Below are positions 1-64,000 of a stretch of DNA of 64,000 nucleotides, one piece after another. The notes under the pieces were generated by a model that was not told where the DNA came from, ran no database searches, and saw nothing but the letters and a program-made list of their open reading frames with translations. The DNA comes from Candidatus Gastranaerophilales bacterium (GTDB taxonomy: Bacteria > Cyanobacteriota > Vampirovibrionia > Gastranaerophilales > Gastranaerophilaceae), in NCBI GenBank assembly GCA_944325835.1, contig CALVBO010000001.1, forward strand, positions 1 through 64,000. Reading direction: 5' to 3'. The stretch's first letter is position 1. Each line of letters starts with the position of its first letter. The position numbers and the translations under genes were made by a program.

Positions 1-999
1 TGTTTGGACAGCGGGCTGTCGGTCAAGAAATGTGGTTTTACGATGGCCGAAATATTACTGTCATTAACGATAATCGGTGTAGTCGCGGCGATTACGCTTC
101 CGTCACTCACAGGCAATATAAACGAACGAACATGGAATACCCAAAGAAAAGCGCTTTATGCACGCTTTAGTCAAGCAATAGCCTTAATGCCTGCCCTCAA
201 CGGCTATGGTGTATTAAAAGAAGAGAGTTCCGCCGGAGCCAGTGACGCCGAAGATACCGCGGCAGAAACTTTTGTAACATCCGGATTGTCAAGTGTATTA
301 AAGATAAACAACATTTGTGACAACGAACACTTAGAAGATTGCGGAATTGTATCAAAAATAACAACATTAGCAGGCTCTCAGATTGATTTTCCTGACACAA
401 TGGGGAATTTGAATTCTCTAATGGTCGGAACGCACTCAACCACAACTGAAACTATAAGTATCATTGATACGAAAGCCGCAGCGTTTGAAACACAAAACGG
501 TGAAAGTATTGCAGTATATTACAACCCGAATTGTGTTGGTGATTTGCAAAACCTCACGTGGGGCGGTGGCACAGGTTACTTTGGCCAAACGAGAGTCTGT
601 GCAAACTTTATTTATGATTTGAACGGAAATAAGGGGCCCAATACAGTAGGAAAAGACATAGGATTTATGACATTGATGTATCCGAGTGACCCTAAAATCT
701 CTGCACCAATACCTGCGCAATCAGCACTCAGCGGAACTTATGCCATGAGCGGTGATAACAATGCCACACAGGCGTGCACGGCTTATGACAGTGAGTATAG
801 AGCACCGAATATGGAAGAACTTTATGCAATGTTCGTTAATAAAAACTTGTTGAATGCAGCATATACAGCTTCAACCTGGAGTTCTACCAGCATTGTCGCA
901 GATGGAGAATTGCATAAACTTTTTGTCAGGTATACTAACGGGGAAGTTGATGATCTGGCATTAACTTATTCCACAAATGTCTGGTGCGTAAGGCGATAA
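1..999 (+). CDS. Type IV pilin-like protein, copy 1 (5' end outside window)
   Basis: The frame is open to the left edge, so the true start and any upstream leader are not visible. A TTG at 4 is the first possible start inside the window. The class III (prepilin) signal is clear: the basic segment VKKCG is followed by FTMAEILLSLTIIGVV, giving Gly at -1 and Glu at mature position 5, the site read by prepilin peptidase. A conserved alpha-helical stalk follows up to about residue 75, then a variable middle. The C-terminal part has the pattern 'YRAPNMEEL...STWSSTS...VWCVRR', like DUF1566/lectin-fold tails. The product probably forms or decorates a pilus or pseudopilus on the cell surface. Four paralogues occur in this window at about 8.9, 16.1, 45.1 and 52.0 kb. 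The pilin call is firm; the binding role of the tail is inferred. Confidence 0.85.
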   Translation, partial: CLDSGLSVKKCGFTMAEILLSLTIIGVVAAITLPSLTGNINERTWNTQRKALYARFSQAIALMPALNGYGVLKEESSAGASDAEDTAAETFVTSGLSSVLKINNICDNEHLEDCGIVSKITTLAGSQIDFPDTMGNLNSLMVGTHSTTTETISIIDTKAAAFETQNGESIAVYYNPNCVGDLQNLTWGGGTGYFGQTRVCANFIYDLNGNKGPNTVGKDIGFMTLMYPSDPKISAPIPAQSALSGTYAMSGDNNATQACTAYDSEYRAPNMEELYAMFVNKNLLNAAYTASTWSSTSIVADGELHKLFVRYTNGEVDDLALTYSTNVWCVRR

Positions 1000-1070
1000 C
1001 CGTGAGCACGACTCCAAATAAGAAACCGCCCTGACCGGCGGTGGTGTGTAAAACGATAACCGTGAGCACG
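984..1070 (+). repeat. Duplicated pilin 3' tail
   Basis: The end of pilin copy 1 and the first bases after it (984-1010) recur 60 bp downstream at 1044-1070 with three mismatches in 27 bp. The shared core is CGATAACCGTGAGCACG. The second copy again resembles a pilin C-terminal end (TGTGTAAAACGATAA), although no pilin body precedes it. It may be a scar of recombination or a partial duplication. Confidence 0.6.
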
Positions 1071-1172
1071 GGTTCCGTTATGACCACCTTGACCGTCAAA
1101 CAATATAGTTTATTTAAATGAGCCTTTTTACTGTGGTGTTGTATATAATCATTCTGAAAGAGGCTCATTTTT

Positions 1173-1511
1173 ATGTATAAATTTATTTTACCGATATTAA
1201 TGCTTACTATTTCAAATGTTTTCATGACTTTTGCCTGGTACGGGCATTTGAAATTTAAAACCTCTGCGCTCTGGCTCGTCATTCTTGTAAGCTGGGGAAT
1301 TGCATTTTTTGAATACTGTTTTCAGGTGCCGGCAAACAGAATCGGTCATGAAGTCTATAACGCCGTGCAGCTCAAAACTATTCAGGAAGTTATCACCCTA
1401 ATTGTATTTTCGGGGTTTTCTATATGGTATTTGAAAGAAGAATTCCGCTGGAATTATCTGATAGGCTTCGTTTTTATTGTTCTTGCGGTTCTTTTTATAT
1501 TTAAAAAATAG
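1173..1511 (+). CDS. DUF486 family small membrane protein
   Basis: This 112-aa protein has four hydrophobic segments (about residues 3-20, 30-48, 68-86 and 92-110) and is likely an inner-membrane protein. The pattern 'FAWYGHLKF...WGIAFFEYCFQVPANRIG' and the length match the DUF486 (DMT-like) family, whose function is not established. The start is an ATG after AGAGGCTC, a weak ribosome site. It stands alone between a pilin gene and the trigger factor operon, and a hairpin terminator follows. The family assignment is fairly sure; the role is unknown. Confidence 0.75.
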   Translation: MYKFILPILMLTISNVFMTFAWYGHLKFKTSALWLVILVSWGIAFFEYCFQVPANRIGHEVYNAVQLKTIQEVITLIVFSGFSIWYLKEEFRWNYLIGFVFIVLAVLFIFKK

Positions 1512-1517
1512 GATATA

Positions 1518-1555
1518 CAACAGATATCCGAATCTGTTGCACTATTTCTTTTTTC
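1518..1555 (+). terminator. Terminator after DUF486 gene
   Basis: CAACAGAT and ATCTGTTG form an 8-bp stem around a 6-nt loop. A T-rich stretch (TTTCTTTTTTC) follows. The right arm overlaps the -35 of the tig promoter. Confidence 0.6.
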
Positions 1556-1564
1556 GAGTATAAT
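1537..1564 (+). promoter_or_regulatory. Sigma70-type promoter for tig-clpP-clpX
   Basis: TTGCAC (1537-1542) and TATAAT (1559-1564) are separated by 16 bp and lie 32 bp upstream of the tig start. GAGG precedes the ATG. Confidence 0.6.
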
Positions 1565-1596
1565 TATAAAATATTGTATAGAAATGAGGATTAAAA

Positions 1597-2901
1597 ATGA
1601 AAGCTAACGTTGTAAAAGAAAAAGAAAATATTGTAAAATTAGAGATAACGATTCCGGCTCAAGATGCTAAAAAGGCTTATGACAATGCTGTGAAAACTTA
1701 TTCCCAATATGTTAATATTCCGGGTTTTAGAAAAGGTAAAGCTCCTAAAACTATGGTTGAAAGACAGGTCGGAAAAGAAAGAATTCAACAAGAAGCTCTG
1801 GACAGATTGCTCCCTAAATTTATTGATGAAGCTGTTAAGGAAAACAATCTGGATATCGTTACCCAGCCTGAACTTACTGCTGTTAAATTTGAGGACGGCA
1901 AAGACGTTGAAGCTACTTTGAAGCTGGAAGTTAAACCTGAACTTACTGTTGGTGAGTATAAAAATTTGAAAGTTGATGTTGAAGATGCAGTTATTCCTGC
2001 CGATGCTGTTGAAAAATCAATTGAAAGACTCTTGAATCAGTATTCACAGGTCGTAGAAGTTAAAGAAAAACGCAACGCAAAAGAAACTGATATCGTTGTT
2101 ATTGACTTTGACGGTTCTGTAGACGGCGAAAAAATTAAGGGCGGCGAAGGCAAGAATTATAACTTAGACCTTGCACATTCAAACTTTATTCCGGGCTTTG
2201 CCGAAGCTATTGTCGGTAAACCGCTTAATGAAGAGTTTGATGTAAACGTAACTTTCCCGGAAGAATACCATGAAGAATCCTTGAAAGGTAAACCTGCTGT
2301 ATTCAAAGTTACGATTAAAGAACTTAAAGAAAGAATTATGCCGGAATTGAACGACGAATTTGCTAAAAAAGTCGGCAACTTTGAAACAGTTGATGCTTTA
2401 AAAGAAGATATTCAAAAACACCTTGACGCTCAAAAAGAAGCGGCAAGACGCCAGAATGCTGAATCTGCAATATTCGCTAAAGTTATGGAATCTGTTAAGG
2501 TTGATATCCCTGAGTCAATGATAAAAAGAGAATTTGAAGCTTTAAAAACCGAATACGAAGAAAGATTTTCTATGCAAGGGCTTTCTTTGGAAAATGTTTT
2601 CAAAGCTCAAGGTCAGGACGTTAACAAAGTGTTAACAGAAGAAGCAGAAGCAAGAATTAAAAACACTCTGTTAATTGATAAAATCGCAAAAGATGAAGAT
2701 ATCAAATTAACACCTGTTGATATTCAGGCAAAACTTCAGGATTTGAGCAGAATGTACGGCGTTGATCCGCAAAGTTTGATGAAGCAATTCTCTACAAATC
2801 CGGGTGTTTTAAGCGCGATTTCACAACAGGCAATTAATGATAAAGTAAGAGCCTTCCTCGCTGATAACAACAAAGTTAACTACGTTGTGTCAGCTAAATA
2901 G
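1597..2901 (+). CDS. tig: Trigger factor
   Basis: This is a ribosome-associated chaperone and peptidyl-prolyl isomerase that binds nascent chains near the exit tunnel. At 434 aa it has the family's usual length. The ribosome-docking signature GFRKGKAP is at about residues 44-51. A FKBP-like PPIase domain spans about 155-245 ('DIVVIDFDGSVDG...NFIPGFAEAIVG'), followed by the long helical C-terminal arms. The ATG at 1597 has an upstream GAGG. The gene heads the classic tig-clpP-clpX order, coupling folding with proteolysis, and shares the promoter at 1537-1564. Confidence 0.97.
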   Translation: MKANVVKEKENIVKLEITIPAQDAKKAYDNAVKTYSQYVNIPGFRKGKAPKTMVERQVGKERIQQEALDRLLPKFIDEAVKENNLDIVTQPELTAVKFEDGKDVEATLKLEVKPELTVGEYKNLKVDVEDAVIPADAVEKSIERLLNQYSQVVEVKEKRNAKETDIVVIDFDGSVDGEKIKGGEGKNYNLDLAHSNFIPGFAEAIVGKPLNEEFDVNVTFPEEYHEESLKGKPAVFKVTIKELKERIMPELNDEFAKKVGNFETVDALKEDIQKHLDAQKEAARRQNAESAIFAKVMESVKVDIPESMIKREFEALKTEYEERFSMQGLSLENVFKAQGQDVNKVLTEEAEARIKNTLLIDKIAKDEDIKLTPVDIQAKLQDLSRMYGVDPQSLMKQFSTNPGVLSAISQQAINDKVRAFLADNNKVNYVVSAK

Positions 2902-2961
2902 GTAATTTGATTATTAAGAAGAGAGAGTTTATTATATAAGATAGAGAAAGGAAAACCGAAT

Positions 2962-3552
2962 ATGAGTTTTGTACCTGTAGTAATTGAACAATCAAGCCGC
3001 GGCGAACGCTCGTTTGATATCTTCTCAAGACTTTTGAGAGAAAGAATTATTTTTCTGGGAACTCCTATTGACGATATGGTTGCCAACCTTGTTGTTGCAC
3101 AATTATTGTTACTCGATAGTGAAAACCCTGAAAAAGACATTATGTTATATATCAACAGCCCGGGCGGCAGCGTAACAGCAGGCTTTGCAATTTATGATAC
3201 AATGCAGCACATCAGAGCTGACGTTTCTACAATTTGTCTGGGGCAGGCTGCTTCAATGGGTGCGTTCCTGTTGTCTTCAGGTGCAAAAGGCAAAAGATTA
3301 GCACTTCCTCACTCCCGTGTATTAATCCACCAGCCTTTGGGCGGTGCGCAGGGTCAGGCAACTGATATCGAAATTCAGGCTCAGGAAATTCTGCGTATTA
3401 AAAAATCACTGAATGAAATTCTGGCTGCTAATACCGGTCAATCTATTAAGAAAATTGAAAAAGATACTGACCGTGATTATATCATGACTCCTCAGGAAGC
3501 TCTGGAATATGGTATGATTGATAAAGTTATTACACGCGAAGAAATAAAATAA
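2962..3552 (+). CDS. clpP: ATP-dependent Clp protease proteolytic subunit
   Basis: This serine peptidase forms the barrel of the ClpXP protease in the cytoplasm. At 196 aa the length is typical. The catalytic triad is visible as Ser98 (GQAASMGAF), His123 (RVLIHQP) and Asp172 (TDRDYIM). The substrate-strand motif NSPGGS is at about 65-70. The ATG at 2962 follows a purine-rich AGAAAGGA site. It lies 60 bp after tig and 15 bp before clpX, so the three are likely co-transcribed. Confidence 0.98.
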
Positions 3553-3567
3553 CCGGAGATAAATTAA

Positions 3568-4872
3568 ATGCCAAAACATGATGATAGTAAACTAAAATGT
3601 TCATTTTGCGGTAAAACACAGGATCAGGTAAAAAAACTGATTGCCGGCCCTGATGTTTTTATCTGTGATGAATGTGTCGAACTTTGTAACGAGATTTTGG
3701 ACGAAGAATTCTTTGAAACAAAAGAAAAAGCCACTCTTGAAAGTTCTGATAAATCTGATGAAAAACCGATTCCGAAGCCTCATGAAATCAAGGCATATCT
3801 GGATCAGTATATCATCGGACAGGATGACGCTAAGAAGGTTTTGTCCGTTGCGGTTTACAATCATTACAAGCGGCTTAAAAATAATTCTTCAACGGATTTG
3901 AAAAATGATGTTGAAATTCAAAAATCAAATATTTTGTTGGTCGGCCCTACCGGAAGCGGTAAGACTTTACTGGCACAGACACTTGCAAAAATGCTGGATG
4001 TTCCGTTTGCGGTTGCCGATGCAACAACTTTGACAGAAGCCGGTTATGTTGGTGATGATGTTGAAAACATTCTTTTGCGCTTATATCAAAACGCTGATTT
4101 TGATGCGGCAAAGGCTCAACGCGGTATTATTTATGTTGATGAAATTGATAAAATTTCCCGTAAATCAGAAAATACCTCTATTACAAGGGATGTTTCGGGT
4201 GAAGGCGTTCAACAGGCGCTGTTAAAGATGATTGAAGGCACTGTTGCACACGTTCCGCCTCAAGGCGGAAGAAAACACCCGCATCAGGAATTTATCGAAA
4301 TTGATACCAAAAATATTTTGTTTATTGTCGGCGGAGCGTTTGTCGGGCTTGAAAAAATTATTGAAAGACGTACAAATGAGGGTTCCTCTGTCGGGTTTGG
4401 CGCTAAGGGCGCACTTACGCAGGCAGAAAAAGAAGCTCAGGCAAATAAAATTCTTAAAAAATTGCAGCCGGATGATTTGATGAAATTCGGTTTAATCCCT
4501 GAATTTATCGGTCGTATTCCGACTTATGCGGTTCTGGATCAGTTGAACGAAAAAACTTTGAAAATGATTTTAACTGAACCTAAAAATGCGATTTTGAAAC
4601 AATATCAGCGTCTTTTAGAGATGGATAATGTTAAATTGGAATTTGAACCTGCTGCGATTGATTTGATTGCCAAAGAAGCAATTAAGCGTAAAACCGGTGC
4701 CAGAGCATTGCGTTCTATTGTGGAAGAGCTGATGCTTGATATTATGTATGAAGTTCCGCTAAAAAATGATATTACGGAATTTACGGTCACTGAGGATATG
4801 GTGAAAAACCGCAATAATGCTGAGTTGATACAGCTTCCGACTTTGAATAAGTCGAACGAAAGTATTGCTTAG
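3568..4872 (+). CDS. clpX: Clp protease ATP-binding subunit ClpX
   Basis: This AAA+ unfoldase recognises tagged substrates and feeds them to ClpP. The N-terminal zinc-binding domain has Cys11, Cys14, Cys33 and Cys36. The Walker A motif GPTGSGKT is at 126-133, and the Walker B segment is [10 protein letters not shown]. The pore loop GYVG and the GFGA segment for ClpP docking are present. At 434 aa it is full length. The start ATG is preceded by CCGGAG and sits 15 bp after clpP. No unusual feature is seen. Confidence 0.98.
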
Positions 4873-4959
4873 TTGCCGGATTGGGGTTTGTCTTGCTGCG
4901 CGCAGCTTTGAACAGCGGGAAAACGGCAGGGAACGGCTTTTCATTTATTGGGAAAATGT

Positions 4960-7791
4960 ATGGAAAAGAAAAAAAATCTTATATTAATTGACGGTCATGC
5001 CCTGGCTTTCAGGCAGTATTTTGCATTAGAACGTACCGGAATGCGTACGTCTACCGGAGTTCCTACCTGGGCTGTATTTGGTTTTTTTAAAGCTTTATTT
5101 GATTTGTTAAAAAACAGGGAGCTTGAACCGGACGCTATTGCGGTAACTTTTGACGTCAGCCACCATACTTTCCGTACAGAGCAATATGCCGAGTACAAGG
5201 CTAATCGTGAAAAAATGCCGGATGATTTGCATATTCAAATGGGGTTAATTTATGAAGGTTTGCAGGCATTTAGTATTCCTATTTACCAGAAGGAAGGCTT
5301 TGAGGCGGACGATGTTATAGGAACTATTTCTAAGAAGGCATGTGAACTCGGACATAAGGTATATATTCTGACAGGCGATCAGGATTCCTTCCAGCTTGTA
5401 GATATCGAGGGATGTGTTAAGGTTATTATTCCGTCAAAGGGCGAGCTTGCGGAATATGACTGGGATAAAGTTTATGAAAAACTGGGAGTTTATCCTAATC
5501 AGGTAATTGACTATAAGGCGCTTAGAGGTGATTCTTCGGATAATATTCCGGGAATTCGCGGTATCGGGGAAAAGACGGCGCAAAAACTCCTTGGAACTTA
5601 CGGCGATCTTGATACGGTTTATGAAAATTTAGAGAATATTAAAGAAAAAGCTGTTCGCGAAAGATTGCGCAATGGTAAAGATATGGCTTATATGAGCCGT
5701 TTTCTGGCGACTATTGTAAGGGATGTTGATGTTGACTTCGATTTTGACGGAGCGTGCATTAATTTGCCTGTTTTGAGCAATGTAACTGCTTTTTTGACTA
5801 AAATGCAGTTTTTCTCATTCTTAAAAAATATTAAAACTATTCTGGCTAATTTTAATAAAAGCGGTGAGGGCTGTTCGCAAAATTCTGACAGTAATGCACA
5901 GCTTGGCTTGTTTGGAGCTGAAGAGCCTGTCGAAAGGGTTCAGAGTCAAAAATTCATTGTTGAAAAAGAGGTTATGACGGTTGAGGATTTTAACGCAATG
6001 TCTGCAAACCTCCGTCAAAAAGGGGCTTTTTTCTTTGCAACAAGTGAAACTGTTGATAGTATTTTAAAGCAAAAAATCAATTATATGGCGCTGGGGGTCT
6101 GTGATATCAAGATTGACGGCGATAAACGAATAAAATTAACGATTGATGAAGAGCATCCGGCTTATGCTTATTATATTCCGTTGAATTTGCGATATAATCT
6201 GTCGTTTGGCTCCTCCGGTGCTTTAATGGCACGTTTTAAGGAACTTTTTGAAGATGAAAACCTTGCCAAATTAACTATAGATTCCAAAAAGGAATATAAT
6301 GCTCTGCGCTCAAACGATATTGAGCTTAATAATGTTGTTTTTGATGCGGTGCTTGCAAGTTATGTTGAAAACCCTTCTAATAATCACGACATGGACGTAC
6401 AGGCGCTTCAATGCTTAAATATTTCGCCCGTTAAGGAGATGAATTTAAATGCTGCGCGTTCCGTTCAGCTCGGGCTTTTAGAGGACGGAACAGATTCGGC
6501 AAAGGCTTACCGTGAAATGTGGCTTTTAATGGAGCTTACCAGATACAGGGCTGAAAGTTTTGATGACGCAAACTGGAAGCTGCTGCAGCAGATGGAAATT
6601 CCGCTTGCGAAGGTGCTTGCTGATATGGAATATATTGGCGTTGCAATAAATACTGACTCTCTGAACGGGTTAACCGAATTCTTAAACAAAAAAATCCGTC
6701 GTTTGGAAAGATGTATTTTTGATATTGCAGATGAGGGCTTTAACCTTAATTCACCTAAACAGGTCGGGGAAATTCTCTTTGATAAGCTTGGAATTCAGCA
6801 TAAAAAGAAATCCCGCGGCAGGGCGAATTATTCAACTAGTGCGGAGGTTTTAGAGGAGCTTGCAGACGAACATGATATCGCAAAATACCTGCTTCAATAC
6901 CGTAAATTTTCTAAACTGAAATCAACTTACACAGACGCGTTCCCAAACCTTATTAACCCGATTGATCATCGTATACATACGACTTATAACCAGACGATTA
7001 CGGCTACCGGCAGGCTTTCTTCATCAAATCCGAATTTGCAGAATATTCCTATCAGGACTGATGAAGGTGAAAAAATCAGAGAAGCTTTTGTACCGCAGGA
7101 GCCGTATAATATAATTCTATCTGCCGACTATTCGCAGATTGAATTAAGGCTTCTTGCTCATATTTCAGGAGATGCAAACCTCCAGCAGGCATTTATTTTT
7201 GACAAAGATGTCCACGCAATCACGGCATCCAATATTTTTGAGGTACCGCTTTCACAAGTTTCCAAACAGATGAGAGGACGCGCAAAAACCGTAAACTTCG
7301 GGATTATTTACGGTCAAACCCGCTACGGGCTAGCTAAAGCTGTCGGGATTACAAATGAGGAAGCAGAAGCTTTTATTAACAGATATTTTGCGACCTATCC
7401 GGGCGTAAAATTGTATATGAATGCGATGATTGAGCGGGTTATGATAGACGGTTATGCCGAAACAATTTTTGGCAGAAAACGTTTCTTCCAGAATGAAATA
7501 AACAGTTCAAACGCAATGGTTAGAGAATTTGCAAAACGTGCGGCGATAAACTTCCCTATGCAAGGCTCGGCGTCAGATTTGATGAAGCTTGCTATGATTA
7601 GGTTTCATACCAGTCTGCGGGATAATAATCTTAAATCCCGTTTGATTATGCAGGTTCACGACGAAATGGTTGTAGAAGTTGTACGTGAAGAGCTTGACAT
7701 CGTTAAAAAGCTTGTGAGGGATGCAATGGAACTTGACCAGCCGCTTGCTGTGCCGTTGGTTGTTAATATAAAAGAAGGGGCTACATGGTAA
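4960..7791 (+). CDS. polA: DNA polymerase I
   Basis: This 943-aa polymerase fills gaps and removes RNA primers during replication and repair. The N-terminal 5'-3' nuclease domain runs from LILIDGHAL through EADDVIG and GDSSDNIPG. The middle domain sits where the 3'-5' exonuclease should be, but the usual FDxET motif is replaced by FFFATSET, so proofreading is probably lost. The polymerase palm is intact: motif A SADYSQIELRLLAH, motif B RGRAKTVNFGIIYG and motif C MQVHDEMVVEV. I prefer the ATG at 4960 over the TTG at 4948. The gene follows clpX after 87 bp and overlaps the next gene. Confidence 0.96.
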   Translation: MEKKKNLILIDGHALAFRQYFALERTGMRTSTGVPTWAVFGFFKALFDLLKNRELEPDAIAVTFDVSHHTFRTEQYAEYKANREKMPDDLHIQMGLIYEGLQAFSIPIYQKEGFEADDVIGTISKKACELGHKVYILTGDQDSFQLVDIEGCVKVIIPSKGELAEYDWDKVYEKLGVYPNQVIDYKALRGDSSDNIPGIRGIGEKTAQKLLGTYGDLDTVYENLENIKEKAVRERLRNGKDMAYMSRFLATIVRDVDVDFDFDGACINLPVLSNVTAFLTKMQFFSFLKNIKTILANFNKSGEGCSQNSDSNAQLGLFGAEEPVERVQSQKFIVEKEVMTVEDFNAMSANLRQKGAFFFATSETVDSILKQKINYMALGVCDIKIDGDKRIKLTIDEEHPAYAYYIPLNLRYNLSFGSSGALMARFKELFEDENLAKLTIDSKKEYNALRSNDIELNNVVFDAVLASYVENPSNNHDMDVQALQCLNISPVKEMNLNAARSVQLGLLEDGTDSAKAYREMWLLMELTRYRAESFDDANWKLLQQMEIPLAKVLADMEYIGVAINTDSLNGLTEFLNKKIRRLERCIFDIADEGFNLNSPKQVGEILFDKLGIQHKKKSRGRANYSTSAEVLEELADEHDIAKYLLQYRKFSKLKSTYTDAFPNLINPIDHRIHTTYNQTITATGRLSSSNPNLQNIPIRTDEGEKIREAFVPQEPYNIILSADYSQIELRLLAHISGDANLQQAFIFDKDVHAITASNIFEVPLSQVSKQMRGRAKTVNFGIIYGQTRYGLAKAVGITNEEAEAFINRYFATYPGVKLYMNAMIERVMIDGYAETIFGRKRFFQNEINSSNAMVREFAKRAAINFPMQGSASDLMKLAMIRFHTSLRDNNLKSRLIMQVHDEMVVEVVREELDIVKKLVRDAMELDQPLAVPLVVNIKEGATW

Positions 7792-8261
7792 TGAAAAAAC
7801 TGGTTATGTTTGGCTTAATGCTGTTATTGGCTGCGATTCCGGCATTCGCAGAAGAAAATCCGGCGGCGCAGCTTGCGGAAATTGAACTTGTGACTCCGCA
7901 AAATATTGATTTTTCAAAATGCGTTCAGACATTTAATTTCCCGGTAGAAAAACTTTTTTATATGTCTATTCTTGCGATTAATGCGAATAATTTTCAAATT
8001 GAGGAACTTCAATCTAAAACGGGATATATATTATTCAGAGCTGTTAATAAGAATTTTCTAATGAGTGTTGTGAAAATTGACGCAGATCATTCCATGCTGA
8101 AAATTACGCCGGCAGATAATGTTTACTTCTTCCCGTACGGAATTGTGCATAATATATATAAATATATAGAGTTGAACGCTGATGAGCAATTGCAGGGTTT
8201 GGAAGTTTTGAAAAATAATCCTGCGCCGCAGTCTGTATCTACCCCCGCACAGCAAAAATAG
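7785..8261 (+). CDS. Secreted protein of unknown function
   Basis: The protein is about 156-158 aa. A clean Sec signal peptide is present (MKKLVMFGLMLLLAAIPAFA, cleavage before EE), followed by a small globular region and a Gln/Pro/Ser-rich tail. The gene overlaps the polA stop. ATG at 7785 and ATG at 7791 (as TAATG) are both possible; the latter sits about 10 nt after AAGGGG. The tight overlap suggests translational coupling to polA. I do not recognise the family. The mature part is expected in the periplasm or at the cell surface. Confidence 0.75.
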   Translation: MVMKKLVMFGLMLLLAAIPAFAEENPAAQLAEIELVTPQNIDFSKCVQTFNFPVEKLFYMSILAINANNFQIEELQSKTGYILFRAVNKNFLMSVVKIDADHSMLKITPADNVYFFPYGIVHNIYKYIELNADEQLQGLEVLKNNPAPQSVSTPAQQK

Positions 8262-8269
8262 TTGAACTC

Positions 8270-8298
8270 TTGACTAAATGTAAAACATGTTACATAAT
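8270..8298 (+). promoter_or_regulatory. Pilin cassette 2 promoter with AACATGTT spacer
   Basis: TTGACT (8270-8275) and CATAAT (8293-8298) have a 17-bp spacer that contains the palindrome AACATGTT. The same block occurs before cassettes 3, 4 and 5. It lies 65 bp upstream of the leader ATG. Confidence 0.7.
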
Positions 8299-8362
8299 GA
8301 AAGAGTGCCGCAGAGCGGCATGAATAATAAGACAAAGGCGATAAGCCGGAAAGGATAGAAAG

Positions 8363-9850
8363 ATGAAAAACCGCAGAAATGTATTAACTAATGCAGGGGG
8401 GGGGGGGAGCCGCTCAACCGGTAAATCCCGTGCCTTAGACACCAATGTCATCCTGAATAGCGAGCGTACTGAGGCACAAAGCGAGAATGTGAAGCAAAAC
8501 TGTCATGCTGAACTTGCGGATTTGCGTACGGTTGAACGCAGTGAAAACCGGATAGCGAGCAGATTGAGCCTGTTGGAGCAAAGCTCCTTAGGCGAAACTC
8601 TGCGAGCGTGGAGCAAATCCAAGACAGTTTCAGCATCTGTCCCATGTCGCGAGCTACCGTTAACGCTGGCCAGATCCCGAAATAAATTCGTCGGGATGAT
8701 ATTAAAGGAAATACCGTCATTGCGAGCTACCGAAGGGTGCGTGGCAATCCAGTCAACCAACGCAGCACCCCCATGTCATTCCGAACTTGTTTCGGAATCT
8801 GTCCCACGTTACGAGCGGGTATCCAACGTTGGCCAGACCCTGAATCAAGTTCAGGGTGACAAAAATATGCAATTTGTCCGTAAGTGTCTACCGTCATTGC
8901 GAGCGGTCGGTTTTACTATGGCAGAGATACTGTTATCTCTCACGATAATCGGTGTTGTTGCAGCGATAACGCTTCCGTCACTCACGGGCAACATCAACGA
9001 GCGCACGTGGAATACGCAGAGAAAAGCTCTTTATGCCCGTATGTCACAGGCAATTGCGCTTATGCCGGCAATAAACGGATACGGTACCTTGAAGGAAGAA
9101 AGTTCTGCCGGCGCAAGCGATGCAGTCGACACTGCAGCTGAAACTTTTGTCACAAACGGACTTGCTAAAGTCTTGAAAATTAATAATATTTGTGACAGTG
9201 AACACCTTGAGGATTGTGGTATTACGTCTAACTTTACTAATCTTACCGGCAGTTCGTTAGATTTCCCGAAAACTCTTGTAGAATTGAATCCGATGTTTAA
9301 CGGTAATTTTACTTCTGTTGAGAATGGTAATAATGTTACCTGGAGCTATTCGCAACTTGATACAAAGGCTGCCGCTTTTGAAACAGCTAATGGCGAGAGC
9401 ATTGCTGTATTTTATAATCCGGGTTGTGTAAGCGATCTGGATATGAATTATCAATATGTTCAGGCAAAAATGTGTGCAAATTTTATTTACGATCTGAACG
9501 GAAATAAGGGGCCTAATACTGTGGGTAAAGATATTGGCTTTATGTCGATACTTTATCCGACAGATTCAGTGGTGGCGGCTCCGCTTCCTGTGAATAACGA
9601 TTCCGCTGCCGGCAGCTATCAGGCTGCAATAGGTGCTTGTAATAAAATGGATACAGAAAGTCGTTTACCTAATAAAGATGAACTTTCTGCAATCTTCTTT
9701 AATAAAAATTTGGTGGGTATCAAAAATATGTATTATTGGTCCGGTACGGTTGAGTCGTCTACTTATGCCTGGAGTCAGAATATGGGCGGCGGTAACCGCA
9801 AAATTACAGATAAAACACTGTCTGCCGGTGTAAGGTGTATCAAAAGATAG
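8363..9850 (+). CDS. Type IV pilin-like protein with phase-variable leader, copy 2 (ON frame)
   Basis: The ATG at 8363 follows GGATAG and starts a basic leader (MKNRRNVLTNA) that runs into four glycines encoded by a 12-G tract. The frame then stays open for about 500 bp of palindromic repeats before the pilin signal VG|FTMAEILLSL. The long product would be 495 aa. An internal ATG at 8868 would give a normal 15-residue prepilin leader (MQFVRKCLPSLRAVG). The mature part has the conserved stalk, 'INNICDSEHLEDCGI', a variable middle, 'DLNGNKGPNTVGKDIGF' and a C-terminal lectin-like tail (RLPNKDELSAIF...YYWSGT...RCIKR). This is the only one of four visible leaders in frame with its pilin. Which start is used is not known. 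Confidence 0.8.
   Translation: MKNRRNVLTNAGGGGSRSTGKSRALDTNVILNSERTEAQSENVKQNCHAELADLRTVERSENRIASRLSLLEQSSLGETLRAWSKSKTVSASVPCRELPLTLARSRNKFVGMILKEIPSLRATEGCVAIQSTNAAPPCHSELVSESVPRYERVSNVGQTLNQVQGDKNMQFVRKCLPSLRAVGFTMAEILLSLTIIGVVAAITLPSLTGNINERTWNTQRKALYARMSQAIALMPAINGYGTLKEESSAGASDAVDTAAETFVTNGLAKVLKINNICDSEHLEDCGITSNFTNLTGSSLDFPKTLVELNPMFNGNFTSVENGNNVTWSYSQLDTKAAAFETANGESIAVFYNPGCVSDLDMNYQYVQAKMCANFIYDLNGNKGPNTVGKDIGFMSILYPTDSVVAAPLPVNNDSAAGSYQAAIGACNKMDTESRLPNKDELSAIFFNKNLVGIKNMYYWSGTVESSTYAWSQNMGGGNRKITDKTLSAGVRCIKR
8396..8407 (+). repeat. Poly-G tract, 12 G (ON)
   Basis: Twelve consecutive G encode Gly-Gly-Gly-Gly and keep the ATG at 8363 in frame with the pilin. Confidence 0.95.
8440..8900 (+). 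repeat. Translated palindromic repeat array, cassette 2
   Basis: The array includes an 87-bp unit at 8775-8861 that opens GTCATTCCGAACTTG and closes TTCAGGGTGACA. It also includes GTCATTGCGAG...GTGGCAATCCAG at about 8717-8753 and fragments around 8496 and 8630. The same units recur before cassettes 3-5 and at 39.97 kb. They are translated here (CHSELVSESV, LNQVQGD). Confidence 0.75.
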
Positions 9851-9880
9851 AAAAGGCGGGTTTCATGCCCGCCTTTCTCA
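9851..9880 (+). terminator. Terminator after pilin cassette 2
   Basis: GGCGGG and CCCGCC pair around a 7-nt loop (TTTCATG), followed by TTTCT. It separates the pilin from the convergent hydrolase gene. Confidence 0.75.
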
Positions 9881-9881
9881 G

Positions 9882-10412
9882 TTATTTAATTAATGTCTGA
9901 ACCGGTTTAAAGTTTGGATGTTTTGAGGTTCTCAGCAGCTCAAAAAGAACGATTTCAAGGCAGGTGATTTTTGCTCCGTTTTGTTTCATTGCTTCAATTC
10001 CCTGTTTGAATTCATAAGTGTTTCTGCTTGCACAGGCATCTTTTACAACATAAACTTCGTAGCCTGCATCTATTAATTCAGAAACGGTCTGGTGAACGCA
10101 AATATGCGTTTCAATACCGCCGATAATGACCTGTTTTTTGCCGGTTTGCTCAAGTGCATTTCTGAAATCTTCACCCTGCATTGCTGAAAATGCCGTTTTT
10201 TCAAGAACGGTCACGCCTTCCAGATTAAAACTTGCGATAGTTTTTCCAAGTCCCTGAGGGTACTGTTCGGTTATTATGGCCGGAATATTCAAGATATGCG
10301 CGGCTGTAAGCAATTTGTCCATTTTTACGGCAGCGTCATCTTTTTGCAGCATACCGACAAGCTTTTCCTGAAAATCTATTGCCACAAGTACGCAGTTATC
10401 AATATTTAACAT
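9882..10412 (-). CDS. Isochorismatase-like cysteine hydrolase
   Basis: This 176-aa protein has the fold of isochorismatase/nicotinamidase-type hydrolases. The expected Asp-Lys-Cys triad is visible as Asp in VAIDFQEK, Lys in VLEKTAFSA and Cys in GGIETHICVHQT. The substrate cannot be read from sequence; YcaC-like relatives are the closest in pattern. I chose the ATG at 10412, which has GGAGGT about ten bases upstream, rather than 10436. It is the last gene of a minus-strand run that starts with the transketolase subunit, 5 bp after the response-regulator-like gene. Confidence 0.85.
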   Translation of the reverse strand: MLNIDNCVLVAIDFQEKLVGMLQKDDAAVKMDKLLTAAHILNIPAIITEQYPQGLGKTIASFNLEGVTVLEKTAFSAMQGEDFRNALEQTGKKQVIIGGIETHICVHQTVSELIDAGYEVYVVKDACASRNTYEFKQGIEAMKQNGAKITCLEIVLFELLRTSKHPNFKPVQTLIK

Positions 10413-10416
10413 AATA

Positions 10417-11634
10417 TTAGTTACCTCCATTTGCATTAAATTTATTTATAAATCTGTCAAGGATTTCCATTAACCCTCTGGTGTTGAGTTTTGAGAATAT
10501 TATTTCAAAGTTTTCGTTTTCCGGTGCATCCAGACCGGAATACTGTATATTTATGGTTACTTTCGCACTGTTTTTGTAGATAATCTGTAAAGAATTAGTT
10601 TTATCAAAGTTGATTAGCATAAATTCTGCGCGATTTTTGTCCGTAAAATATTTTATCTTTGTATTTGGAAAACTTTTTTCGTATTTTTGTTTAGTTCGGT
10701 AAAATGCCGGTTCTATAACGCTTTCAAGCTTTTTGTTAAAGATATTCTGAAAAAGTTTGTAATTTTTATGTTCATCTGTAAGCTCATTACTTAACCAATC
10801 TTTTTCAGTTTCAAATTCGTAATCCGCCGCGGCATTATCAATATAAAGATTAACACCGCTTTTAGCGCGATCTACCTCAAGCCGTTCTATTTTATTGCGC
10901 AAGTCTTTTGCGCTTTCTTCTGTGTATGTGAATAAAATGCCTTTCATCTCAAGGTTATATTTATTTTTGAGTTTGTCAAAAACTTTTGCCGCATTTTCGA
11001 TTTCCGTTTTTGGCAGAATAATTAAGTATTTAAATTCCGCATAATTAATGATAAAGTCTGAATCCCTTAATATCATGGAAAGACGGCTTTCCACATTATC
11101 AAGTAAAAATTTCTGGTGAGAAATTTCGTCTATACTGACAGCAAGCATTGATGAATTTAGAATTTCACTGAAAAAGTTTGCGTTCACTATGTCGCTGATT
11201 TGTTCATATATATCGGAATTCGGCTTCAAGACGCCTTTATCCCTGAGCGAAGTTTTAAGACGTTCAATTGTTTTATACTGATTCAGGGATTTTTTTGCGT
11301 TAATTATTTTTATCAGAAGTTCAAAGTTTGTGATATTTATGTTACAAAAATCAGTTATCCCGCAGTCGTAAGCATTCAGAAGAGTTTTCGGATTAATTTC
11401 TTCAACAAGAAGAATGATTACGTTACTATTCTTTTTTATATTTGTGATAGCCGTGAGGGTTATATCAGTAATTTCTGATACGTGAAAAAGGATTATGTCC
11501 GCAGTCGAGGAGTATTTGTATAGTTCCGAGGAATTGCATTTTATAATAGTATCATCTTCTCTCAACAGCACAAGTTTTGCCTGTATAGAGTTTAATATAG
11601 TTGAACTATCTGAAACTATAGCAATTTTACTCAT
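10417..11634 (-). CDS. Receiver-like protein with degenerate GGDEF domain
   Basis: This 405-aa protein has three parts. Residues 1-115 look like a receiver fold (MSKIAIVSDSSTILNSI; ADIILFHVSEI where the phospho-acceptor Asp would lie), but the acidic pocket is poor. Residues about 160-260 resemble a diguanylate cyclase domain whose signature is lost: AEFKYLIILP stands where GGDEF-F-IILP would be. Residues 285-405 are an unrecognised C-terminal domain. It probably acts as a binding or scaffold protein rather than an enzyme. It sits 8 bp after ftsX in the same operon, so a link to cell division or envelope signalling is possible but unproven. Confidence 0.6.
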   Translation of the reverse strand: MSKIAIVSDSSTILNSIQAKLVLLREDDTIIKCNSSELYKYSSTADIILFHVSEITDITLTAITNIKKNSNVIILLVEEINPKTLLNAYDCGITDFCNINITNFELLIKIINAKKSLNQYKTIERLKTSLRDKGVLKPNSDIYEQISDIVNANFFSEILNSSMLAVSIDEISHQKFLLDNVESRLSMILRDSDFIINYAEFKYLIILPKTEIENAAKVFDKLKNKYNLEMKGILFTYTEESAKDLRNKIERLEVDRAKSGVNLYIDNAAADYEFETEKDWLSNELTDEHKNYKLFQNIFNKKLESVIEPAFYRTKQKYEKSFPNTKIKYFTDKNRAEFMLINFDKTNSLQIIYKNSAKVTINIQYSGLDAPENENFEIIFSKLNTRGLMEILDRFINKFNANGGN

Positions 11635-11642
11635 GCCTGACC

Positions 11643-12560
11643 CTATACCTGAAGGTGTTTCTTAATACAGATGAAGCTTCCGCCGGAACCGAATATGATA
11701 CCGGTCAGGAATACTGTCAGGATAACAAGGTTCAGCGCGTAATCCGGACTCGGCACGAAGAAGAAATTATGAACTGCAAGCAGGTATTTGTGAACCATGT
11801 AAACAGGGATTATAGAAACAAGCGCCCCCATAAATCCGTAGTATGCACCCTGCAGCAGAAGCGGGAAGCGGATATACCAGTTGCTGACACCCATTAAGCG
11901 CATAATTTCTATTTCATCTTTTCTGGACTGGATAACCAGCAGAATTGTGTTATTGATAATCGTTACGGTTAAAATACCGATTACTGCAACAACAAATATC
12001 ATTAAATGCGACACTATGTGATTTGCCGTATTAATTTTTTCTGCCAGATCTTTCGCGTAGTTGACATCCTCAACATAAGAAAGTTTTTTGACGGAATCAA
12101 AAACCGCTTCAACATTTGTTGGAGAATCCACCCGAACATGCAGCGTGTCCGGCAGCGGGTTGGTTATGTCCGGCAAATCAAGTTCTTTCTTCAAAGAATC
12201 CCATGAAACCTGTTTGGGTATAAGCGTGATTTTGGTTACATGGTCAAAGCCTTCAATTTGTTTTGTTGCATAATCTATATTGGTATCATTTTTCAGATAT
12301 ACAGAAATCTCAAGCACCTTCCCGAGTTCTTTTGCAAAAGATGAAATGGAAAGGGTTGATCTGAAAAATACTCCAAAAATCGTCAAAATTGCCGTCATTG
12401 TTGTTATAATGACAACGTTAACCAGAAGCCCGGTACCTTTAAGATCATTGATGGCTTCTTTTACTAACCTGTAAAGTATTCTTACTTCGCAAAGTTTATC
12501 TTTAGGTATGCGTTTTTTTATATTTTTTCTTACTCTGACGTTATTTTTACTACTGTTCAT
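11643..12560 (-). CDS. ftsX: Cell division protein FtsX
   Basis: This inner-membrane partner of FtsE couples ATP hydrolysis to septal peptidoglycan hydrolases. It has an N-terminal TM (VNVVIITTMTAILTIFGVFF), a periplasmic loop with 'VSWDSLKKELDLPDITNPLPDT', and three C-terminal TM segments. The region 'RKDEIEIMRLMGVSNWYIRFP' is the hallmark cytoplasmic loop. I take the ATG at 12560, which overlaps the ftsE stop by 11 bp and gives 305 aa. The overlap indicates translational coupling. Confidence 0.93.
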   Translation of the reverse strand: MNSSKNNVRVRKNIKKRIPKDKLCEVRILYRLVKEAINDLKGTGLLVNVVIITTMTAILTIFGVFFRSTLSISSFAKELGKVLEISVYLKNDTNIDYATKQIEGFDHVTKITLIPKQVSWDSLKKELDLPDITNPLPDTLHVRVDSPTNVEAVFDSVKKLSYVEDVNYAKDLAEKINTANHIVSHLMIFVVAVIGILTVTIINNTILLVIQSRKDEIEIMRLMGVSNWYIRFPLLLQGAYYGFMGALVSIIPVYMVHKYLLAVHNFFFVPSPDYALNLVILTVFLTGIIFGSGGSFICIKKHLQV

Positions 12561-13230
12561 AGGTACCTGCTTGCTTATCTCTGATAATTTCACCAAAACC
12601 GAGTGTAATAACCCGTTTTCTCATATAGTTAACCATAGCTTCATCGTGGGTGGAAACAATTACCGTGATGCCTCGCTGGTTAATCTGATCTAAAATTTGC
12701 ATGATTTCCATGGAATTTGTCGGGTCTAAGTTGCCTGTAGGTTCGTCTGCGATTAATAGAGGCGGTCCGTTAACGATTGCGCGTGCAATACCGACTCTTT
12801 GCTGTTCACCGCCTGAAAGTTCTGACGGGTAAGCGGTTAATTTGTCGCTTAAACCTACAATGTTTAAAGCACTTGTTACACGGGAACGGATTTCTTTTGT
12901 GCTTATTCCGAGCGTTCTGATAACATAAGCTACGTTATCATAAACAGTTTTATTCTGGAGCAGTTTATAATCCTGAAAGACAATTCCCATGCATCTTCTG
13001 ATGCTCGGAACTTCATCATTGGAAAGTTTGCCGATATCTTTTCCGCCGATTGTAACAATTCCTGAAGTAGGTAATTCTTCGTGGTAAAGCAATTTCATTA
13101 AGGTAGATTTTCCTGCACCTGATGCGCCTACTACAAAAACAAATTCTCCCGGTCTGATATCCAGATTAATGTTTTTTAGTGCAAATTTCCCGTTTTTATA
13201 TTTTTTTGTGACATTTCTGAATTGAATCAT
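12550..13230 (-). CDS. ftsE: Cell division ATP-binding protein FtsE
   Basis: This 226-aa ABC-type ATPase pairs with FtsX at the division site. Walker A is GASGAGKST, the Q-loop is in VFQDYKLL, the ABC signature is LSGGEQQR, Walker B is [12 protein letters not shown], and the switch His is in VSTHDEAM. Its start shares one base with the stop of the upstream transketolase subunit, and ftsX overlaps its 3' end. The three are clearly one transcription unit. Confidence 0.96.
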
Positions 13231-14177
13231 TATTTTTTAAGTTCCTCTATCTTTAAAGCTATTTTTTCTGCGGTAAGTCCGTAAAAGTCAAGCAGTTCAC
13301 TCCATTTGCCGCTTTGCCCGAACTGGTCATTTATGCCTATCCGATGAACACGCGTAGGAAGTTCTTCGCTTAAAACTTCGCAAACCGCGCTTCCAAGCCC
13401 GTTTATAACTGAGTGGTTCTCAATTGTGACAACAAAACCGGTTTTCTTTGCGCTGTTAATAATAGTATTTTTATCAATAGGCTTAATGACAGGCATGCTT
13501 ATTACTTCTATATCAATGCCCTTTTCTTTTAGAATATCCGCTGCCATTAAGGTTTCCGCAAGTGTTTCTCCATTAGAAATTACGGTAAAATCTTTTCCTT
13601 CTTTTAAAACTTTTGCCTGATAAGGGTTAAATGTGTAATCCTCCGGAAATATATCAATAAGATTTGTTCTGGCAAGTCTTATGTACATCGGGCCTTTATA
13701 TTCGGCCGCGAATTTAATAATTTCTTCGCATTCTTTGCAATCAGACGGAACTACTACCATCATGTTAGGAATAGAGCGCATAAGCGCGATATCTTCCAGC
13801 GCCTGATGGCTTGCGCCGTCCTCGCCTACAGTAACCCCGCCGTGCGTGCCGATTATTTTTACATTGAATTTAGGGTATGCAACAGAATTCCTTATCTGAT
13901 CGTAAGTTCTGCCGGTTGCAAACATAGCAAAACTTGCCGCAAACGGAATTTTACCCTGCGAAGCCAACCCCGCTGCTGTTGCTATCATGTCTTGCTCGGC
14001 AATACCTGTATCAAAAAATCTTTCAGGAAATTTTTTACCGAAAATTTGAGTTTGCGTTGAGCATGCCAAATCAGCATCCAATACAACAATATCTTTGTTC
14101 GTTTCGCCTAATTTAGCGAGAGTTTCCCCAAAAATATTTCTTATTGCGCGTCTTTGCTTTGTGTTTAATGTCATCAT
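13230..14177 (-). CDS. Transketolase family protein, C-terminal subunit
   Basis: This protein of about 315 aa corresponds to the C-terminal half of a split transketolase: the pyrimidine-binding domain (AEQDMIATAAGLASQGKIPFAASFAMF) and the C-terminal domain. It should interconvert pentose-phosphate sugars only with a separate thiamine-diphosphate-binding N-terminal half. Such halves are often adjacent, but none is nearby here. A DXS-like role is a weaker alternative. Starts at 14177 and 14174 (ATGATG) both follow a run of seven G that may act as the ribosome site; the TTG at 14213 seems less likely. It leads the ftsEX operon. Confidence 0.88.
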   Translation of the reverse strand: MMTLNTKQRRAIRNIFGETLAKLGETNKDIVVLDADLACSTQTQIFGKKFPERFFDTGIAEQDMIATAAGLASQGKIPFAASFAMFATGRTYDQIRNSVAYPKFNVKIIGTHGGVTVGEDGASHQALEDIALMRSIPNMMVVVPSDCKECEEIIKFAAEYKGPMYIRLARTNLIDIFPEDYTFNPYQAKVLKEGKDFTVISNGETLAETLMAADILKEKGIDIEVISMPVIKPIDKNTIINSAKKTGFVVTIENHSVINGLGSAVCEVLSEELPTRVHRIGINDQFGQSGKWSELLDFYGLTAEKIALKIEELKK

Positions 14178-14409
14178 ACCCCCCCGCTTATTTGTAAAAC
14201 AATGTAACAACAATTACATTATATCATGAAAAAAAGTTTTATTGTAATACAATAAAGTTATGTTAAATATATCTTTTTTATCTCTTCTGATAAATCTTGG
14301 GATATGTTAAGAATTATTAAAAAAAATAGTAAATTTAGCAATTTTTTTTCTTGACGGATATTAGAAGATTAGAAGTAAAGATATACGTTATCTGAAAGGA
14401 ACAAATTAT

Positions 14410-15558
14410 ATGATTCAAGTACCAAGTATCCAAAATCCGTATCAAGTGTATCCGATGGCTCAGCAACAGTATATGCATAATCCGATGTATATGCCGCAGC
14501 CGCAGGCTCCACAGGCGGATTACAATGCCGTAAAAATTGCAATTAACGGCGCATCAGTTCAGGCTCCGGGTGCTCAACAAGCTCAAGTAGGCGGTTACGC
14601 AGTACCTACAATGCCTTACTACTCTTACCCTCAAGCAGATTTATACAGTTACCCTCAAGCGGTTCAACAGCCTTACTACATGCCGGCTCAAACAGTTATG
14701 GCACCTGTAGCAATGGCTCCGGCTCAAGCTCCGGAAATGGTTCAACAGGCAGCACCGCAGCCGGCTCCAATGCCTCCTGTACCACCTGTTCAACCGCAAG
14801 TTATTCAACAAAACCTTAACGCTCCGGCAGCAGTTGCTGTTCCGGAACCGGTTATTACTCAAGCGGCAGTTGCAGCTCCGGAAGTTCAGCCAAAAGAAGT
14901 TAAACCGGAAACAACTCAGCCAAAAGTTGAAGTAGTTAAACCGGAAGAACTTAAACCACAGGTCGATATCAATGCATTCATCGCAGAATTGACCAACCCG
15001 GACTTTGAAAAACAGGCTTCCGCAATGGAAAATATCGCAATGATGGTTAATCAGGAACCGCAAAAAGCAACCGAACTCTTAGATGAAAGAGTTGTTAAAG
15101 CTTTAACTGATATCCTGAACGCTGATACGAAAGAATTAGTCGGCCCGTCAAAAGAACAAATGGAAGCAAGACAAAAAATTATGACAGGTAAACAGGTTTC
15201 TGATGCCGAAAAAGAATTGGCTAACGCAATGACACCGAAAGAACAGGCTGAAAGAAACAAAAGCTACGCTTTATTCACAATGGCTATAATGCAAAAACTC
15301 TTTGGTGATGAAGTTCAAAAACTTTCAGGACAGGTTGTTCCAATCACCGAGTTGCCGGGCGCAGTAGCAGTTGTTGAACAGTTGAAATCTAACCCTAACC
15401 CTATGGTTAGAGCGTCAGCAATTGAGTCATTGAGCTATATCCAAAGACCGGAATACAAAAATGACTTGAACACAATCTTCACAATTGCAAAGAACGATCA
15501 GGACAAAAACGTTCAAGAAACAGCAACAGCAGCTTTAGCTAAATTAAATAAAGCATAA
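14410..15558 (+). CDS. Pro/Gln-rich protein with HEAT-like C-terminal domain
   Basis: This 382-aa protein has a low-complexity N-terminal third (residues 1-100) rich in Gln, Pro, Tyr and Met ('YSYPQADLYSYPQAVQQPYY'), then a Pro/Ala/Val/Glu linker to about 185. A helical C-terminal domain follows, with repeats such as 'NPDFEKQASAMENIAMMV' and 'NPNPMVRASAIESLSYI' that look like HEAT-type pairs. No signal peptide is seen. The start has GAAAGGAAC just upstream. It stands alone with a strong terminator. The function is unknown; a scaffold or interaction role is an inference. Confidence 0.7.
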   Translation: MIQVPSIQNPYQVYPMAQQQYMHNPMYMPQPQAPQADYNAVKIAINGASVQAPGAQQAQVGGYAVPTMPYYSYPQADLYSYPQAVQQPYYMPAQTVMAPVAMAPAQAPEMVQQAAPQPAPMPPVPPVQPQVIQQNLNAPAAVAVPEPVITQAAVAAPEVQPKEVKPETTQPKVEVVKPEELKPQVDINAFIAELTNPDFEKQASAMENIAMMVNQEPQKATELLDERVVKALTDILNADTKELVGPSKEQMEARQKIMTGKQVSDAEKELANAMTPKEQAERNKSYALFTMAIMQKLFGDEVQKLSGQVVPITELPGAVAVVEQLKSNPNPMVRASAIESLSYIQRPEYKNDLNTIFTIAKNDQDKNVQETATAALAKLNKA

Positions 15559-15601
15559 AACTTAAAAAGAATTATATAATTTAATATCCTTTCTGTTGAC
15601 T

Positions 15602-15634
15602 ATGAGGAGGTTTTTAACCTCCTCTATCTTTTTG
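15602..15634 (+). terminator. Terminator after HEAT-like gene
   Basis: GAGGAGG and CCTCCTC pair around TTTTTAA, followed by TATCTTTTTG. The cassette 3 promoter starts a few bases downstream. Confidence 0.75.
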
Positions 15635-15640
15635 TCAATC

Positions 15641-15669
15641 TTGACTAAATGAAAAACATGTTACATAAT
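15641..15669 (+). promoter_or_regulatory. Pilin cassette 3 promoter with AACATGTT spacer
   Basis: TTGACT (15641-15646) and CATAAT (15664-15669) have a 17-bp spacer carrying AACATGTT. The region from here to the leader ATG is closely similar to cassette 2, including ATAATAAGACAAAGGCGA. Confidence 0.7.
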
Positions 15670-15733
15670 GTAAGAGTACCGCATATCGGCATGGATAATA
15701 AGACAAAGGCGAGAAGCCGGAAAGGATATAGAA

Positions 15734-15802
15734 ATGAAAAAATGCAGAAATGTAATTACTTGCGCAGGGGGGGGGGGGGAGTTGCTCAACCGGTACTATT
15801 GA
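15734..15802 (+). CDS. Leader ORF of pilin cassette 3 (OFF frame)
   Basis: The ATG follows GGATATAGAA and encodes MKKCRNVITCA plus four glycines. With 13 G the frame then reads ELLNRYY and stops at 15800. Removing one G gives a frame open from here into the pilin at 15867 onward. It is homologous to the leader of cassette 2. Confidence 0.7.
   Translation: MKKCRNVITCAGGGGELLNRYY
15767..15779 (+). repeat. Poly-G tract, 13 G (OFF)
   Basis: Thirteen consecutive G. One fewer (12) would restore the leader-pilin frame. Confidence 0.95.
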
Positions 15803-15866
15803 ACAGTCGAAAGCCATTAATTGTCATTCCGAACTGCGCAAGCGAGCAGAGGCACAAAGCGAAAAC

Positions 15867-17099
15867 GTGAAAAATAACTGTCATCCTGAACTTGATTCAG
15901 GATCTATCCAACATTGCGAGCTACCGGTGTTGCTGGACAGATGCCGAAACGGTCTTGCTCGACTCGCGGAAAACGTGCCTACGTGCTTTCAGCACTCCGC
16001 ACTCCGCTCGCTCGCGCAATTCGGGATGACATTAAAGAATATACCGTCATTGCGAGCGGTCGCAGACCGCGTGGCAATCCACCGGCGGTCGAGCCGGTTC
16101 CATAATGGGTTGGTCGGCTTACGGTCAGCGTTTACTATGGCAGAGATACTCTTATCCCTCACGATAATCGGTGTGGTTGCTGCGATAACGCTTCCGAGTT
16201 TGACCGGAAACATAAATGAGCGTACATGGAACACGCAGCGCAAAGCACTTTATGCGCGTTTTAGTCAAGCGCTTGCGCTAATGCCGTCTTTGAGCGGTTA
16301 TGGAACCTATACTGAAGAAAGCAGCTCCGGTGCTGATGATGCTATGGATAACGCTGCGGAAACATTCATTACAGCAGGACTTTCAAAAGTTTTAAAAATT
16401 AACAATATTTGTGATTACAAGCACTTAGAAGATTGCGGAATCCCAACGGTTGTGAACACTTTATCAGGCGGTACGCTTAGCAAATTTACAACAGACTACA
16501 ATACACTGGTTGGCTTTAATGAGGTATTTAAAATTGTTTCTTATAGCCAGAATAATTGTACCGGAGAGAAAACCTCTAAAGTAACATATAAGCTTGATAC
16601 AAGAGCCGCAGCCTTTGAAACTGCCAATGGTGAATCAATTTTAATTTATTATAATCCGTCCTGTACCGGTGATATGCAGGAAGAAATGATTTTTGTTCAA
16701 CCCAAAATGTGTGCGAATTTTGTGTACGATTTGAATGGGAGCAAAGGTCCAAATACGGTTGGTAAAGATATTGGATTTATAACGGCACTGTACCCTTCCG
16801 ATCCTGTGATAGTAGCACCGTTGCCGCTAAATTCTGATGCCGGAAGCGCAGCGCAGACGGATGCAAGTAAACTTTGTCGAGCACAGGATAGTGAAAGCAG
16901 ACTTCCAAATATAGATGAATTATCTGCAATGTTCATCAATAAAAATCTGTTAGAGTTGCCTCAATATGCGTATTGGTCGGGTACAGTTTATACAAAAGAT
17001 TCTTCTAAAGGCTGGGCTCATGCTTTTATAAATAGTGAAACTAATCGGATGGTTGGGCCTCGCTCTGAGGTCGCTCCGGTTCGTTGTATAAAAAGGTAA
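15867..17099 (+). CDS. Type IV pilin-like protein, copy 3
   Basis: The first in-frame start listed here is a GTG at 15867 inside palindromic repeats, with no clear ribosome site. The intended start is probably the phase-variable leader ATG at 15734, or a start close to the prepilin signal. The signal reads RSA|FTMAEILLSLTIIGVV with Ala at -1 and Glu5. The body shares INNICDYKHLEDCGI, TRAAAFETANGESI and DLNGSKGPNTVGKDIGF with the other copies. The tail has RLPNIDELSAMFINKNL and YWSGT, ending RCIKR. The middle (about 200 residues in) differs strongly from its paralogues. It is expected at the surface as a pilus or pseudopilus subunit. As assembled it is likely off or weakly translated. Confidence 0.8.
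   Translation: MKNNCHPELDSGSIQHCELPVLLDRCRNGLARLAENVPTCFQHSALRSLAQFGMTLKNIPSLRAVADRVAIHRRSSRFHNGLVGLRSAFTMAEILLSLTIIGVVAAITLPSLTGNINERTWNTQRKALYARFSQALALMPSLSGYGTYTEESSSGADDAMDNAAETFITAGLSKVLKINNICDYKHLEDCGIPTVVNTLSGGTLSKFTTDYNTLVGFNEVFKIVSYSQNNCTGEKTSKVTYKLDTRAAAFETANGESILIYYNPSCTGDMQEEMIFVQPKMCANFVYDLNGSKGPNTVGKDIGFITALYPSDPVIVAPLPLNSDAGSAAQTDASKLCRAQDSESRLPNIDELSAMFINKNLLELPQYAYWSGTVYTKDSSKGWAHAFINSETNRMVGPRSEVAPVRCIKR
15880..16125 (+). repeat. Translated palindromic repeat array, cassette 3
   Basis: A GTCATCCTGAACTTGATTC unit opens at 15880 and closes with TTCGGGATGACA near 16031, interrupted by an extra insert rich in CGCTCG. A GTCATTGCGAGCGG...GTGGCAATCCA unit follows at 16046-16081. 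Both families recur in the other cassettes. Confidence 0.75.
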
Positions 17100-17101
17100 T
17101 T

Positions 17102-17132
17102 TAAAAGGCGGGATAACACCGCCTTTATTATT
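17102..17132 (+). terminator. Terminator after pilin cassette 3
   Basis: GGCGG and CCGCC pair around GATAACA, followed by TTTATTATTTTC. It lies between convergent genes and overlaps the kdsB 3' end. Confidence 0.7.
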
Positions 17133-17856
17133 TTCTTGAAACTATTTCTTTAAACTTTTCCAAATCCTCTTTTGTATCAATTCCGACCGGTACAAAGTCT
17201 ACTATTGAAGTTTTTATTTTCATCCCGTTTTGCAGCGCTCTTAATTGTTCTAAGCTTTCTGCCACTTCAAGCTGTGATTGTGAAAGCTTTGTCATTCTTT
17301 TTAACGCTTCACGTTTGTAGCCGTAAATACCAAGATGTCCATAGAAAGTTGCGATATCAGCATTTCTTTCATAAGGGATTTTTGAACGTGAAAAATAAAG
17401 CGCATATCCGCGGTTGTCGCGTACGCATTTGACCAAATTCGGATTGTTGATTTCTTCTTCGTCCGTCAAAACTCTTAGCAATGTGGAAATATCTGCTTCC
17501 AAATCTTCAAGAACATTTCTCATAACCGCATCAATACTTTCAGGAGTAATAAGAGGTTCATCTCCCTGCAAGTTTACAACGTGAGTGATTTCCGGATGTC
17601 TGTCCATGACCTCCTGAATTCTGTCGCTGCCGCATTTGTGGTTAACTGATGTCATTTCAACGTTACCGCCAAAGCCTTTTACGCAATTATAAATCCGCTC
17701 ATCATCTGTCGCCACGATAATAATATCCGCAAGTGTTGACTGTGACGCTTTTTCATAGACCCATTGAATAATAGGTTTTCCTTCAACTTCAATTAACGGT
17801 TTCCCTTCTAATCTGCTTGAGCCGTATCTTGCCGGAATTATAATTGCTGTTGTCAT
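17128..17856 (-). CDS. kdsB: CMP-KDO synthetase (3-deoxy-manno-octulosonate cytidylyltransferase)
   Basis: The enzyme activates KDO with CTP for lipopolysaccharide core synthesis, which supports an outer membrane in this organism. At 242 aa it is full length. The nucleotide-binding motif ARYGSSRLEGKPL is at residues 8-20, and NLQGDEPLI is at about 98-106. It is the last gene of accD-accA-prmA-kdsB, 12 bp after prmA, with GGGAAAAG just upstream of the ATG. Confidence 0.96.
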   Translation of the reverse strand: MTTAIIIPARYGSSRLEGKPLIEVEGKPIIQWVYEKASQSTLADIIIVATDDERIYNCVKGFGGNVEMTSVNHKCGSDRIQEVMDRHPEITHVVNLQGDEPLITPESIDAVMRNVLEDLEADISTLLRVLTDEEEINNPNLVKCVRDNRGYALYFSRSKIPYERNADIATFYGHLGIYGYKREALKRMTKLSQSQLEVAESLEQLRALQNGMKIKTSIVDFVPVGIDTKEDLEKFKEIVSRK

Positions 17857-17868
17857 TCTTTTCCCCTT

Positions 17869-18762
17869 TTATATATTTTTGACGATAAAGCAAACCCACT
17901 GGTTCTGATGAAGCTCTTGTTCCATTTCAAGTTTGCAGCGTTTTATTGCATCAAGAACCACCGGTGCTTTCTCTTCCAAAATCCCGCTAAGTACGAGATA
18001 GCCGCCTTTTTTCGTAATCCGCTGCAAATCTTCCATAATTTCGTTTAGAACATTGTGGAGAATATTTGCAAGTACAAGGTCAAATTGGCGGTGAATGTTT
18101 TCGCTTGTACCGAATTCAAATTCGCACTCAACATTATTTTTTAATGCGTTTTCTTTTGCTACATCAATTACCGTATCATCGTTGTCACATCCGTAAACGT
18201 AATTTGCACAGAATTTTTTCGCGCAAATCGCAAGAATTCCGGAGCCGGTTCCGATATCAGCAACATCTTTATCTTTTACTCCGATTATTTCAATCGCTTT
18301 CATACAAAGCTGCGTTGTAGCATGAGTTCCTGTCCCAAAAGCACAGCCCGGCTCTAAACGGATAACAATTTCGTCAGGTTTTTCACTGTATTCAAGCCAG
18401 TCCGGAACAATGACAATTTTATCAGAAACGCGTGTTATATCCCATTTCTCTTTCCATTTTTTAGACCAATCTTCATTTTCTTTTTCGGTCAAGGTGTGTT
18501 TCCAACTGCCGAGCATTTCATCTGTAAAACCGCGTTGAATAAGCAGTTTTCTATATTCAGTCAATAACTCATCAAGCGCAAGCGGTTTTTCCGTCAAAAA
18601 GACCTTTAATGTTCCGCGGGTGGTTGATGTCATCTCAAGGTCTTTGTAGCTTTCTTCTGCAAGGATTACGCCTTCACACGGAAGGTTTTCAAAGCAAAAT
18701 TCCGAGATAACATCTTCTATTGCCGGATTAATCTCTATTAAAAGCTCAAAGTAGGTTTTCAT
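17869..18762 (-). CDS. prmA: Ribosomal protein L11 methyltransferase
   Basis: This SAM-dependent enzyme methylates ribosomal protein L11. The 297-aa protein has an N-terminal substrate-recognition domain and a C-terminal Rossmann methyltransferase. The hallmark EPGCAFGTGTHATT is followed by the SAM-binding loop DIGTGSGILAI and the acceptor motif LANIL. Its start overlaps the accA stop by 4 bp, so it is co-translated with lipid synthesis genes, with kdsB following. Confidence 0.95.
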   Translation of the reverse strand: MKTYFELLIEINPAIEDVISEFCFENLPCEGVILAEESYKDLEMTSTTRGTLKVFLTEKPLALDELLTEYRKLLIQRGFTDEMLGSWKHTLTEKENEDWSKKWKEKWDITRVSDKIVIVPDWLEYSEKPDEIVIRLEPGCAFGTGTHATTQLCMKAIEIIGVKDKDVADIGTGSGILAICAKKFCANYVYGCDNDDTVIDVAKENALKNNVECEFEFGTSENIHRQFDLVLANILHNVLNEIMEDLQRITKKGGYLVLSGILEEKAPVVLDAIKRCKLEMEQELHQNQWVCFIVKNI

Positions 18763-19709
18763 TCCAGAAATGCGCCCATTTTTCTAAATTTATTGTATCT
18801 GTCAGATTTAAGCTGTTTGCCTGAAATTTTAGAAAGTTCTTGTAAGCTTTCCATAATAGTTGATTTCAGGGTGTCAGCCATAGCTTTAGGGTCAGTGTGC
18901 GCACCGCCCAGAGGTTCTTTTATTTCGCCGTCAATAATGCCTAATTTTAAAAGATCAGGTGCAGTGATTTTAAGCGCATTAGCCGCATCAGCCGCGCGTG
19001 CCGCGTCACGGTAGAGAATTGAAGCGCAGCCTTCCGGTGAAATTACCGTGTAATAAGCGTGTTCAAGTAAGAAAACTTTATTCGCGACAGCAAGTCCTAA
19101 CGCCCCGCCGGAGCAGCCTTCACCTGTGATAATTGCAATAACCGGAACTTCCAGTTTTGCCATTTCTCTCAGGTTAACTGCGATAGCCCCGCCCTGATTG
19201 GTTTCTTCCGCGCTGATACCCGGATATGCGCCCGGGGTGTCGATTAACGTTACAATCGGGAGGTTGAATTTGTTGGCGTGCTTAAATAATCTTAAAGCCT
19301 TTCTATAACCTTGAGGCTGAGGCATGCCGAAGTTATATTCCAAATTTTCTTTAGTAGATTTACCTTTCATTGTTCCGACAATCATAACCGGTTTGCCGTC
19401 GATTTTTGCGATTCCGCCGATTATTGCTCTGTCGTCCATGCCTTCACGATCCCCGTGGAGTTCAATGAAGCTGTCGCACATATTATTTACGTAATCTAAA
19501 AAGTTCGGACGTTCAGGGTGGCGCGCTATTTGCAGTTTCTGTGACGGTTTTAGATTTGCGTATAATTCTTTTCTGCAATCGTGTGCCTGCTGTTCAAAAT
19601 TTTCTATTTCCTTGTGTAAATCCATGCCTGACTCCATACTGATTTTTTTGAATTCTTCGATTTTTTTCTCTATTTCTATAATAGGCTTTTCAAAATCCAA
19701 AACTGTCAT
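18759..19709 (-). CDS. accA: Acetyl-CoA carboxylase carboxyltransferase subunit alpha
   Basis: AccA and AccD form the carboxyltransferase that makes malonyl-CoA in the first step of fatty acid synthesis. At 316 aa the length is typical. Recognisable segments are the N-terminal helical part, FNLPIVTLIDTPGAYPG, GEGCSGGALGLAVAN and VISPEGCASILYRD. The ATG at 19709 has AGAGGTAACA upstream. It lies 67 bp after accD and overlaps prmA. Confidence 0.97.
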   Translation of the reverse strand: MTVLDFEKPIIEIEKKIEEFKKISMESGMDLHKEIENFEQQAHDCRKELYANLKPSQKLQIARHPERPNFLDYVNNMCDSFIELHGDREGMDDRAIIGGIAKIDGKPVMIVGTMKGKSTKENLEYNFGMPQPQGYRKALRLFKHANKFNLPIVTLIDTPGAYPGISAEETNQGGAIAVNLREMAKLEVPVIAIITGEGCSGGALGLAVANKVFLLEHAYYTVISPEGCASILYRDAARAADAANALKITAPDLLKLGIIDGEIKEPLGGAHTDPKAMADTLKSTIMESLQELSKISGKQLKSDRYNKFRKMGAFLE

Positions 19710-19776
19710 TGTTACCTCTTTTTTGTTAACTCTTTAAAAGCATTTCGCCCTGCCCGCCGTGCGGTGCTGACTAAAT

Positions 19777-20649
19777 TTATTTTGCTAATGCGTGCATTTC
19801 CAGAATATCCGCTAAAGTTTGTTTTAAATTTTTGCGTGATGAAACAACATCAATTTGACCGTATTTCATCAGGTATTCCGCGGTTTGGAAATCAGCCGGC
19901 AGTTTTTGTCTGATAGTCTGTTCAATAACTCTTCTGCCTGCAAAACCTATTCTTGCGCCCTGCTCAGCAACGATTATATCGCCCAGCATCCCGAAACTTG
20001 CAGTAATTCCGCCGAATGTCGGTTCTGTCAGTACATTTATATATAAAAGGCCTTCATCATCAAGTTTAGCGCAGGCGCAGGAGGTTTTTGCCATTTGCAT
20101 AAGGCTAAGGGCGCTTTCCTGCATTCTTGCACCGCCAGAGGAGGTGATTGCCATAACAGGAAGTCTGCGTTTAATCGCTTCTTCTATAATCCTTGTAACC
20201 TTTTCCCCTACAACGCTTCCCATAGAACCGCCCATGTAGTCAAAATCCATGACCGCAACGGCTGTTTTTTGCCCGTTGATTTCTCCGATGCCGGTGATTA
20301 CAGCTTCATCAAGTCCGGTTTTCTGGTGCGCTTTTTCAAGTCTGTCTTTATACGGTTCTGTATCAACGAAATCAAGCGGATCGGTTGGCTTGATATTTGA
20401 ATTTAATTCTTCAAAAGAACCTTCATCAAAGAGCAGTTCTATTCTTTTTCTGGCGTTTATTCTGAAATGGTAGTCACAAACAGGACAAACCATTTGATTT
20501 TCTTCAATATCTTTTTTCAGAAGCTGTGCGTCGCAGTGAACACATTTAGTCCACAAATCGGGATTCATATCAACTTCAACTTTAGCTTCCAGCGCGCGGC
20601 GTTGAATTTGCGCTTCTTTTCTTTTCTCAAACCAATCTTGAATAGTCAT
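19777..20649 (-). CDS. accD: Acetyl-CoA carboxylase carboxyltransferase subunit beta
   Basis: This is the partner of AccA. At 290 aa it carries the N-terminal zinc ribbon (CVHCDAQL ... CPVCDYHF) that distinguishes AccD. The carboxyltransferase core shows FDYMGGSMGSVVGEK and ITSSGGARMQESALSLMQMAK. It heads the minus-strand accD-accA-prmA-kdsB cluster. The ribosome site is weak (ATTGTTAATAATATG). Confidence 0.97.
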   Translation of the reverse strand: MTIQDWFEKRKEAQIQRRALEAKVEVDMNPDLWTKCVHCDAQLLKKDIEENQMVCPVCDYHFRINARKRIELLFDEGSFEELNSNIKPTDPLDFVDTEPYKDRLEKAHQKTGLDEAVITGIGEINGQKTAVAVMDFDYMGGSMGSVVGEKVTRIIEEAIKRRLPVMAITSSGGARMQESALSLMQMAKTSCACAKLDDEGLLYINVLTEPTFGGITASFGMLGDIIVAEQGARIGFAGRRVIEQTIRQKLPADFQTAEYLMKYGQIDVVSSRKNLKQTLADILEMHALAK

Positions 20650-20721
20650 ATTATTAACAATATCCCTGTATTATCTAATTTACCCGTCAATTATACCATA
20701 TAAATTCTGCGGTTCAAGTCT

Positions 20722-20752
20722 TTGACGAAATTCTTAATATTTGTGTTATAAT
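20722..20752 (+). promoter_or_regulatory. Possible promoter for thrB
   Basis: TTGACG (20722-20727) and TATAAT (20747-20752) are both good matches, but the 19-bp spacer is longer than ideal. The thrB ATG is 26 bp downstream. Confidence 0.4.
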
Positions 20753-20777
20753 AGAATTATTGAAATTGAGAGGAAAT

Positions 20778-21719
20778 ATGAAAGTAAGTGTAAAAGTACC
20801 CGCCACATCAGCGAATTTAGGCCCCGGATTTGATACAATGGGGGTTGCGTTTCCTTTGTATAATATTATAACTATTGAGGAAACTGTTATGCCGGGTTCG
20901 GGTGTTTTGATTGAACTTGTGTCAGATTTTGATTATAAGGACAAAGCTCACCTTGAGCATGTTCCTGTTGATGAGAACAGTATTATATATAAAGCAGTAG
21001 AATTACTCTATAACTCAATCGGGCAGACTCCGGGAGAATTGAAAATTACGGTAAATTCTAAAATTCCGATGACCAGAGGACTTGGCAGCAGTTCTTCCGT
21101 AATCGTAGGCGCATTAATCGCTGCGAATGAACTTTTGGGCAAGCCCGCAGATGAAGCTGCACTACTTTCTATTGCAACTGAAATTGAAGGTCATCCGGAT
21201 AACGTTGCGCCTGCAATTTTAGGCGGAATGCTGTTTGCCTCACTTCAGGATGACGGAAGCGTTATTTATAAAAAATTGCCGTGGCCGGAAGAATGGAAAA
21301 TTACCGCCTGTGTCCCTGATTTTGAACTTTCAACAGATATTGCACGTTCAGTTCTCCCTAAAGAAGTGCCGATGAAAGACGCAATATTTAATGCACAGAG
21401 AACGGCAATGTTTGTTGATGCCGTGCATACAAAAGATTCTGCGATGATGAAACTGGCATTGCATGACAGGCTCCACCAGCCTTACAGGATGAATTTGATG
21501 CCAGGGCTTGAGGAAATTATGAATGCGCTTAAATATGAGGAAAATGTTTTAGGCTGCGTTATAAGCGGCGCCGGTTCAACAATTTTGCTTATAACAGAAA
21601 AGAACGGTGCTGATAAAGCTAAGGCGATTGTAAGAAATATCTGGAACGCGCAGAATGTAAAAGTTGATATATATGATTTTCCTATTGACTATGAAGGTGC
21701 GCAAATAATTAGCAGTTAA
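20778..21719 (+). CDS. thrB: Homoserine kinase
   Basis: This GHMP-family kinase phosphorylates homoserine with ATP in threonine synthesis. The 313-aa protein has the N-terminal VPATSANLGPGFDTMGVA and the ATP loop PMTRGLGSSSSVIVGAL typical of the family, and the C-terminal GCVISGAGSTILLI. I chose the ATG at 20778 because GAGAGGAAAT directly precedes it; a TTG at 20760 is less likely. It stands alone here, without thrC or hom. Confidence 0.95.
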   Translation: MKVSVKVPATSANLGPGFDTMGVAFPLYNIITIEETVMPGSGVLIELVSDFDYKDKAHLEHVPVDENSIIYKAVELLYNSIGQTPGELKITVNSKIPMTRGLGSSSSVIVGALIAANELLGKPADEAALLSIATEIEGHPDNVAPAILGGMLFASLQDDGSVIYKKLPWPEEWKITACVPDFELSTDIARSVLPKEVPMKDAIFNAQRTAMFVDAVHTKDSAMMKLALHDRLHQPYRMNLMPGLEEIMNALKYEENVLGCVISGAGSTILLITEKNGADKAKAIVRNIWNAQNVKVDIYDFPIDYEGAQIISS

Positions 21720-21816
21720 TTGTAACAAAAACTTTACAATTCATGGTATAAAAAGGCAATTTACGCGAGATATATTACTTTATATATGTAACGAGGACTA
21801 ATTAAGGTGATACGCT

Positions 21817-22365
21817 ATGGTTGCTAATATTTTTGGTAAAATCTATGCAAAGCTTGGCAAGCTGGAAGCCCAGAATAAGGTTTCCCGTATTACTCGTCAA
21901 ATCGCAAGATTGACGAAGCAAATTGGTCGTGCGGAAAAACAATTTAATTCAGAAAAGAGGGCTGCTACTAACCAGGCTAAAATGATGTCTAACAGTGTGT
22001 TTAGTATGTCCAGTATGATGCAGGCATTACCTTCTGAATATGCAAGCTTATTTACTGATCCTACGAGAGGTCAATTGGATATGTCTAAGGCAGGTACTGA
22101 TGAATTTAAGACACTATATGCTCAGTTCCAACAATGGCAAGCCGGTATGCAGCAGTTAGGTCAAACTCAATTGAACCAAACTCTTGCTATGATAGAAGAT
22201 GAATTTGATGCAAGATATGAAATGGAAATCCAAGCTATGAAAGACGAACAGGCTGACCTTGAAGTTGAAAAAGAAACCGCTCAAGCTGAAGTTCAAGTAT
22301 TTGAAGGAATGGAAAAACAAGAAGGCGAATTTGCTAAGAACAACATTCAAAATATGTTTGGCTAA
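21817..22365 (+). CDS. Coiled-coil protein of unknown function
   Basis: This 182-aa, almost wholly helical protein has charged heptad-like stretches at about 20-50 (QIARLTKQIGRAEKQFN) and 120-175 (Glu/Ala/Gln-rich). A Met/Ser/Gln-rich centre (SNSVFSMSSMMQALP) lies between them. No signal peptide or membrane segment is seen. The start has AAGGTGATACGCT upstream, and a strong terminator follows the gene. I do not recognise the family; an oligomeric or structural cytoplasmic protein is the most that can be said. Confidence 0.65.
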   Translation: MVANIFGKIYAKLGKLEAQNKVSRITRQIARLTKQIGRAEKQFNSEKRAATNQAKMMSNSVFSMSSMMQALPSEYASLFTDPTRGQLDMSKAGTDEFKTLYAQFQQWQAGMQQLGQTQLNQTLAMIEDEFDARYEMEIQAMKDEQADLEVEKETAQAEVQVFEGMEKQEGEFAKNNIQNMFG

Positions 22366-22429
22366 CGCCGCATAGAATAGGAATAAAGAATTAAGAATAA
22401 TTTGGAATAATAGGAAATAAGGATGATTT

Positions 22430-22457
22430 AACCCGCTTGCAAAGCGGGTTTTATTTG
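22430..22457 (+). terminator. Terminator after coiled-coil gene
   Basis: AACCCGCTT and AAGCGGGTT pair around GCA and are followed by TTATTT. Confidence 0.8.
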
Positions 22458-22486
22458 TTGACTGCATGATATGTTTGACATAAAAT
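22458..22486 (+). promoter_or_regulatory. Promoter for nadB-nadC
   Basis: TTGACT (22458-22463) and TAAAAT (22481-22486) are 17 bp apart. The ATG at 22471 lies inside this promoter, which supports the nadB start at 22510. Confidence 0.65.
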
Positions 22487-22509
22487 ATTGTCAGCAGGGA
22501 TTTATAATT

Positions 22510-24129
22510 ATGAAATATTCAATATACTCCGCAGTCGTTGTGGGGAGCGGAATAGCCGGACTTTACGCAACGCTGAGAATGAATAGAAATTTAGAGCTTT
22601 CGGATAACATTTTACTCGTCACTAAATCCAATTTGGGCGAAAGCAACTCGCATTATGCTCAGGGCGGTATCGTCGGTGTTATGCAGGAAAATAAAGAGGA
22701 TTCAATTTCTTCGCATGTTTCTGATACGCTAAAGGCAGGTGCGGGGCTTAATATCTCGGATGCGGTCAAGTCAATTTCTAAAAGCTCTGATTCTGTAATA
22801 AAAGATTTGATGAATTATGGCGTTGAGTTTGATACCACTGATGACGGTAAATTATCTTATACTCTTGAGGGTGCGCACAGCGTAAGACGAATTCTTCACT
22901 CCGGCGGGGACGCAACTGGCAGAAGAATGCAGGAGGCACTGGCAAAAACACTCCAAGAGGCACATGGCGTTGATATTTATGAAAATCACAGCGCGGTGGA
23001 TTTGCTTATAAATTCTGAAGGTGAGTGTAAAGGTGTAGTCTTATTTAATAACGTAACAAAAGAGTATGAAGTTATTTACTCTTCTGTTGTCGTGCTTGCA
23101 ACAGGCGGTATCGGCCAGCTTTATAAGTACACGACAAACCCGCAGGGTGCAACCGGTGACGGATTGGCTCTGGCGCATATTGCAGGTGCTGTCCTGCGTG
23201 ATATGGAATTTGTTCAATTCCACCCGACGGCTTTCGCGCAGCCGGGGGTAAAAAACCGTTCTCTTATTACGGAAGCGCTTCGCGGTGAGGGTGCAAAGCT
23301 CGTTGATGCTTCAGGTAATGAATTTATGGCAAAATATGATCCGCGCAAAGAGCTTGCACCGCGCGACATCGTAACACGCGCAATTTGTAAGGAAATGATT
23401 GCCCGGCACGTTGATCATGAATACCTTGATGCAACCCATATTGATAAGGAAATTTTGGCCCGTCGTTTCCCTACAATTTCAAGAATTTGTAAAAAATACG
23501 GCATTGATATTTCAAAAGATTTGATCCCTGTTGCGCCTGCGGCACACTATTTTATGGGCGGAATTGTCGCGGATGTTGACGGGAAAACCGATATAAAAGG
23601 GCTTTATGCAATAGGAGAGGTGGCATCAACAGGACTTCACGGCGCGAACAGGCTTGCAAGCAATTCGCTTCTGGAATGTGTTGTGTGTGCATATAACCTG
23701 ATTGAAACGCTTAGAAAAATGGATTTGAGCGCGCCAAAACAGATTGATTCGGATATTAAATCTGTTATTGACCGTTACAGCGAAGATGTTCAGGTCGATG
23801 AAAGCATTGATTTCGATTTGGATGACCTTATTCAACAGTTAAAAGAATTAATGTGGGATAAAGTCGGTATTTTCAGGGATGAACTTTCCTTAAAAAGTGC
23901 GCTTGTTGAACTGAATAAGCTCATTTTGAACTTCAATCGTGAATATAAGTGCCTTAGCAAAGAAGAATATGAGTTTAGAAACATGCTGATAGTAGCAAAG
24001 GCTATTACGGTTTCTGCGCTGAACAGACACGAATCGCGGGGGGCACATTTTAGAAATGATTACCCTGAATGCGGCGCAGAAGTTCAGCACAGCTATTTTA
24101 AAGAAAGGGAGAAAACTTTATTATGCTAA
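22510..24129 (+). CDS. nadB: L-aspartate oxidase
   Basis: This FAD enzyme oxidises aspartate to iminoaspartate, the first step of de novo NAD synthesis. The 539-aa protein has the dinucleotide-binding VVGSGIAGLYA near its start. Other features are SHYAQGGIVGV, the substrate-site HPTAF, RGEGAKLVD and GLHGANRLASNSLLE, and a C-terminal helical domain. The related fumarate reductase flavoproteins share the fold, but the nadC neighbour supports NadB. The start at 22510 is preferred because the upstream ATG falls within the promoter. nadA is not in the window. Confidence 0.95.
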   Translation: MKYSIYSAVVVGSGIAGLYATLRMNRNLELSDNILLVTKSNLGESNSHYAQGGIVGVMQENKEDSISSHVSDTLKAGAGLNISDAVKSISKSSDSVIKDLMNYGVEFDTTDDGKLSYTLEGAHSVRRILHSGGDATGRRMQEALAKTLQEAHGVDIYENHSAVDLLINSEGECKGVVLFNNVTKEYEVIYSSVVVLATGGIGQLYKYTTNPQGATGDGLALAHIAGAVLRDMEFVQFHPTAFAQPGVKNRSLITEALRGEGAKLVDASGNEFMAKYDPRKELAPRDIVTRAICKEMIARHVDHEYLDATHIDKEILARRFPTISRICKKYGIDISKDLIPVAPAAHYFMGGIVADVDGKTDIKGLYAIGEVASTGLHGANRLASNSLLECVVCAYNLIETLRKMDLSAPKQIDSDIKSVIDRYSEDVQVDESIDFDLDDLIQQLKELMWDKVGIFRDELSLKSALVELNKLILNFNREYKCLSKEEYEFRNMLIVAKAITVSALNRHESRGAHFRNDYPECGAEVQHSYFKEREKTLLC

Positions 24130-24953
24130 GCCGTTTTTATATAGAAAAACATATTAAAGATGCTTTGATAGAAGATATCGGGTTCGGTGACATTACGACA
24201 GAGAATTTGGCATCTGAGGGGGATATGCTGGAGGGCTTTTTAAACACCCGATCTGACGGCGTCCTTTGCGGAGTGGAGGTTTTTAAAACTGTTTACGAAA
24301 TTCTATCTAAAGATATTAAAATAAAATTCTATTTTAAAGACGGGGACAAAATCAAGAAAGGTGATAAGCTGGCGGATTTATCGGGGCCGGCGAAAGAACT
24401 TCTTATGGGTGAAAGACTTGCCCTGAATTATATCCAGCGTATGAGCGGAATTGCAACTGAAACCGCTAAATATCAGGATGCAATCGCTCCTTACAATGCA
24501 AAAATTGTTGATACACGCAAAACTACTCCGAATTTCAGGGCTTTTGAAAAATATTCCGTTAAAACCGGCGGCGGTGCGCTGCACAGATTTAATCTTTCTG
24601 ATTGTGCAATGATTAAGGATAACCATATCCGCCTTGCCGGCTCGATTACAAATGCTGTGACAAAATTACGTGCTTCAATTTCGCATGCTCATAAAATTGA
24701 GGTGGAATGCGATACGCTGGAGCAGGTTAAAGAAGCTCTTGAGAGCAAAGCTGATATCATAATGCTTGATAATATGTCAACTGATATGATGAAAACCGCC
24801 TGCGAACTGATTGCGGGGCGTGCAATAGTTGAGGCAAGCGGTAATGTTCATCTTGATACGGTCAATGCGATAGCGGCCTGCGGTGTCGATATTATCTCTT
24901 CAAGCGCAATTGTGGCAAAAGCACCAACGTTAGATATTGCGTTGGATATGTAA
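24123..24953 (+). CDS. nadC: Nicotinate-nucleotide diphosphorylase (carboxylating)
   Basis: The enzyme converts quinolinate and PRPP to nicotinate mononucleotide. The 276-aa protein has the expected GERLALNYIQRMSGIAT, VDTRKTTPNFR and GGGALHRFNLSD...MIKDNH motifs. It overlaps the nadB stop by 7 bp (translational coupling). Its last codons (APTLDIALDM) form the first unit of the 53-bp tandem repeat that runs on past the stop codon. Confidence 0.96.
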   Translation: MLSRFYIEKHIKDALIEDIGFGDITTENLASEGDMLEGFLNTRSDGVLCGVEVFKTVYEILSKDIKIKFYFKDGDKIKKGDKLADLSGPAKELLMGERLALNYIQRMSGIATETAKYQDAIAPYNAKIVDTRKTTPNFRAFEKYSVKTGGGALHRFNLSDCAMIKDNHIRLAGSITNAVTKLRASISHAHKIEVECDTLEQVKEALESKADIIMLDNMSTDMMKTACELIAGRAIVEASGNVHLDTVNAIAACGVDIISSSAIVAKAPTLDIALDM

Positions 24954-25165
24954 TCGGCGCAGGTGTGATAAAGGCACCAACGTTAGACATTGCGTTGGAT
25001 ATGTAATCGGCGCAGGTGTGATAAAAGCACCAACGTTAGACATTGCGTTGGATATGTAATCGGCGCAGGTGTGATAAAGGCACCAACGTTAGACATTGCG
25101 TTGGATATGTAATCGGCGCAGGTGTGATAAAAGCACCAACGTTAGACATTGCGTTGGATATGTAA
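24921..25165 (+). repeat. 53-bp tandem repeat from the 3' end of nadC
   Basis: The segment beginning GCACCAACGTTAGACATTG recurs at 24921, 24974, 25027, 25080 and 25133, an exact 53-bp period giving just over four and a half units. Each unit carries CCAACG...CGTTGG, a 6-bp inverted repeat with a 10-nt loop, and repeats the nadC stop codon. Units differ by single bases (AAAGG or AAAAG). Confidence 0.95.
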
Positions 25166-25339
25166 TTAAATATCTTCGGGCACGTAGAAGTTTGAGTTTT
25201 TGATAATATCCCGCACAATAGGTGCTTCGCAATAGCCGCGCGTTACGGTCTGGTATTGTTTTACAATACTAATGACATCCTCTACGCTTAGTTTGATTGT
25301 TCTGCGTTTAACAAAATTGTTTTCAATAATTATAGCCAT
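25166..25339 (-). CDS. Small protein of 57 aa, unknown
   Basis: This short ORF starts MAIIIENNFVKRRTIKLSVE and ends FYVPEDI. A very good ribosome site (GGAGGTATAA) sits just before the ATG at 25339. The protein is soluble-looking, with basic and hydrophobic residues near the start and helix-forming residues in the middle (EDVISIVKQY). Its stop lies directly beside the last unit of the nadC tandem repeat, with the two genes convergent. No family is recognised. The ribosome site and amino-acid composition make it likely to be real. Confidence 0.6.
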   Translation of the reverse strand: MAIIIENNFVKRRTIKLSVEDVISIVKQYQTVTRGYCEAPIVRDIIKNSNFYVPEDI

Positions 25340-25462
25340 TTATACCTCCACAATCAGCCTATCGACACTACGGCGCGGCAGCTTTAAAAATTACTCCGTA
25401 TGATATAAAAATAAATTTTCAAATTTATAGCAAAAAAATATTTGTTCAGGAGTTATAGCAAT

Positions 25463-26251
25463 ATGCGTATAAGTTCAAATTACATTACCCGACCATATTC
25501 TCAATATCAAAACAGGCAGATAAAGTCTGAAATTATGCCTGTAAGCCAGCCGCAGGTAAATTTCGGCCAATCATTCGTGCCAAAATTTATAAAGAGAATG
25601 CTTGTACCCAAGGATGTGAAGAAGAAAGCAAAATTTCACTGTTATCTGGCTGATAAGATGAAGCTTTATTTTGATTTTAATTATGGCAGAAGAAATTATA
25701 CGGTAATTTCAATCGGGCGTTCCCTGGCATCCGTTGTAGAAACACTGGGGAAGAAAAGACGCGATGTTGTGTGCCTGCCGCTTTCCGGCTTGAGTTATGA
25801 GTTGCCGTCAGAGATTAAAAATATTGAGGTTTATAGAGAATTTTTAAAATCTAAAGGGCTTACAAAAGAAATAATTGCGGCAAATCCTGACAGGCATTAT
25901 GTTCTGGTTGATAATTCAATCAGCGGACGAACCCTGCGAAATGCTAAAACGTTTTTGTCGCGTGAAGATTTGTTGGGCAATCCCGATAGACTGGAGATAA
26001 AGTCTGCTGAGGAAATTTACGGTGACAAGTATAATAAACTTTCAATGAATTATCTTTTTGCGAGTGATGAGTTTCAAGAGTTTTCACCTGTAGGGTGTTT
26101 ACACTTGCAGGACTTAAAATATACTTTTGAACAGGCGAACTATAAAACCTGCGGCATGTATGAAACCAAATCACGATTATTTCGCAAGAAATTGTTTGAT
26201 TTTTCTATACAGGATATAATTGACAGGAGTAATAAAAAACGAAACCGGTAA
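25463..26251 (+). CDS. Phosphoribosyltransferase-like protein with NFG N-terminal motif
   Basis: This 262-aa protein starts MRISSNYITRPYSQ and has VNFGQSF at about residues 36-42. The core resembles a type I PRTase: YTVISIGRSLASVVETLG and then HYVLVDNSISGRTLRNA, which fits the PRPP loop (VLVDDxxxTGxT-like). The substrate cannot be told. I selected the ATG at 25463, with AGGAG upstream, over a TTG at 25442. It is flanked by the small minus-strand ORF and a strong terminator. The N-terminal segment is shared in style with three other unknown proteins in the window. Confidence 0.6.
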   Translation: MRISSNYITRPYSQYQNRQIKSEIMPVSQPQVNFGQSFVPKFIKRMLVPKDVKKKAKFHCYLADKMKLYFDFNYGRRNYTVISIGRSLASVVETLGKKRRDVVCLPLSGLSYELPSEIKNIEVYREFLKSKGLTKEIIAANPDRHYVLVDNSISGRTLRNAKTFLSREDLLGNPDRLEIKSAEEIYGDKYNKLSMNYLFASDEFQEFSPVGCLHLQDLKYTFEQANYKTCGMYETKSRLFRKKLFDFSIQDIIDRSNKKRNR

Positions 26252-26276
26252 ATTTATTACCGATTTCGTTTTTTTA
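26237..26276. terminator. Strong bidirectional terminator
   Basis: AACGAAACCGGTAA and TTACCGATTTCGTT form a long stem with a short loop, with a T-run on the plus side and an A-run on the other. It lies between the PRTase-like gene and convergent rpsG. Confidence 0.85.
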
Positions 26277-26299
26277 TATAAGCTATATTACAAATATAA

Positions 26300-26770
26300 T
26301 TAGTATCTGTAGTGAGCAAATGCTTTGTTAGCTTCAGCCATTCTGTGGGTATCTTCACGTTTTTTGCAAGCAGAACCAGCGCCGTTAGAAGCGTCGATGA
26401 GTTCGTTTGTCAATTTTTCGATGAAGGATTTACCACCGCGTTTTTTAGCAGCTTCAATTATCCAGGAAGAAGAAAGAGCAAAACCTCTGTCCGCTTTAAC
26501 TTCAATCGGAACCTGATAAGTTGAACCGCCGATACGGCGAGCTTTAACTTCCAATAAAGGAGTAGCATTTGTTAGAGCTTTTTGGAAGATTTCATGAGCC
26601 TTTTCGCCTGTTCTTTCTTCAATTCTTGTCATCGTAGCATAGAAGATTTTTTCAGCGATAGACTTTTTGCCTCTTCTCATAATTCTGTTGATAAATTTAG
26701 AAATATCAACGCTGTTATAAATAGGATCTGCTAAAGGAATTCTTTTAGCAGGTTTTGAACGTCTTGACAT
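26300..26770 (-). CDS. rpsG: 30S ribosomal protein S7
   Basis: This protein binds the 3' major domain of 16S rRNA and nucleates assembly of the 30S head. It is 156 aa. Typical segments are LADPIYNSVDISKFINRIMRRGKKSIAEKIF (residues 14 on) and ARRIGGSTYQVPIEV. The ATG overlaps the last base of rpsL. Downstream there is a terminator and a convergent gene, so fusA and tuf do not follow as in the usual str operon. Confidence 0.98.
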   Translation of the reverse strand: MSRRSKPAKRIPLADPIYNSVDISKFINRIMRRGKKSIAEKIFYATMTRIEERTGEKAHEIFQKALTNATPLLEVKARRIGGSTYQVPIEVKADRGFALSSSWIIEAAKKRGGKSFIEKLTNELIDASNGAGSACKKREDTHRMAEANKAFAHYRY

Positions 26771-27168
26771 TATTTCTTACCTCCTTTAGCTGCACCTTTT
26801 TGGTTTTTCTTAGCACCGTATTTAGATCTGCTTTGTGCTCTGTTAGCAACGCCTGCAGTATCAAGGGTACCTCTGACGATGTGGTAACGAACACCAGGAA
26901 GGTCTTTAACCCTTCCGCCTCTGATAAGAACAACGCTGTGTTCTTGAAGGTTGTGACCGATACCCGGGATGTATGAAGTAACTTCAAAGCCGTTTGTTAA
27001 TCTAACTCTGGCAACTTTTCTCAAAGCTGAGTTTGGTTTTTTAGGTGTAGTAGTGTACACACGTGTGCAAACTCCGCGTCTTTGAGGACATTCCATCAAT
27101 GCCGGAGATTTCGTTTTGTCTGTCAGTTTTTTACGTTCTTGACGAACTAACTGGTTAATTGTAGGCAT
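26770..27168 (-). CDS. rpsL: 30S ribosomal protein S12
   Basis: This decoding-centre protein is 132 aa. The region [17 protein letters not shown] has the unmodified lysines associated with streptomycin sensitivity in other bacteria, and the [26 protein letters not shown] loop is intact. The ribosome site is GGAGAAATT before the ATG at 27168. A promoter lies at 27288-27316, leaving a leader of about 115 nt. Confidence 0.98.
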
Positions 27169-27287
27169 AATTTCTCCTTTTTTCTGATTTTTGCAGACCT
27201 GAAACCCTTACGCATTCCGGTCTTTCAGTGTATTATTGTTTGAACTGCCGGCTATCCAGCACGAATCCGGCTAATGTGTTCATAATT

Positions 27288-27316
27288 ATTAAACATCAAG
27301 CATTTTAGCCTGTCAA
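27288..27316 (-). promoter_or_regulatory. Promoter for rpsL-rpsG
   Basis: On the minus strand TTGACA (27316-27311) and TTTAAT (27293-27288) are 17 bp apart. It sits just after the stop of the upstream HNH-like gene. Confidence 0.6.
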
Positions 27317-27323
27317 GTAATGA

Positions 27324-28460
27324 TTACTTCTCTTGTAACAATTTATACAGATTTCTAAGATATTGCGTGCAGCCCATATCGCGAATACGTTTGATTTCTC
27401 TGATAATCATGAATGCGGGGATATCTCCGAGTGCGGAAATATCAATATTAAGAACCTGGCGTGAGGCTATGGCAAATTCATTCTTGGCCGTAAAAATGTA
27501 TTCTTTGAGCAGATTTTTCTGAGTTGCGAGATATGGCGTCGGAGCATCTTCATAGTAGATTTGTATTAATCTGTCAAAATGTTTTTGCAAATAGCCAAAC
27601 ATTTCGGGTTTCTGGCTTAATTGCATATTCAGTGGTTTGTTGCCGCGGGCGCCGTTATCCTCGCTGCATTCCCAGATTACAATCCTTCCGCCGCTGCTTT
27701 CAGGGATTATATGTTCCATTGTTCCGAAATCTTTGTTGTAAAGTTTCATCCCGATTTCTTCGGGCGAACGTGAGGAATATTTTACGATAAATGCGTTCGT
27801 ATTGTTATCGGAGGTCGGAAGCTGCCGGATTGCATTCATAATTTTTAGTCTTACTTTGTCATCGCTAAGTGACAGTGCAAAATCATCAAACCTGCTGATT
27901 GCACTTTTACGTTTGAATTTTTTGTTTTCTTGTTTCCCGCGCTGATATAAAATTCCTTTTGTTTCGCTAAGCAGTGAATGCAGTTCCGGAACTTTGCTTT
28001 TAGGAATTTCACCGCACAGGAAGTTAAGCTCATCAAGAATTAAGAATTGTTCTCTTATCAAATTCTTTTCAGCTTTTGCGTGAAGCATTTTTAAGATTGC
28101 CTGCATGTTCATTGTCGGGTGCGCGGGTGCAAGTTCTGCCATCTTAAAGAAGATTAGTTTGTTAATCTCCGTCATGTTATGAATATTTTTGTCAAAGAGC
28201 CTTAGAGCATCGACAGCCGGTTCGTTTAAAAGCTCAAGGGGAATAAGCTTCTTTCCGCAGACAGGACAGGGAAGTCCGCACATTAAAATCTCTTTTAAGA
28301 ATTTCTTCGGAAAATATTCGTGAATTCGCGCGCTGAAATTTACACTGTCCGCACTGTTTATTTTTGCCGCGTTAGGGGGGGGGGTAGACTGAACCGCTGT
28401 TCCTGATTGAACAAGGTTTTGATTTTTATATAAATTTAGAAATACCGGTGAAATCCTCAT
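27324..28460 (-). CDS. HNH-like protein with zinc knuckle and poly-C tract
   Basis: This protein of about 378 aa starts MRISPVFLNLYKNQ and has SVNFSARIHEYF near residue 40. A CPVCGKKLI knuckle follows at about 65-75. A later segment, TMEHIIPESSGG then WECSEDNGARGNKPL, matches the His-x-x-Asn pattern of HNH nucleases (EHIIP ... N-x-x-RGN). Codons 26-29 (TPPP) contain a run of ten C. Adding one C gives an immediate TAA, and losing one gives a TAA six codons later. The ATG at 28460 is preferred over TTG at 28478. The nuclease call is from motif pattern only; target and partner are unknown. Confidence 0.55.
   Translation of the reverse strand: MRISPVFLNLYKNQNLVQSGTAVQSTPPPNAAKINSADSVNFSARIHEYFPKKFLKEILMCGLPCPVCGKKLIPLELLNEPAVDALRLFDKNIHNMTEINKLIFFKMAELAPAHPTMNMQAILKMLHAKAEKNLIREQFLILDELNFLCGEIPKSKVPELHSLLSETKGILYQRGKQENKKFKRKSAISRFDDFALSLSDDKVRLKIMNAIRQLPTSDNNTNAFIVKYSSRSPEEIGMKLYNKDFGTMEHIIPESSGGRIVIWECSEDNGARGNKPLNMQLSQKPEMFGYLQKHFDRLIQIYYEDAPTPYLATQKNLLKEYIFTAKNEFAIASRQVLNIDISALGDIPAFMIIREIKRIRDMGCTQYLRNLYKLLQEK
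28375..28384 (-). repeat. Poly-C/poly-G tract, 10 bp, in HNH-like gene
   Basis: Ten G on the plus strand (ten C in the coding strand) lie 25 codons into the gene. The present length keeps the gene open; both +1 and -1 changes stop it almost at once. Confidence 0.9.
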
Positions 28461-28502
28461 GTCCGGTTTAAAAATCAAACAAAAATTTTTTTGCTATAAT
28501 GT

Positions 28503-28734
28503 TGTCCGAGAAAGTTTCGCGATAAGGAACGTGGCGTGAATGAGTTGCGGAGCAACTCCCGCTCACGCAAGCGAAACTTTTGAGTGACGTATTAGACAGC
28601 GAAGCCATGCGCGACCCGCGGTTCAGCGCGAGCGAGCTGAGGCATTCCAAGGCAAAACCGCGCTTTTGCCTGAATGCCGTTAAGCGCGAGTCGAGCAAGA
28701 GGCGGGGCGCAAGTGGCGAAGAACTGCTTTATTT
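28503..28734 (+). repeat. Two-hairpin structured repeat, copy 1 (long form)
   Basis: This 232-bp element opens TGTCCGAGAAAG and closes GAACTGCTTTATTT. The first stem is AAAGTTTCGC/GCGAAACTTT with a nested GAGTTGC/GCAACTC hairpin. After TATTAGACAGC comes a second part with AGGCAAAA/TTTTGCCT flanked by GGCAT/ATGCC. It fills most of the gap before the peptidase gene. Related copies are at 57.2, 61.6 and 62.5 kb. Confidence 0.85.
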
Positions 28735-28751
28735 AAGAAAAGGAGTTTTGT

Positions 28752-29912
28752 ATGAATATTGAAGCATTAAGAAAAGAGTCTGAGCTTGTTGATTTGTTTT
28801 GCTCGCTGGCGGAAATCCCTTCTCCGTCGCTGCATGAGGAAAACGTTGCAGAATTTATAAAAAAATACTGTGCGGAACATGGTATTCACGCAGAAAGTGA
28901 CAGTTACGGAAATGTTTATGTAAATGTTCCGGCAACTGACACCACTAAACAGCCGATTTTGCTCTCAGCGCACATGGATGTTATTGGTGATGACAGTCCT
29001 GTCGTTCCTTATCTGGACGGTGATTTAATCCGTGCAGAAGGTAGAACGCTGGGCGGGGATGACAAAGCCGGCGTAGCTAATGCGCTTTATTTTGCTGTAA
29101 AACTTGCTAAATCAGATGTTAAACACGGCGGGCTTGAACTTTTCTTTACCCGTGACGAAGAAAGCGGAATGAGCGGTATTCATAATGCTGATTTCAAAAA
29201 GCTTAAATCAAAATATGTTCTGGTCTGCGACAGCGACACGCTCGGACAGCTAGAGGTTTCGGGTGCAAGCTATACACTGGTAACGATTAACTTGAAAACC
29301 TCTAAGGGCGGTCATTCCGGCATTGACATCGGCGACAAAACCCGTTACAACGCGGCAAAACTTATTGCGGAACTTGTTAATGACCTGCCGCAGGGCGTTT
29401 TTTATGAAGAAAACGGGTTTGTTATAACCTCCTGCAATATCGGCGGAATTTCAGCCGGCAAACCGGAGGTTACAAATATTATAAATACTGATGCGCTCGT
29501 AACTTATTCAATTAGGAGTGCAAGCCGTTCAAAAGAAGCCGAACTTAAAGCTTTAATGGAAAATATTGTTCAAAAATTTAATGATAAATACGGCGAACTC
29601 GCACATGCTGAAATTACTTTTGCCGAACACTTACCGCCATTTGAAGCAAGTGATGATAAATTTTTGCCGGAGGTATTCAAAAAAGCCGGTGCAAATCTGG
29701 GGCTTGATGTGAAAGTTTCTTCTTTCCACGCAGGCGCCGAAACACATATTTATGCTAATGAAACCAATGCTTCGGGTGAAAAATTCTCGCCTTATCTCAT
29801 TGGGCTTGCCACGGTTTGTAATATGCACTCTAAAGAAGAAAATCTTGATTATAAATCGTTGCAGAAAGGTCAAGAATTGTTGAGCGAAATTTTCAAAATT
29901 TTTAACGCTTAA
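28752..29912 (+). CDS. M20-family di-zinc peptidase (PepT-like)
   Basis: This 386-aa cytoplasmic metallopeptidase probably cleaves small peptides. The zinc ligands can be placed at His in LSAHMDVIG, Asp in LGGDDKAG, Glu in TRDEESGMSG (with catalytic Glu beside it), Asp in VCDSDTLG and a late His. The dimerisation domain lies between about 190 and 290 (SKGGHSGIDIG). The pattern fits the tripeptidase T/YxeP-like branch; exact specificity is not readable. The start has AAAAGGAG upstream. It follows the structured repeat directly. Confidence 0.85.
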   Translation: MNIEALRKESELVDLFCSLAEIPSPSLHEENVAEFIKKYCAEHGIHAESDSYGNVYVNVPATDTTKQPILLSAHMDVIGDDSPVVPYLDGDLIRAEGRTLGGDDKAGVANALYFAVKLAKSDVKHGGLELFFTRDEESGMSGIHNADFKKLKSKYVLVCDSDTLGQLEVSGASYTLVTINLKTSKGGHSGIDIGDKTRYNAAKLIAELVNDLPQGVFYEENGFVITSCNIGGISAGKPEVTNIINTDALVTYSIRSASRSKEAELKALMENIVQKFNDKYGELAHAEITFAEHLPPFEASDDKFLPEVFKKAGANLGLDVKVSSFHAGAETHIYANETNASGEKFSPYLIGLATVCNMHSKEENLDYKSLQKGQELLSEIFKIFNA

Positions 29913-29930
29913 TTTTTATCGTGCTACAAT
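29902..29930 (+). promoter_or_regulatory. Possible promoter giving leaderless mutS2 mRNA
   Basis: TTAACG (29902-29907) and TACAAT (29925-29930) are 17 bp apart. The mutS2 ATG is only 7 bp past the -10, so transcription would begin at or near the ATG. No ribosome site is visible. Confidence 0.4.
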
Positions 29931-29936
29931 GTCCTT

Positions 29937-32291
29937 ATGGATGTAAAAGCAATTTTAGAATTTGATAAAATTACAGAAAAACTCGCAAATTACGCAAAAA
30001 CAGCTCAATCAAAGGAGCTTTGCCGGAATTTGCGGGTTTTTGATGATGCAAATATTATTGCTTCTGAACTAAATTTTACTAAAGAAGCAAAGGCGATTCT
30101 GGATTCACCGGCCGAGCTTCCTATTTCGTATCTCATTGACTTTTCTGCGCTGAAATATTCCTCTATGCACGGCTATTTCTCTGAAGAAGAAATTTATGAA
30201 TGCGCTAAAACACTTTCAACCTTCCGCTACATAAAAAGGTTTTTAGCTGATAATTCCTCACTGGCGCCGAAATTGGCAGAGTTAGCCAGAAATCTTGCGG
30301 TTGATAAAGATTTAGAGGATAAAATTTTTGCCGCTTTTGATGAGAATTTGCAAATTAAACACAATGCCACCCCTGAGCTTGCCGGACTTTATTCCTCACT
30401 TGGGGATAATGAACGGAATTTGAAAAAAACAGTTGCGTCTTTGATGAATAATCCTGAGTTTTCTAAGCACCTGCAGGAAAATATTTATACAACCCGTGAC
30501 GACAGAATAGTTTTTCAGGTTATGGCGCCTTCAAAAAATAAAGTCAACGGGATTGTCCACGATGTTTCGGCGTCGGGAAGGACTTTCTACGTTGAGCCGG
30601 AACAGATTGTTCCGCTTAATAACAAAATCCGCGAAATTAAAGCGCAAATTCACGCAGAAATAGTCCGCATTCTGCTAGAATTCACCAACCTGATTAAAAT
30701 AAATATTGAAGAATTTATCAAATCCGAAAAAATTACGGCAGAAATTGATTTCCATTTTGCAAAAGCCCGTTATGCTATAAAAATTAAAGCTATTGAACCG
30801 ACATTGAATAGTGAAAAATTTATTAAACTTGAAGAAATGCGCCACCCGCTTTTAATTGACGTTGTTCAAAATGTTGTTGCTAACGATATTGAAATCGGGA
30901 AAGACTGTCACTGTATAGTGATTACAGGTTCTAACACAGGCGGAAAAACTGTTACAATAAAAACTGTCGGACTTTTTGTCTTAATGACAAAATCCGGAAT
31001 GTTTCTGCCTTGCGCTGCTGCAAATATTTATCCGTTTAAACATGTTTTCGCGGATATCGGGGATGCTCAGAGTATCCAGCAGTCGCTTTCAACTTTCTCT
31101 TCTCACATGACAAATATCATTGAAATTTTAAATAAAGCTGATGATAAATCCTTCGTTGTTCTTGATGAAATTTGTGCCGGTACTGACCCGACAGAAGGTG
31201 CGCTTCTTGCAAAGACTATCCTTGAATATATGGCAGAAAAGAATATAACGTCTATTGTTACGACACACTATGGTGAATTAAAGTCGCTTGAATATACAAA
31301 CCCGTACTTTAAAAATGCGTCTGTTGAATTTGATGTTACAACGTTGAAACCTACTTATAAGCTTTTAATCGGAATTCCTGGACTAAGTAATGCTATTCTG
31401 GTCGCCTCAAATCTTGGTTTGCCGCCAGAAATCGCAGACAGGGCAAAAGAAATGCTGCATTCACAAAAAGACAATTCCATTGTTGTCGTTGAAAAATTGC
31501 AGGAAACCCAGCAGAAACTCTCACGCGAACTTCAAACCGCACAGGAACTGCGCGAAACTACTGACGAAATTAAGAAGGAGTATGAAGAAAATTTATCTCA
31601 CCTGAAAAAGGATAAAAAGAAAACCGTGAAAATTATAAAAGATAAATTTGACAGAGAAATTCTTGACGTTAAGGCAGAAATAAAGGGTATTATGGATGAA
31701 CTTCGCCGCGACAAGTCCGAAAAACTTGCGCGTAGGGCTTACGCAAGGCTTGCACAGCTTGAGGGCGGATTTAAAGACAAGCTTAATGATTATGAAGTTA
31801 AAGAAGAATACGGCGAAATCGACTGGAATTCCGTGAAAATCGGAACAAAACTCACGGTTAAAGAGCTTAACCAGATTGTAGAACTTCTTTCGCAACCTGA
31901 TAAAAACGGCAAAGTTCAGGTTAAAATGGGTAATTTGACAACAAAACTTCCTGTTGAAAAACTTGCGCCTTATAACAAAAATTTTGATAACTCCGGTAAA
32001 TATTACGCACCAAACACAACGCAAAACTTTAATCTAAAAAAATATTCTGTATCGACCCGTCTGGATTTGCGCGGGTTCAGGGTTGAAGATGCGCTTGATA
32101 GTGTGGAACTTTATCTCGATGAAGTTAGTCTTGCCGGACTTCAAGAGGTAATTATAATCCACGGACACGGAACCGGCGCCTTGAAAAGTGCTGTGAGGGA
32201 ATATCTTTCAGACTCTCCTTACGTAAAATCTTTCCGCCCCGGAAATGATTCCGAAGGCGGGGACGGCGTTTGTGTCGTCAGTATAAAATAG
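29937..32291 (+). CDS. mutS2: Endonuclease MutS2
   Basis: This 784-aa protein is a MutS-family ATPase linked to suppression of homologous recombination and, in some bacteria, ribosome rescue. Segments in order are the core/lever helices, VSASGRTFYVEP (clamp region), Walker A TGSNTGGKTVT, Walker B SFVVLDEICAGTDPTEG, VTTHYGELK, a long coiled coil (about 510-620), and a C-terminal Smr nuclease domain with LDLRG and IIHGHGTG. It lacks the mismatch-recognition domain of MutS, as expected. There is no clear ribosome site, and the mRNA may be leaderless. Confidence 0.96.
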   Translation: MDVKAILEFDKITEKLANYAKTAQSKELCRNLRVFDDANIIASELNFTKEAKAILDSPAELPISYLIDFSALKYSSMHGYFSEEEIYECAKTLSTFRYIKRFLADNSSLAPKLAELARNLAVDKDLEDKIFAAFDENLQIKHNATPELAGLYSSLGDNERNLKKTVASLMNNPEFSKHLQENIYTTRDDRIVFQVMAPSKNKVNGIVHDVSASGRTFYVEPEQIVPLNNKIREIKAQIHAEIVRILLEFTNLIKINIEEFIKSEKITAEIDFHFAKARYAIKIKAIEPTLNSEKFIKLEEMRHPLLIDVVQNVVANDIEIGKDCHCIVITGSNTGGKTVTIKTVGLFVLMTKSGMFLPCAAANIYPFKHVFADIGDAQSIQQSLSTFSSHMTNIIEILNKADDKSFVVLDEICAGTDPTEGALLAKTILEYMAEKNITSIVTTHYGELKSLEYTNPYFKNASVEFDVTTLKPTYKLLIGIPGLSNAILVASNLGLPPEIADRAKEMLHSQKDNSIVVVEKLQETQQKLSRELQTAQELRETTDEIKKEYEENLSHLKKDKKKTVKIIKDKFDREILDVKAEIKGIMDELRRDKSEKLARRAYARLAQLEGGFKDKLNDYEVKEEYGEIDWNSVKIGTKLTVKELNQIVELLSQPDKNGKVQVKMGNLTTKLPVEKLAPYNKNFDNSGKYYAPNTTQNFNLKKYSVSTRLDLRGFRVEDALDSVELYLDEVSLAGLQEVIIIHGHGTGALKSAVREYLSDSPYVKSFRPGNDSEGGDGVCVVSIK

Positions 32292-32351
32292 TTTCAGGGT
32301 AGCAAAAATATTTTTTACGGATTTTCTTGTTACTATAAGGAGATTAAATAC

Positions 32352-32804
32352 ATGTTACCCGTAAATTCATTGAATATGTCACAAAATAATCCTAATTTTG
32401 GATTTAAGGTTTTAGTAAAAGAGAATTCAAAACTCGTTGATATGACAGAGTCTTATCTTTTCAGGGAACTGTCTAAAGATACTATTGAACTTTTTAAAAC
32501 CAAAGCTGCAGCAATTCTGCCTGACAGAACTGTTATAGTAGAGCCTACTATCAGGCGTCCAAAACCTTTTGAATGCTTTGATGCCAATTTTTATACTGAT
32601 GATGAAAAGGTAGAAAATATTATAGATTATGATTCTCATGCATTGCTGACTTTTTTAAAAAGAGCGACAAATAAATTTACTAAAGTCCATTCCAGATTCT
32701 TCTATAATGGCGAGCAAAGTCCTGAAATGATTGCAAGAACTGAAAAATTTAGGGAAACAAGTACAAGACCATTATTAAGATTTAAAAATTCTTCCGGGAA
32801 ATAG
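32352..32804 (+). CDS. Unknown protein with NFG N-terminal motif
   Basis: This 150-aa protein starts MLPVNSLNMSQNNPNFGFKV. The rest is a mixed alpha/beta sequence with several charged stretches and no signal peptide, membrane segment or known motif. An AAGGAG site precedes the ATG by about ten bases. It follows mutS2 at 60 bp and ends before a terminator. The NFG element near the N terminus resembles those of the proteins at 25.5, 28.4 and 34.7 kb. No function can be assigned. Confidence 0.6.
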   Translation: MLPVNSLNMSQNNPNFGFKVLVKENSKLVDMTESYLFRELSKDTIELFKTKAAAILPDRTVIVEPTIRRPKPFECFDANFYTDDEKVENIIDYDSHALLTFLKRATNKFTKVHSRFFYNGEQSPEMIARTEKFRETSTRPLLRFKNSSGK

Positions 32805-32830
32805 TTTTAAAAAATATTCTTGTATGTATT

Positions 32831-32862
32831 TAAAGCCCTCGTCAGAGGGCTTTAAACTTAAT
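32831..32862 (+). terminator. Terminator after 32.4-kb gene
   Basis: AAAGCCCTC and GAGGGCTTT pair around GTCA. An AT-rich tail follows. Confidence 0.75.
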
Positions 32863-32949
32863 ATATTTTAATAATCACTGTCCAATGCTTATAAAATAGA
32901 GTAAAATAAATAGTGTTTTGGAGCTATTTATAGTTTGAAAGGAGAAAAT

Positions 32950-33408
32950 ATGAAATTTGATTTGAAATTTGCAGCGGTAACTGCACTGGTTTTAGGCATT
33001 GGTATCGGTAGTGCTGCGATTGCAGAAGGCGTTCCGGGTAAAGTTGCTGTTGTAGATGTACCTAAAATTGTTTCTGAATCAAAACAGGTTCAAGCTTTGA
33101 AAGATGAACAGGCTAAAAAATCTCAGGAACTTAACAAATGGCTGGATGTTGTAAGAGCTGATGTTGCTAAGCAACAAACAGAAGCCGGCAAAGAAAAATT
33201 GTTGAAAAAATATGAAGGCGAACTCGCTAAAAAACGTGAAGCAAATGCCAAAGATTATGCAAAAAAACTTTCAGAAATCGACAAAAATATCTCTGCAACA
33301 ATTGAGGCTCAAGCAAAAGCTAACGGTTATGATTTAGTTTTATCTAAATCAACTGTTCTTTACGGCGGTGAAGATATAACTGCTGAAATCGCGAAAGTTG
33401 TTAAATAG
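32950..33408 (+). CDS. OmpH/Skp family periplasmic chaperone
   Basis: This 152-aa protein has a signal peptide (residues 1 to about 26, ending IGSAAIAEG). The hallmark VAVVDVPKIVSES follows, then a long charged coiled coil and the C-terminal 'ANGYDLVLSKSTVLYGGEDIT'. Skp-like chaperones form trimers that hold unfolded outer-membrane proteins in the periplasm, which agrees with a diderm envelope. The ATG at 32950 has AAGGAG just upstream; an in-frame TTG at 32935 is less likely. bamA and lpxD, its common neighbours, are not here. Confidence 0.88.
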   Translation: MKFDLKFAAVTALVLGIGIGSAAIAEGVPGKVAVVDVPKIVSESKQVQALKDEQAKKSQELNKWLDVVRADVAKQQTEAGKEKLLKKYEGELAKKREANAKDYAKKLSEIDKNISATIEAQAKANGYDLVLSKSTVLYGGEDITAEIAKVVK

Positions 33409-33429
33409 AACCGGGCTTTATTAAAACGT

Positions 33430-33464
33430 AAAAAAGGTGTACATTTTTTGTACACCTTTTTTTA
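33430..33464 (+). terminator. Terminator after skp-like gene
   Basis: AAAGGTGTACA and TGTACACCTTT form an 11-bp stem followed by a T-run. Confidence 0.85.
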
Positions 33465-33541
33465 TGAGTTGAGAAGTTTGTTCAAATGTGTTATTCTATT
33501 ATAGTCGGATCTGTAAATTTATATAAATTTAGGAGGTTATT

Positions 33542-34597
33542 ATGAGAGGTTATGCAATGTTAAAAATTGGCGAAACAGGCTGGATTACGAAAGATACGCC
33601 GGCTTGCGGGCCTACGGATGCAATTTGTAAGCCGATTGCGCTGGCTCCGTGTACATCAGACGTTCACACGGTTTGGGCGGGTGCCATTGGTGACAGGCAT
33701 AATATGATTTTAGGACACGAAGCTGTCGGTGAGGTCGTTGAAGTCGGTGCGCTCGTAAAAGATTTTAAACCGGGTGATAAGGTTTTAGTATCTGCTATTA
33801 CTCCGGACTGGAACTCTCTGGAAGCACAAGAAGGTTACGCAATGCATTCGGGCGGGATGCTTTCAGGGTGGAAATTCTCAAACTTTAAAGACGGCGTTTT
33901 CGCGGAATATTTTCATGTAAACGATGCTGACGGTAATTTAGCACACCTGCCGGAAGGAATGGATTTAGGCGCGGCTTGTATGATAAGCGATATGGTTCCA
34001 ACCGGTTTTCATGGCGTAGAACTCGCTGATGTTCAGTTTGGTGATAATGTTGCGGTAATTGGTATAGGACCTGTTGGTCTGATGTCTGTTGCAGCAGCTG
34101 CAATCCGCGGGGCCGCAAATATTTATGCGGTCGGTTCAAGAAAAAATTGCTCTGATTTGGCAAAAGAATTTGGCGCTACTGATGTTATTAACTATAAAGA
34201 AGGTGACATCGTTGAACAAATTCTGGATAAAACCCACGGGTATGGTGTAGATAGAGTTATTGTTGCCGGCGGGGATAATGATACCTTTGATCAGGCCATT
34301 AGAATGCTTAAACCGGGCGGTAAAATCGGTAACGTAAATTATCTTGGTGAAGGCGATTATATTAAAATCCCGAGAACTGAATGGGGCTGTGGTATGGGGC
34401 ATAAACAAATTGTCGGCGGTTTGATGCCGGGCGGAAGATTACGCTCGGAAAAACTGGCACGTCTTGTCTTAACTCACCGTATTCATCCGGAAAAATTGAT
34501 AACCCATACTTTTAACGGGCTGGATGGGGTTGAACCGGCGCTTATGCTGATGAAAGATAAACCGCGTGATTTGATTAAACCTCTGGTAATTATTTAA
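33542..34597 (+). CDS. NADP-dependent zinc alcohol dehydrogenase (secondary alcohol type)
   Basis: This 351-aa enzyme matches the NADP-dependent isopropanol dehydrogenase group in length and along its whole sequence as I recall it. Cys37 (APCTSDVHT), His59 and Glu60 (LGHEAVGE) and an Asp in MISDMV fit the single catalytic zinc site. The Rossmann loop is GIGPVGL. VGSRKN, with Ser-Arg after the second strand, fits NADP preference. It would interconvert secondary alcohols and ketones, or aldehydes, in fermentation. AGGAGG lies 6 bp before the ATG. It is a single-gene unit. Acquisition from Firmicutes is possible but not shown. Confidence 0.9.
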   Translation: MRGYAMLKIGETGWITKDTPACGPTDAICKPIALAPCTSDVHTVWAGAIGDRHNMILGHEAVGEVVEVGALVKDFKPGDKVLVSAITPDWNSLEAQEGYAMHSGGMLSGWKFSNFKDGVFAEYFHVNDADGNLAHLPEGMDLGAACMISDMVPTGFHGVELADVQFGDNVAVIGIGPVGLMSVAAAAIRGAANIYAVGSRKNCSDLAKEFGATDVINYKEGDIVEQILDKTHGYGVDRVIVAGGDNDTFDQAIRMLKPGGKIGNVNYLGEGDYIKIPRTEWGCGMGHKQIVGGLMPGGRLRSEKLARLVLTHRIHPEKLITHTFNGLDGVEPALMLMKDKPRDLIKPLVII

Positions 34598-34601
34598 AGA
34601 A

Positions 34602-34636
34602 AAAAGCCTCCGGAAGTTATTCCGGAGGCTTTACGT
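34602..34636 (+). terminator. Terminator after alcohol dehydrogenase
   Basis: AAAGCCTCCGGAA and TTCCGGAGGCTTT pair around GTTA. Confidence 0.85.
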
Positions 34637-34674
34637 TTGCGCAAATTTATTTTTGTGGAGTTTTACTCTATTAT

Positions 34675-35313
34675 ATGGACACTATTAAGATATCTGATGT
34701 TAATTTTGGCTCTTTTAATAAAAAACAGATGGCCGCGTGGCGTTTGGCAAATAAAATTCAACACTACACTAATGCTGCATATAAAGGTCATACCGGTGCA
34801 AAAGAATATAAGTTTCCGGTGATTCTTTCCTCGTCTAATAAGTTTAGAGGCAGGCTGCCTGATATAACGCCAGATTTGCATACTTTTGAAGAAAATGTTT
34901 TTCAGGAGTTAAAGGATACAAAACGTAAACCATTTGGCTTTTTCAGGGTTCTGTGGAAAATGTGCCGGAATTTTGGAACGGGTGAGCGCTGGGATACAAA
35001 ATTTTTACCTGCATTCCCCGGCAGAGATAAAAAAGGGCGTGTTCAATATGCAAGGTACAATGACCAAATTGTAACAGGCAACGATGTATCAAACATTTTC
35101 TTTGGGCATACATGTAAATTTTTGGGGATTCCGGAGAAATTATCCTTATGGATAGCACGTCTGGATGCGTCCGGAATTTTGGAGCCGTTTTCTAAAGGGA
35201 AGTTTCCTTCAAAAGAATTGTTAAACTTCAGGGATACTCATTCGGACCAACAAGCGATTGTAAAGGGTATGCGGGAGTTTGATATTAATAATTACAGATT
35301 GCGTAATATATAA
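34675..35313 (+). CDS. Unknown protein with NFG N-terminal motif
   Basis: This 212-aa protein starts MDTIKISDVNFGSFNKKQ. It is basic and soluble-looking, with aromatic segments (KPFGFFRVLWKMCRNFG) and no signal peptide or membrane segment. I do not recognise a domain. The ATG lies a few bases after TATTAT; GGAG is about 15 bases upstream, which is far for a ribosome site. It is followed 33 bp later by a membrane/TPR protein gene. The early VNFG motif links it to the other NFG proteins here. Confidence 0.6.
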   Translation: MDTIKISDVNFGSFNKKQMAAWRLANKIQHYTNAAYKGHTGAKEYKFPVILSSSNKFRGRLPDITPDLHTFEENVFQELKDTKRKPFGFFRVLWKMCRNFGTGERWDTKFLPAFPGRDKKGRVQYARYNDQIVTGNDVSNIFFGHTCKFLGIPEKLSLWIARLDASGILEPFSKGKFPSKELLNFRDTHSDQQAIVKGMREFDINNYRLRNI

Positions 35314-35346
35314 ATTACGTTATAATGTATTATATGGAAGGGTATT

Positions 35347-36096
35347 ATGATTAATGATGATTTATTTATAACTGCGGTTGTTATGTTTCTTGTTTCAGTG
35401 GCGGCTGCTTTGGCGCTTCTTGTAGTTTTGCTGATTACAGGAATAAATTGGTACAGGAATAAAAAGCTTAAAATCTCGTTAATACAAGCTGGGATGATAT
35501 TGGGTTCAATGTTTGTGCTGTATTTGGGTGTCCCATTCTGGTGTCTGGCGATTGCCGGTAATATGGAATTGGACAAAGCTGAAACGATGCATATATTATC
35601 TGTTAAAACCTCGCTGCTTCCTTCTGTAAGATCATTTATGGAAGCGGAACTCGGGGCATCTTATATGGCAAATTTTGAAGGGCAAAAAGCTATTGATGCT
35701 TATGAAGCTTCCATTAAAATTCGTGATAATAAATTTTCAGCGGCTAATCTTTGCCTTCTCTATTTGTATAAGGGTGATTTACAAAATGCAATTAGTATGT
35801 GCACAAAAGAAAATCTAATGCAGTCAGCTGCGGCCGGCTATATTCTTCAAAATGACTATGAAACTTCTATGGAGGTTGTAGATAATACAATAAAATCGTC
35901 ACAAAAAGTTTCGTGTTGGAATTTTGCACAAAAGGCATATATTTACAGAAAGCTTGGAAATCAGGATATGTTCAAGGAGTTTTATAAGAAGGCGGAGGCC
36001 TTATGCCCGGGAAATGCAGCTTTAAAACGATTATATGAAAATAAAAATTATTACTCTGATTTCTATATGCAGAAGAAAAAGGAATTTAATTTTTAG
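35347..36096 (+). CDS. Membrane protein with TPR-like region
   Basis: This 249-aa protein has two N-terminal membrane segments (about residues 8-33 and 43-68) followed by a soluble domain with TPR-like helix pairs. Examples are 'GASYMANFEGQKAIDAYEASIK', 'LCLLYLYKGDLQNAISMC' and 'KAYIYRKLGNQDMFKEFYKKAEALCP'. It is probably anchored in the inner membrane with the TPR region as an interaction platform. The start has GGAAGGG about five bases upstream and a TATAAT further up. Partner and role are unknown. Confidence 0.65.
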   Translation: MINDDLFITAVVMFLVSVAAALALLVVLLITGINWYRNKKLKISLIQAGMILGSMFVLYLGVPFWCLAIAGNMELDKAETMHILSVKTSLLPSVRSFMEAELGASYMANFEGQKAIDAYEASIKIRDNKFSAANLCLLYLYKGDLQNAISMCTKENLMQSAAAGYILQNDYETSMEVVDNTIKSSQKVSCWNFAQKAYIYRKLGNQDMFKEFYKKAEALCPGNAALKRLYENKNYYSDFYMQKKKEFNF

Positions 36097-36138
36097 CAAT
36101 TATGTAGCACAAAAATTAAATGCTATACGGAATGCACA

Positions 36139-36170
36139 AAAAAAGATGACTTGATAAGTCATCTTTTTAA
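36139..36170. terminator. Bidirectional terminator between TPR gene and tRNA-Gln
   Basis: AAAAAGATGACTT and AAGTCATCTTTTT form a 13-bp stem around GATA. It can serve both the plus-strand gene and the minus-strand tRNA. Confidence 0.85.
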
Positions 36171-36171
36171 T

Positions 36172-36246
36172 TGGCTGGGGCGAAAGGATTCGAACCTCTG
36201 AATGGCGGGACCAAAACCCGCTGCCTTACCGCTTGGCGACGCCCCA
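36172..36246 (-). tRNA. tRNA-Gln(UUG)
   Basis: Read on the minus strand, TGGGGCG at the 5' end pairs with CGCCCCA before G-CCA. The anticodon stem GCGGG/CCCGC holds the loop TTTTGGT with anticodon TTG. The T arm has GGTTCGAATCC. The CCA end is encoded. Length is 75 nt. Confidence 0.95.
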
Positions 36247-36306
36247 TTATCTTTGCGTCACAACCTTTCGGCTACATTTATTATTCTACTCGCTCAATTT
36301 TTAATG

Positions 36307-37005
36307 TCAAGAATTTATTTGTATAATCGGACTTTTTTCCTGCGCTTTTATAACCGGCACTTTTTCGTTTAAAAGGCGCGCTAATTCATCTAATACGGGG
36401 ATTTCGCTCTCAAAATGTCCTATGTCTATGATTGCGATTTCGCTATCAAGTGCTGTATGGAATTTTAAATCTCCGGTGATTAATACCTCCGCTCCGTATT
36501 CCAGCGCGTCATGCCGGAAATCAGTTCCGCTGCCGCCGCAAAATGCTATACGCTTGACGGTGTGCAGGTTTTTAGGGTTCGTATAGCGAATATTTTTTGA
36601 AACAGATTTCAAGATTTCAAGTAGTTTTTCAAAGCTCATAACGCAGTCGCAAAAGCGGAGAAATTCATGTTCAATACCGCGGTTTACTGAAAAATCAAGC
36701 TTTTTAATCAGTGTTTCAGTCGTACCGCACAGTGCTTTGTCAAGGTTTGTGTGCGCGCAGTAAATGTCAATTCCTCTATGAAAATTAATTGGCACAGTAA
36801 AAAGCGGGTGGTGCGAAATTATCATATCGCAGGATTGAGCTTGTGCCTGATTTAAAATATCCTCTGTCACGGTAAGGCAAAGCATGACTTTTTTTACATC
36901 CTGATTAGGCGTTTCAATAATCCAGCCGCTTAAGTCCCACGGTTCTGCACTTTCCGGAGGTGCTGATTTTTCTATGATTTTTGTTAATTCATATTTGTTG
37001 ACCAT
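36307..37005 (-). CDS. Nif3-like dinuclear metal-centre protein
   Basis: This 232-aa protein belongs to the Nif3/YbgI family. Metal-binding motifs are visible as IISHHPLF, YCAHTNLD and, near the end, IGHFESE. TGDLKFHTA is also typical. Family members carry a two-metal site; some have been described as GTP cyclohydrolase 1 type 2, but the general role is unsettled. It lacks the large insert domain of longer homologues. Its start overlaps the coaBC stop by 22 bp, forming gmk-coaBC-nif3. Confidence 0.88.
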   Translation of the reverse strand: MVNKYELTKIIEKSAPPESAEPWDLSGWIIETPNQDVKKVMLCLTVTEDILNQAQAQSCDMIISHHPLFTVPINFHRGIDIYCAHTNLDKALCGTTETLIKKLDFSVNRGIEHEFLRFCDCVMSFEKLLEILKSVSKNIRYTNPKNLHTVKRIAFCGGSGTDFRHDALEYGAEVLITGDLKFHTALDSEIAIIDIGHFESEIPVLDELARLLNEKVPVIKAQEKSPIIQINS

Positions 37006-38183
37006 ATTCTTTTTAAAATTTCTTTTGCAATATTTTCTTTGGAAGCTTTTTCTATTTTTTCAATGCCGCCGTTTGCGTTTAATATGTGAACTTCGTTTTC
37101 GTCACTGCCAAAGCCGATGTCTTTGCGGGAGATGTCGTTTGCAATCAAATAATCGCAGCCTTTTTGGGAGATTTTTTCTTTTGCATTGGTAAGCAGATTT
37201 TCACTTTCAGCACAAAAACCTATGATTTGTACGCCCAAATGTTTTTCTTTTTTTATATTGCAAATGGTTTTTAAAATATCGGGATTTTTGACAAGCGTCA
37301 GTGTTATTTCATCGGTTCCGCCGGATTTTTTAATTTTTTGCTCTGCTGTTTCTTTTACCCTGAAATCCGCAACTGCTGCCGCCATAAAAACCGCGTCCAT
37401 ATTTTCGAAATGTGCCAGAACCTCTTTTTGCATTTCAAGAGCGGATTTTACCATAACTGCACCGGCTGCGGGAACGGTTGAAATAAGAGTTACTTCCGCC
37501 CCAAGATTTTTTGCGGTTTTCGCGAGTGCAAAGCCCATTTTGCCGGAGGAATAGTTGGAAATATATCTTACCGGATCAATTTCTTCAATTGTACCGCCTG
37601 CCGTGATTAAGATTTTTTTACCTTTGAGCGGCAGATTCGCAGTTAGTTCGTTGAGAGCGGTTTCAAAAATCTTGTCAACAGACGCAAGTCTGCCCTGTCC
37701 TTCGTAGCCGCATGCCAGAAATCCGCTTTCAGGTTCTACAATTTTGTAATTAAGCTCTGCCAGTTTTTTCAGGTTTTCTTGAATAATTTTGTTTTCCCAC
37801 ATATTGCAATTCATTGCAGGTGCAAGAATAACAGGCTTTTTAAACGCACAGGCAACAGAGGTAAGAAGGTTATCGCAAATCCCGTTTGCAAGTTTGGAAA
37901 TAGTATTTGCTGTAGCAGGAGCTATTACAAAAATATCTGCTTCATCAGCAAGTGAGATGTGCTCCGGCTTGAAGTCATCAATTTCAAACTCGTGGATTGC
38001 AACATTGTTTTGTGATAAGTTTTGCAAAGTCAGTTCAGTGACAAAATTTAGAGCATTCGGGGTCATAATGACTTTGACATTTGCCCCGTTGCGTTTAAAC
38101 ATTCTGACAAGTTCGCAAGCCTTATAGGCTGCAATCCCGCCGGTAATGCCTATAAGAACAGTTTTGCCGCTTAAATTACACAT
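36984..38183 (-). CDS. coaBC: Bifunctional phosphopantothenoylcysteine decarboxylase/synthetase
   Basis: This protein makes 4'-phosphopantetheine precursors for coenzyme A. The 399-aa protein has an N-terminal flavoprotein decarboxylase (GGIAAYKACELVRMF, PAMNCNMWEN, and ACGYEGQGRLA with the active Cys). The C-terminal CTP-dependent synthetase has ITAGGTIEEIDPVRYISN. It overlaps gmk by 8 bp at its start and the Nif3 gene at its end. Confidence 0.96.
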   Translation of the reverse strand: MCNLSGKTVLIGITGGIAAYKACELVRMFKRNGANVKVIMTPNALNFVTELTLQNLSQNNVAIHEFEIDDFKPEHISLADEADIFVIAPATANTISKLANGICDNLLTSVACAFKKPVILAPAMNCNMWENKIIQENLKKLAELNYKIVEPESGFLACGYEGQGRLASVDKIFETALNELTANLPLKGKKILITAGGTIEEIDPVRYISNYSSGKMGFALAKTAKNLGAEVTLISTVPAAGAVMVKSALEMQKEVLAHFENMDAVFMAAAVADFRVKETAEQKIKKSGGTDEITLTLVKNPDILKTICNIKKEKHLGVQIIGFCAESENLLTNAKEKISQKGCDYLIANDISRKDIGFGSDENEVHILNANGGIEKIEKASKENIAKEILKRIWSTNMN

Positions 38184-38739
38184 TTGCCGCCTCTTTTTTT
38201 ATGATTTCTTCCAATTTTAGAATAGCAGAGTCAACTTCATCGTTTACGATTGTATAATCATATTTTTTTGCGCGTTCAATTTCTTCTCTAACCGCGCTTA
38301 AACGTTTTTGAATAGTTGCTTCATCTTCTGTATGGCGGTTGCGCAAACGGTGCTCAAGCTCTTCAAGGCTAGGAGGTGCAATAAAAATCAAAACAGCCTC
38401 CGGCATTTGTTCCTTAACCTTTAAGGCGCCGACCGTTTCGATTTCAAGGATTAAATCTTTGCCGTTATTCAGACATTTATCCACAAATGCGCGTTTTGTC
38501 CCGTAAAGATTTTGCGCAAATTCCGCCCATTCAAGAAATTCACCGTTTTTAATACTTTTTTCAAATTCATCACGTGTCAGATAAAAATAATTTACACCGT
38601 CTTGCTCGCCCGGGCGTTTGTCGCGTGTTGTGCAGGAAATTGAAAGACTGTAATTAGGATTTCGTTTAAGAAACCCGTTTATAACAGTGCCTTTTCCCAC
38701 ACCTGACGAACCGGATAATACAAATAATTTTTTCTTCAT
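38176..38739 (-). CDS. gmk: Guanylate kinase
   Basis: The enzyme phosphorylates GMP to GDP. It is 187 aa from the ATG at 38739. The P-loop GSSGVGKGT is at about residues 8-16, and the GMP-binding segment (SCTTRDKRPGEQDGVNYFYL) follows. I reject the TTG at 38757 because it would overlap the divergent kinase start. A TATAAT lies only nine bases before the ATG, so the mRNA leader would be very short. It heads gmk-coaBC-nif3. Confidence 0.96.
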   Translation of the reverse strand: MKKKLFVLSGSSGVGKGTVINGFLKRNPNYSLSISCTTRDKRPGEQDGVNYFYLTRDEFEKSIKNGEFLEWAEFAQNLYGTKRAFVDKCLNNGKDLILEIETVGALKVKEQMPEAVLIFIAPPSLEELEHRLRNRHTEDEATIQKRLSAVREEIERAKKYDYTIVNDEVDSAILKLEEIIKKEAANV

Positions 38740-38756
38740 AGTATACTTATTATACA

Positions 38757-39905
38757 ATGAATATGTTAAAAGAAAAAGATGTTTATGATTTTTTGAGGAA
38801 TCTTAATACAAAAACGGGGTTGAAAGACACATTAAAATATTTAACGGTGTATCTGCGTGAGGCTGTGGACGCCGGTGCTGTCTGGGTGCTTTTGATTAAT
38901 CCTAAGACTAACAGACCTATGCATAATGTCTGTTCTTGTGATAAATCTTCTCCTGTTCCGGAAAGGGTGCAACAAATTAATAAGCTTGTTGTTGATTATT
39001 TTGAGAATACTTTTGAGCCGGAAGATATTCTGGAGTTTATAAATTCTATATCGCAAGACGATTTGATTGTTGAACCGGTAATTTTTTCTAAAAATCTTCA
39101 GGGTGTACTCGGTGTGCTTGGCAAGAACAATAATTACCGCAGTGAAAACTCGGATTTCGTACGCCTTATTCTGGAAGCTGCCGCCCAGAAACTTGAAATT
39201 ATCTCTCTGAAAGAGGAGAATGAACGTACTTTTAAGGAAAGAATGGGGTTTTTAGCAAGTATTTCGCATGAATTTAAAACCCCGTTAAATTCTATTATAG
39301 GTTTTTCTGATATTTTACAGTTGAAAAATAAAAATCCCGAGCTTGAAAGATATATTAAAAATATTTCTAATTCGTCAAAATTTCTTCTCGGGCTGATTCT
39401 GGATGTACTGGATCTTTCGCGTTCCCAGAGCCGGAAATTGGAATTGCAATATGAGCAATTTTCGCCCAAACACGTTATTCTTGAAATCCTTGAGTCGCTT
39501 GAAAATCAGATAAAAGAGAAAAATCTGGAGGTTCGCTATACTTTAATGGAAATGCAGATTAATGCTGATTTGAGGCGGTTTCGCCAGCTTGTTCTTAATC
39601 TCATAAGTAACGCGGTTAAATTTAATAAAGTTAACGGAAAAATTACGATTGTTTCTTACCGTAACGAGAAGGGCGAATTTGTTTTTGAAATTAAAGATAC
39701 GGGCGACGGGATTAGTAAAAAGGATTACGCCAAAATTTTTAAATTTTTCTCACAGGTTAATCAGGATCAATTGAAGCGCCAGCAGGGTTCAGGTGTGGGG
39801 TTATTTTTGTGTAAAACTATAGTTGATGCGCATAAGGGGCATATTGATTTTAAATCGCGGCTGAATTACGGCAGTACCTTCTGGTTTACGCTGCCGGCAG
39901 CTTGA
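38757..39905 (+). CDS. Sensor histidine kinase with GAF-like domain
   Basis: This 382-aa soluble kinase has a GAF-like sensory region (about 15-145), then a HisKA dimerisation helix with the phospho-acceptor His in SISHEFKTPLNSIIGFSD. The ATPase domain has the N box NLISNAVKFN, G1 DTGDGIS, F box IFKFFSQ and G2 GSGVGLFLC. There is no membrane segment, so it should sense an intracellular signal or bind a membrane partner. No response regulator lies beside it. It is divergent from gmk with a very short shared promoter region. Confidence 0.92.
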   Translation: MNMLKEKDVYDFLRNLNTKTGLKDTLKYLTVYLREAVDAGAVWVLLINPKTNRPMHNVCSCDKSSPVPERVQQINKLVVDYFENTFEPEDILEFINSISQDDLIVEPVIFSKNLQGVLGVLGKNNNYRSENSDFVRLILEAAAQKLEIISLKEENERTFKERMGFLASISHEFKTPLNSIIGFSDILQLKNKNPELERYIKNISNSSKFLLGLILDVLDLSRSQSRKLELQYEQFSPKHVILEILESLENQIKEKNLEVRYTLMEMQINADLRRFRQLVLNLISNAVKFNKVNGKITIVSYRNEKGEFVFEIKDTGDGISKKDYAKIFKFFSQVNQDQLKRQQGSGVGLFLCKTIVDAHKGHIDFKSRLNYGSTFWFTLPAA

Positions 39906-39954
39906 TGAAAGTATGAAGAAGGCAATAAGTAAATAAGGCAATGGGGCAATGGGG

Positions 39955-40140
39955 CGAAACAACTATTAGTCATTGCGAGGAGTGAACGTAGTGAACGACG
40001 TGGCAATCCACCGGCGGTCAAGCAGGTTTCATGTGTGAAAGTCGAACTTACGGTCACGTTTAACAATAATATTAGGCCAATGTGGGTTGACTGGATTGCC
40101 ACGCTCCCGTTGGTCGCTCGCAATGACATGAGCCGATTTC
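39955..40140 (+). repeat. Stand-alone palindromic repeat pair
   Basis: The 302-bp gap after the kinase gene (39906-40207) holds GTCATTGCGAGGAG...GTGGCAATCCACC (about 39971-40012) and an inverted partner, TGGATTGCCACG...GCTCGCAATGACA (about 40093-40129). This is the GTCATTGCGAG family also found in the pilin cassettes. No gene or promoter was recognised in this stretch. Confidence 0.7.
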
Positions 40141-40207
40141 ACGTGTTGGTTTCAAAATGGCGAAAATACTCTTATAGTGCCGGCATTAAACAGTTGGTAT
40201 GTCGCTT

Positions 40208-41248
40208 TTACCTTATTTTTGATTTCGGGTCTAAGATATCCCTAATCGTATCGCCGATAAGGTTGAAGGACAAAACTGCTATAAATATCAGGAACCCCGG
40301 TGCCAAAAGCCACGGACGGTAAATAATGTTTGAGAACACCTGCGCTTCTTTAAGCATATTTCCCCAGCTTGCATCAGGCTGCTGTATGCCAAGACCTAAA
40401 AAGCTTAACCCTGATTCCGACAGAATATATGACGGAATGGATAGGGTTATCGCAACAATTATAAAGCTTGTAGTTTGAGGTAGAATATGCTTTGTGATAA
40501 TTCTGAAATCTGAGGCGCCGATTGATTTTGCCGCCTGTACAAATTCCTGATTTTTTATGGATAAAACCATACCTCTTACAACGCGCGCAAAGCCCGCCCA
40601 GCCGATGAACGCCAGAATTATGACAATGAGCATAAACCGCTGAATACTTGTCATGCCGGCGGGCAGAATTGATGCTAATATGATTAAAAGATAAAAACTC
40701 GGAATTGACATAATTCCTTCCGCAATCCGCATCATTACAGCGTCAACTTTTCCGCCGAAATATCCCGAAATTCCGCCGTAAATCATGCCAATCGGGAATA
40801 GTACAAACAGTGCAAGAAATCCTATTGTCATAGAAATCCGGCCGCCGAAAAGTATTCTTGAAAATACATCCCTGCCGTTGATATCTGTGCCAAGCAGAAA
40901 AAGCTGCCCGCCTTTATCCACTGTCACAAGATGAAATTTACCGTCCTCACCGCGGGCAAAGAACTTCAGATAGTATTTCTGTGAACGGTCAAGCCGGTAG
41001 ATGCTGAAATTTGTTTCGTCAAACGAACGCTTATAATTATACGTATACGGTCTAGAAAGCTTACCTTTTTCGTCAATTGTAAATATTTTGGAAGGCGGCG
41101 CGTATGCAAGGCTTCTGTTCGCAAAATCCTTGCTATAAGGCGCAATAAAGTTTGCGAAAGCCAGCGCAAAATAGATTATAAAAAGCACCCATAGCGCGAT
41201 TTTTGCAAATTTATCCTTCATTAAGCCGTTAAAGATTTCTTTAAACAT
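40208..41248 (-). CDS. Oligopeptide-type ABC transporter permease (OppC-like)
   Basis: This 346-aa inner-membrane permease has an N-terminal TM (about 17-35) and a soluble insert of about 90 residues. The BPD_transp_1 domain follows with five more TM segments. The coupling loop 'EFVQAAKSIGASDFRIITKHILP' (EAA motif) and the preceding LLGTDINGRDVFSRILFG are typical. It lies directly after the OppB-like gene (sharing base 41248). No ATP-binding subunit follows; the gene ends at a repeat-filled gap. Confidence 0.93.
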   Translation of the reverse strand: MFKEIFNGLMKDKFAKIALWVLFIIYFALAFANFIAPYSKDFANRSLAYAPPSKIFTIDEKGKLSRPYTYNYKRSFDETNFSIYRLDRSQKYYLKFFARGEDGKFHLVTVDKGGQLFLLGTDINGRDVFSRILFGGRISMTIGFLALFVLFPIGMIYGGISGYFGGKVDAVMMRIAEGIMSIPSFYLLIILASILPAGMTSIQRFMLIVIILAFIGWAGFARVVRGMVLSIKNQEFVQAAKSIGASDFRIITKHILPQTTSFIIVAITLSIPSYILSESGLSFLGLGIQQPDASWGNMLKEAQVFSNIIYRPWLLAPGFLIFIAVLSFNLIGDTIRDILDPKSKIR

Positions 41249-42225
41249 TATTTAGTCCCTCCCGTCCTGATTCGAGGGTCGGTAAAGATTAATAGCAAGT
41301 CTGCGATTAGGTTGCCCAGAATAAGCATGATTGCTCCCATCATCAATGATGCCATTACAAGATTAATGTCGGATTTCATGACCGCTTCGAGGATTAAACG
41401 ACCTAATCCCGGATATTGGAAAACGTATTCGGTCAGCGCAGCCCCGCTCAGCAATCCCGCAAACTCAAACCCCAGAAGTGTAATCATAGGATTAATGGCG
41501 TTTCTGAGAGCATGTTTAAACACGACTTTAAACTCGCTGATACCTTTTGCACGCGCAAATTTTACATAGTCGCTGTCAAGAACATCCAGCAGGTTTCCTC
41601 TCATCTGCCGCTGCAAGCCGGCAAGCGAAATCGTAAAAAGTACCGTCACAGGCAAAATCAGGTGCTTGGTTATATCAAGAACTTTTTGACCTAAATTCAT
41701 TTCAAGAAAATTGGAACTTGTCAGCCCGCCAATCGGAAACCAGCCGGTTTTAACGGCAAAAATCAAAAGCAAAACTGCAAAGAAAAATGACGGTATTGCC
41801 ATACCGATACTTGTCAGAACCGTTAAAATTCTGTCCAGCGGGGATTTCCATTTTACGGCGGCAATTATCCCGAGCGGCACTCCGACAAGCCACGTTAAAA
41901 AAATTACGATTGTTGTCAAAAGCAGTGTGTTCGGAATTCGCTCTTTCAGCTTTTGCGCTACCGATTCACCATTGGAAGTTATTCCCAAATCACCTTTGAT
42001 AAAAGATTTTGCCCACAGTCCATACTGAACCGCTATATTTTTATCTAGTCCCAGCCGTTCGCGTTCTCTATCCAGAGTTTCTTGCGAAATTGAAGGGTTT
42101 AAACGCAGTTCCGCAAGCGGATCAACCGGCGAAAGTCTTATCAGTGCAAAACTTACGACGGATACGATTATCAGAAGCGGAATGGTTTGTAAAATGCGTT
42201 TTAGAATATATTTAATTATGTCCAT
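41248..42225 (-). CDS. Oligopeptide-type ABC transporter permease (OppB-like)
   Basis: This 325-aa inner-membrane permease has an N-terminal TM (YILKRILQTIPLLIIVSVVSF), a periplasmic loop and then the permease core. The EAA loop is 'DYVKFARAKGISEFKVVFKHALRNA'. The pattern RLSPVDPLAELRLNPSIS fits the DppB/OppB family. I chose the ATG at 42225, which overlaps the 3' end of the binding-protein gene by 14 bp, over the start at 42258. Confidence 0.93.
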   Translation of the reverse strand: MDIIKYILKRILQTIPLLIIVSVVSFALIRLSPVDPLAELRLNPSISQETLDRERERLGLDKNIAVQYGLWAKSFIKGDLGITSNGESVAQKLKERIPNTLLLTTIVIFLTWLVGVPLGIIAAVKWKSPLDRILTVLTSIGMAIPSFFFAVLLLIFAVKTGWFPIGGLTSSNFLEMNLGQKVLDITKHLILPVTVLFTISLAGLQRQMRGNLLDVLDSDYVKFARAKGISEFKVVFKHALRNAINPMITLLGFEFAGLLSGAALTEYVFQYPGLGRLILEAVMKSDINLVMASLMMGAIMLILGNLIADLLLIFTDPRIRTGGTK

Positions 42226-44071
42226 TTCCGCCCCCCGTATCAATATAAATCTCTTCAATATTATGGATTATGCCGCCAAGTGAGGTCGGGTAAACATTTT
42301 TAAATTTATTCCTTATCGCGCTTATCCTGACCGGCGAATAGAGATAAATCATTGGTTTTTCATTGTAAATTATTTCCTGATATCGGTCATAATATTTCTT
42401 TCTGTCCTCAAACGAAAGCGCGGTCGCGCCTTTTTCAAAAAGGTAATCCAGTTCTTTTTCCCACGGTAAAAGGTTTACACCGGCTTCTGCGGGTTTGCGC
42501 TGGTTGTACATGTGTAAGGCGCCGTTTGAAAGCCATACGTTTTTCCCGCCGTTCGGCTCAAGCGGAGATCCGGTAAGCCCCATTACAACCATATCCCATT
42601 CATAGGTTGAAAGTAATTTATTTACAAGCGAATTGAATTCAATCGGTTTGAAGTTGACTTTCATCCCTAAATCTTCTAAATCCTGCTTGACCATAACGCC
42701 TATGGCTTCGCGTTCGCTGTTACCCGCGTTTGTCAAAAGGTCAAATTCTACGCGGTTGCCGTCTTTGTCGCGGAGTCTGCCTTTTTTGTCCCACGTGAAA
42801 CCCGAGGCGCGTAAAAATTCTTTCGCCTTGTCAACATCCCGCGGATACGGTTTTAATTCTTCATTCAAAAAAATTGAATTTAAGCTTTCCGGTGTAAACA
42901 GCGGTTTTGCAAACCCGTTTGCGATATTGTAAACCATATTTTCCCTGTCGATTACCAGATCAACGGCTTTGCGGAAGTTTAAATCGCGGAACCATTTCCC
43001 CTTAATCGGGTCAACGTAAGGCTTTCCGTTCTCATCAGTTCTGTCATTAAGGTTCATTGAAAGGTACATTGTTCCGGTGTCAGGGCCGAGGTTTACCATT
43101 GAAAAATCTCCGTGTTCCTGACGTTCTTTAAAACGCGGAACATCTGGGCCCTTTACCCCGATAACGTCAAGTTCTCCGCCTTCAAACTTTAAAACTTCAT
43201 TGTTGGCATCTCCGACAATCAGATAAATGAGTTTGTCAAGGTACGGCAGTTTTTCCCCTTTGGAATTTATCACATAGTAATCCGGATTACGTTTATAAAC
43301 AGCACGCTGCGCAGGCACGTATTCCACCATTTTGAAGGGGCCTGAAGTGACTAAATCTTTAGGGTTTATGTTTGTTGACATAAATGTGTCGAAAAATTCT
43401 TTGCCCTTTTTGACTGCCGGCTCAAAAACGTGTTTTGGCGCAATCGGGGTGGAAAGTGATGCCAGAAACGGCGCAAACGGTTTTGGCGTCGTGAATTTTA
43501 CTGTATAATTGTCAATTTTTTGTACTGTAGGCAGCTTGCCGTCAACACTTATTGAATCCCTTGTTGAAGTATTACCGTAGCCGTCCAGAATAATATTTTT
43601 CCACGTAAAATAAACATCCTCCGCCGTAATAGGTTTGCCGTCAGACCATTTTAAACCACGGCGCAGGTGCACAATATAGTCGTTTCCGTTAATTTCAAAG
43701 GATTTTGCGAGTTTTGGAATATATTGACCGTTCACAGGATCAATAGTCACAAGTCCGTCATACATAATATCGGCAAAAGTTGAGGATGTTGCATCTTTGG
43801 AATTAAACGGGTTAAACGTTTTCGGGCCTTCACCGATAGTGGAATTAATCATTGTACCGCCGAATTTGCCGGCCGGCAGGTCTGTTTGAATATAATCGAC
43901 ACCGTTAATTGTGACATTTTTGCGGTTTGCAGGGTAAACATCAAGTGTAAGTTTTTCCTGTTGAGAACCCTCAGTTTTAGTTAGGGTTTCCGGTATATCA
44001 CGCCTTAAACAGGCTTTACCCAGAAGTAACACTAAAATTATGACTAATACAACATAACCCAAATTTTTCAT
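42212..44071 (-). CDS. Extracellular peptide-binding protein (SBP family 5)
   Basis: This 619-aa solute-binding protein serves the two permeases downstream. A hydrophobic N-terminal segment (YVVLVIILVLLLGKAC) is followed by a Cys, but GKAC is not a good lipobox, so it may be a lipoprotein or be anchored by an uncleaved helix. Family signatures are DIMYDGLVTIDP, VHLRRGLKWSDGKPITAEDVYFTWK and 'FRKAVDLVIDREN'. It is the first gene of the operon. The ligand, probably peptides, is inferred from the family. Confidence 0.9.
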   Translation of the reverse strand: MKNLGYVVLVIILVLLLGKACLRRDIPETLTKTEGSQQEKLTLDVYPANRKNVTINGVDYIQTDLPAGKFGGTMINSTIGEGPKTFNPFNSKDATSSTFADIMYDGLVTIDPVNGQYIPKLAKSFEINGNDYIVHLRRGLKWSDGKPITAEDVYFTWKNIILDGYGNTSTRDSISVDGKLPTVQKIDNYTVKFTTPKPFAPFLASLSTPIAPKHVFEPAVKKGKEFFDTFMSTNINPKDLVTSGPFKMVEYVPAQRAVYKRNPDYYVINSKGEKLPYLDKLIYLIVGDANNEVLKFEGGELDVIGVKGPDVPRFKERQEHGDFSMVNLGPDTGTMYLSMNLNDRTDENGKPYVDPIKGKWFRDLNFRKAVDLVIDRENMVYNIANGFAKPLFTPESLNSIFLNEELKPYPRDVDKAKEFLRASGFTWDKKGRLRDKDGNRVEFDLLTNAGNSEREAIGVMVKQDLEDLGMKVNFKPIEFNSLVNKLLSTYEWDMVVMGLTGSPLEPNGGKNVWLSNGALHMYNQRKPAEAGVNLLPWEKELDYLFEKGATALSFEDRKKYYDRYQEIIYNEKPMIYLYSPVRISAIRNKFKNVYPTSLGGIIHNIEEIYIDTGGGNGHN

Positions 44072-44113
44072 AGTATCAGATTAGCATAAAAAACGTTTTT
44101 GTTGAATACTCTA

Positions 44114-44142
44114 TTGACTAATTACAAAACATGGTACATAAC
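44114..44142 (+). promoter_or_regulatory. Upstream duplicate of the cassette 4 promoter
   Basis: TTGACT (44114-44119) and CATAAC (44137-44142) are 17 bp apart. The spacer resembles that of the other cassettes (AACATGGTA). It lies 72 bp before the main copy. Confidence 0.5.
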
Positions 44143-44185
44143 CGCCGGTCAAGGCGGCCTCCTAATTCATTCCGAGCTATCGGTC

Positions 44186-44214
44186 TTGACTAAATAGAAA
44201 ACATGGTACATAAT
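44186..44214 (+). promoter_or_regulatory. Pilin cassette 4 promoter
   Basis: TTGACT (44186-44191) and CATAAT (44209-44214) are 17 bp apart. The palindrome reads AACATGGT here, one base off the AACATGTT of the other cassettes. Between this and the leader, GGCAATAAG repeats and their inverted partner (about 44222-44325) can form a stem. Confidence 0.65.
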
Positions 44215-44334
44215 GAAGAAGGCAATAAGGCAATAAGAGAATAAGGCAATAAGTCGTAATGACCGAATGGAAGAAAAAAGACTAGTCCTATTGCCATAAT
44301 GCCCTAATGACCTATTGCCTTATGCCAAAGTAGG

Positions 44335-46077
44335 TTGGGCTTGCCAGCCCAACGCAATAAAAGAAAGGATGGAAAGAATGAAAAAACGAAGTGTAAGCAT
44401 TTTATCAGGGGGGGGGGGGGGCCTCTCTTAACAGGCACTATTGACGTGTCGAAAGCCATTAATTGTCATTCCGAACTTGTTTCGGAATCTGTCCCGCGAT
44501 ACGAGCAGGTATTCAACATTGACCAGACCCTGAAACGAGTTCAGGGTGACAATATTTCGTCATTGCGTGCCGACGAATGTCGGCGTGGCAATCCAGTCAA
44601 AAACACCGCGTCTCCATATTTTCATTCTGAACTGCGCGAGCGAGCAGAGGCACAAAGCGAAAACCACGCTTTTCGCGGTGCCGTTTTACGCGAGTCGAGC
44701 AAGACTGTTCCAGCATCTATCCAGCGTTGTGTTCTACCGGTGTCGTTGGATAGATCCCGAAATAAATTCGGGATGACACTGGCTGAGCCAGTTCTACAAT
44801 TGGCCCTGAGCGCCTGTACCACGAGAAAAGTAGGTGCAACGGACGTAACGCAATCGTCATCACGAGGAGCGAACGAAGTGAGCGACGTGGTGATCCAGGC
44901 CACTAAGTGGCATCCACGACTGGTTGGACATGACTTTTTAACGCCCGTCCAATTAGGAAGCCGGCTTGACCGCCGGTGGATTGCCACGCGGTCTGCGACC
45001 GCTCGCAATGACCGAGGGTGGTTAGTGCATGCAGCATTTACAATGGCAGCCCAGCTGCGCCGCTCGACTGAGTCGAGAGCCATAAAGGGTTTACGGGCTC
45101 ACGGACGACGAATAGCCTTTACAATGGCTGAAATATTATTATCTCTCACAATAATTGGCGTAGTGGCTGCAATAACGTTACCAAGCCTTACGGGAAATAT
45201 TAACGAACGCACGTGGAACACACAAAGGAAAGCGCTCTATGCACGGTTTAGTCAGGCGATAGCTCTTATGCCTGCATTAAACGGTTATGGAACTCTGACG
45301 GAAGATAGTTCTTCCGGAGCAAGCGATGCTGTCGATACAGCCGCTGAAACCTTTATTACAGCAGGACTGTCCAAAGTTATGAAAATTAATAATATTTGTG
45401 ACAATGAACACTTACCTGATTGTGGAATCGCTTCCAAAATAACAACATTGGATGCTTCAACTATGAGCTTCCCGACCACTATGGAAGCGTTAAATTCTAA
45501 TATGGTAGGCTCTTATTCAACTGCAGTTGATAATGCTAGTTTGCTAAATACAAAGGCTGCAGCATTTGAAACCCAAAACGGTGAAAGCATTGCCGTCTAC
45601 TATAATCCCCGTTGCATAGGTGATTTAAACAATAGCGGCTGGGGCTCAGGCGGTGTATATATAGCGCCTAAAGTTTGTGCAAATTTTATTTTTGATTTAA
45701 ACGGAAACAAAGGCCCTAATACTGTGGGTAAAGATATAGGCTTTTTAACCGTTATGTACCCGTCGGATCCTAAAGTCGTAATGCCTTATCCGGCAAATAA
45801 TATGCTTGGTTCTAAATATACTCATACTGCTGCTGTCAAGGCCTGTACAACTTACGATCCGGAATACAGACTTCCGAATGTTGAGGAAGCAAACTCAATT
45901 CTTGTTAATAAAAATCTGGTATCATCAACACTTGACGGGTTGACATTCGGCAATGGTATTTGGACATCATCTCCGGTTGCCCAGTTGTCACGCGGAAATT
46001 ACTGGCTTGTTTACGATCTGCAGGCTGACGATTGGCCTAAAGACAATTCACTTAATGTCTGGTGTGTAAAAAGATAA
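44335..46077 (+). CDS. Type IV pilin-like protein, copy 4 (long repeat-derived N terminus)
   Basis: The frame is open from a TTG at 44335, but that start has no ribosome site. The likely starts are the leader ATG at 44378 (if the poly-G tract is 12 or 15) or an ATG at 45043, 25 codons before the mature pilin. About 700 bp of palindromic repeats are open in this frame. The prepilin signal is RRIA|FTMAEILLSLTIIGVV. Then come INNICDNEHLPDCGI, a variable middle, DLNGNKGPNTVGKDIGF and a tail with 'YRLPNVEEANSILVNKNL', ending VWCVKR. The middle and tail are closest to pilin copy 1. It is expected at the surface. As assembled the leader is out of frame. Confidence 0.75.
   Translation: MGLPAQRNKRKDGKNEKTKCKHFIRGGGGPLLTGTIDVSKAINCHSELVSESVPRYEQVFNIDQTLKRVQGDNISSLRADECRRGNPVKNTASPYFHSELRERAEAQSENHAFRGAVLRESSKTVPASIQRCVLPVSLDRSRNKFGMTLAEPVLQLALSACTTRKVGATDVTQSSSRGANEVSDVVIQATKWHPRLVGHDFLTPVQLGSRLDRRWIATRSATARNDRGWLVHAAFTMAAQLRRSTESRAIKGLRAHGRRIAFTMAEILLSLTIIGVVAAITLPSLTGNINERTWNTQRKALYARFSQAIALMPALNGYGTLTEDSSSGASDAVDTAAETFITAGLSKVMKINNICDNEHLPDCGIASKITTLDASTMSFPTTMEALNSNMVGSYSTAVDNASLLNTKAAAFETQNGESIAVYYNPRCIGDLNNSGWGSGGVYIAPKVCANFIFDLNGNKGPNTVGKDIGFLTVMYPSDPKVVMPYPANNMLGSKYTHTAAVKACTTYDPEYRLPNVEEANSILVNKNLVSSTLDGLTFGNGIWTSSPVAQLSRGNYWLVYDLQADDWPKDNSLNVWCVKR
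44378..44431 (+). CDS. Leader ORF of pilin cassette 4 (OFF frame)
   Basis: The ATG follows AAAGGATGGAAAGA and encodes MKKRSVSILS, then five glycines, Leu, Ser and a TAA at 44429. With 12 G the frame would instead read on as PLLTGTIDVSK into the pilin. It resembles the leader of cassette 5. Confidence 0.7.
   Translation: MKKRSVSILSGGGGGLS
44408..44421 (+). repeat. Poly-G tract, 14 G (OFF)
   Basis: Fourteen consecutive G. Loss of two, or gain of one, would join the leader to the pilin frame. Confidence 0.95.
44465..45050 (+). repeat. Translated palindromic repeat array, cassette 4
   Basis: This is the longest array. It has an 87-bp GTCATTCCGAACTTG...GGGTGACA unit at 44465-44551, GTCATTGCGTGCCG...GTGGCAATCCAG from about 44560, and a unit ending TTCGGGATGACAC near 44778. 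It also has GTCATCACGAGGAG...GTGGTGATCCAGG at about 44858, and an inverted TGGATTGCCACG...CGCAATGACC at about 44977-45013. Most of it is also open on the minus strand. Confidence 0.75.
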
Positions 46078-46078
46078 A

Positions 46079-46106
46079 ATAAGGGGGAATTTTCCCCCTT
46101 TCTTTA
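46079..46106 (+). terminator. Terminator after pilin cassette 4
   Basis: AAGGGGGAA and TTCCCCCTT form a hairpin followed by TCTTTACTTT, just before the convergent glgA stop. Confidence 0.8.
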
Positions 46107-46112
46107 CTTTAT

Positions 46113-47555
46113 TTATTTTACTAATTCTTTATAAAGTTTGAGGTATTCAGCGGCGCTTTTCTTCCACGAAAAATCTGCTTCCATTGCGGATTTTCTCATT
46201 GCGTTAAAAACGTATTTATCCTGATACACCCACAGGGCTGTTTTTATTGCATTTAGCATATCCCAGCCGTTGTAACCCCAGAATTTGAAACCGGTTGAAT
46301 TATCAAGCGGATAACCGGTCACAGTGTCCTCAAGCCCACCTGTTGCCCTTACAACAGGCAATGAGCCATATCGCATTGCTATTAACTGGCTTAATCCGCA
46401 AGGCTCAAATTTTGACGGCATCAGGAAGAAGTCGCTGCCGGCATATATAAGGTTTGCAAGTTTTGCATCAAAACCGACATAGGCTCTGATATTATTTGTG
46501 TTATTTGAAAGCCATATAAAGAGGTTTTCATACGAACGGTCGCCGCTTCCAAGAAATACAAAATCCGCATCAAGATTTTTAAGTTCGTTTTCCATATCGC
46601 GGATTAAATCAACCCCTTTTTGCTCAACAAGTCTTGAAACAAAACCGAAAAGCGGACGGTCAGGGTTGTATTTTAAACCGAAATATTCGCAAAGAGCTTT
46701 TTTGTTTTCTTCTTTTTTATCCAGCGATTTTACGTCGTAATTTTTAGCAATATTTTTGTCTTTTTTCGGATTATAAACATCATAGTCAATACCGTTAAGA
46801 ATTCCGGCAATCTTTTGAGTGCAGCCACGCAGTGTATAATCCATGCCTTCACCGTATTCACCGGTCAGGATTTCCCGTGCGTAGGTCGGAGATACAACAA
46901 TAATTTTATCCGCATAATTTATTGCTCCCTTCATCCAGTTTACACGACCGTAATGTTCGCAGCCCCATTCATTGTAAACGATATCTTTTCTCATATTGGC
47001 AAAATCAATGATATCATTAAGCCATACACCCTGGTATGCAAGGTTATGAATTTCAAACACGCATTTGGTTTTTGACCAGAATTCATCAAATTTGTAGTTG
47101 CTGTGCAGGTACAGAGGAAGCATTGCTGTGTGCCAGTCGTTTGCGTGGATGATGTCTGCGCGGAAGTTCAGCAGTTTTGCATATTCCATAATTGCAAGCG
47201 AGAATGCAACGTATCTTTCGTGTTCATAGCGTGTATCCAGCCATTTTGGATAAACCTCTTGAAAACATGAAAAATACCAGTCATTTTTGACAAAAAATAC
47301 ATTTATATCTGTTCCCGGAAGCTTTCCCATAAAAAGGTTAAACTTTTGCGGCTGCCAGCCGAATGTTATCCATAAATCGGAATTTGGAAGCTCTTTGATT
47401 CCGTATTTTTCTTTGTCAATAAACCCGTGAAGCGGTGTGAACATTGCAATTTCAGCGTCTTTTTCAAGATATTTGGGTAAACTCCCCATAACATCAGCCA
47501 GACCGCCGGCTTTTGAAAACGGCGCAATTTCATTTGACGCAAATAATATTTTCAT
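46113..47555 (-). CDS. glgA: Glycogen synthase (ADP-glucose type)
   Basis: This GT5 enzyme transfers glucose from ADP-glucose to alpha-1,4-glucan. The 480-aa protein begins MKILFASNEIAPFSKAGGLADVMGSLP with the KxGGL substrate motif. Other segments are HANDWHTAMLPLYL, GILNGIDYDVYNP, FGFVSRLVEQKGVDLI and FEPCGLSQLIAMRYGSLPVVRATGGLEDTV. The ATG at 47555 has GGAGAGG just upstream. It follows the large zinc-ribbon/TPR gene by 45 bp and may share its transcript. Other glg genes are not in the window. Confidence 0.95.
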   Translation of the reverse strand: MKILFASNEIAPFSKAGGLADVMGSLPKYLEKDAEIAMFTPLHGFIDKEKYGIKELPNSDLWITFGWQPQKFNLFMGKLPGTDINVFFVKNDWYFSCFQEVYPKWLDTRYEHERYVAFSLAIMEYAKLLNFRADIIHANDWHTAMLPLYLHSNYKFDEFWSKTKCVFEIHNLAYQGVWLNDIIDFANMRKDIVYNEWGCEHYGRVNWMKGAINYADKIIVVSPTYAREILTGEYGEGMDYTLRGCTQKIAGILNGIDYDVYNPKKDKNIAKNYDVKSLDKKEENKKALCEYFGLKYNPDRPLFGFVSRLVEQKGVDLIRDMENELKNLDADFVFLGSGDRSYENLFIWLSNNTNNIRAYVGFDAKLANLIYAGSDFFLMPSKFEPCGLSQLIAMRYGSLPVVRATGGLEDTVTGYPLDNSTGFKFWGYNGWDMLNAIKTALWVYQDKYVFNAMRKSAMEADFSWKKSAAEYLKLYKELVK

Positions 47556-47600
47556 GTCCCTCTCCTTTCGACTCAATATCCTGCCGCCTCCGGACAGGTT

Positions 47601-50600
47601 TTATTCCTGTTCTTGCTGCTCCTGTTCTGTTTGCTCGGCAAGACCTTCTAAAAATTCTTCTGTTTCGGCAGCTTCAAGGTCAATCGGCTCTCCGTTTTTA
47701 ATTTTCTCTTTGAGTTCGTCGCTTATATGAATCCCGTAGCTTTCAGGGTTTACATCAAACGGGAATATTACATCGTGTTTTTCAGCTATTGTCATTGCCT
47801 GTTCTATGCAGAGCTGAGCTTTGTCAAGTTCTCTCTTGAACATAAATACTTTATACAAATTGTAGTTCAAGAGCATAATCAGAAGCTCGCTGTGAAGTCT
47901 GTTCTTTTCAAGCTGAATTATTGAATTATTGATTACACCGTAAGCGGTATCATATTGTTTTTCCATAATATGAATATTGCTCATAAAGTACCAGGCTAAA
48001 AGTTCAACGCCTGCCATACCTTTTTCCTGTGAAATGTTTATAACATCGTAGAGGATGTGGCTTGCTTTCGGGATAGAATTTATTCTTATGTATGCACTTG
48101 CGATAAATAAGTCGCAGATTGATTCAATTTTGTGCAGCATGCAGTTTTTAGCATTAACTTTTGCTCTGTAGATATCAGTAGCAAATGCTTTCGGATCGTC
48201 AAAATGGAACGCAAACGCCGAAACAATAAAGGAAATTGCCGGAGAAAATCGGTCTGTTGCAGCGATTTCAATTTCAGGAACCTCTTGTAATTTACCTTTC
48301 AGAAGTTCTTCCAGAATTACAAAATACTGGAACGAAGCCGGTAATTGCGGTAAATCCTGTTTTACCAGATCTAAAAATTGTCCGACGTTACCCGCAAGCA
48401 GGCAGATATTACAAAGAGCAACGTAGCCTACAGTATCATAAAGCATTGCGATAAAGTCTACACCTTCCATATCCTCCGGTCTAAGCGTATCAATCGTTTC
48501 CGGGGTTACGTATTCCAGAATTTTATACCCTAAATCAAGGCAATCTTTCATTGCACCGAGATTGAAGAGTATTACGATGTGGACAAGCGACATAAGGAAG
48601 AAATTCTTGTCAAAATTAGGACTATTCGGGTCAATTGAAGCATTCGGAAGTAGTGAGAGAACTTTGTGCATAAGTTCAAGACACTTGTTGTAATCGCCTT
48701 CCTGCAAACCTGCTTTAATCATTTTGATACAAAGTTCAACAATTTTTTCTTTTTCATCCAGTCGTTCAAGGTTTTTGAGCGTATCTTCCGCAATGTAACC
48801 GGTTTTATCAGGAATTACTTCAAAAATATTGTTGGAAATCGCATCATACATCTCATTTTTAAATCCTTCCGGATCTTCAACGAGATTGTATTCATCATTC
48901 TGGTTAACCATATCAATCATTCTTTGCGCGCAGTTCAGGTAAGAACAGTAATCGCCGAGTGACAGGTTAATATTTGCCAGTTTCTGCCATTGCTCAAATT
49001 CTGCGGTATGGTCATTTAGCAGGTGATAAAGATATGCTTTTGTCGGGCTTGGCATATTTTCATCAAAAACTTTTTCAAACAACTCGCCTGCAACTTCTTT
49101 CAGGTAATCCTGATTCATTGTTTCAAGCAGGTTTTCTTTCAACAGGTTGTAGTTCGGGAAATAGAAACAGTTGTTGTAATAGTACAGATAACCCATTGCA
49201 GACAGTCTGTTAATAAGTTCTTCGCTGTTTTCATATCCGAGGGATTCCATTGTCTGAACGTCAATGCGGGTCCCGAGAAGCATTAATGAGGCAAGAAATT
49301 TAAGCATTTCTTTCTCATCTTTCATCAGATTAAGCCTTCTGACAAGTAGCTTGTTGAGGGAGGACGGAATTATAATAGTTTCAGCCTTGGCAAGTTTTAA
49401 TCCGTCATCCGTAATTTTTATTACCTCAAGTTCAAGCAGATATTGCAACGCGAAGTCAAGAAATAATATACTCCCGCACGCATATTTCGCAATACGTTGG
49501 AGATAAAAACTGTCCAGAATGTTTTTATATAGTTCTTTATTGTCCGCAATAATTTTTTCAAACGGTGTCGGTTTCAAAAGAATTTCGCAGTAGTATGGTT
49601 TACTTAACAGGAAGCTTGAATTCTTATGCAGCGAGAATTTCTTGTTATAAGAAATTAAATAGCTTATATCAAGTTCGTCAAAAACTTCAAGAACGTGACG
49701 CATAATATCAAGTGAGCCTGCATCAATTTTTTCAAAATCTTCAATAAAAATAAGGCTGTTAGGTATTGCCTCAAGCAATGAGGCAAAAATGTCATAGTAT
49801 TTATATCTGGTTTCTAAAATATCTTTATCTTCGCGTTGATGAAGAGTGATTAAATCCTTAATTATCAAATCCGGGTCGATATTTTGAAACATTGAAAAAT
49901 CATTTGTTGAGAATAATTTTTGCGAAACCGTGTATTCAAAAATTGCGGAAACCAAATCTCTAAAGAATGAATACGGTGCGTATTTCATATCATCATAACA
50001 GGTTATACTGATGATATTTTTATAAATCCCCAGCGCCTCTATTTCGTTTACTATTTTCAGTGAATAAGGTTTATAAATCTCATCGGTCTTAATTGCCAGA
50101 ATTCCTTTAGGATAAGCCTGAAGCCGGTTTACCATGTGTAAAAGAACATCAGCATTTTCAACCCGCATAAATTCGCACTGAACATCTTCCAGTCCGATAG
50201 TTTCCATATCGTAAATCGCGTCGGGATCTTTTTTAGCTTCCATTTTGCTAAGAGCATGACCGTCTATTTTATCCTGCTCCATGAGCATGTTTTGAACAAA
50301 GTTAGGGATTTGAATTTCATCAGGTTCATCGTAAACGTCAATAAGCTCGATTTTATCCTTAACTTTTGCCTCATAGAACATGACCATTTCATCTTTGACC
50401 ATGACAGAATCCAACTGTTCAAAGTCAAAATCGTTTTTCAAAATATCGTGGATTGAAGAGTCTGTAATTACCTGAAATGCGTTTAGAATTTGTTCTTCAG
50501 GAGAAAGCTTGTCGTGGTTTACAAAACTTACATTAAATTCTGATTTTACCGAACGCGGATCCTCAGAGGTTTCTTTTTTTATGAGCGTAATATTACATCT

Positions 50601-51143
50601 GATAGTGCAATTCTTTTTGTGTGAAAGTTTACAGTTAAGCTTGGTTATTTCCTGAATTATATCAAGTGCGGTTTCCATTGCTTTTGCCGCTGAACTTGAG
50701 AAGGTGTATTCTTTAGTAAAACGGATTATATAGGCCTTGTCGTAGATACGGCATTTGTTTTTTGATTTTTTAACAACATCTTTTATGATTTTGTCGGTAT
50801 TTGATTTGAATTTATTAAGAAGTTTCGACGAGCCGATATAATTTTTCATATCGTCGATGTTAGGCAGGTCGATAATCATCATTGCATAAATATCTGTATT
50901 TGCATCATTCAGGACGCATGACATTTCAGTGTCAAAACCGCATTTCGGACATTTACCTTTGATGTTCGGAACGATTTTTCCGCAGTTATTACACTTAACA
51001 AGGATAGGGAACCCGCATTTTTTGCAGGAGTTGGAAGTGTTGACTGTCCGGCAAACAGGGCAAATCAATTTTAAGACCTTCTTACAGTTCGGACAGGTCA
51101 TTGCATTATCGTCTACTTCATAACCACATTTTGGACATTCCAT
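47601..51143 (-). CDS. Large zinc-ribbon protein with degenerate cyclase/ATPase-like regions and TPRs
   Basis: This protein of about 1,180 aa begins MECPKCGYEVDDNAMTCPNC and carries four CxxC-type zinc ribbons in the first 75 residues. Residues about 80-260 resemble a nucleotide cyclase fold without clear catalytic residues (DIYAMMIIDLPNIDD). The next region resembles a STAND/AAA ATPase: a Walker B-like LIFIEDFEKIDAGSL is present, but the place for the P-loop reads GILAIKTDEIYK with no GxxGxGKS. From about 700 on, helical TPR-like repeats dominate, with an acidic Gln/Glu-rich tail. The order (ribbon, cyclase, ATPase, TPR) matches known signalling architectures, but this one looks catalytically dead. 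The mRNA may be leaderless. Confidence 0.65.
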   Translation of the reverse strand: MECPKCGYEVDDNAMTCPNCKKVLKLICPVCRTVNTSNSCKKCGFPILVKCNNCGKIVPNIKGKCPKCGFDTEMSCVLNDANTDIYAMMIIDLPNIDDMKNYIGSSKLLNKFKSNTDKIIKDVVKKSKNKCRIYDKAYIIRFTKEYTFSSSAAKAMETALDIIQEITKLNCKLSHKKNCTIRCNITLIKKETSEDPRSVKSEFNVSFVNHDKLSPEEQILNAFQVITDSSIHDILKNDFDFEQLDSVMVKDEMVMFYEAKVKDKIELIDVYDEPDEIQIPNFVQNMLMEQDKIDGHALSKMEAKKDPDAIYDMETIGLEDVQCEFMRVENADVLLHMVNRLQAYPKGILAIKTDEIYKPYSLKIVNEIEALGIYKNIISITCYDDMKYAPYSFFRDLVSAIFEYTVSQKLFSTNDFSMFQNIDPDLIIKDLITLHQREDKDILETRYKYYDIFASLLEAIPNSLIFIEDFEKIDAGSLDIMRHVLEVFDELDISYLISYNKKFSLHKNSSFLLSKPYYCEILLKPTPFEKIIADNKELYKNILDSFYLQRIAKYACGSILFLDFALQYLLELEVIKITDDGLKLAKAETIIIPSSLNKLLVRRLNLMKDEKEMLKFLASLMLLGTRIDVQTMESLGYENSEELINRLSAMGYLYYYNNCFYFPNYNLLKENLLETMNQDYLKEVAGELFEKVFDENMPSPTKAYLYHLLNDHTAEFEQWQKLANINLSLGDYCSYLNCAQRMIDMVNQNDEYNLVEDPEGFKNEMYDAISNNIFEVIPDKTGYIAEDTLKNLERLDEKEKIVELCIKMIKAGLQEGDYNKCLELMHKVLSLLPNASIDPNSPNFDKNFFLMSLVHIVILFNLGAMKDCLDLGYKILEYVTPETIDTLRPEDMEGVDFIAMLYDTVGYVALCNICLLAGNVGQFLDLVKQDLPQLPASFQYFVILEELLKGKLQEVPEIEIAATDRFSPAISFIVSAFAFHFDDPKAFATDIYRAKVNAKNCMLHKIESICDLFIASAYIRINSIPKASHILYDVINISQEKGMAGVELLAWYFMSNIHIMEKQYDTAYGVINNSIIQLEKNRLHSELLIMLLNYNLYKVFMFKRELDKAQLCIEQAMTIAEKHDVIFPFDVNPESYGIHISDELKEKIKNGEPIDLEAAETEEFLEGLAEQTEQEQQEQE

Positions 51144-51150
51144 AATTTTT

Positions 51151-51178
51151 ATTATATCACATAAAATATTAATGACAA
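51151..51178 (-). promoter_or_regulatory. Promoter for the zinc-ribbon/TPR gene, likely leaderless
   Basis: On the minus strand TTGTCA (51178-51173) and TATAAT (51156-51151) are 16 bp apart. The ATG is at 51143, 8 bp past the -10, so transcription should begin at about the start codon. Confidence 0.55.
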
Positions 51179-51194
51179 CAGAATTCACGTGGTA

Positions 51195-51223
51195 TTGACT
51201 AAATAGAAAACATGTTACATAAT
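51195..51223 (+). promoter_or_regulatory. Pilin cassette 5 promoter with AACATGTT spacer
   Basis: TTGACT (51195-51200) and CATAAT (51218-51223) are 17 bp apart with AACATGTT in the spacer. The 443-bp gap 51189-51631 holds this promoter, a palindromic unit (51298-51383), the leader remnant and the poly-G tract. Confidence 0.7.
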
Positions 51224-51297
51224 GGATGTAGTTAAACGGTTAAACAGTTAATAAGTTAATAAGGTTAATGACCGAATTGACGAAGAAATCATATACT

Positions 51298-51383
51298 GTC
51301 ATTCCGAACTTGTTTCGGAATCTGTCAGACGCTACCGGTAGCTTGCAACGCAGGCCAGATCCTGAATCAAGTTCAGGATGACA
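51298..51383 (+). repeat. Palindromic repeat unit before cassette 5 leader
   Basis: This 86-bp unit opens GTCATTCCGAACTTGTTTCG and closes AAGTTCAGGATGACA, as in the arrays of cassettes 2 and 4. Here it lies upstream of the leader, so it would not be translated. Confidence 0.75.
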
Positions 51384-51498
51384 AAAAGGTAATAATATAA
51401 TAACAAAAGACAAAGGCGAAATGCCAAGAAAGGCCCGGCGGTCAAGCCGGTATCAAAATTAGACCCGGGTGAGTTCCCGGAGAAAGGATAGAAAAAAT

Positions 51499-51549
51499 AC
51501 GAAAAGACGAAGTGTAAGCATTTTATCAGGGGGGGGGGGGGCCGGCTGA
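51499..51549 (+). pseudogene. Leader ORF remnant of pilin cassette 5 (ATG changed to ACG)
   Basis: The codons after ACG at 51499 read KRRSVSILS and four glycines, homologous to MKKRSVSILS of cassette 4. The start is ACG instead of ATG, so initiation should be weak or absent. With 13 G the frame stops at TGA (51547). Confidence 0.6.
51529..51541 (+). repeat. Poly-G tract, 13 G (OFF)
   Basis: Thirteen consecutive G. One fewer would put the leader codons in frame with the pilin ORF. Confidence 0.95.
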
Positions 51550-51631
51550 GCCGGTCGCTGAGCGGCATCCACAAAGCGACCCGAGCGAGAAATTAACGAT
51601 TGCGGTTAAGCAATCCGAGCTTGCGGACGAC

Positions 51632-52912
51632 GTGAAAAGTATTTGTCATGCTGAACTTGTTTCAGCATCTATCCCGCATTGCGAGCTACCGGTAGCGTTG
51701 GACAGATCCCGAAACGAGTTCGGGATGACAGCTAAGAGCGTACCGTCATTGCGAACGGTCGTAGACCGCGTGGCAATCCAGTCGGAATCCAATATGTCAT
51801 TGCATTACGTGAACGTTAGCCGACTATCCCAATATGAAACCGGCTCGACCGGCGGTGGATTGCTTCGTCACTACGTTCCTCGCAATGACAATGACGGTCA
51901 AGCCGGCTTCCTGTTTGATTGGTCGTTAAAACGTCATGTTCAACCCCTGTGTATGGCACTCAGTGCCTTCACGATGGCGGAAATATTGTTATCCCTCACG
52001 ATAATCGGTGTGGTTGCGGCGATAACGCTTCCGTCACTCACTGGAAACATTAACGAACGCACGTGGAGTACTCAAAGAAAAGCCCTCTATGCCCGCTTTA
52101 GTCAGGCAATAGCTCTGATGCCGTCCTTAAACGGTTATGGCACCCTTACGGAAGATGAATCGGGTAATGTCGTTGAGGATACCGCAGCAGAAACATTTAT
52201 AACCTCCGGCCTCTCTAAAGTGCTTAAAATAAACAATATTTGTGATTATGAGCATCTGGAAGATTGCGGTATTAAATCTGAAATTACAACGCAAACCGGT
52301 AATCGTATGGCGGTTCCGAAATCACTTAGTGAGTTAAATAGCCTTTTAATCAGCGCTTATGACTGGAGTATCACTGATACTAAAGCCGCTGCATTTGAAA
52401 CCCAAAATGGTGAAAGCATTGTTACATATTACAATCCGCGTTGTGTATTTAATCAAAACTCGCTGGCATTGAAAACCATGCAGTCAAGAATGTGTGCTAA
52501 TTTTATTTACGATTTGAACGGGACAAAAGGGCCAAATACTTATGGTAAAGATATAGGTTTTATGACAGTATTTTATCCGGTCGACTCCGTAGTGGTTGCC
52601 CCGCATGGCGCAAAAAACTTGAAAGTTGTGGTTTCGTATAGATCTACGGCCGGTAAAAATGCCTCTTCATACTGCACAGAACAGGCCGGTACCGATTATA
52701 GGCTGCCAAATATTTATGAGTTGGCATCTATATTTGCAAATGATAAGTTATCAGACGGTTTTGTCTCAAGCGGTAATACAAGCCAGGCGGAATATTGGTC
52801 TTCGACTGTTTATAATTCGGAGCGGGCGTATTCATTTAGTTTTGATAACGGCAGTGCGCATACTAATCTTATGACGGATATTAGAGTCGTAGGCTGTGTG
52901 ATGCGTGATTAA
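51632..52912 (+). CDS. Type IV pilin-like protein, copy 5
   Basis: The open frame has a GTG at 51632 within the repeat array. A more natural start is the ATG that gives MALSA|FTMAEILLSL, just five residues before the mature N terminus. The frame is also open back to the poly-G tract at 51542. The mature part shows Glu5, the conserved stalk, INNICDYEHLEDCGI, TKAAAFETQNGESI and DLNGTKGPNTYGKDIGF. The tail has DYRLPNIYELASIFAN and AEYWSSTVYNSERAYSF, the clearest DUF1566-like ending of the five, finishing CVMRD. The middle is shortened relative to the other copies. It is probably a surface pilus or pseudopilus subunit. Confidence 0.8.
   Translation: MKSICHAELVSASIPHCELPVALDRSRNEFGMTAKSVPSLRTVVDRVAIQSESNMSLHYVNVSRLSQYETGSTGGGLLRHYVPRNDNDGQAGFLFDWSLKRHVQPLCMALSAFTMAEILLSLTIIGVVAAITLPSLTGNINERTWSTQRKALYARFSQAIALMPSLNGYGTLTEDESGNVVEDTAAETFITSGLSKVLKINNICDYEHLEDCGIKSEITTQTGNRMAVPKSLSELNSLLISAYDWSITDTKAAAFETQNGESIVTYYNPRCVFNQNSLALKTMQSRMCANFIYDLNGTKGPNTYGKDIGFMTVFYPVDSVVVAPHGAKNLKVVVSYRSTAGKNASSYCTEQAGTDYRLPNIYELASIFANDKLSDGFVSSGNTSQAEYWSSTVYNSERAYSFSFDNGSAHTNLMTDIRVVGCVMRD
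51645..51920 (+). repeat. Translated palindromic repeat array, cassette 5
   Basis: The array has GTCATGCTGAACTTG...TTCGGGATGACA (51645-51730), GTCATTGCGAACGG...GTGGCAATCCAG (about 51746-51782) and an inverted TGGATTGCTTCG...CTCGCAATGACA near 51858-51890. Confidence 0.75.
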
Positions 52913-52919
52913 ATCCTAT

Positions 52920-52950
52920 CGGGAGCCTAGTCTAGGTTAACGGGCTCCCT
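52920..52950 (+). terminator. Terminator after pilin cassette 5
   Basis: GGGAGCC and GGCTCCC pair around a 15-nt loop, followed by TTTGAATTTTTTC. It overlaps the 3' end of the convergent helicase gene. Confidence 0.6.
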
Positions 52951-55218
52951 TTGAATTTTTTCTATTGCTTCGCGTGCCGTGAACACCAGCCAGTCAGGCA
53001 CATTTGAAATCGTTGTAAACTGACGCAGCACATCAACTACCCGTTTAAAAGAACGGACAATATCGCCTTCGCCTATATCAATTTGACCGGTAATTGTATC
53101 CCATTCTGCCCCCTCAACCCAGAGTTCTATTAAGGAAGAAAAATATGTGTTAATGTAAAGCGGTTCTTCCAGTAAGTATTTCCCCTGTAATTTTTCTATG
53201 CGCCGCTTGATATTACGAATAGTATTCAGAGATTTTCTGACAGGTTCTGAGAACGGCAGATAAGGGAATTCCCCGCGCAAATCCTCTGTCGTAACCGCAC
53301 AGACAACAGCCGCAAGCTGTGCCGGTGTTAAATTCTCCAGAGCATTAGAGAAAATTATTTCAGCAAGGAAAAGTTCATTTTCCGAGCGGATTTGTGATAT
53401 CGTAATCCCGCCCTCGGTCGGATAATCATCTTTTAAGTACCCTGCGTCAGTGAGAGCGTTTCTGTGCGCAAGAAATTTATTCCAGAAAATATCGCGCTGG
53501 CGCTCTATCTCTTTTTCAAGTTTGTGTTTGTGCCCGATTAATCGTCCGATTACCTCAATATTTTTTGAGTGCTTTTTGAATAATCTGCAATTGTCACAGC
53601 AATAAGTGTGCATTTTTTCAAGATTTTTCTTGTTATCGCGTGAAAATTGAAGAATTTCTTCTGAAATTTTGCGGTTTTTCGCACTTTCCTGTTTAATAAT
53701 TTTTTTGTAGGTATCTTTATTTTGAATATAAAGATTTTTTATTGACAGGTATTCGCGCAAAGTGTCATCGTTTTTGGAATACGGACAGTCAATTTGACGC
53801 TCTTTAATCTGCGCATCATATTGTTCATTTTGCTTTAGTAGCGGGAAAAGGCGTGAGCCGGAAGAAAAGTAACCAAAACTTTTCATGATTAATTCTTTGG
53901 CTTCTTCCAGTGTAAATCGTTGTAAAAGGTTTAAGACCATGGAATAACTAGGTGAAAAGCGGCTTTCTAACGGGTTTGCACCGCTCAGGACAAGTTCTGC
54001 GACTTCTTCCGGAGTTTGGAAATAACTTCCGACAACCGTTACATATCCGACTTCATCCATGCCACGGCGTCCGGCGCGTCCGGACATTTGTAAAAATTCG
54101 CTGGCCGTAAGCATTCTGTGACCGCTGTCCGTGCGTTTGCTTACAGAACTTATAACGGTTGAGCGCGCAGGCATATTTATACCGGCAGCGAGAGTTTCAG
54201 TTGCAAAAACTACTTTTATTAAACCTTTCTGGAATAATTTTTCAACAAGAATTTTCCAAGAAGGCAGAAGCCCCGCATGGTGTGAAGCTACTCCCTGATA
54301 AAGGTATTCAATATGCTTGTTGTTATAAAGATACGGGTTCTCTGCGATATATTCTTCTACAAACTGGCGGATTTGCGCTTTTTCCGCGTTTGTTACAAGG
54401 TCTAAATATGCGCATTTTTCCATTTGTTCGTCACATCTTTTTCTTGAGAATGTGAAGTAAATTGCAGGAAGCATGTCGTTATCGTGAAGATTTTGTACAA
54501 TTTCTTTGACATAGCTTTTTTGTTCCTTCAATTTTCCGTGCCTGCCGTAAGGACGTTTTTCGGGTCTGATTTTGGAATTAAGCTGTCCGCTAGGTGTTAA
54601 AAGCGGTAAAAGTTTTGCCGGCTGGGAACTGTCAAAGTAGAAGAATCTCAGCGGTACCGGCCGGAAATCAGTATTAACAAGTTTTGTTTCCGAGTGAACC
54701 GAGTTAATCCATTCGGTGAGTTCATCAGCGTTTGCGACAGTTGCGGAAAGTGCAACAATCTGGATATTCGTAGGGCAGTAAATTATACTTTCTTCCCAGA
54801 CTGTTCCTCGTTGTTCATCGTTCATATAGTGAACTTCGTCAAGAATTACGTAGCGTACATCTTTAAGATTATCAGCAACAGCGCCGAGGTTTGTTCCGTA
54901 GAGCATATTTCTGAAAACTTCCGTTGTCATAACAACAATCTGCGCAGTGCGGTTAATTGATGTATCGCCTGTTAAAAGTCCGACTTTTTCCGTGCCGTAT
55001 TTTTCTGAAAAATCATAATATTTCTGGTTAGAAAGCGCCTTGAGAGGAGTTGTATAAAAAACGCGGGTATTATTTTTTAAAGCTTCATGAATTGCGTGCT
55101 GTGCAATTACGGTCTTGCCGGCACCGGTAGGCGCGCATACCACAACGCTTTTTCCTTCACTTATATAATCGCAGGCCTCTTTTTGAAAATCATCCAGTTC
55201 AAAGGGAAATTCGTACAT
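52927..55218 (-). CDS. Ski2-like DEAD/DEAH-box RNA helicase with DSHCT-type C terminus
   Basis: This 763-aa superfamily 2 helicase has the Q-like FQKEACDYI, motif I APTGAGKT, motif II LDEVHYMND, motif III SATVAN, and motif VI QMSGRAGRRGMDE. A middle segment has a small Cys cluster (YCCDNCRLFKKH), and the C terminus is helical like the DSHCT domain of Mtr4/Ski2 relatives. Such proteins occur in cyanobacteria and actinobacteria and are thought to act in RNA unwinding or decay. I take the ATG at 55218, with AGGAG directly upstream. A promoter-like pair lies at 55245-55273. Confidence 0.9.
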   Translation of the reverse strand: MYEFPFELDDFQKEACDYISEGKSVVVCAPTGAGKTVIAQHAIHEALKNNTRVFYTTPLKALSNQKYYDFSEKYGTEKVGLLTGDTSINRTAQIVVMTTEVFRNMLYGTNLGAVADNLKDVRYVILDEVHYMNDEQRGTVWEESIIYCPTNIQIVALSATVANADELTEWINSVHSETKLVNTDFRPVPLRFFYFDSSQPAKLLPLLTPSGQLNSKIRPEKRPYGRHGKLKEQKSYVKEIVQNLHDNDMLPAIYFTFSRKRCDEQMEKCAYLDLVTNAEKAQIRQFVEEYIAENPYLYNNKHIEYLYQGVASHHAGLLPSWKILVEKLFQKGLIKVVFATETLAAGINMPARSTVISSVSKRTDSGHRMLTASEFLQMSGRAGRRGMDEVGYVTVVGSYFQTPEEVAELVLSGANPLESRFSPSYSMVLNLLQRFTLEEAKELIMKSFGYFSSGSRLFPLLKQNEQYDAQIKERQIDCPYSKNDDTLREYLSIKNLYIQNKDTYKKIIKQESAKNRKISEEILQFSRDNKKNLEKMHTYCCDNCRLFKKHSKNIEVIGRLIGHKHKLEKEIERQRDIFWNKFLAHRNALTDAGYLKDDYPTEGGITISQIRSENELFLAEIIFSNALENLTPAQLAAVVCAVTTEDLRGEFPYLPFSEPVRKSLNTIRNIKRRIEKLQGKYLLEEPLYINTYFSSLIELWVEGAEWDTITGQIDIGEGDIVRSFKRVVDVLRQFTTISNVPDWLVFTAREAIEKIQREPVNLD

Positions 55219-55244
55219 TATACTCCTCATCTATTCCTATTCTC

Positions 55245-55273
55245 AGGATAACACGGATTAGCGGTTTTATCAA
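55245..55273 (-). promoter_or_regulatory. Possible promoter for the helicase gene
   Basis: On the minus strand TTGATA and TATCCT are 17 bp apart, about 27 bp before the ATG. Confidence 0.45.
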
Positions 55274-55419
55274 GGTTTAATAAAAATTTACAAATCCCTG
55301 CGGTTCAGTTATAAAAGGAAAATTTAAGGCTTATACGCATGAGGGTCCGCCTGTGTAAACTTGATTTCGCGCATGCTTTGAATTATGATGTCAATAAAGT
55401 TAACTTTTCGTTAACATTG

Positions 55420-55436
55420 TCGGGATTTAATCCCGA
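55420..55436 (+). promoter_or_regulatory. Inverted repeat before lytic transglycosylase
   Basis: TCGGGAT and ATCCCGA flank TTA, making a perfect 7-bp palindrome. It lies about 30 bp before the preferred TTG start and could be an operator or mRNA hairpin. Confidence 0.4.
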
Positions 55437-55466
55437 ATGCAATTTACAAGATTGAGGGTTGTTATA

Positions 55467-56102
55467 TTGAATATTAAAAAAACATTTACTATTTTAAGCT
55501 TAGCGCTTCTTTTTGGCTGCACAGCAGCAAACGCTTATACTCTGGATGAGATTAAAACAACTATTGTTAATCAGGCAATTGAACTTGGTATTGATCCGGC
55601 GCTTGCTTTAAGTATTGCAAAAGTTGAATCAAATTTCAGAATGGAAGCACGCAGTTCCTGCGGGGCTGTCGGTGTTTTTCAGATAATGCCGTCAACTGCA
55701 AAAAAAATCGGTATTAACCCGTATTCATTGACTGAAAACATCCGCGGCGGGCTTAAATATTATCTTACAATGTACAGAATGTTCGGCTCTGTTGAACTCG
55801 CACTTGCGGCATACAACGCAGGCCCGGGAAACGTAAAAAGATATAATAACACTGTTCCTCCATTCGGAGAAACAAAAAGATTTGTAGAAAAAATTATGGC
55901 GCTCCAGAATGTTCACAAAAACGATCCTGCAGTTTTGCAGGCAAGAGCACCAAAACCGGTCGTTGTTAAAACTACGCAGGTCGTGAAGGAAGAAGTTAAA
56001 CCGCAGGAAGAGGAAAAAGAAGATGAAGTAATTGATCTTGAAGCTCAAAAAGCATCTTCTGTTATTATAGAAACTATTATGCAGGAAGTTACTGCTATTT
56101 AA
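55467..56102 (+). CDS. Lytic transglycosylase (SLT domain)
   Basis: This enzyme cleaves peptidoglycan glycan strands in the periplasm. A signal peptide (NIKKTFTILSLALLFGCTAANA) precedes the SLT domain. The domain has the catalytic Glu in AKVESNFR, GAVGVFQIMPSTAKKIG, NIRGGLKYY and ALAAYNAGPGNVKRY. A Lys/Glu/Val-rich tail of about 60 residues follows. The TTG at 55467 has GAGGG eight bases upstream; the ATG at 55437 lacks a ribosome site and would add ten residues before the signal peptide. nadD starts two bases after the stop. Confidence 0.87.
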   Translation: MNIKKTFTILSLALLFGCTAANAYTLDEIKTTIVNQAIELGIDPALALSIAKVESNFRMEARSSCGAVGVFQIMPSTAKKIGINPYSLTENIRGGLKYYLTMYRMFGSVELALAAYNAGPGNVKRYNNTVPPFGETKRFVEKIMALQNVHKNDPAVLQARAPKPVVVKTTQVVKEEVKPQEEEKEDEVIDLEAQKASSVIIETIMQEVTAI

Positions 56103-56104
56103 TT

Positions 56105-56701
56105 ATGAATATTTGTCTTTTTTGCGGCACATTTAATCCTGTTCATAATGCGCATATAAGAATGGCACAGTATGTTTTGAGGAAGTTCGATTTTGAAAAA
56201 GTGATTTTTATTCCGTCATACATTCCGCCTCATAAAAACACGCAGGGCGTGAGTGCTGAAAACCGTATGGAAATGGTTCGACTTGCAATTAACGGCCAAA
56301 AACGTTTTGAGGTTTCTGATATAGAATTTCAACTTGCGCAAAAATATGAAAAATCCTATACATATTTGACCATTCTTGAATTGCGCAAGCTTTTCAATAC
56401 AGAAGAAAAATTTAATTTTATTATAGGCACAGATGCCTTTGAAAAAATTGAAAGCTGGTATGAAGCGGACAAGCTTAAAGGCCTTCTTAAATTTATTGTT
56501 TCACGGCGCGAAGATGATTGTGACCTGAGCCGGTTTGATTATTTGAGGGAAAAAGGTTTTGATTTTGACTTTACAAACCTTGCGTTTTATGATATTTCTT
56601 CAACAGAATTAAGAAATAAAATTTCTCGCGGGGAAAGTATTTCTGATTTGGTTCCTGCAGCAGTTGAGGATTATATTATTGAAAATGGTTTGTACAGATG
56701 A
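56105..56701 (+). CDS. nadD: Nicotinate-nucleotide adenylyltransferase
   Basis: The enzyme adenylates nicotinate mononucleotide in NAD synthesis, the step after the nadC product made at 24.1 kb. The 198-aa protein has the nucleotidyltransferase motif GTFNPVHNAHIRMA at about 8-21 and ISSTELRNKISRGES near the end. It starts two bases after the transglycosylase stop and its own stop overlaps yqeK, so the three are probably one operon. Confidence 0.95.
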   Translation: MNICLFCGTFNPVHNAHIRMAQYVLRKFDFEKVIFIPSYIPPHKNTQGVSAENRMEMVRLAINGQKRFEVSDIEFQLAQKYEKSYTYLTILELRKLFNTEEKFNFIIGTDAFEKIESWYEADKLKGLLKFIVSRREDDCDLSRFDYLREKGFDFDFTNLAFYDISSTELRNKISRGESISDLVPAAVEDYIIENGLYR

Positions 56702-57272
56702 AATAAAAGAATGGCTGAGGGTTAACCTGACCGCAGAAAAGTATGTTCATTCGCTTGGAACGGCAGAGGCTGCAAAGGCGATAGCAGAAAAATGCGCTTA
56801 TGATGAGAACAAAGCGTATTTTGCGGGGCTTGTGCATGACTGTGCTAAAAATCTTCCATTAGAAGAACAACTTGAACTTGTCAGGCGGGCGCCGTTTGAG
56901 CTTATGGAGGGCGAAACTGACAACGCAAAAATTCTTCATGCTCCGGCAGGCGCTGTTCTTGCCAGTGAAATTTTTAATGTTAATGACGAGGAAATCCTTT
57001 CTGCTGTGCGCTGGCATACACTGGGACATGTCGGGATGACTATGCTTGAAAAAATAATTTTTCTCGCAGATAAAATTGAACCCGAAACCCGCGGACGTGA
57101 GGATTATGAAAAAAGGCTTAAAGCCCTTGATAACCCGAAAATGCTCGAGAAAGAAATTCTTGATTGCTATATTTATACAATAAAAAGTCTTGTTGACAGG
57201 CAGTTAAAAATTTGTAATCAAACTATTGATGTTTATAATTATCTGTCCGAGAAAGGCTCACGCCTTGGCTGA
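56685..57272 (+). CDS. yqeK: HD-domain hydrolase, YqeK family
   Basis: This 195-aa HD-domain protein resembles YqeK, described as a symmetrical Ap4A hydrolase. HD motifs are KYVHSLGTAEAA, FAGLVHDCAKNL, HAPAGAVLASEIF and VRWHTLGHVGM. The start at 56685 lies within the last codons of nadD (17-bp overlap), the usual nadD-yqeK pairing. The last nine or so codons (SEKGSRLG) and the stop are supplied by the structured repeat that begins at 57244. The original C terminus has therefore probably been replaced or trimmed. Confidence 0.9.
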   Translation: MVCTDEIKEWLRVNLTAEKYVHSLGTAEAAKAIAEKCAYDENKAYFAGLVHDCAKNLPLEEQLELVRRAPFELMEGETDNAKILHAPAGAVLASEIFNVNDEEILSAVRWHTLGHVGMTMLEKIIFLADKIEPETRGREDYEKRLKALDNPKMLEKEILDCYIYTIKSLVDRQLKICNQTIDVYNYLSEKGSRLG

Positions 57273-57471
57273 GCCTTTTGAGTGACGTATTAGACAGCAC
57301 TCTGCCGAGAAAAACAGTCCAGTGAACTGTTTTTCGAGAGGGAACGCCACGGCTCGCGGTTCAGCGCGAGTGAGCTGAGGCATTCCAAGGCAAAACCGCG
57401 CTTTTGCCTGAATGCCGTTAAGCGCGAGTTGAGCAAGAAGCGAGGCGGAGCGGCGGAGAACTGCTTTATTT
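57244..57471 (+). repeat. Two-hairpin structured repeat, copy 2 (long form)
   Basis: This 228-bp element opens TGTCCGAGAAAG inside yqeK and closes CTGCTTTATTT. The first stem is AAAGGCTCA/TGAGCCTTT, different from other copies but still paired. It shares with copy 1 the internal AGGCAAAA/TTTTGCCT hairpin. Confidence 0.85.
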
Positions 57472-57544
57472 GTTAAAATTCTTGAAATAAGTGTACAAAT
57501 TATATTTTTCATGCTAAAATCGCAATGAAGGAGCTGGTTTTTTA

Positions 57545-59725
57545 ATGAAAATATTGGAGATAAAAAATAGTTTAGTTAAAATAGCGTATGACGTAGAAGA
57601 CAATTTAGCACTTTCAGGGTTTGCAATCATTGAAGATACCAACACCCCGTATGTTGCGCAGGTCGTTAATTTGAAGGCTGAAAACGGCAGAAATTTCGCG
57701 GTTTTAAAACTTCTGTTTACATTTAATACAGAAGGAGTTTTGAAAGCATATAACGGTACGATACCTTCGCTGGATGCTACAATTACCAGACTTCCTTCAG
57801 AAGAATTATTAAGCATTCTGCCAATGGATAACCCTGTTTATCTGGGACTTCTTGCACAGCAGGAAATTCCGTTTAAGCTTGATTCCTCAGTTCTGGAATC
57901 TAATCTTTTAATCTGCTCCAATAATGTCGACAATACCAGTAAACTTCTAAGCAATATCCTTCCTCAGATTGTTGAAGAAGGTAAAAAAATCGTTTTATTT
58001 GATGTTAATGGCGATTTTTCATCAGAAGAAAACTTTGTTTTCGGCAAAAACTTTAAGCTTCCGCTTAATTCACAGTTCCTTGATTTTATTTTTGAAAATG
58101 ATCTTGAGGGCGTTGAACCGGTTAGTAAAGCGGTTATTCAGGATATTTTTAAAGAAGTTCAGGATTATATTAATGATTTGCCGGAAGGGTATCTGCCGAT
58201 TGATTTGTTTATTAACGTTGTCCAGCAGCAATATCAGGAAACAGGTATTCCGGAACTTGTTCTGCTTAAAAATAAATTGTTAAAATATCAGGACAATAAC
58301 ATTTTTGCCGCAGGAAAGGATGATATAGATTTATTCAGAAATAAGGTAGCACATTCAGATTCTCTGATTGTTGATATTTCAACTGTTGATTTGAAACTTC
58401 AAAAACTTTTAATTCCTTATATGTTTGACTGTGTTTCTACCGTCAATTCGGATACCTTCGTGCTTATTACAATGAATAACGAAGTTGCTGATAAACGCTT
58501 ACTCAGAAAAACGCTGGAATTTAAAAATATTTATACAACAATTATTTGCGGTCATGAGTTTAAGTATCTGCCGGATTTGAAGCAAATTATACAAAATCTT
58601 ATACTTTTTGCTCCGCAAACCTTGCAACACGATTTTGCTAACTACAACACTTTCTTAAATAAATTAAATCCTGAGGAATTTGTTGTATACGGTCCGGCAA
58701 CGCAAAATATTCCGTTTATTGTTCAGGTTAAACCGTATGAGGACTTAATAGAACTTGATAAACAACTTGCGGAATCTCGTGAAAATGAGGCTCAGGCTGA
58801 CGAGCCGGCTGCGGATGAAGTGCAGGAAGAAACAACTGTTGATAATAATGTTTACACAACTATTCCGCCGTCATCTATGGATTTGACCGAAGCTTTAACT
58901 GAAGAACCGGCAGCAGAAGAGCCGGAACTTATTCCTTATGAAGAACCGGAAGTTATAGAAGTTCAGCCGGAGGAGCCTTCTGCAGAGGACAAAACCGAAG
59001 ATGAAGTTGTCTTTCCTCAATTACCGGAAAATGAAGATGAGCACCTTGATTTTCCCTCATTTCAGGAAGATGAACCGGTCGTTTCTGACGCTGACGAAGT
59101 GTCTGAATTTGAGCAGGAAGCTATCAATGACCGCGAAATTCTGGAAGAACAGGTAGCAAAAGATGTTGATGCGGCACTTTACCGCAAGCTTGATGAAGAA
59201 ACTCTGGAAACGGAAAATGATGTTAATCCGGATGTTCTGGTTGATGAGGAACCGGAACTTTCAGAAAGCGATCTTGATTTTATCCAATCCATGCCGATTG
59301 AAGATAACAATCAGGAGGTTTATACCTCAGATGAATTTGAACAGGCTCCGGACGCCGATGCAGCGCCAACCGTTGAAGATTTAGAAAATTCAGTGCTGGA
59401 TGAAGGCGCTATTGAAGAGCTTGATGTGGATAATTCACACATGTTTATTGACGATGATGACGACGGAAGCACGGATGACTCTCAAATGGTTCCGATTTAT
59501 ACGCCGGAAGAAATGAAAGAAAATGATGAAAATGCTCCGTTATTTGAATCAGGAGATGTTGTTTCTCACCCTAAATACGGTCAGGGTGTTGTTGAAAAAA
59601 TGATTAACTATGGCAATAAAACGCTTTGTTCAATAAGTTTCGTGAATATTGGCAGAAGATTGCTTGATCCGAACTTATCTGAATTGAAGCTGGTCAGCCG
59701 CGGCGGGGTTATTGTTAATAACTAA
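57545..59725 (+). CDS. HerA-like (degenerate) ATPase protein with acidic linker and UvrD-type Tudor tail
   Basis: This 726-aa protein starts with a beta-rich region (1-95) that looks like the HAS barrel of HerA-type ATPases. A segment LLICSNNVDNTSKLLSNIL sits where Walker A would be but lacks GKT. KIVLFDVNGDFS then resembles the HerA DxHGEY/F strand. Residues about 410-670 are very acidic (Glu, Asp, Pro). The end, SGDVVSHPKYGQGVVEKMI...ISFVNIGRRLLDPNLSELK, matches the Tudor-like tail of UvrD/PcrA helicases that binds RNA polymerase. An AAGGAG site lies upstream of the ATG. It stands alone after the repeat. The DNA or transcription link is inferred. Confidence 0.6.
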   Translation: MKILEIKNSLVKIAYDVEDNLALSGFAIIEDTNTPYVAQVVNLKAENGRNFAVLKLLFTFNTEGVLKAYNGTIPSLDATITRLPSEELLSILPMDNPVYLGLLAQQEIPFKLDSSVLESNLLICSNNVDNTSKLLSNILPQIVEEGKKIVLFDVNGDFSSEENFVFGKNFKLPLNSQFLDFIFENDLEGVEPVSKAVIQDIFKEVQDYINDLPEGYLPIDLFINVVQQQYQETGIPELVLLKNKLLKYQDNNIFAAGKDDIDLFRNKVAHSDSLIVDISTVDLKLQKLLIPYMFDCVSTVNSDTFVLITMNNEVADKRLLRKTLEFKNIYTTIICGHEFKYLPDLKQIIQNLILFAPQTLQHDFANYNTFLNKLNPEEFVVYGPATQNIPFIVQVKPYEDLIELDKQLAESRENEAQADEPAADEVQEETTVDNNVYTTIPPSSMDLTEALTEEPAAEEPELIPYEEPEVIEVQPEEPSAEDKTEDEVVFPQLPENEDEHLDFPSFQEDEPVVSDADEVSEFEQEAINDREILEEQVAKDVDAALYRKLDEETLETENDVNPDVLVDEEPELSESDLDFIQSMPIEDNNQEVYTSDEFEQAPDADAAPTVEDLENSVLDEGAIEELDVDNSHMFIDDDDDGSTDDSQMVPIYTPEEMKENDENAPLFESGDVVSHPKYGQGVVEKMINYGNKTLCSISFVNIGRRLLDPNLSELKLVSRGGVIVNN

Positions 59726-60075
59726 TTAGACCTTAATTTTGAAGCGCCTTTAAGGTAAACGTATTGCGGAACAAAGTATTCTTCGCAGTTTACAACTAAT
59801 AAAATGCGGATACACTTTTCAATAGCACCGTCAACTGTTGCTTCGTTAAAGCAGAGCATAGCAACATCAGTCCAGTTTCTGTCAAGGCGGGCAAATTTTG
59901 CCGGAAATGCCGCTGTTAAATCTTTTGTCAGTGTAAAAATTACATGTGACACCATTGATTTATCAATGTTATTTTTTTCAACTATTTCATCAAGAAGTTT
60001 TAATGTTCCGGCTTTGATTGCTTCAACGGTATTTTCTTCAACAGTAATCGCGCCGCGTATCCCTTTTGTAATCAT
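59722..60075 (-). CDS. aroH: Chorismate mutase, AroH class
   Basis: The enzyme converts chorismate to prephenate for phenylalanine and tyrosine synthesis. The 117-aa protein has the AroH-type pattern: GIRGAITVEENT at the start, HVIFTLTKDLTAAFPAKFAR in the middle and 'CIRILLVVN' near the end. This is the trimeric Bacillus-type fold, not the helical AroQ type. It lies 10 bp after fmt on the minus strand and is convergent with the HerA-like gene, sharing four bases. Confidence 0.93.
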   Translation of the reverse strand: MITKGIRGAITVEENTVEAIKAGTLKLLDEIVEKNNIDKSMVSHVIFTLTKDLTAAFPAKFARLDRNWTDVAMLCFNEATVDGAIEKCIRILLVVNCEEYFVPQYVYLKGASKLRSN

Positions 60076-60085
60076 AAGAATTCCC

Positions 60086-60997
60086 CTATTTTTTCAATCC
60101 GTTGTACCAGTCCCTTGCGCTCATTTCACCTTTGCCTTCCGGTTTTATTCTGACCAGTAAAATGCTTTTGTCACCACAGGCGACTTCAATACCTTCTTTG
60201 TTGATATTTAGAAATTCACCAGGTTTGCCTTTCCCGTTGCGAACTTTTGTTTCAAGAACTTTAATAATTTTTCCGTTGTGCATAAAATACGCGCAAGGAA
60301 ATTTGTAAATTCCACGGACAAGATTGTGAATTGATTGTGCGTCTTTGTTCCAATCAATCAAACATTCGTCTTTATCCAGTTTATTGGCAAAACAAACGCC
60401 ATCCTCGCACTGTTTTTGAGGGGTAATTGTTTTTTCGACAAGTCCGATAAGTGTTTTTTCAAGCAATTCCGGTGACTTTTCACTGATTTCATCAAATAAG
60501 TCAACGCAGGTTGTGTTATCTGAAATTTTTATTATTTCTTTTAAGCAAACATCCCCGCAGTCAAGCCCGAGTTCAGTTATCATCGTGCAGATGCCGGTTT
60601 CTTTATCACCGTTTATGATTGCGCGCTGAATTGGGTTTGCCCCTCTGTATTTAGGCAGAAGCGAGGCATGGAGGTTGATTGTCGCATATTTTGGAATGTC
60701 CAGAACCTCCTGCGATAGAATTTGCCCGAATGCAAATGTTACAAAAAAGTCAGGTTTTAAATCTTTTAGAGCTTCAATAACCTCAGGAGATTTTCTTATT
60801 GATTTCGGCTGAAAAACAGGAAGATTTTTTGTCAGCGCAAATTCTTTAATCGGTGACATTGTAAGTTTATGGCCGCGTCCTGCCGGTTTGTCCGGCTGGG
60901 TAACAACGGCAAGCACATTGATTTTGTCGGAATTATATAAATATTCCAGCGATTTTAATGCTATTTTAGGTGTCCCGAAAAAAACTATATTTATCAT
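60086..60997 (-). CDS. fmt: Methionyl-tRNA formyltransferase
   Basis: The enzyme formylates initiator Met-tRNA using 10-formyl-THF. The 303-aa protein has VFFGTPKIAL at the start, TQPDKPAGRG, the catalytic region NLHASLLPKYRGANPIQRAI with Asn-His, and the C-terminal OB-like domain. It follows def by 2 bp, the usual def-fmt pairing, with aroH downstream. Confidence 0.97.
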   Translation of the reverse strand: MINIVFFGTPKIALKSLEYLYNSDKINVLAVVTQPDKPAGRGHKLTMSPIKEFALTKNLPVFQPKSIRKSPEVIEALKDLKPDFFVTFAFGQILSQEVLDIPKYATINLHASLLPKYRGANPIQRAIINGDKETGICTMITELGLDCGDVCLKEIIKISDNTTCVDLFDEISEKSPELLEKTLIGLVEKTITPQKQCEDGVCFANKLDKDECLIDWNKDAQSIHNLVRGIYKFPCAYFMHNGKIIKVLETKVRNGKGKPGEFLNINKEGIEVACGDKSILLVRIKPEGKGEMSARDWYNGLKK

Positions 60998-60999
60998 TT

Positions 61000-61533
61000 T
61001 TATTCCTTAATTAGTCTATCCTGTTCAATTTTTGGAAGGTTATGTTTTGCAAGTTCCTGTTCGGTTTGCTCAACGTCAGCGCATCTGTCCACAAAAAGAA
61101 TTCCTTCAAGGTGGTCAAATTCGTGCTGGATTGCGCGTGACAGAAGCGAGCCGTCTTTTGCTTCCATAACAAAACTTCTGCCTTTAATATCCGTTGCTTT
61201 TACCATAACATATTCGGCTCTGTTTACGTCTGTGTAGACATCAGGGAAACTCAGACATCCCTCCTGTGTGCAAATAGACCCCGATTTTTTGATAATTTTA
61301 GGATTGATGAATACAAGCGGATGCAGCGGTTCATTTTCCCCGCTCACATCAATGACAAAAATTCTCAGATTAACACCGATTTGCGGCGCAGCCAGCCCAA
61401 CACCGTTTGAACTGTACATGGTTTCAAGCATATCGTGCACTAAATCCTGAATTTTTTTGGAAACTTTAAAAACCTCTTTGGTCGGTTCTCTTAATGACGG
61501 TTCTCCGTATTTTACAATTCTTTTTATAGCCAT
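61000..61533 (-). CDS. def: Peptide deformylase
   Basis: The enzyme removes the N-formyl group from new proteins. At 177 aa it has all three motifs: GVGLAAPQIG, EGCLSFP (metal Cys) and QHEFDHLEG (two metal His and catalytic Glu). The start has AAGGAGAAA upstream. It heads def-fmt-aroH. Confidence 0.97.
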   Translation of the reverse strand: MAIKRIVKYGEPSLREPTKEVFKVSKKIQDLVHDMLETMYSSNGVGLAAPQIGVNLRIFVIDVSGENEPLHPLVFINPKIIKKSGSICTQEGCLSFPDVYTDVNRAEYVMVKATDIKGRSFVMEAKDGSLLSRAIQHEFDHLEGILFVDRCADVEQTEQELAKHNLPKIEQDRLIKE

Positions 61534-61611
61534 TTTTTCTCCTTAGTTGAAATTATACTACAAAAAAGGAACTTTTCAAAACCTGAAAAATGTTGTATAA
61601 TTATAAAAGAT

Positions 61612-62031
61612 ATGAAAAAGATAATTTTACCTTTAATTGTCCGAGAAAGACTCGCGATAAGGAACGTGAGCGAGTCTTTAGAGCGGCGTATTAGACAGCG
61701 CAGCCGCCACGGCTCGCGGTTCAGCGAGGCGGTGCGGCGGAGAACTGCTTTATTAATTATTTGTATTTTAGCGGGATTGGGAGTATCGGCAGAGGGGCTT
61801 TCAGCTGCGCAGATTGCCAGAGATGAAAACAAACCTAAACCTCTGGTTCCATTTTTGAATAACTCTTATAAAAATTCGCGCGTCTTTGTCGGGGCAAAAA
61901 TTAACCCGTATAGCAGCGTGGATTGTAAAAAATCATCAAGGGCTTATGACCCGTATTATTGCGGGTTGAGAAATTCTCCGGAAGTCGTTCGTTTCAGTAC
62001 GCCGCGTGCCGGAATTACTTTTACTTTTTAA
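61612..62031 (+). CDS. Secreted protein whose signal peptide is split by an in-frame repeat
   Basis: The 139-aa frame begins MKKIILPLIV, then has about 40 charged residues (RERLAIRNVSESLERRIRQR and onward), then the hydrophobic IICILAGLGVSAEGLSA. The charged part is exactly the structured repeat (copy 3). Removing 120 bp (40 codons) rejoins MKKIILPL to IICILAGLGVSA, an ordinary signal peptide. The mature part is about 75 residues, rich in Asn, Lys and Tyr, with 'AKINPYSSVDCKKSSRAYDPYYCGLR' and two Cys. Family not recognised. Export may be blocked in the present form. Confidence 0.7.
   Translation: MKKIILPLIVRERLAIRNVSESLERRIRQRSRHGSRFSEAVRRRTALLIICILAGLGVSAEGLSAAQIARDENKPKPLVPFLNNSYKNSRVFVGAKINPYSSVDCKKSSRAYDPYYCGLRNSPEVVRFSTPRAGITFTF
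61638..61754 (+). repeat. Two-hairpin structured repeat, copy 3 (short form, inside a gene)
   Basis: This 117-bp copy runs TGTCCGAGAAAG to CTGCTTTATT with the first stem AAAGACTCGC/GCGAGTCTTT. A second, GC-rich hairpin lies between GCAG and CTGC. TTAATT occurs at both edges (61633-61638 and 61753-61758), 120 bp apart, which looks like a target duplication or replacement. Confidence 0.85.
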
Positions 62032-62092
62032 TTCTTTAGAATTAGCAAATTTTTAAATCTTTTATTTTTTATATATAATAAAGGGGAAATAT

Positions 62093-62497
62093 ATGAAAAA
62101 AATATTTGGTTTATGTGTATCATTTATAGTAATCTGCGTGGGACTTTGCTCAATGCCTGCATTCGGGGCAAGGGGTTATACACCTTCTTACGGAATGCGT
62201 GTTGAGAAATATTCTACCGGCGGAACTTTCAATTTATCCGAACCTAAGGTCGTTGCACCGGCAGTAGGACATGTTAATATGACCGGTCAGGCGCAGCTTG
62301 TGGGCTACTATTCGCACAGACGCCACCATAATATGAGGCCGCGTCACAACGGTATGTATAAAACTTATGACCGTAAAACCATTAAGCGTACCGCCGTTAA
62401 CAAAACTAAGTACAGAAACGCCGATGAAAACAGAAAAACACGCTACAGAACCCCTGAATACAGAAATAAAACACTTGAAGCTTATAACGGCCGCTAA
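62093..62497 (+). CDS. Secreted basic protein of unknown function
   Basis: This 134-aa protein has a signal peptide (MKKIFGLCVSFIVICVGLCS and on to PAFG|AR). The mature part is rich in Arg, Lys, Tyr, Asn and His (HRRHHNMRPRHNG, then RKTRYRTPEYRNKT). A strong AAGGGGAAA site precedes the ATG, with TATAAT just before it. The stop codon abuts the structured repeat (copy 4), whose edge begins TAATTGTCC, so the C terminus may have been changed by its arrival. It lies 61 bp after the split-signal gene, which has a similar size and secretion signal. Function unknown. Confidence 0.7.
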   Translation: MKKIFGLCVSFIVICVGLCSMPAFGARGYTPSYGMRVEKYSTGGTFNLSEPKVVAPAVGHVNMTGQAQLVGYYSHRRHHNMRPRHNGMYKTYDRKTIKRTAVNKTKYRNADENRKTRYRTPEYRNKTLEAYNGR

Positions 62498-62498
62498 T

Positions 62499-62616
62499 TG
62501 TCCGAGAAAGACTCGCGATAAGGAACGTGAGCGAGTCTTTTGAGTGACGTATTAGACAGCGCAGCCGCTACGACTCGCGGTTCAGCGAGGCGGTGTGGCG
62601 GAGAACTGCTTTATTT
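62499..62616 (+). repeat. Two-hairpin structured repeat, copy 4 (short form)
   Basis: This 118-bp copy is nearly identical to copy 3, with the first stem AAAGACTCGC/GCGAGTCTTT. It fills the gap between the secreted protein gene and mnmG; its last bases overlap the mnmG stop codon. Confidence 0.85.
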
Positions 62617-64000
62617 ACTTAAGCATTACCATTAAAACAGAAATATCAGCCGGTTTGACGCCGCCTATTCTTGAGGCCTGTGCTAAGTCTTTCGGTCTGA
62701 TTTTTTCAAGTTTCTGTTTAGTTTCGGTCGAAATATGTTCAATTTTTGAATAGTCAATATTGTCAGGAATTATGTATTTTTCAAGCTTTGAGGCCTGTTC
62801 AACCTGAAATTCCTGACGCTTTAAATATCCGTCATATTTCACGAGTATTTCAACCTGTTCGCAAACATCTTTTGACAGGCTGCGCGCGGTTTCGTCAAGT
62901 TCTTTTAATGTTTTATATGAGATATTCGGTCGTTTCAAAAGCTCAACGGCTTTTACGCCGCGGTCTATATGTTCGCCGTATTTTGCCAGAATCGCATTTG
63001 TTTCTTCTGTTGCAGGAATTTTAGCATCTTTAATTCTGTTCATTTCGTTTTCGATTGCGCTCTGTTTATTTTTAAAGATTTCAAACTGCCTGTCATCAAT
63101 CAAGCCGTACTTGTGCCCGATTTCGGTAAGACGCTCGTCAGCATTATCCTGACGCAGAAGAAGCCTGTATTCAGAGCGTGAAGTGAGCATTCTGTAAGGC
63201 TCATCAATATCTTTTGTTACGAGATCGTCAATTAGGGTTCCGATGTAAGACGAGCTGCGCGGAAGCTCAAGCATTTCACTCTTATTTATATAGTTTATAG
63301 AATTTATTCCGGCGATAAGCCCCTGTGCTGCGGCTTCTTCGTAACCGCTGGTACCGTTAATTTGTCCGGCAAAGAAAAGCCCCTGAATTTGTTTTGACAT
63401 CAAGGAATGTGTTGTCTGAACGGCCGGAACATAATCATATTCAACCGCGTAGGCGGGTTTTATGACGTGTGCGTTTTCTAACCCCGGCAGGGTTCTTAGC
63501 ATTTTTACCTGAACATCTGCCGGCAGGCTGCTTGAAAAGCCCTGAATGTATACTTCATAAGTTCCCAGTCCTTCCGGTTCGATAAAGATATGATGAGAAG
63601 GATTTTCGCTAAATCTTACAATTTTATCCTCAATTGAAGGACAGTATCTGGGCCCGACGCCTTTTATCAAACCCTGATACATTGGAGATTTATCAAGGTT
63701 AGCCTTGATAATTTCGTGTGTGCGCTCATTTGTTCGTGTAAGATAACATGGAACCTGTTTTCTCACAGGTCGGTCGGGTTTGAAGGAAAAATAAGTAAGT
63801 TCTTCATCACCCGGTTGAATTACCATTTTTGAGTAATCAATGGTTCTTGCATCAACTCTTGGCGGGGTGCCCGTTTTAAGCTTTTTCGTTATAATTCCGT
63901 ATTTATTTAACGATTCAGATAACCCCAGTGCTGGCATTTCGCCAAGACGTCCTGCCGGATAGGATTTTAACCCGACGAAAATTCTTCCGTTTAAAGAGGT
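62615..64000 (-). CDS. mnmG: tRNA uridine-5-carboxymethylaminomethyl modification protein MnmG (partial)
   Basis: With MnmE this flavoprotein modifies the wobble uridine of certain tRNAs. The frame runs off the right edge, so the N-terminal FAD part is missing here. Visible segments are SYPAGRLGEMPALGLS, LKTGTPPRVD, GPRYCPSIEDKIVRF, QGFSSSLP, NGTSGYEEAAAQGL and SRSEYRLLLRQDNAD, then the helical C-terminal domain. About 462 residues are present of the usual 610-630. Its stop lies at the edge of the structured repeat copy 4. Confidence 0.97.
   Translation of the reverse strand, partial: TSLNGRIFVGLKSYPAGRLGEMPALGLSESLNKYGIITKKLKTGTPPRVDARTIDYSKMVIQPGDEELTYFSFKPDRPVRKQVPCYLTRTNERTHEIIKANLDKSPMYQGLIKGVGPRYCPSIEDKIVRFSENPSHHIFIEPEGLGTYEVYIQGFSSSLPADVQVKMLRTLPGLENAHVIKPAYAVEYDYVPAVQTTHSLMSKQIQGLFFAGQINGTSGYEEAAAQGLIAGINSINYINKSEMLELPRSSSYIGTLIDDLVTKDIDEPYRMLTSRSEYRLLLRQDNADERLTEIGHKYGLIDDRQFEIFKNKQSAIENEMNRIKDAKIPATEETNAILAKYGEHIDRGVKAVELLKRPNISYKTLKELDETARSLSKDVCEQVEILVKYDGYLKRQEFQVEQASKLEKYIIPDNIDYSKIEHISTETKQKLEKIRPKDLAQASRIGGVKPADISVLMVMLK

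Follow-up and report, generated by a model that had tools for sequence, protein, structure and literature searches.

The window, a stretch of 64,000 nucleotides from a Candidatus Gastranaerophilales bacterium, contains an HNH-like gene that lies between an M20-type peptidase gene and rpsL-rpsG (Table 1). Its nearest ortholog, 91% identical, was found on MAG contig CALUQY010000014.1 in a single-protein scan of GTDB genomes at one locus. No Rfam matches were detected within 24-33 kb of the window. Close to its 5′ end, the coding sequence contains ten consecutive C, which are preceded by a fast-evolving leader and followed by the conserved body of the protein. In the list of open reading frames, the frame begins at a TTG at position 28478. 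We consider the ATG at 28460 to be the better start, because relatives share an MRI N-terminus and the exact spacing of 25 codons to the tract. No clear Shine-Dalgarno sequence was found upstream of this ATG, which would fit a true start further downstream, leaving the tract untranslated and at most modulating expression. Such an arrangement is highly improbable, given that four species agree in the MRI start and the 25-codon distance, with a constant pre-tract length, and that Met60, the first in-frame start past the tract, would cut off the conserved segment VNFSA...FPKKFLKE. Reading of the sequence by eye revealed no in-frame ATG, GTG or TTG between the tract and Met60. A downstream start, which the sequence-only reading had named as an objection to its own proposal, is disfavoured on these grounds.

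Table 1. Features of the HNH-like locus and of the pilin-like cassettes, in window coordinates
Feature	Position	Strand	Basis or remark
HNH-like gene including its stop codon; 378 aa from the ATG at 28460 (MRISPVF)	27324..28460	-	orthologs keep the MRI start and 25 codons before the tract; dN/dS in the body
Pre-tract leader, fast-evolving, 25 codons plus 1 nt	28385..28460	-	dN/dS 0.59 and 0.66, constant length
C10 tract (coding sense; G10 on +), proposed switch	28375..28384	-	codons 26-29 of the HNH-like gene
Stop TAA used at 11 C	28372..28374	-	frame-length test
Stop TAA used at 9 C	28358..28360	-	frame-length test
Word CTGAACCG, read on the G strand past the G run and antisense to the gene	28389..28396	+	also follows pilin poly-G runs
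VNFSA, second half of the N-terminal motif M-R/K-I ... V-x-F-[GST]-[AG]	28329..28343	-	present in most of the family, also in some unrelated proteins
CPVC, first half of the putative zinc site	28257..28268	-	homolog alignment
Degenerate HNH core TMEHIIPESSGGR--IVIWECSEDNGAR	27645..27722	-	H250, G258 and N269 invariant in alignment A1; no loop with the central Asn and no second Cys
rpsL (S12), synteny anchor downstream of the HNH-like gene	26773..27168	-	NCBIfam TIGR00981, E=2.6e-70
M20-type peptidase (PepT/PepD-like), synteny anchor in divergent orientation next to the HNH-like gene	28752..29912	+	
Four pilin-like cassettes, poly-G leaders	8396-8407, 15767-15779, 44408-44421, 51529-51541		

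The tract begins at the second position of codon 26, counted from the ATG, and the ten C that the sequence-only reading had placed at codons 26-29 are confirmed by the G10 on the plus strand. The present state is open, as had been claimed, since C10 leaves the frame of 378 codons intact; C7 or C13 would do the same. Both stops predicted for altered tract lengths also proved right in the frame-length test: with C11, a TAA directly follows PPP and the product ends after 29 aa, and with C9, LTRQK is read before a TAA five codons on terminates a product of 33 aa. Chance is no source of such runs here, as G/C octamers had 27 matches in the window compared to 0.43 expected from shuffles. Proline codon use does not account for the C run either, because CCC is rare, making up 11 of the 269 proline codons counted over 12 window genes.

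The position of the gene beside rpsL, with syntenic flanks, is shared by all seven genus genomes compared. Exactly C10 at codon 26 was found in four species (L001, L002, L004 and L005, one genome per species), so that all four resolved orthologs are open, and in each of them both C9 and C11 lead to truncation at 29-46 aa. In a fifth genome (G004), the assembly shows C9-NN-C11 at the tract, and in a sixth (G001), the contig ends about there. The ortholog in G005, of the same genus, lacks the tract, and this genome is devoid of any G/C run of at least 9. Codons 30-45, which flank the tract, differ at 0.75-0.84 per synonymous site in two close pairs and are thus nearly saturated, while the ten C are unchanged, indicating that the tract nucleotides, and not the prolines alone, are kept or remade. 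The dN/dS of the gene body (0.08 and 0.17) points to strong purifying selection and hence to a protein in use. Some contig ends of this assembly carry A-rich sequence followed by G-run junk (L090:5897-5935, L105:53 and L120:3243-3272); these are probably assembly artefacts and were left uninterpreted. That the tract of the HNH-like gene is itself an artefact of sequencing or assembly, such as Illumina poly-G, has a negligible probability, considering that the run is internal and that the same C10 occurs in independently assembled species.

Thirty homologs within the order share the motifs CPxCG, LPTS....AF.VKY and T.EHI.P.S.GG...C..N..R, and CPxC is kept in most of them. In alignment A1, His250, Gly258 and Asn269 are invariant, and the acidic residue before the catalytic His is present (E249-H250). 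At E<0.01, 12 of 19 family members matched the Pfam family HNH_5 and 10 of 19 matched HNH; the window protein stays under the curated cut-off (17.4 vs 27.5 bits). Among PDB entries, the family profile matched a Cas9 HNH domain (8d2k, E=2.1e-5) and an HNH endonuclease (4h9d, E=1.9e-4), with the EHI...C..N core aligned. An AlphaFold2 prediction from an input of only two sequences, the window protein and its 91% identical relative, had a mean pLDDT of 41.8, too low to speak for or against the beta-beta-alpha metal fold. The window protein resembles the HNH endonucleases of PF14279 (HNH_5) and PF01844 (HNH) in the EHIxPxSxGG...C..N core and the CPxC pair, but differs from them by a long helical insert, a C-terminal extension and the lack of the central-Asn loop and the second Cys. 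The four-residue loop bearing this Asn is absent from the genus and from L007, and the paired CxxC zinc site is incomplete, since CPVC is kept but EC..CN has become EC..DN in the genus. Judging from these alignments, we read the window protein as an HNH-superfamily member of a diverged branch, whose catalysis is uncertain.

The suggestion of a possible nuclease thus holds as far as the relation to the HNH superfamily is concerned, whereas nuclease activity is doubtful because this genus has lost the loop with the central Asn together with one of the zinc Cys. Nothing speaks for the term effector, offered along with it: the adjacent genes include none for immunity or secretion, and the body of the protein shows strong conservation. 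A toxin-immunity pair was rejected, as no partner gene is present from rpsL to the peptidase gene. A defence role was not adopted, since PADLOC matches (PtuB and others) were weak and none of them fell on the window protein. An N-terminal pattern of the type M-R/K-I ... [VI]-x-F-[GSTK]-[GA] recurs in unrelated proteins and most HNH-family members, in the window at 25463-26248, 28329-28460, 32352-32801 and 34675-35310 and elsewhere at L091, L092 and L097; three non-pilin tract genes carry the pattern. The M-R/K-I ... [VI]-x-F pattern is perhaps a targeting signal.

Long G/C runs are numerous in this genome (G000), where 97 runs reach a length of 8 or more and 95 a length of 9 or more; in five congeners, 85-132 runs have a length of 9 or more. 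In the 0.5 Mb read, run lengths form two peaks: hardly any run measures 7-10, and 13 is the mode, which places the C10 of the HNH-like gene among the shortest tracts of the genome. About 75 tracts in G000 are preceded by an ATG and followed by a type-IV-pilin-like body; a C-terminal end of the Lcl_C type was found in the one pilin tested. Of the pilin leaders that could be read through, 41 were closed and nine open, and most of the closed ones were a single base away from open. Genes with tracts outside the pilin family include three coding for AlgX-like proteins (acetyltransferases), an AAA ATPase, and LuxR-type and tail-fibre-like proteins. This mix of open and closed pilin genes, together with the nature of the non-pilin genes, supports switching as a shared purpose of the tracts. 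The close relative G002 has no counterpart to any of the four window pilin cassettes at the syntenic places, where the matching flanks are 89-98% identical, indicating that these cassettes are gained and lost as units. In the leaders of the window pilins, long REP-like stretches are in frame (HAELVSESVPRYE...). Several contigs break off at a tract. In G019, which belongs to another genus (L122-L140), about 89 G runs were seen, mostly G10 in a repeated element, taaaccgctcataccaaaggttttggcg, and without a pilin leader. Loss of mismatch repair was rejected as the cause of the tracts, because MutS_I and MutL_C are present in nearly all relatives, tract-rich or not.

The orientation of the tracts explains why the HNH-like gene carries poly-C. 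Third-position GC skew in the window is positive on the plus strand (0.12 and 0.10 for genes of each direction measured separately); the HNH-like gene is on the minus strand, and its G run is on the plus strand. In three genera, long G runs were nearly always located on the positive-skew strand, with ratios to the other strand of 75:7 in G000, 47:1 in G027 and 9:0 in G012 (sampled), whereas control runs of 5-7 were distributed 57:37, 23:11 and 26:32, respectively, or about 55:45 overall. On contig 11 of G012, all 16 runs at 385-758 kb are on the plus strand and all five beyond 823 kb, where the skew flips, are on the minus strand. About six poly-G pilin tracts of G000, which have another leader, are exceptions to the strand rule. 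The labels leading and lagging rest on the usual sign of GC skew. Placing the origin by dnaA was rejected, as dnaA of G012 lies inside a uniform skew block, and we therefore use the wording positive-skew strand. If long G runs are held on this strand, lagging-strand genes will carry poly-C, and opposite-strand leaders of the pilin type in G027 and G012 indeed use it (e.g. MRKQKILRACPPPRKPYLTSTYNGFTLSEVL, open at C11). The tract hence follows the replication strand and not the coding sense, making the HNH-like gene the lagging-strand case of the pilin element. The sequence-only reading had regarded the locus as a second type of contingency locus; it is instead the element known from the pilin poly-G tracts, here in a gene on the negative-skew strand. 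The accompanying remark that the homopolymer is of the same type as in the pilins was correct, as the G run, the strand and the flanking word are shared.

The word that follows the G run at this locus, CTGAACCG, was evaluated with a PWM built from 42 unique pilin leaders and gave an empirical p=0.0007 in comparison with sites after short G runs. Orthologs of the HNH-like gene carry CTGAACCG, CTTAACAG or CTGAACAG at the word site, and the pilin words in the genus are CTKARCMG-like (also written CTKAACMG). Unrelated tract loci also scored for the word (L083, 0.0018; L111, 0.0029); no score was obtained at the tract loci L071, L080 and L087, and the word does not score on the other flank of the G run. 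Different words follow the run in genes of both directions in other genomes, of a GCGTA type in G027 and of an AAAGCTT type in G012. The tracts of G019 sit in other repeats and are without the following word. At L111:2979 and L116:9533, related sites with G14 followed by CTTAACAG/TTTAACAG lie outside any frame of at least 60 aa. That the word follows the G run in either gene direction suggests a module acting at the DNA level. Tentatively, and as a possibility we would not rank as likely, the Gastranaerophilaceae may carry a hypermutable module locked to the replication strand, which consists of a G run on the lagging-template strand and a lineage-specific word. The word would be read in replication, as a bound, priming or pausing site, to raise slippage, and genes of either strand, the HNH-like gene among them, would have taken up the module.

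Taken together, the HNH-like gene is probably a simple-sequence contingency locus, subject to phase variation by slipped-strand mispairing on a strand-locked tract module. Replication slippage in G10/C10 would add or remove one base; 10 (or 7 or 13) C would yield the full HNH-like protein, and 9 or 11 C would stop translation at 29-46 residues. Extra prolines might do little harm at the site of the tract, a fast-evolving linker that joins the start to the conserved body. The hypermutable element would be the same as in the roughly 75 pilin poly-G tracts, with the G run kept on the positive-skew strand, by convention the leading one, and consequently read as poly-C in an opposite-strand gene. 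This interpretation is supported by the tract and the two-way truncation in four species, the unchanged C run amid nearly saturated synonymous sites, the purifying selection on the body, the abundance of tracts here and in five congeners but not in G005, the mixed open and closed pilins, the kinds of non-pilin tract genes and the strand rule with its short-run control, as well as by the assembly stop in G001 and the NN in G004. Counting against switching, the four resolved orthologs are all C10 and open, with no length variant among them, and genes for MutS and MutL were found. Since single-base slippage is usually damped by mismatch repair, it would need to be frequent or to evade repair. Being shorter than the 12-14 nt common elsewhere, the tract of the HNH-like gene would be expected to switch less often and to be ON most of the time. 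We infer that tract length varies in living populations, that the tract controls expression and that strand and word affect slippage. Phase variation by slippage, as originally proposed, thus finds good, though indirect, support in a conserved hypermutable tract with two-way truncation in four species, within a set of about 95 tracts, and is weakened by the uniform length of 10.

The same constancy, the short tract where the genome mode is 13, the strong purifying selection on the body and the retained MutS and MutL would also fit a real tract without a useful switching rate, left over from or maintained by a strand-specific mutational bias, with the gene in effect always ON. We regard this as unlikely, because random third-position changes should have broken three CCC codons over such divergence, because the tract-free congener G005 demonstrates that tracts are not obligatory, and because C10 is inside the switching range of Campylobacter, 8-12 (PMC5135748). 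Very unlikely is a site of transcriptional or translational slippage that yields a fixed product mix from one allele. Homopolymers of 10 can slip in RNA, and C7, C10 and C13 are equivalent in frame, but the truncated products, of only 29-46 aa, would contain no conserved sequence, the pilin tracts, which have the same element, are mostly closed already in the DNA, and the G-strand rule points to DNA replication. Phase variation on the strand-locked tract remains the reading that we prefer.

A full-text literature search for Gastranaerophilales together with phase variation found no paper, and this gut-common, largely uncultured lineage thus appears to have one of the larger sets of homopolymer switches. 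The strand rule makes the influence of replication direction on the evolution of contingency tracts testable by counting, and a conserved non-pilin switch beside rpsL offers a stable marker for tracking switching in metagenomes. Compared to the pilin poly-G tracts of the same genome, the tract of the HNH-like gene has the same G run, following word and strand, but it is antisense to its gene, shorter (10 vs 12-14) and in frame in every species seen, and its locus is syntenic, unlike the window cassettes that are missing from the corresponding places in G002. The best comparison from outside is Campylobacter jejuni, in which 27-29 poly-G/poly-C contingency tracts of 8-12 nt have been described (PMC5135748). 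Both systems have G/C homopolymers within reading frames, one-base switching and a prominence of surface and sugar-modifying genes. In contrast to C. jejuni, there are about 95 tracts here, most of them in one pilin family and commonly with lengths of 12-14. The placement of the G run almost always on the positive-skew strand, in whichever direction the gene reads, and the short word after it were recorded in Gastranaerophilales and would be further differences.
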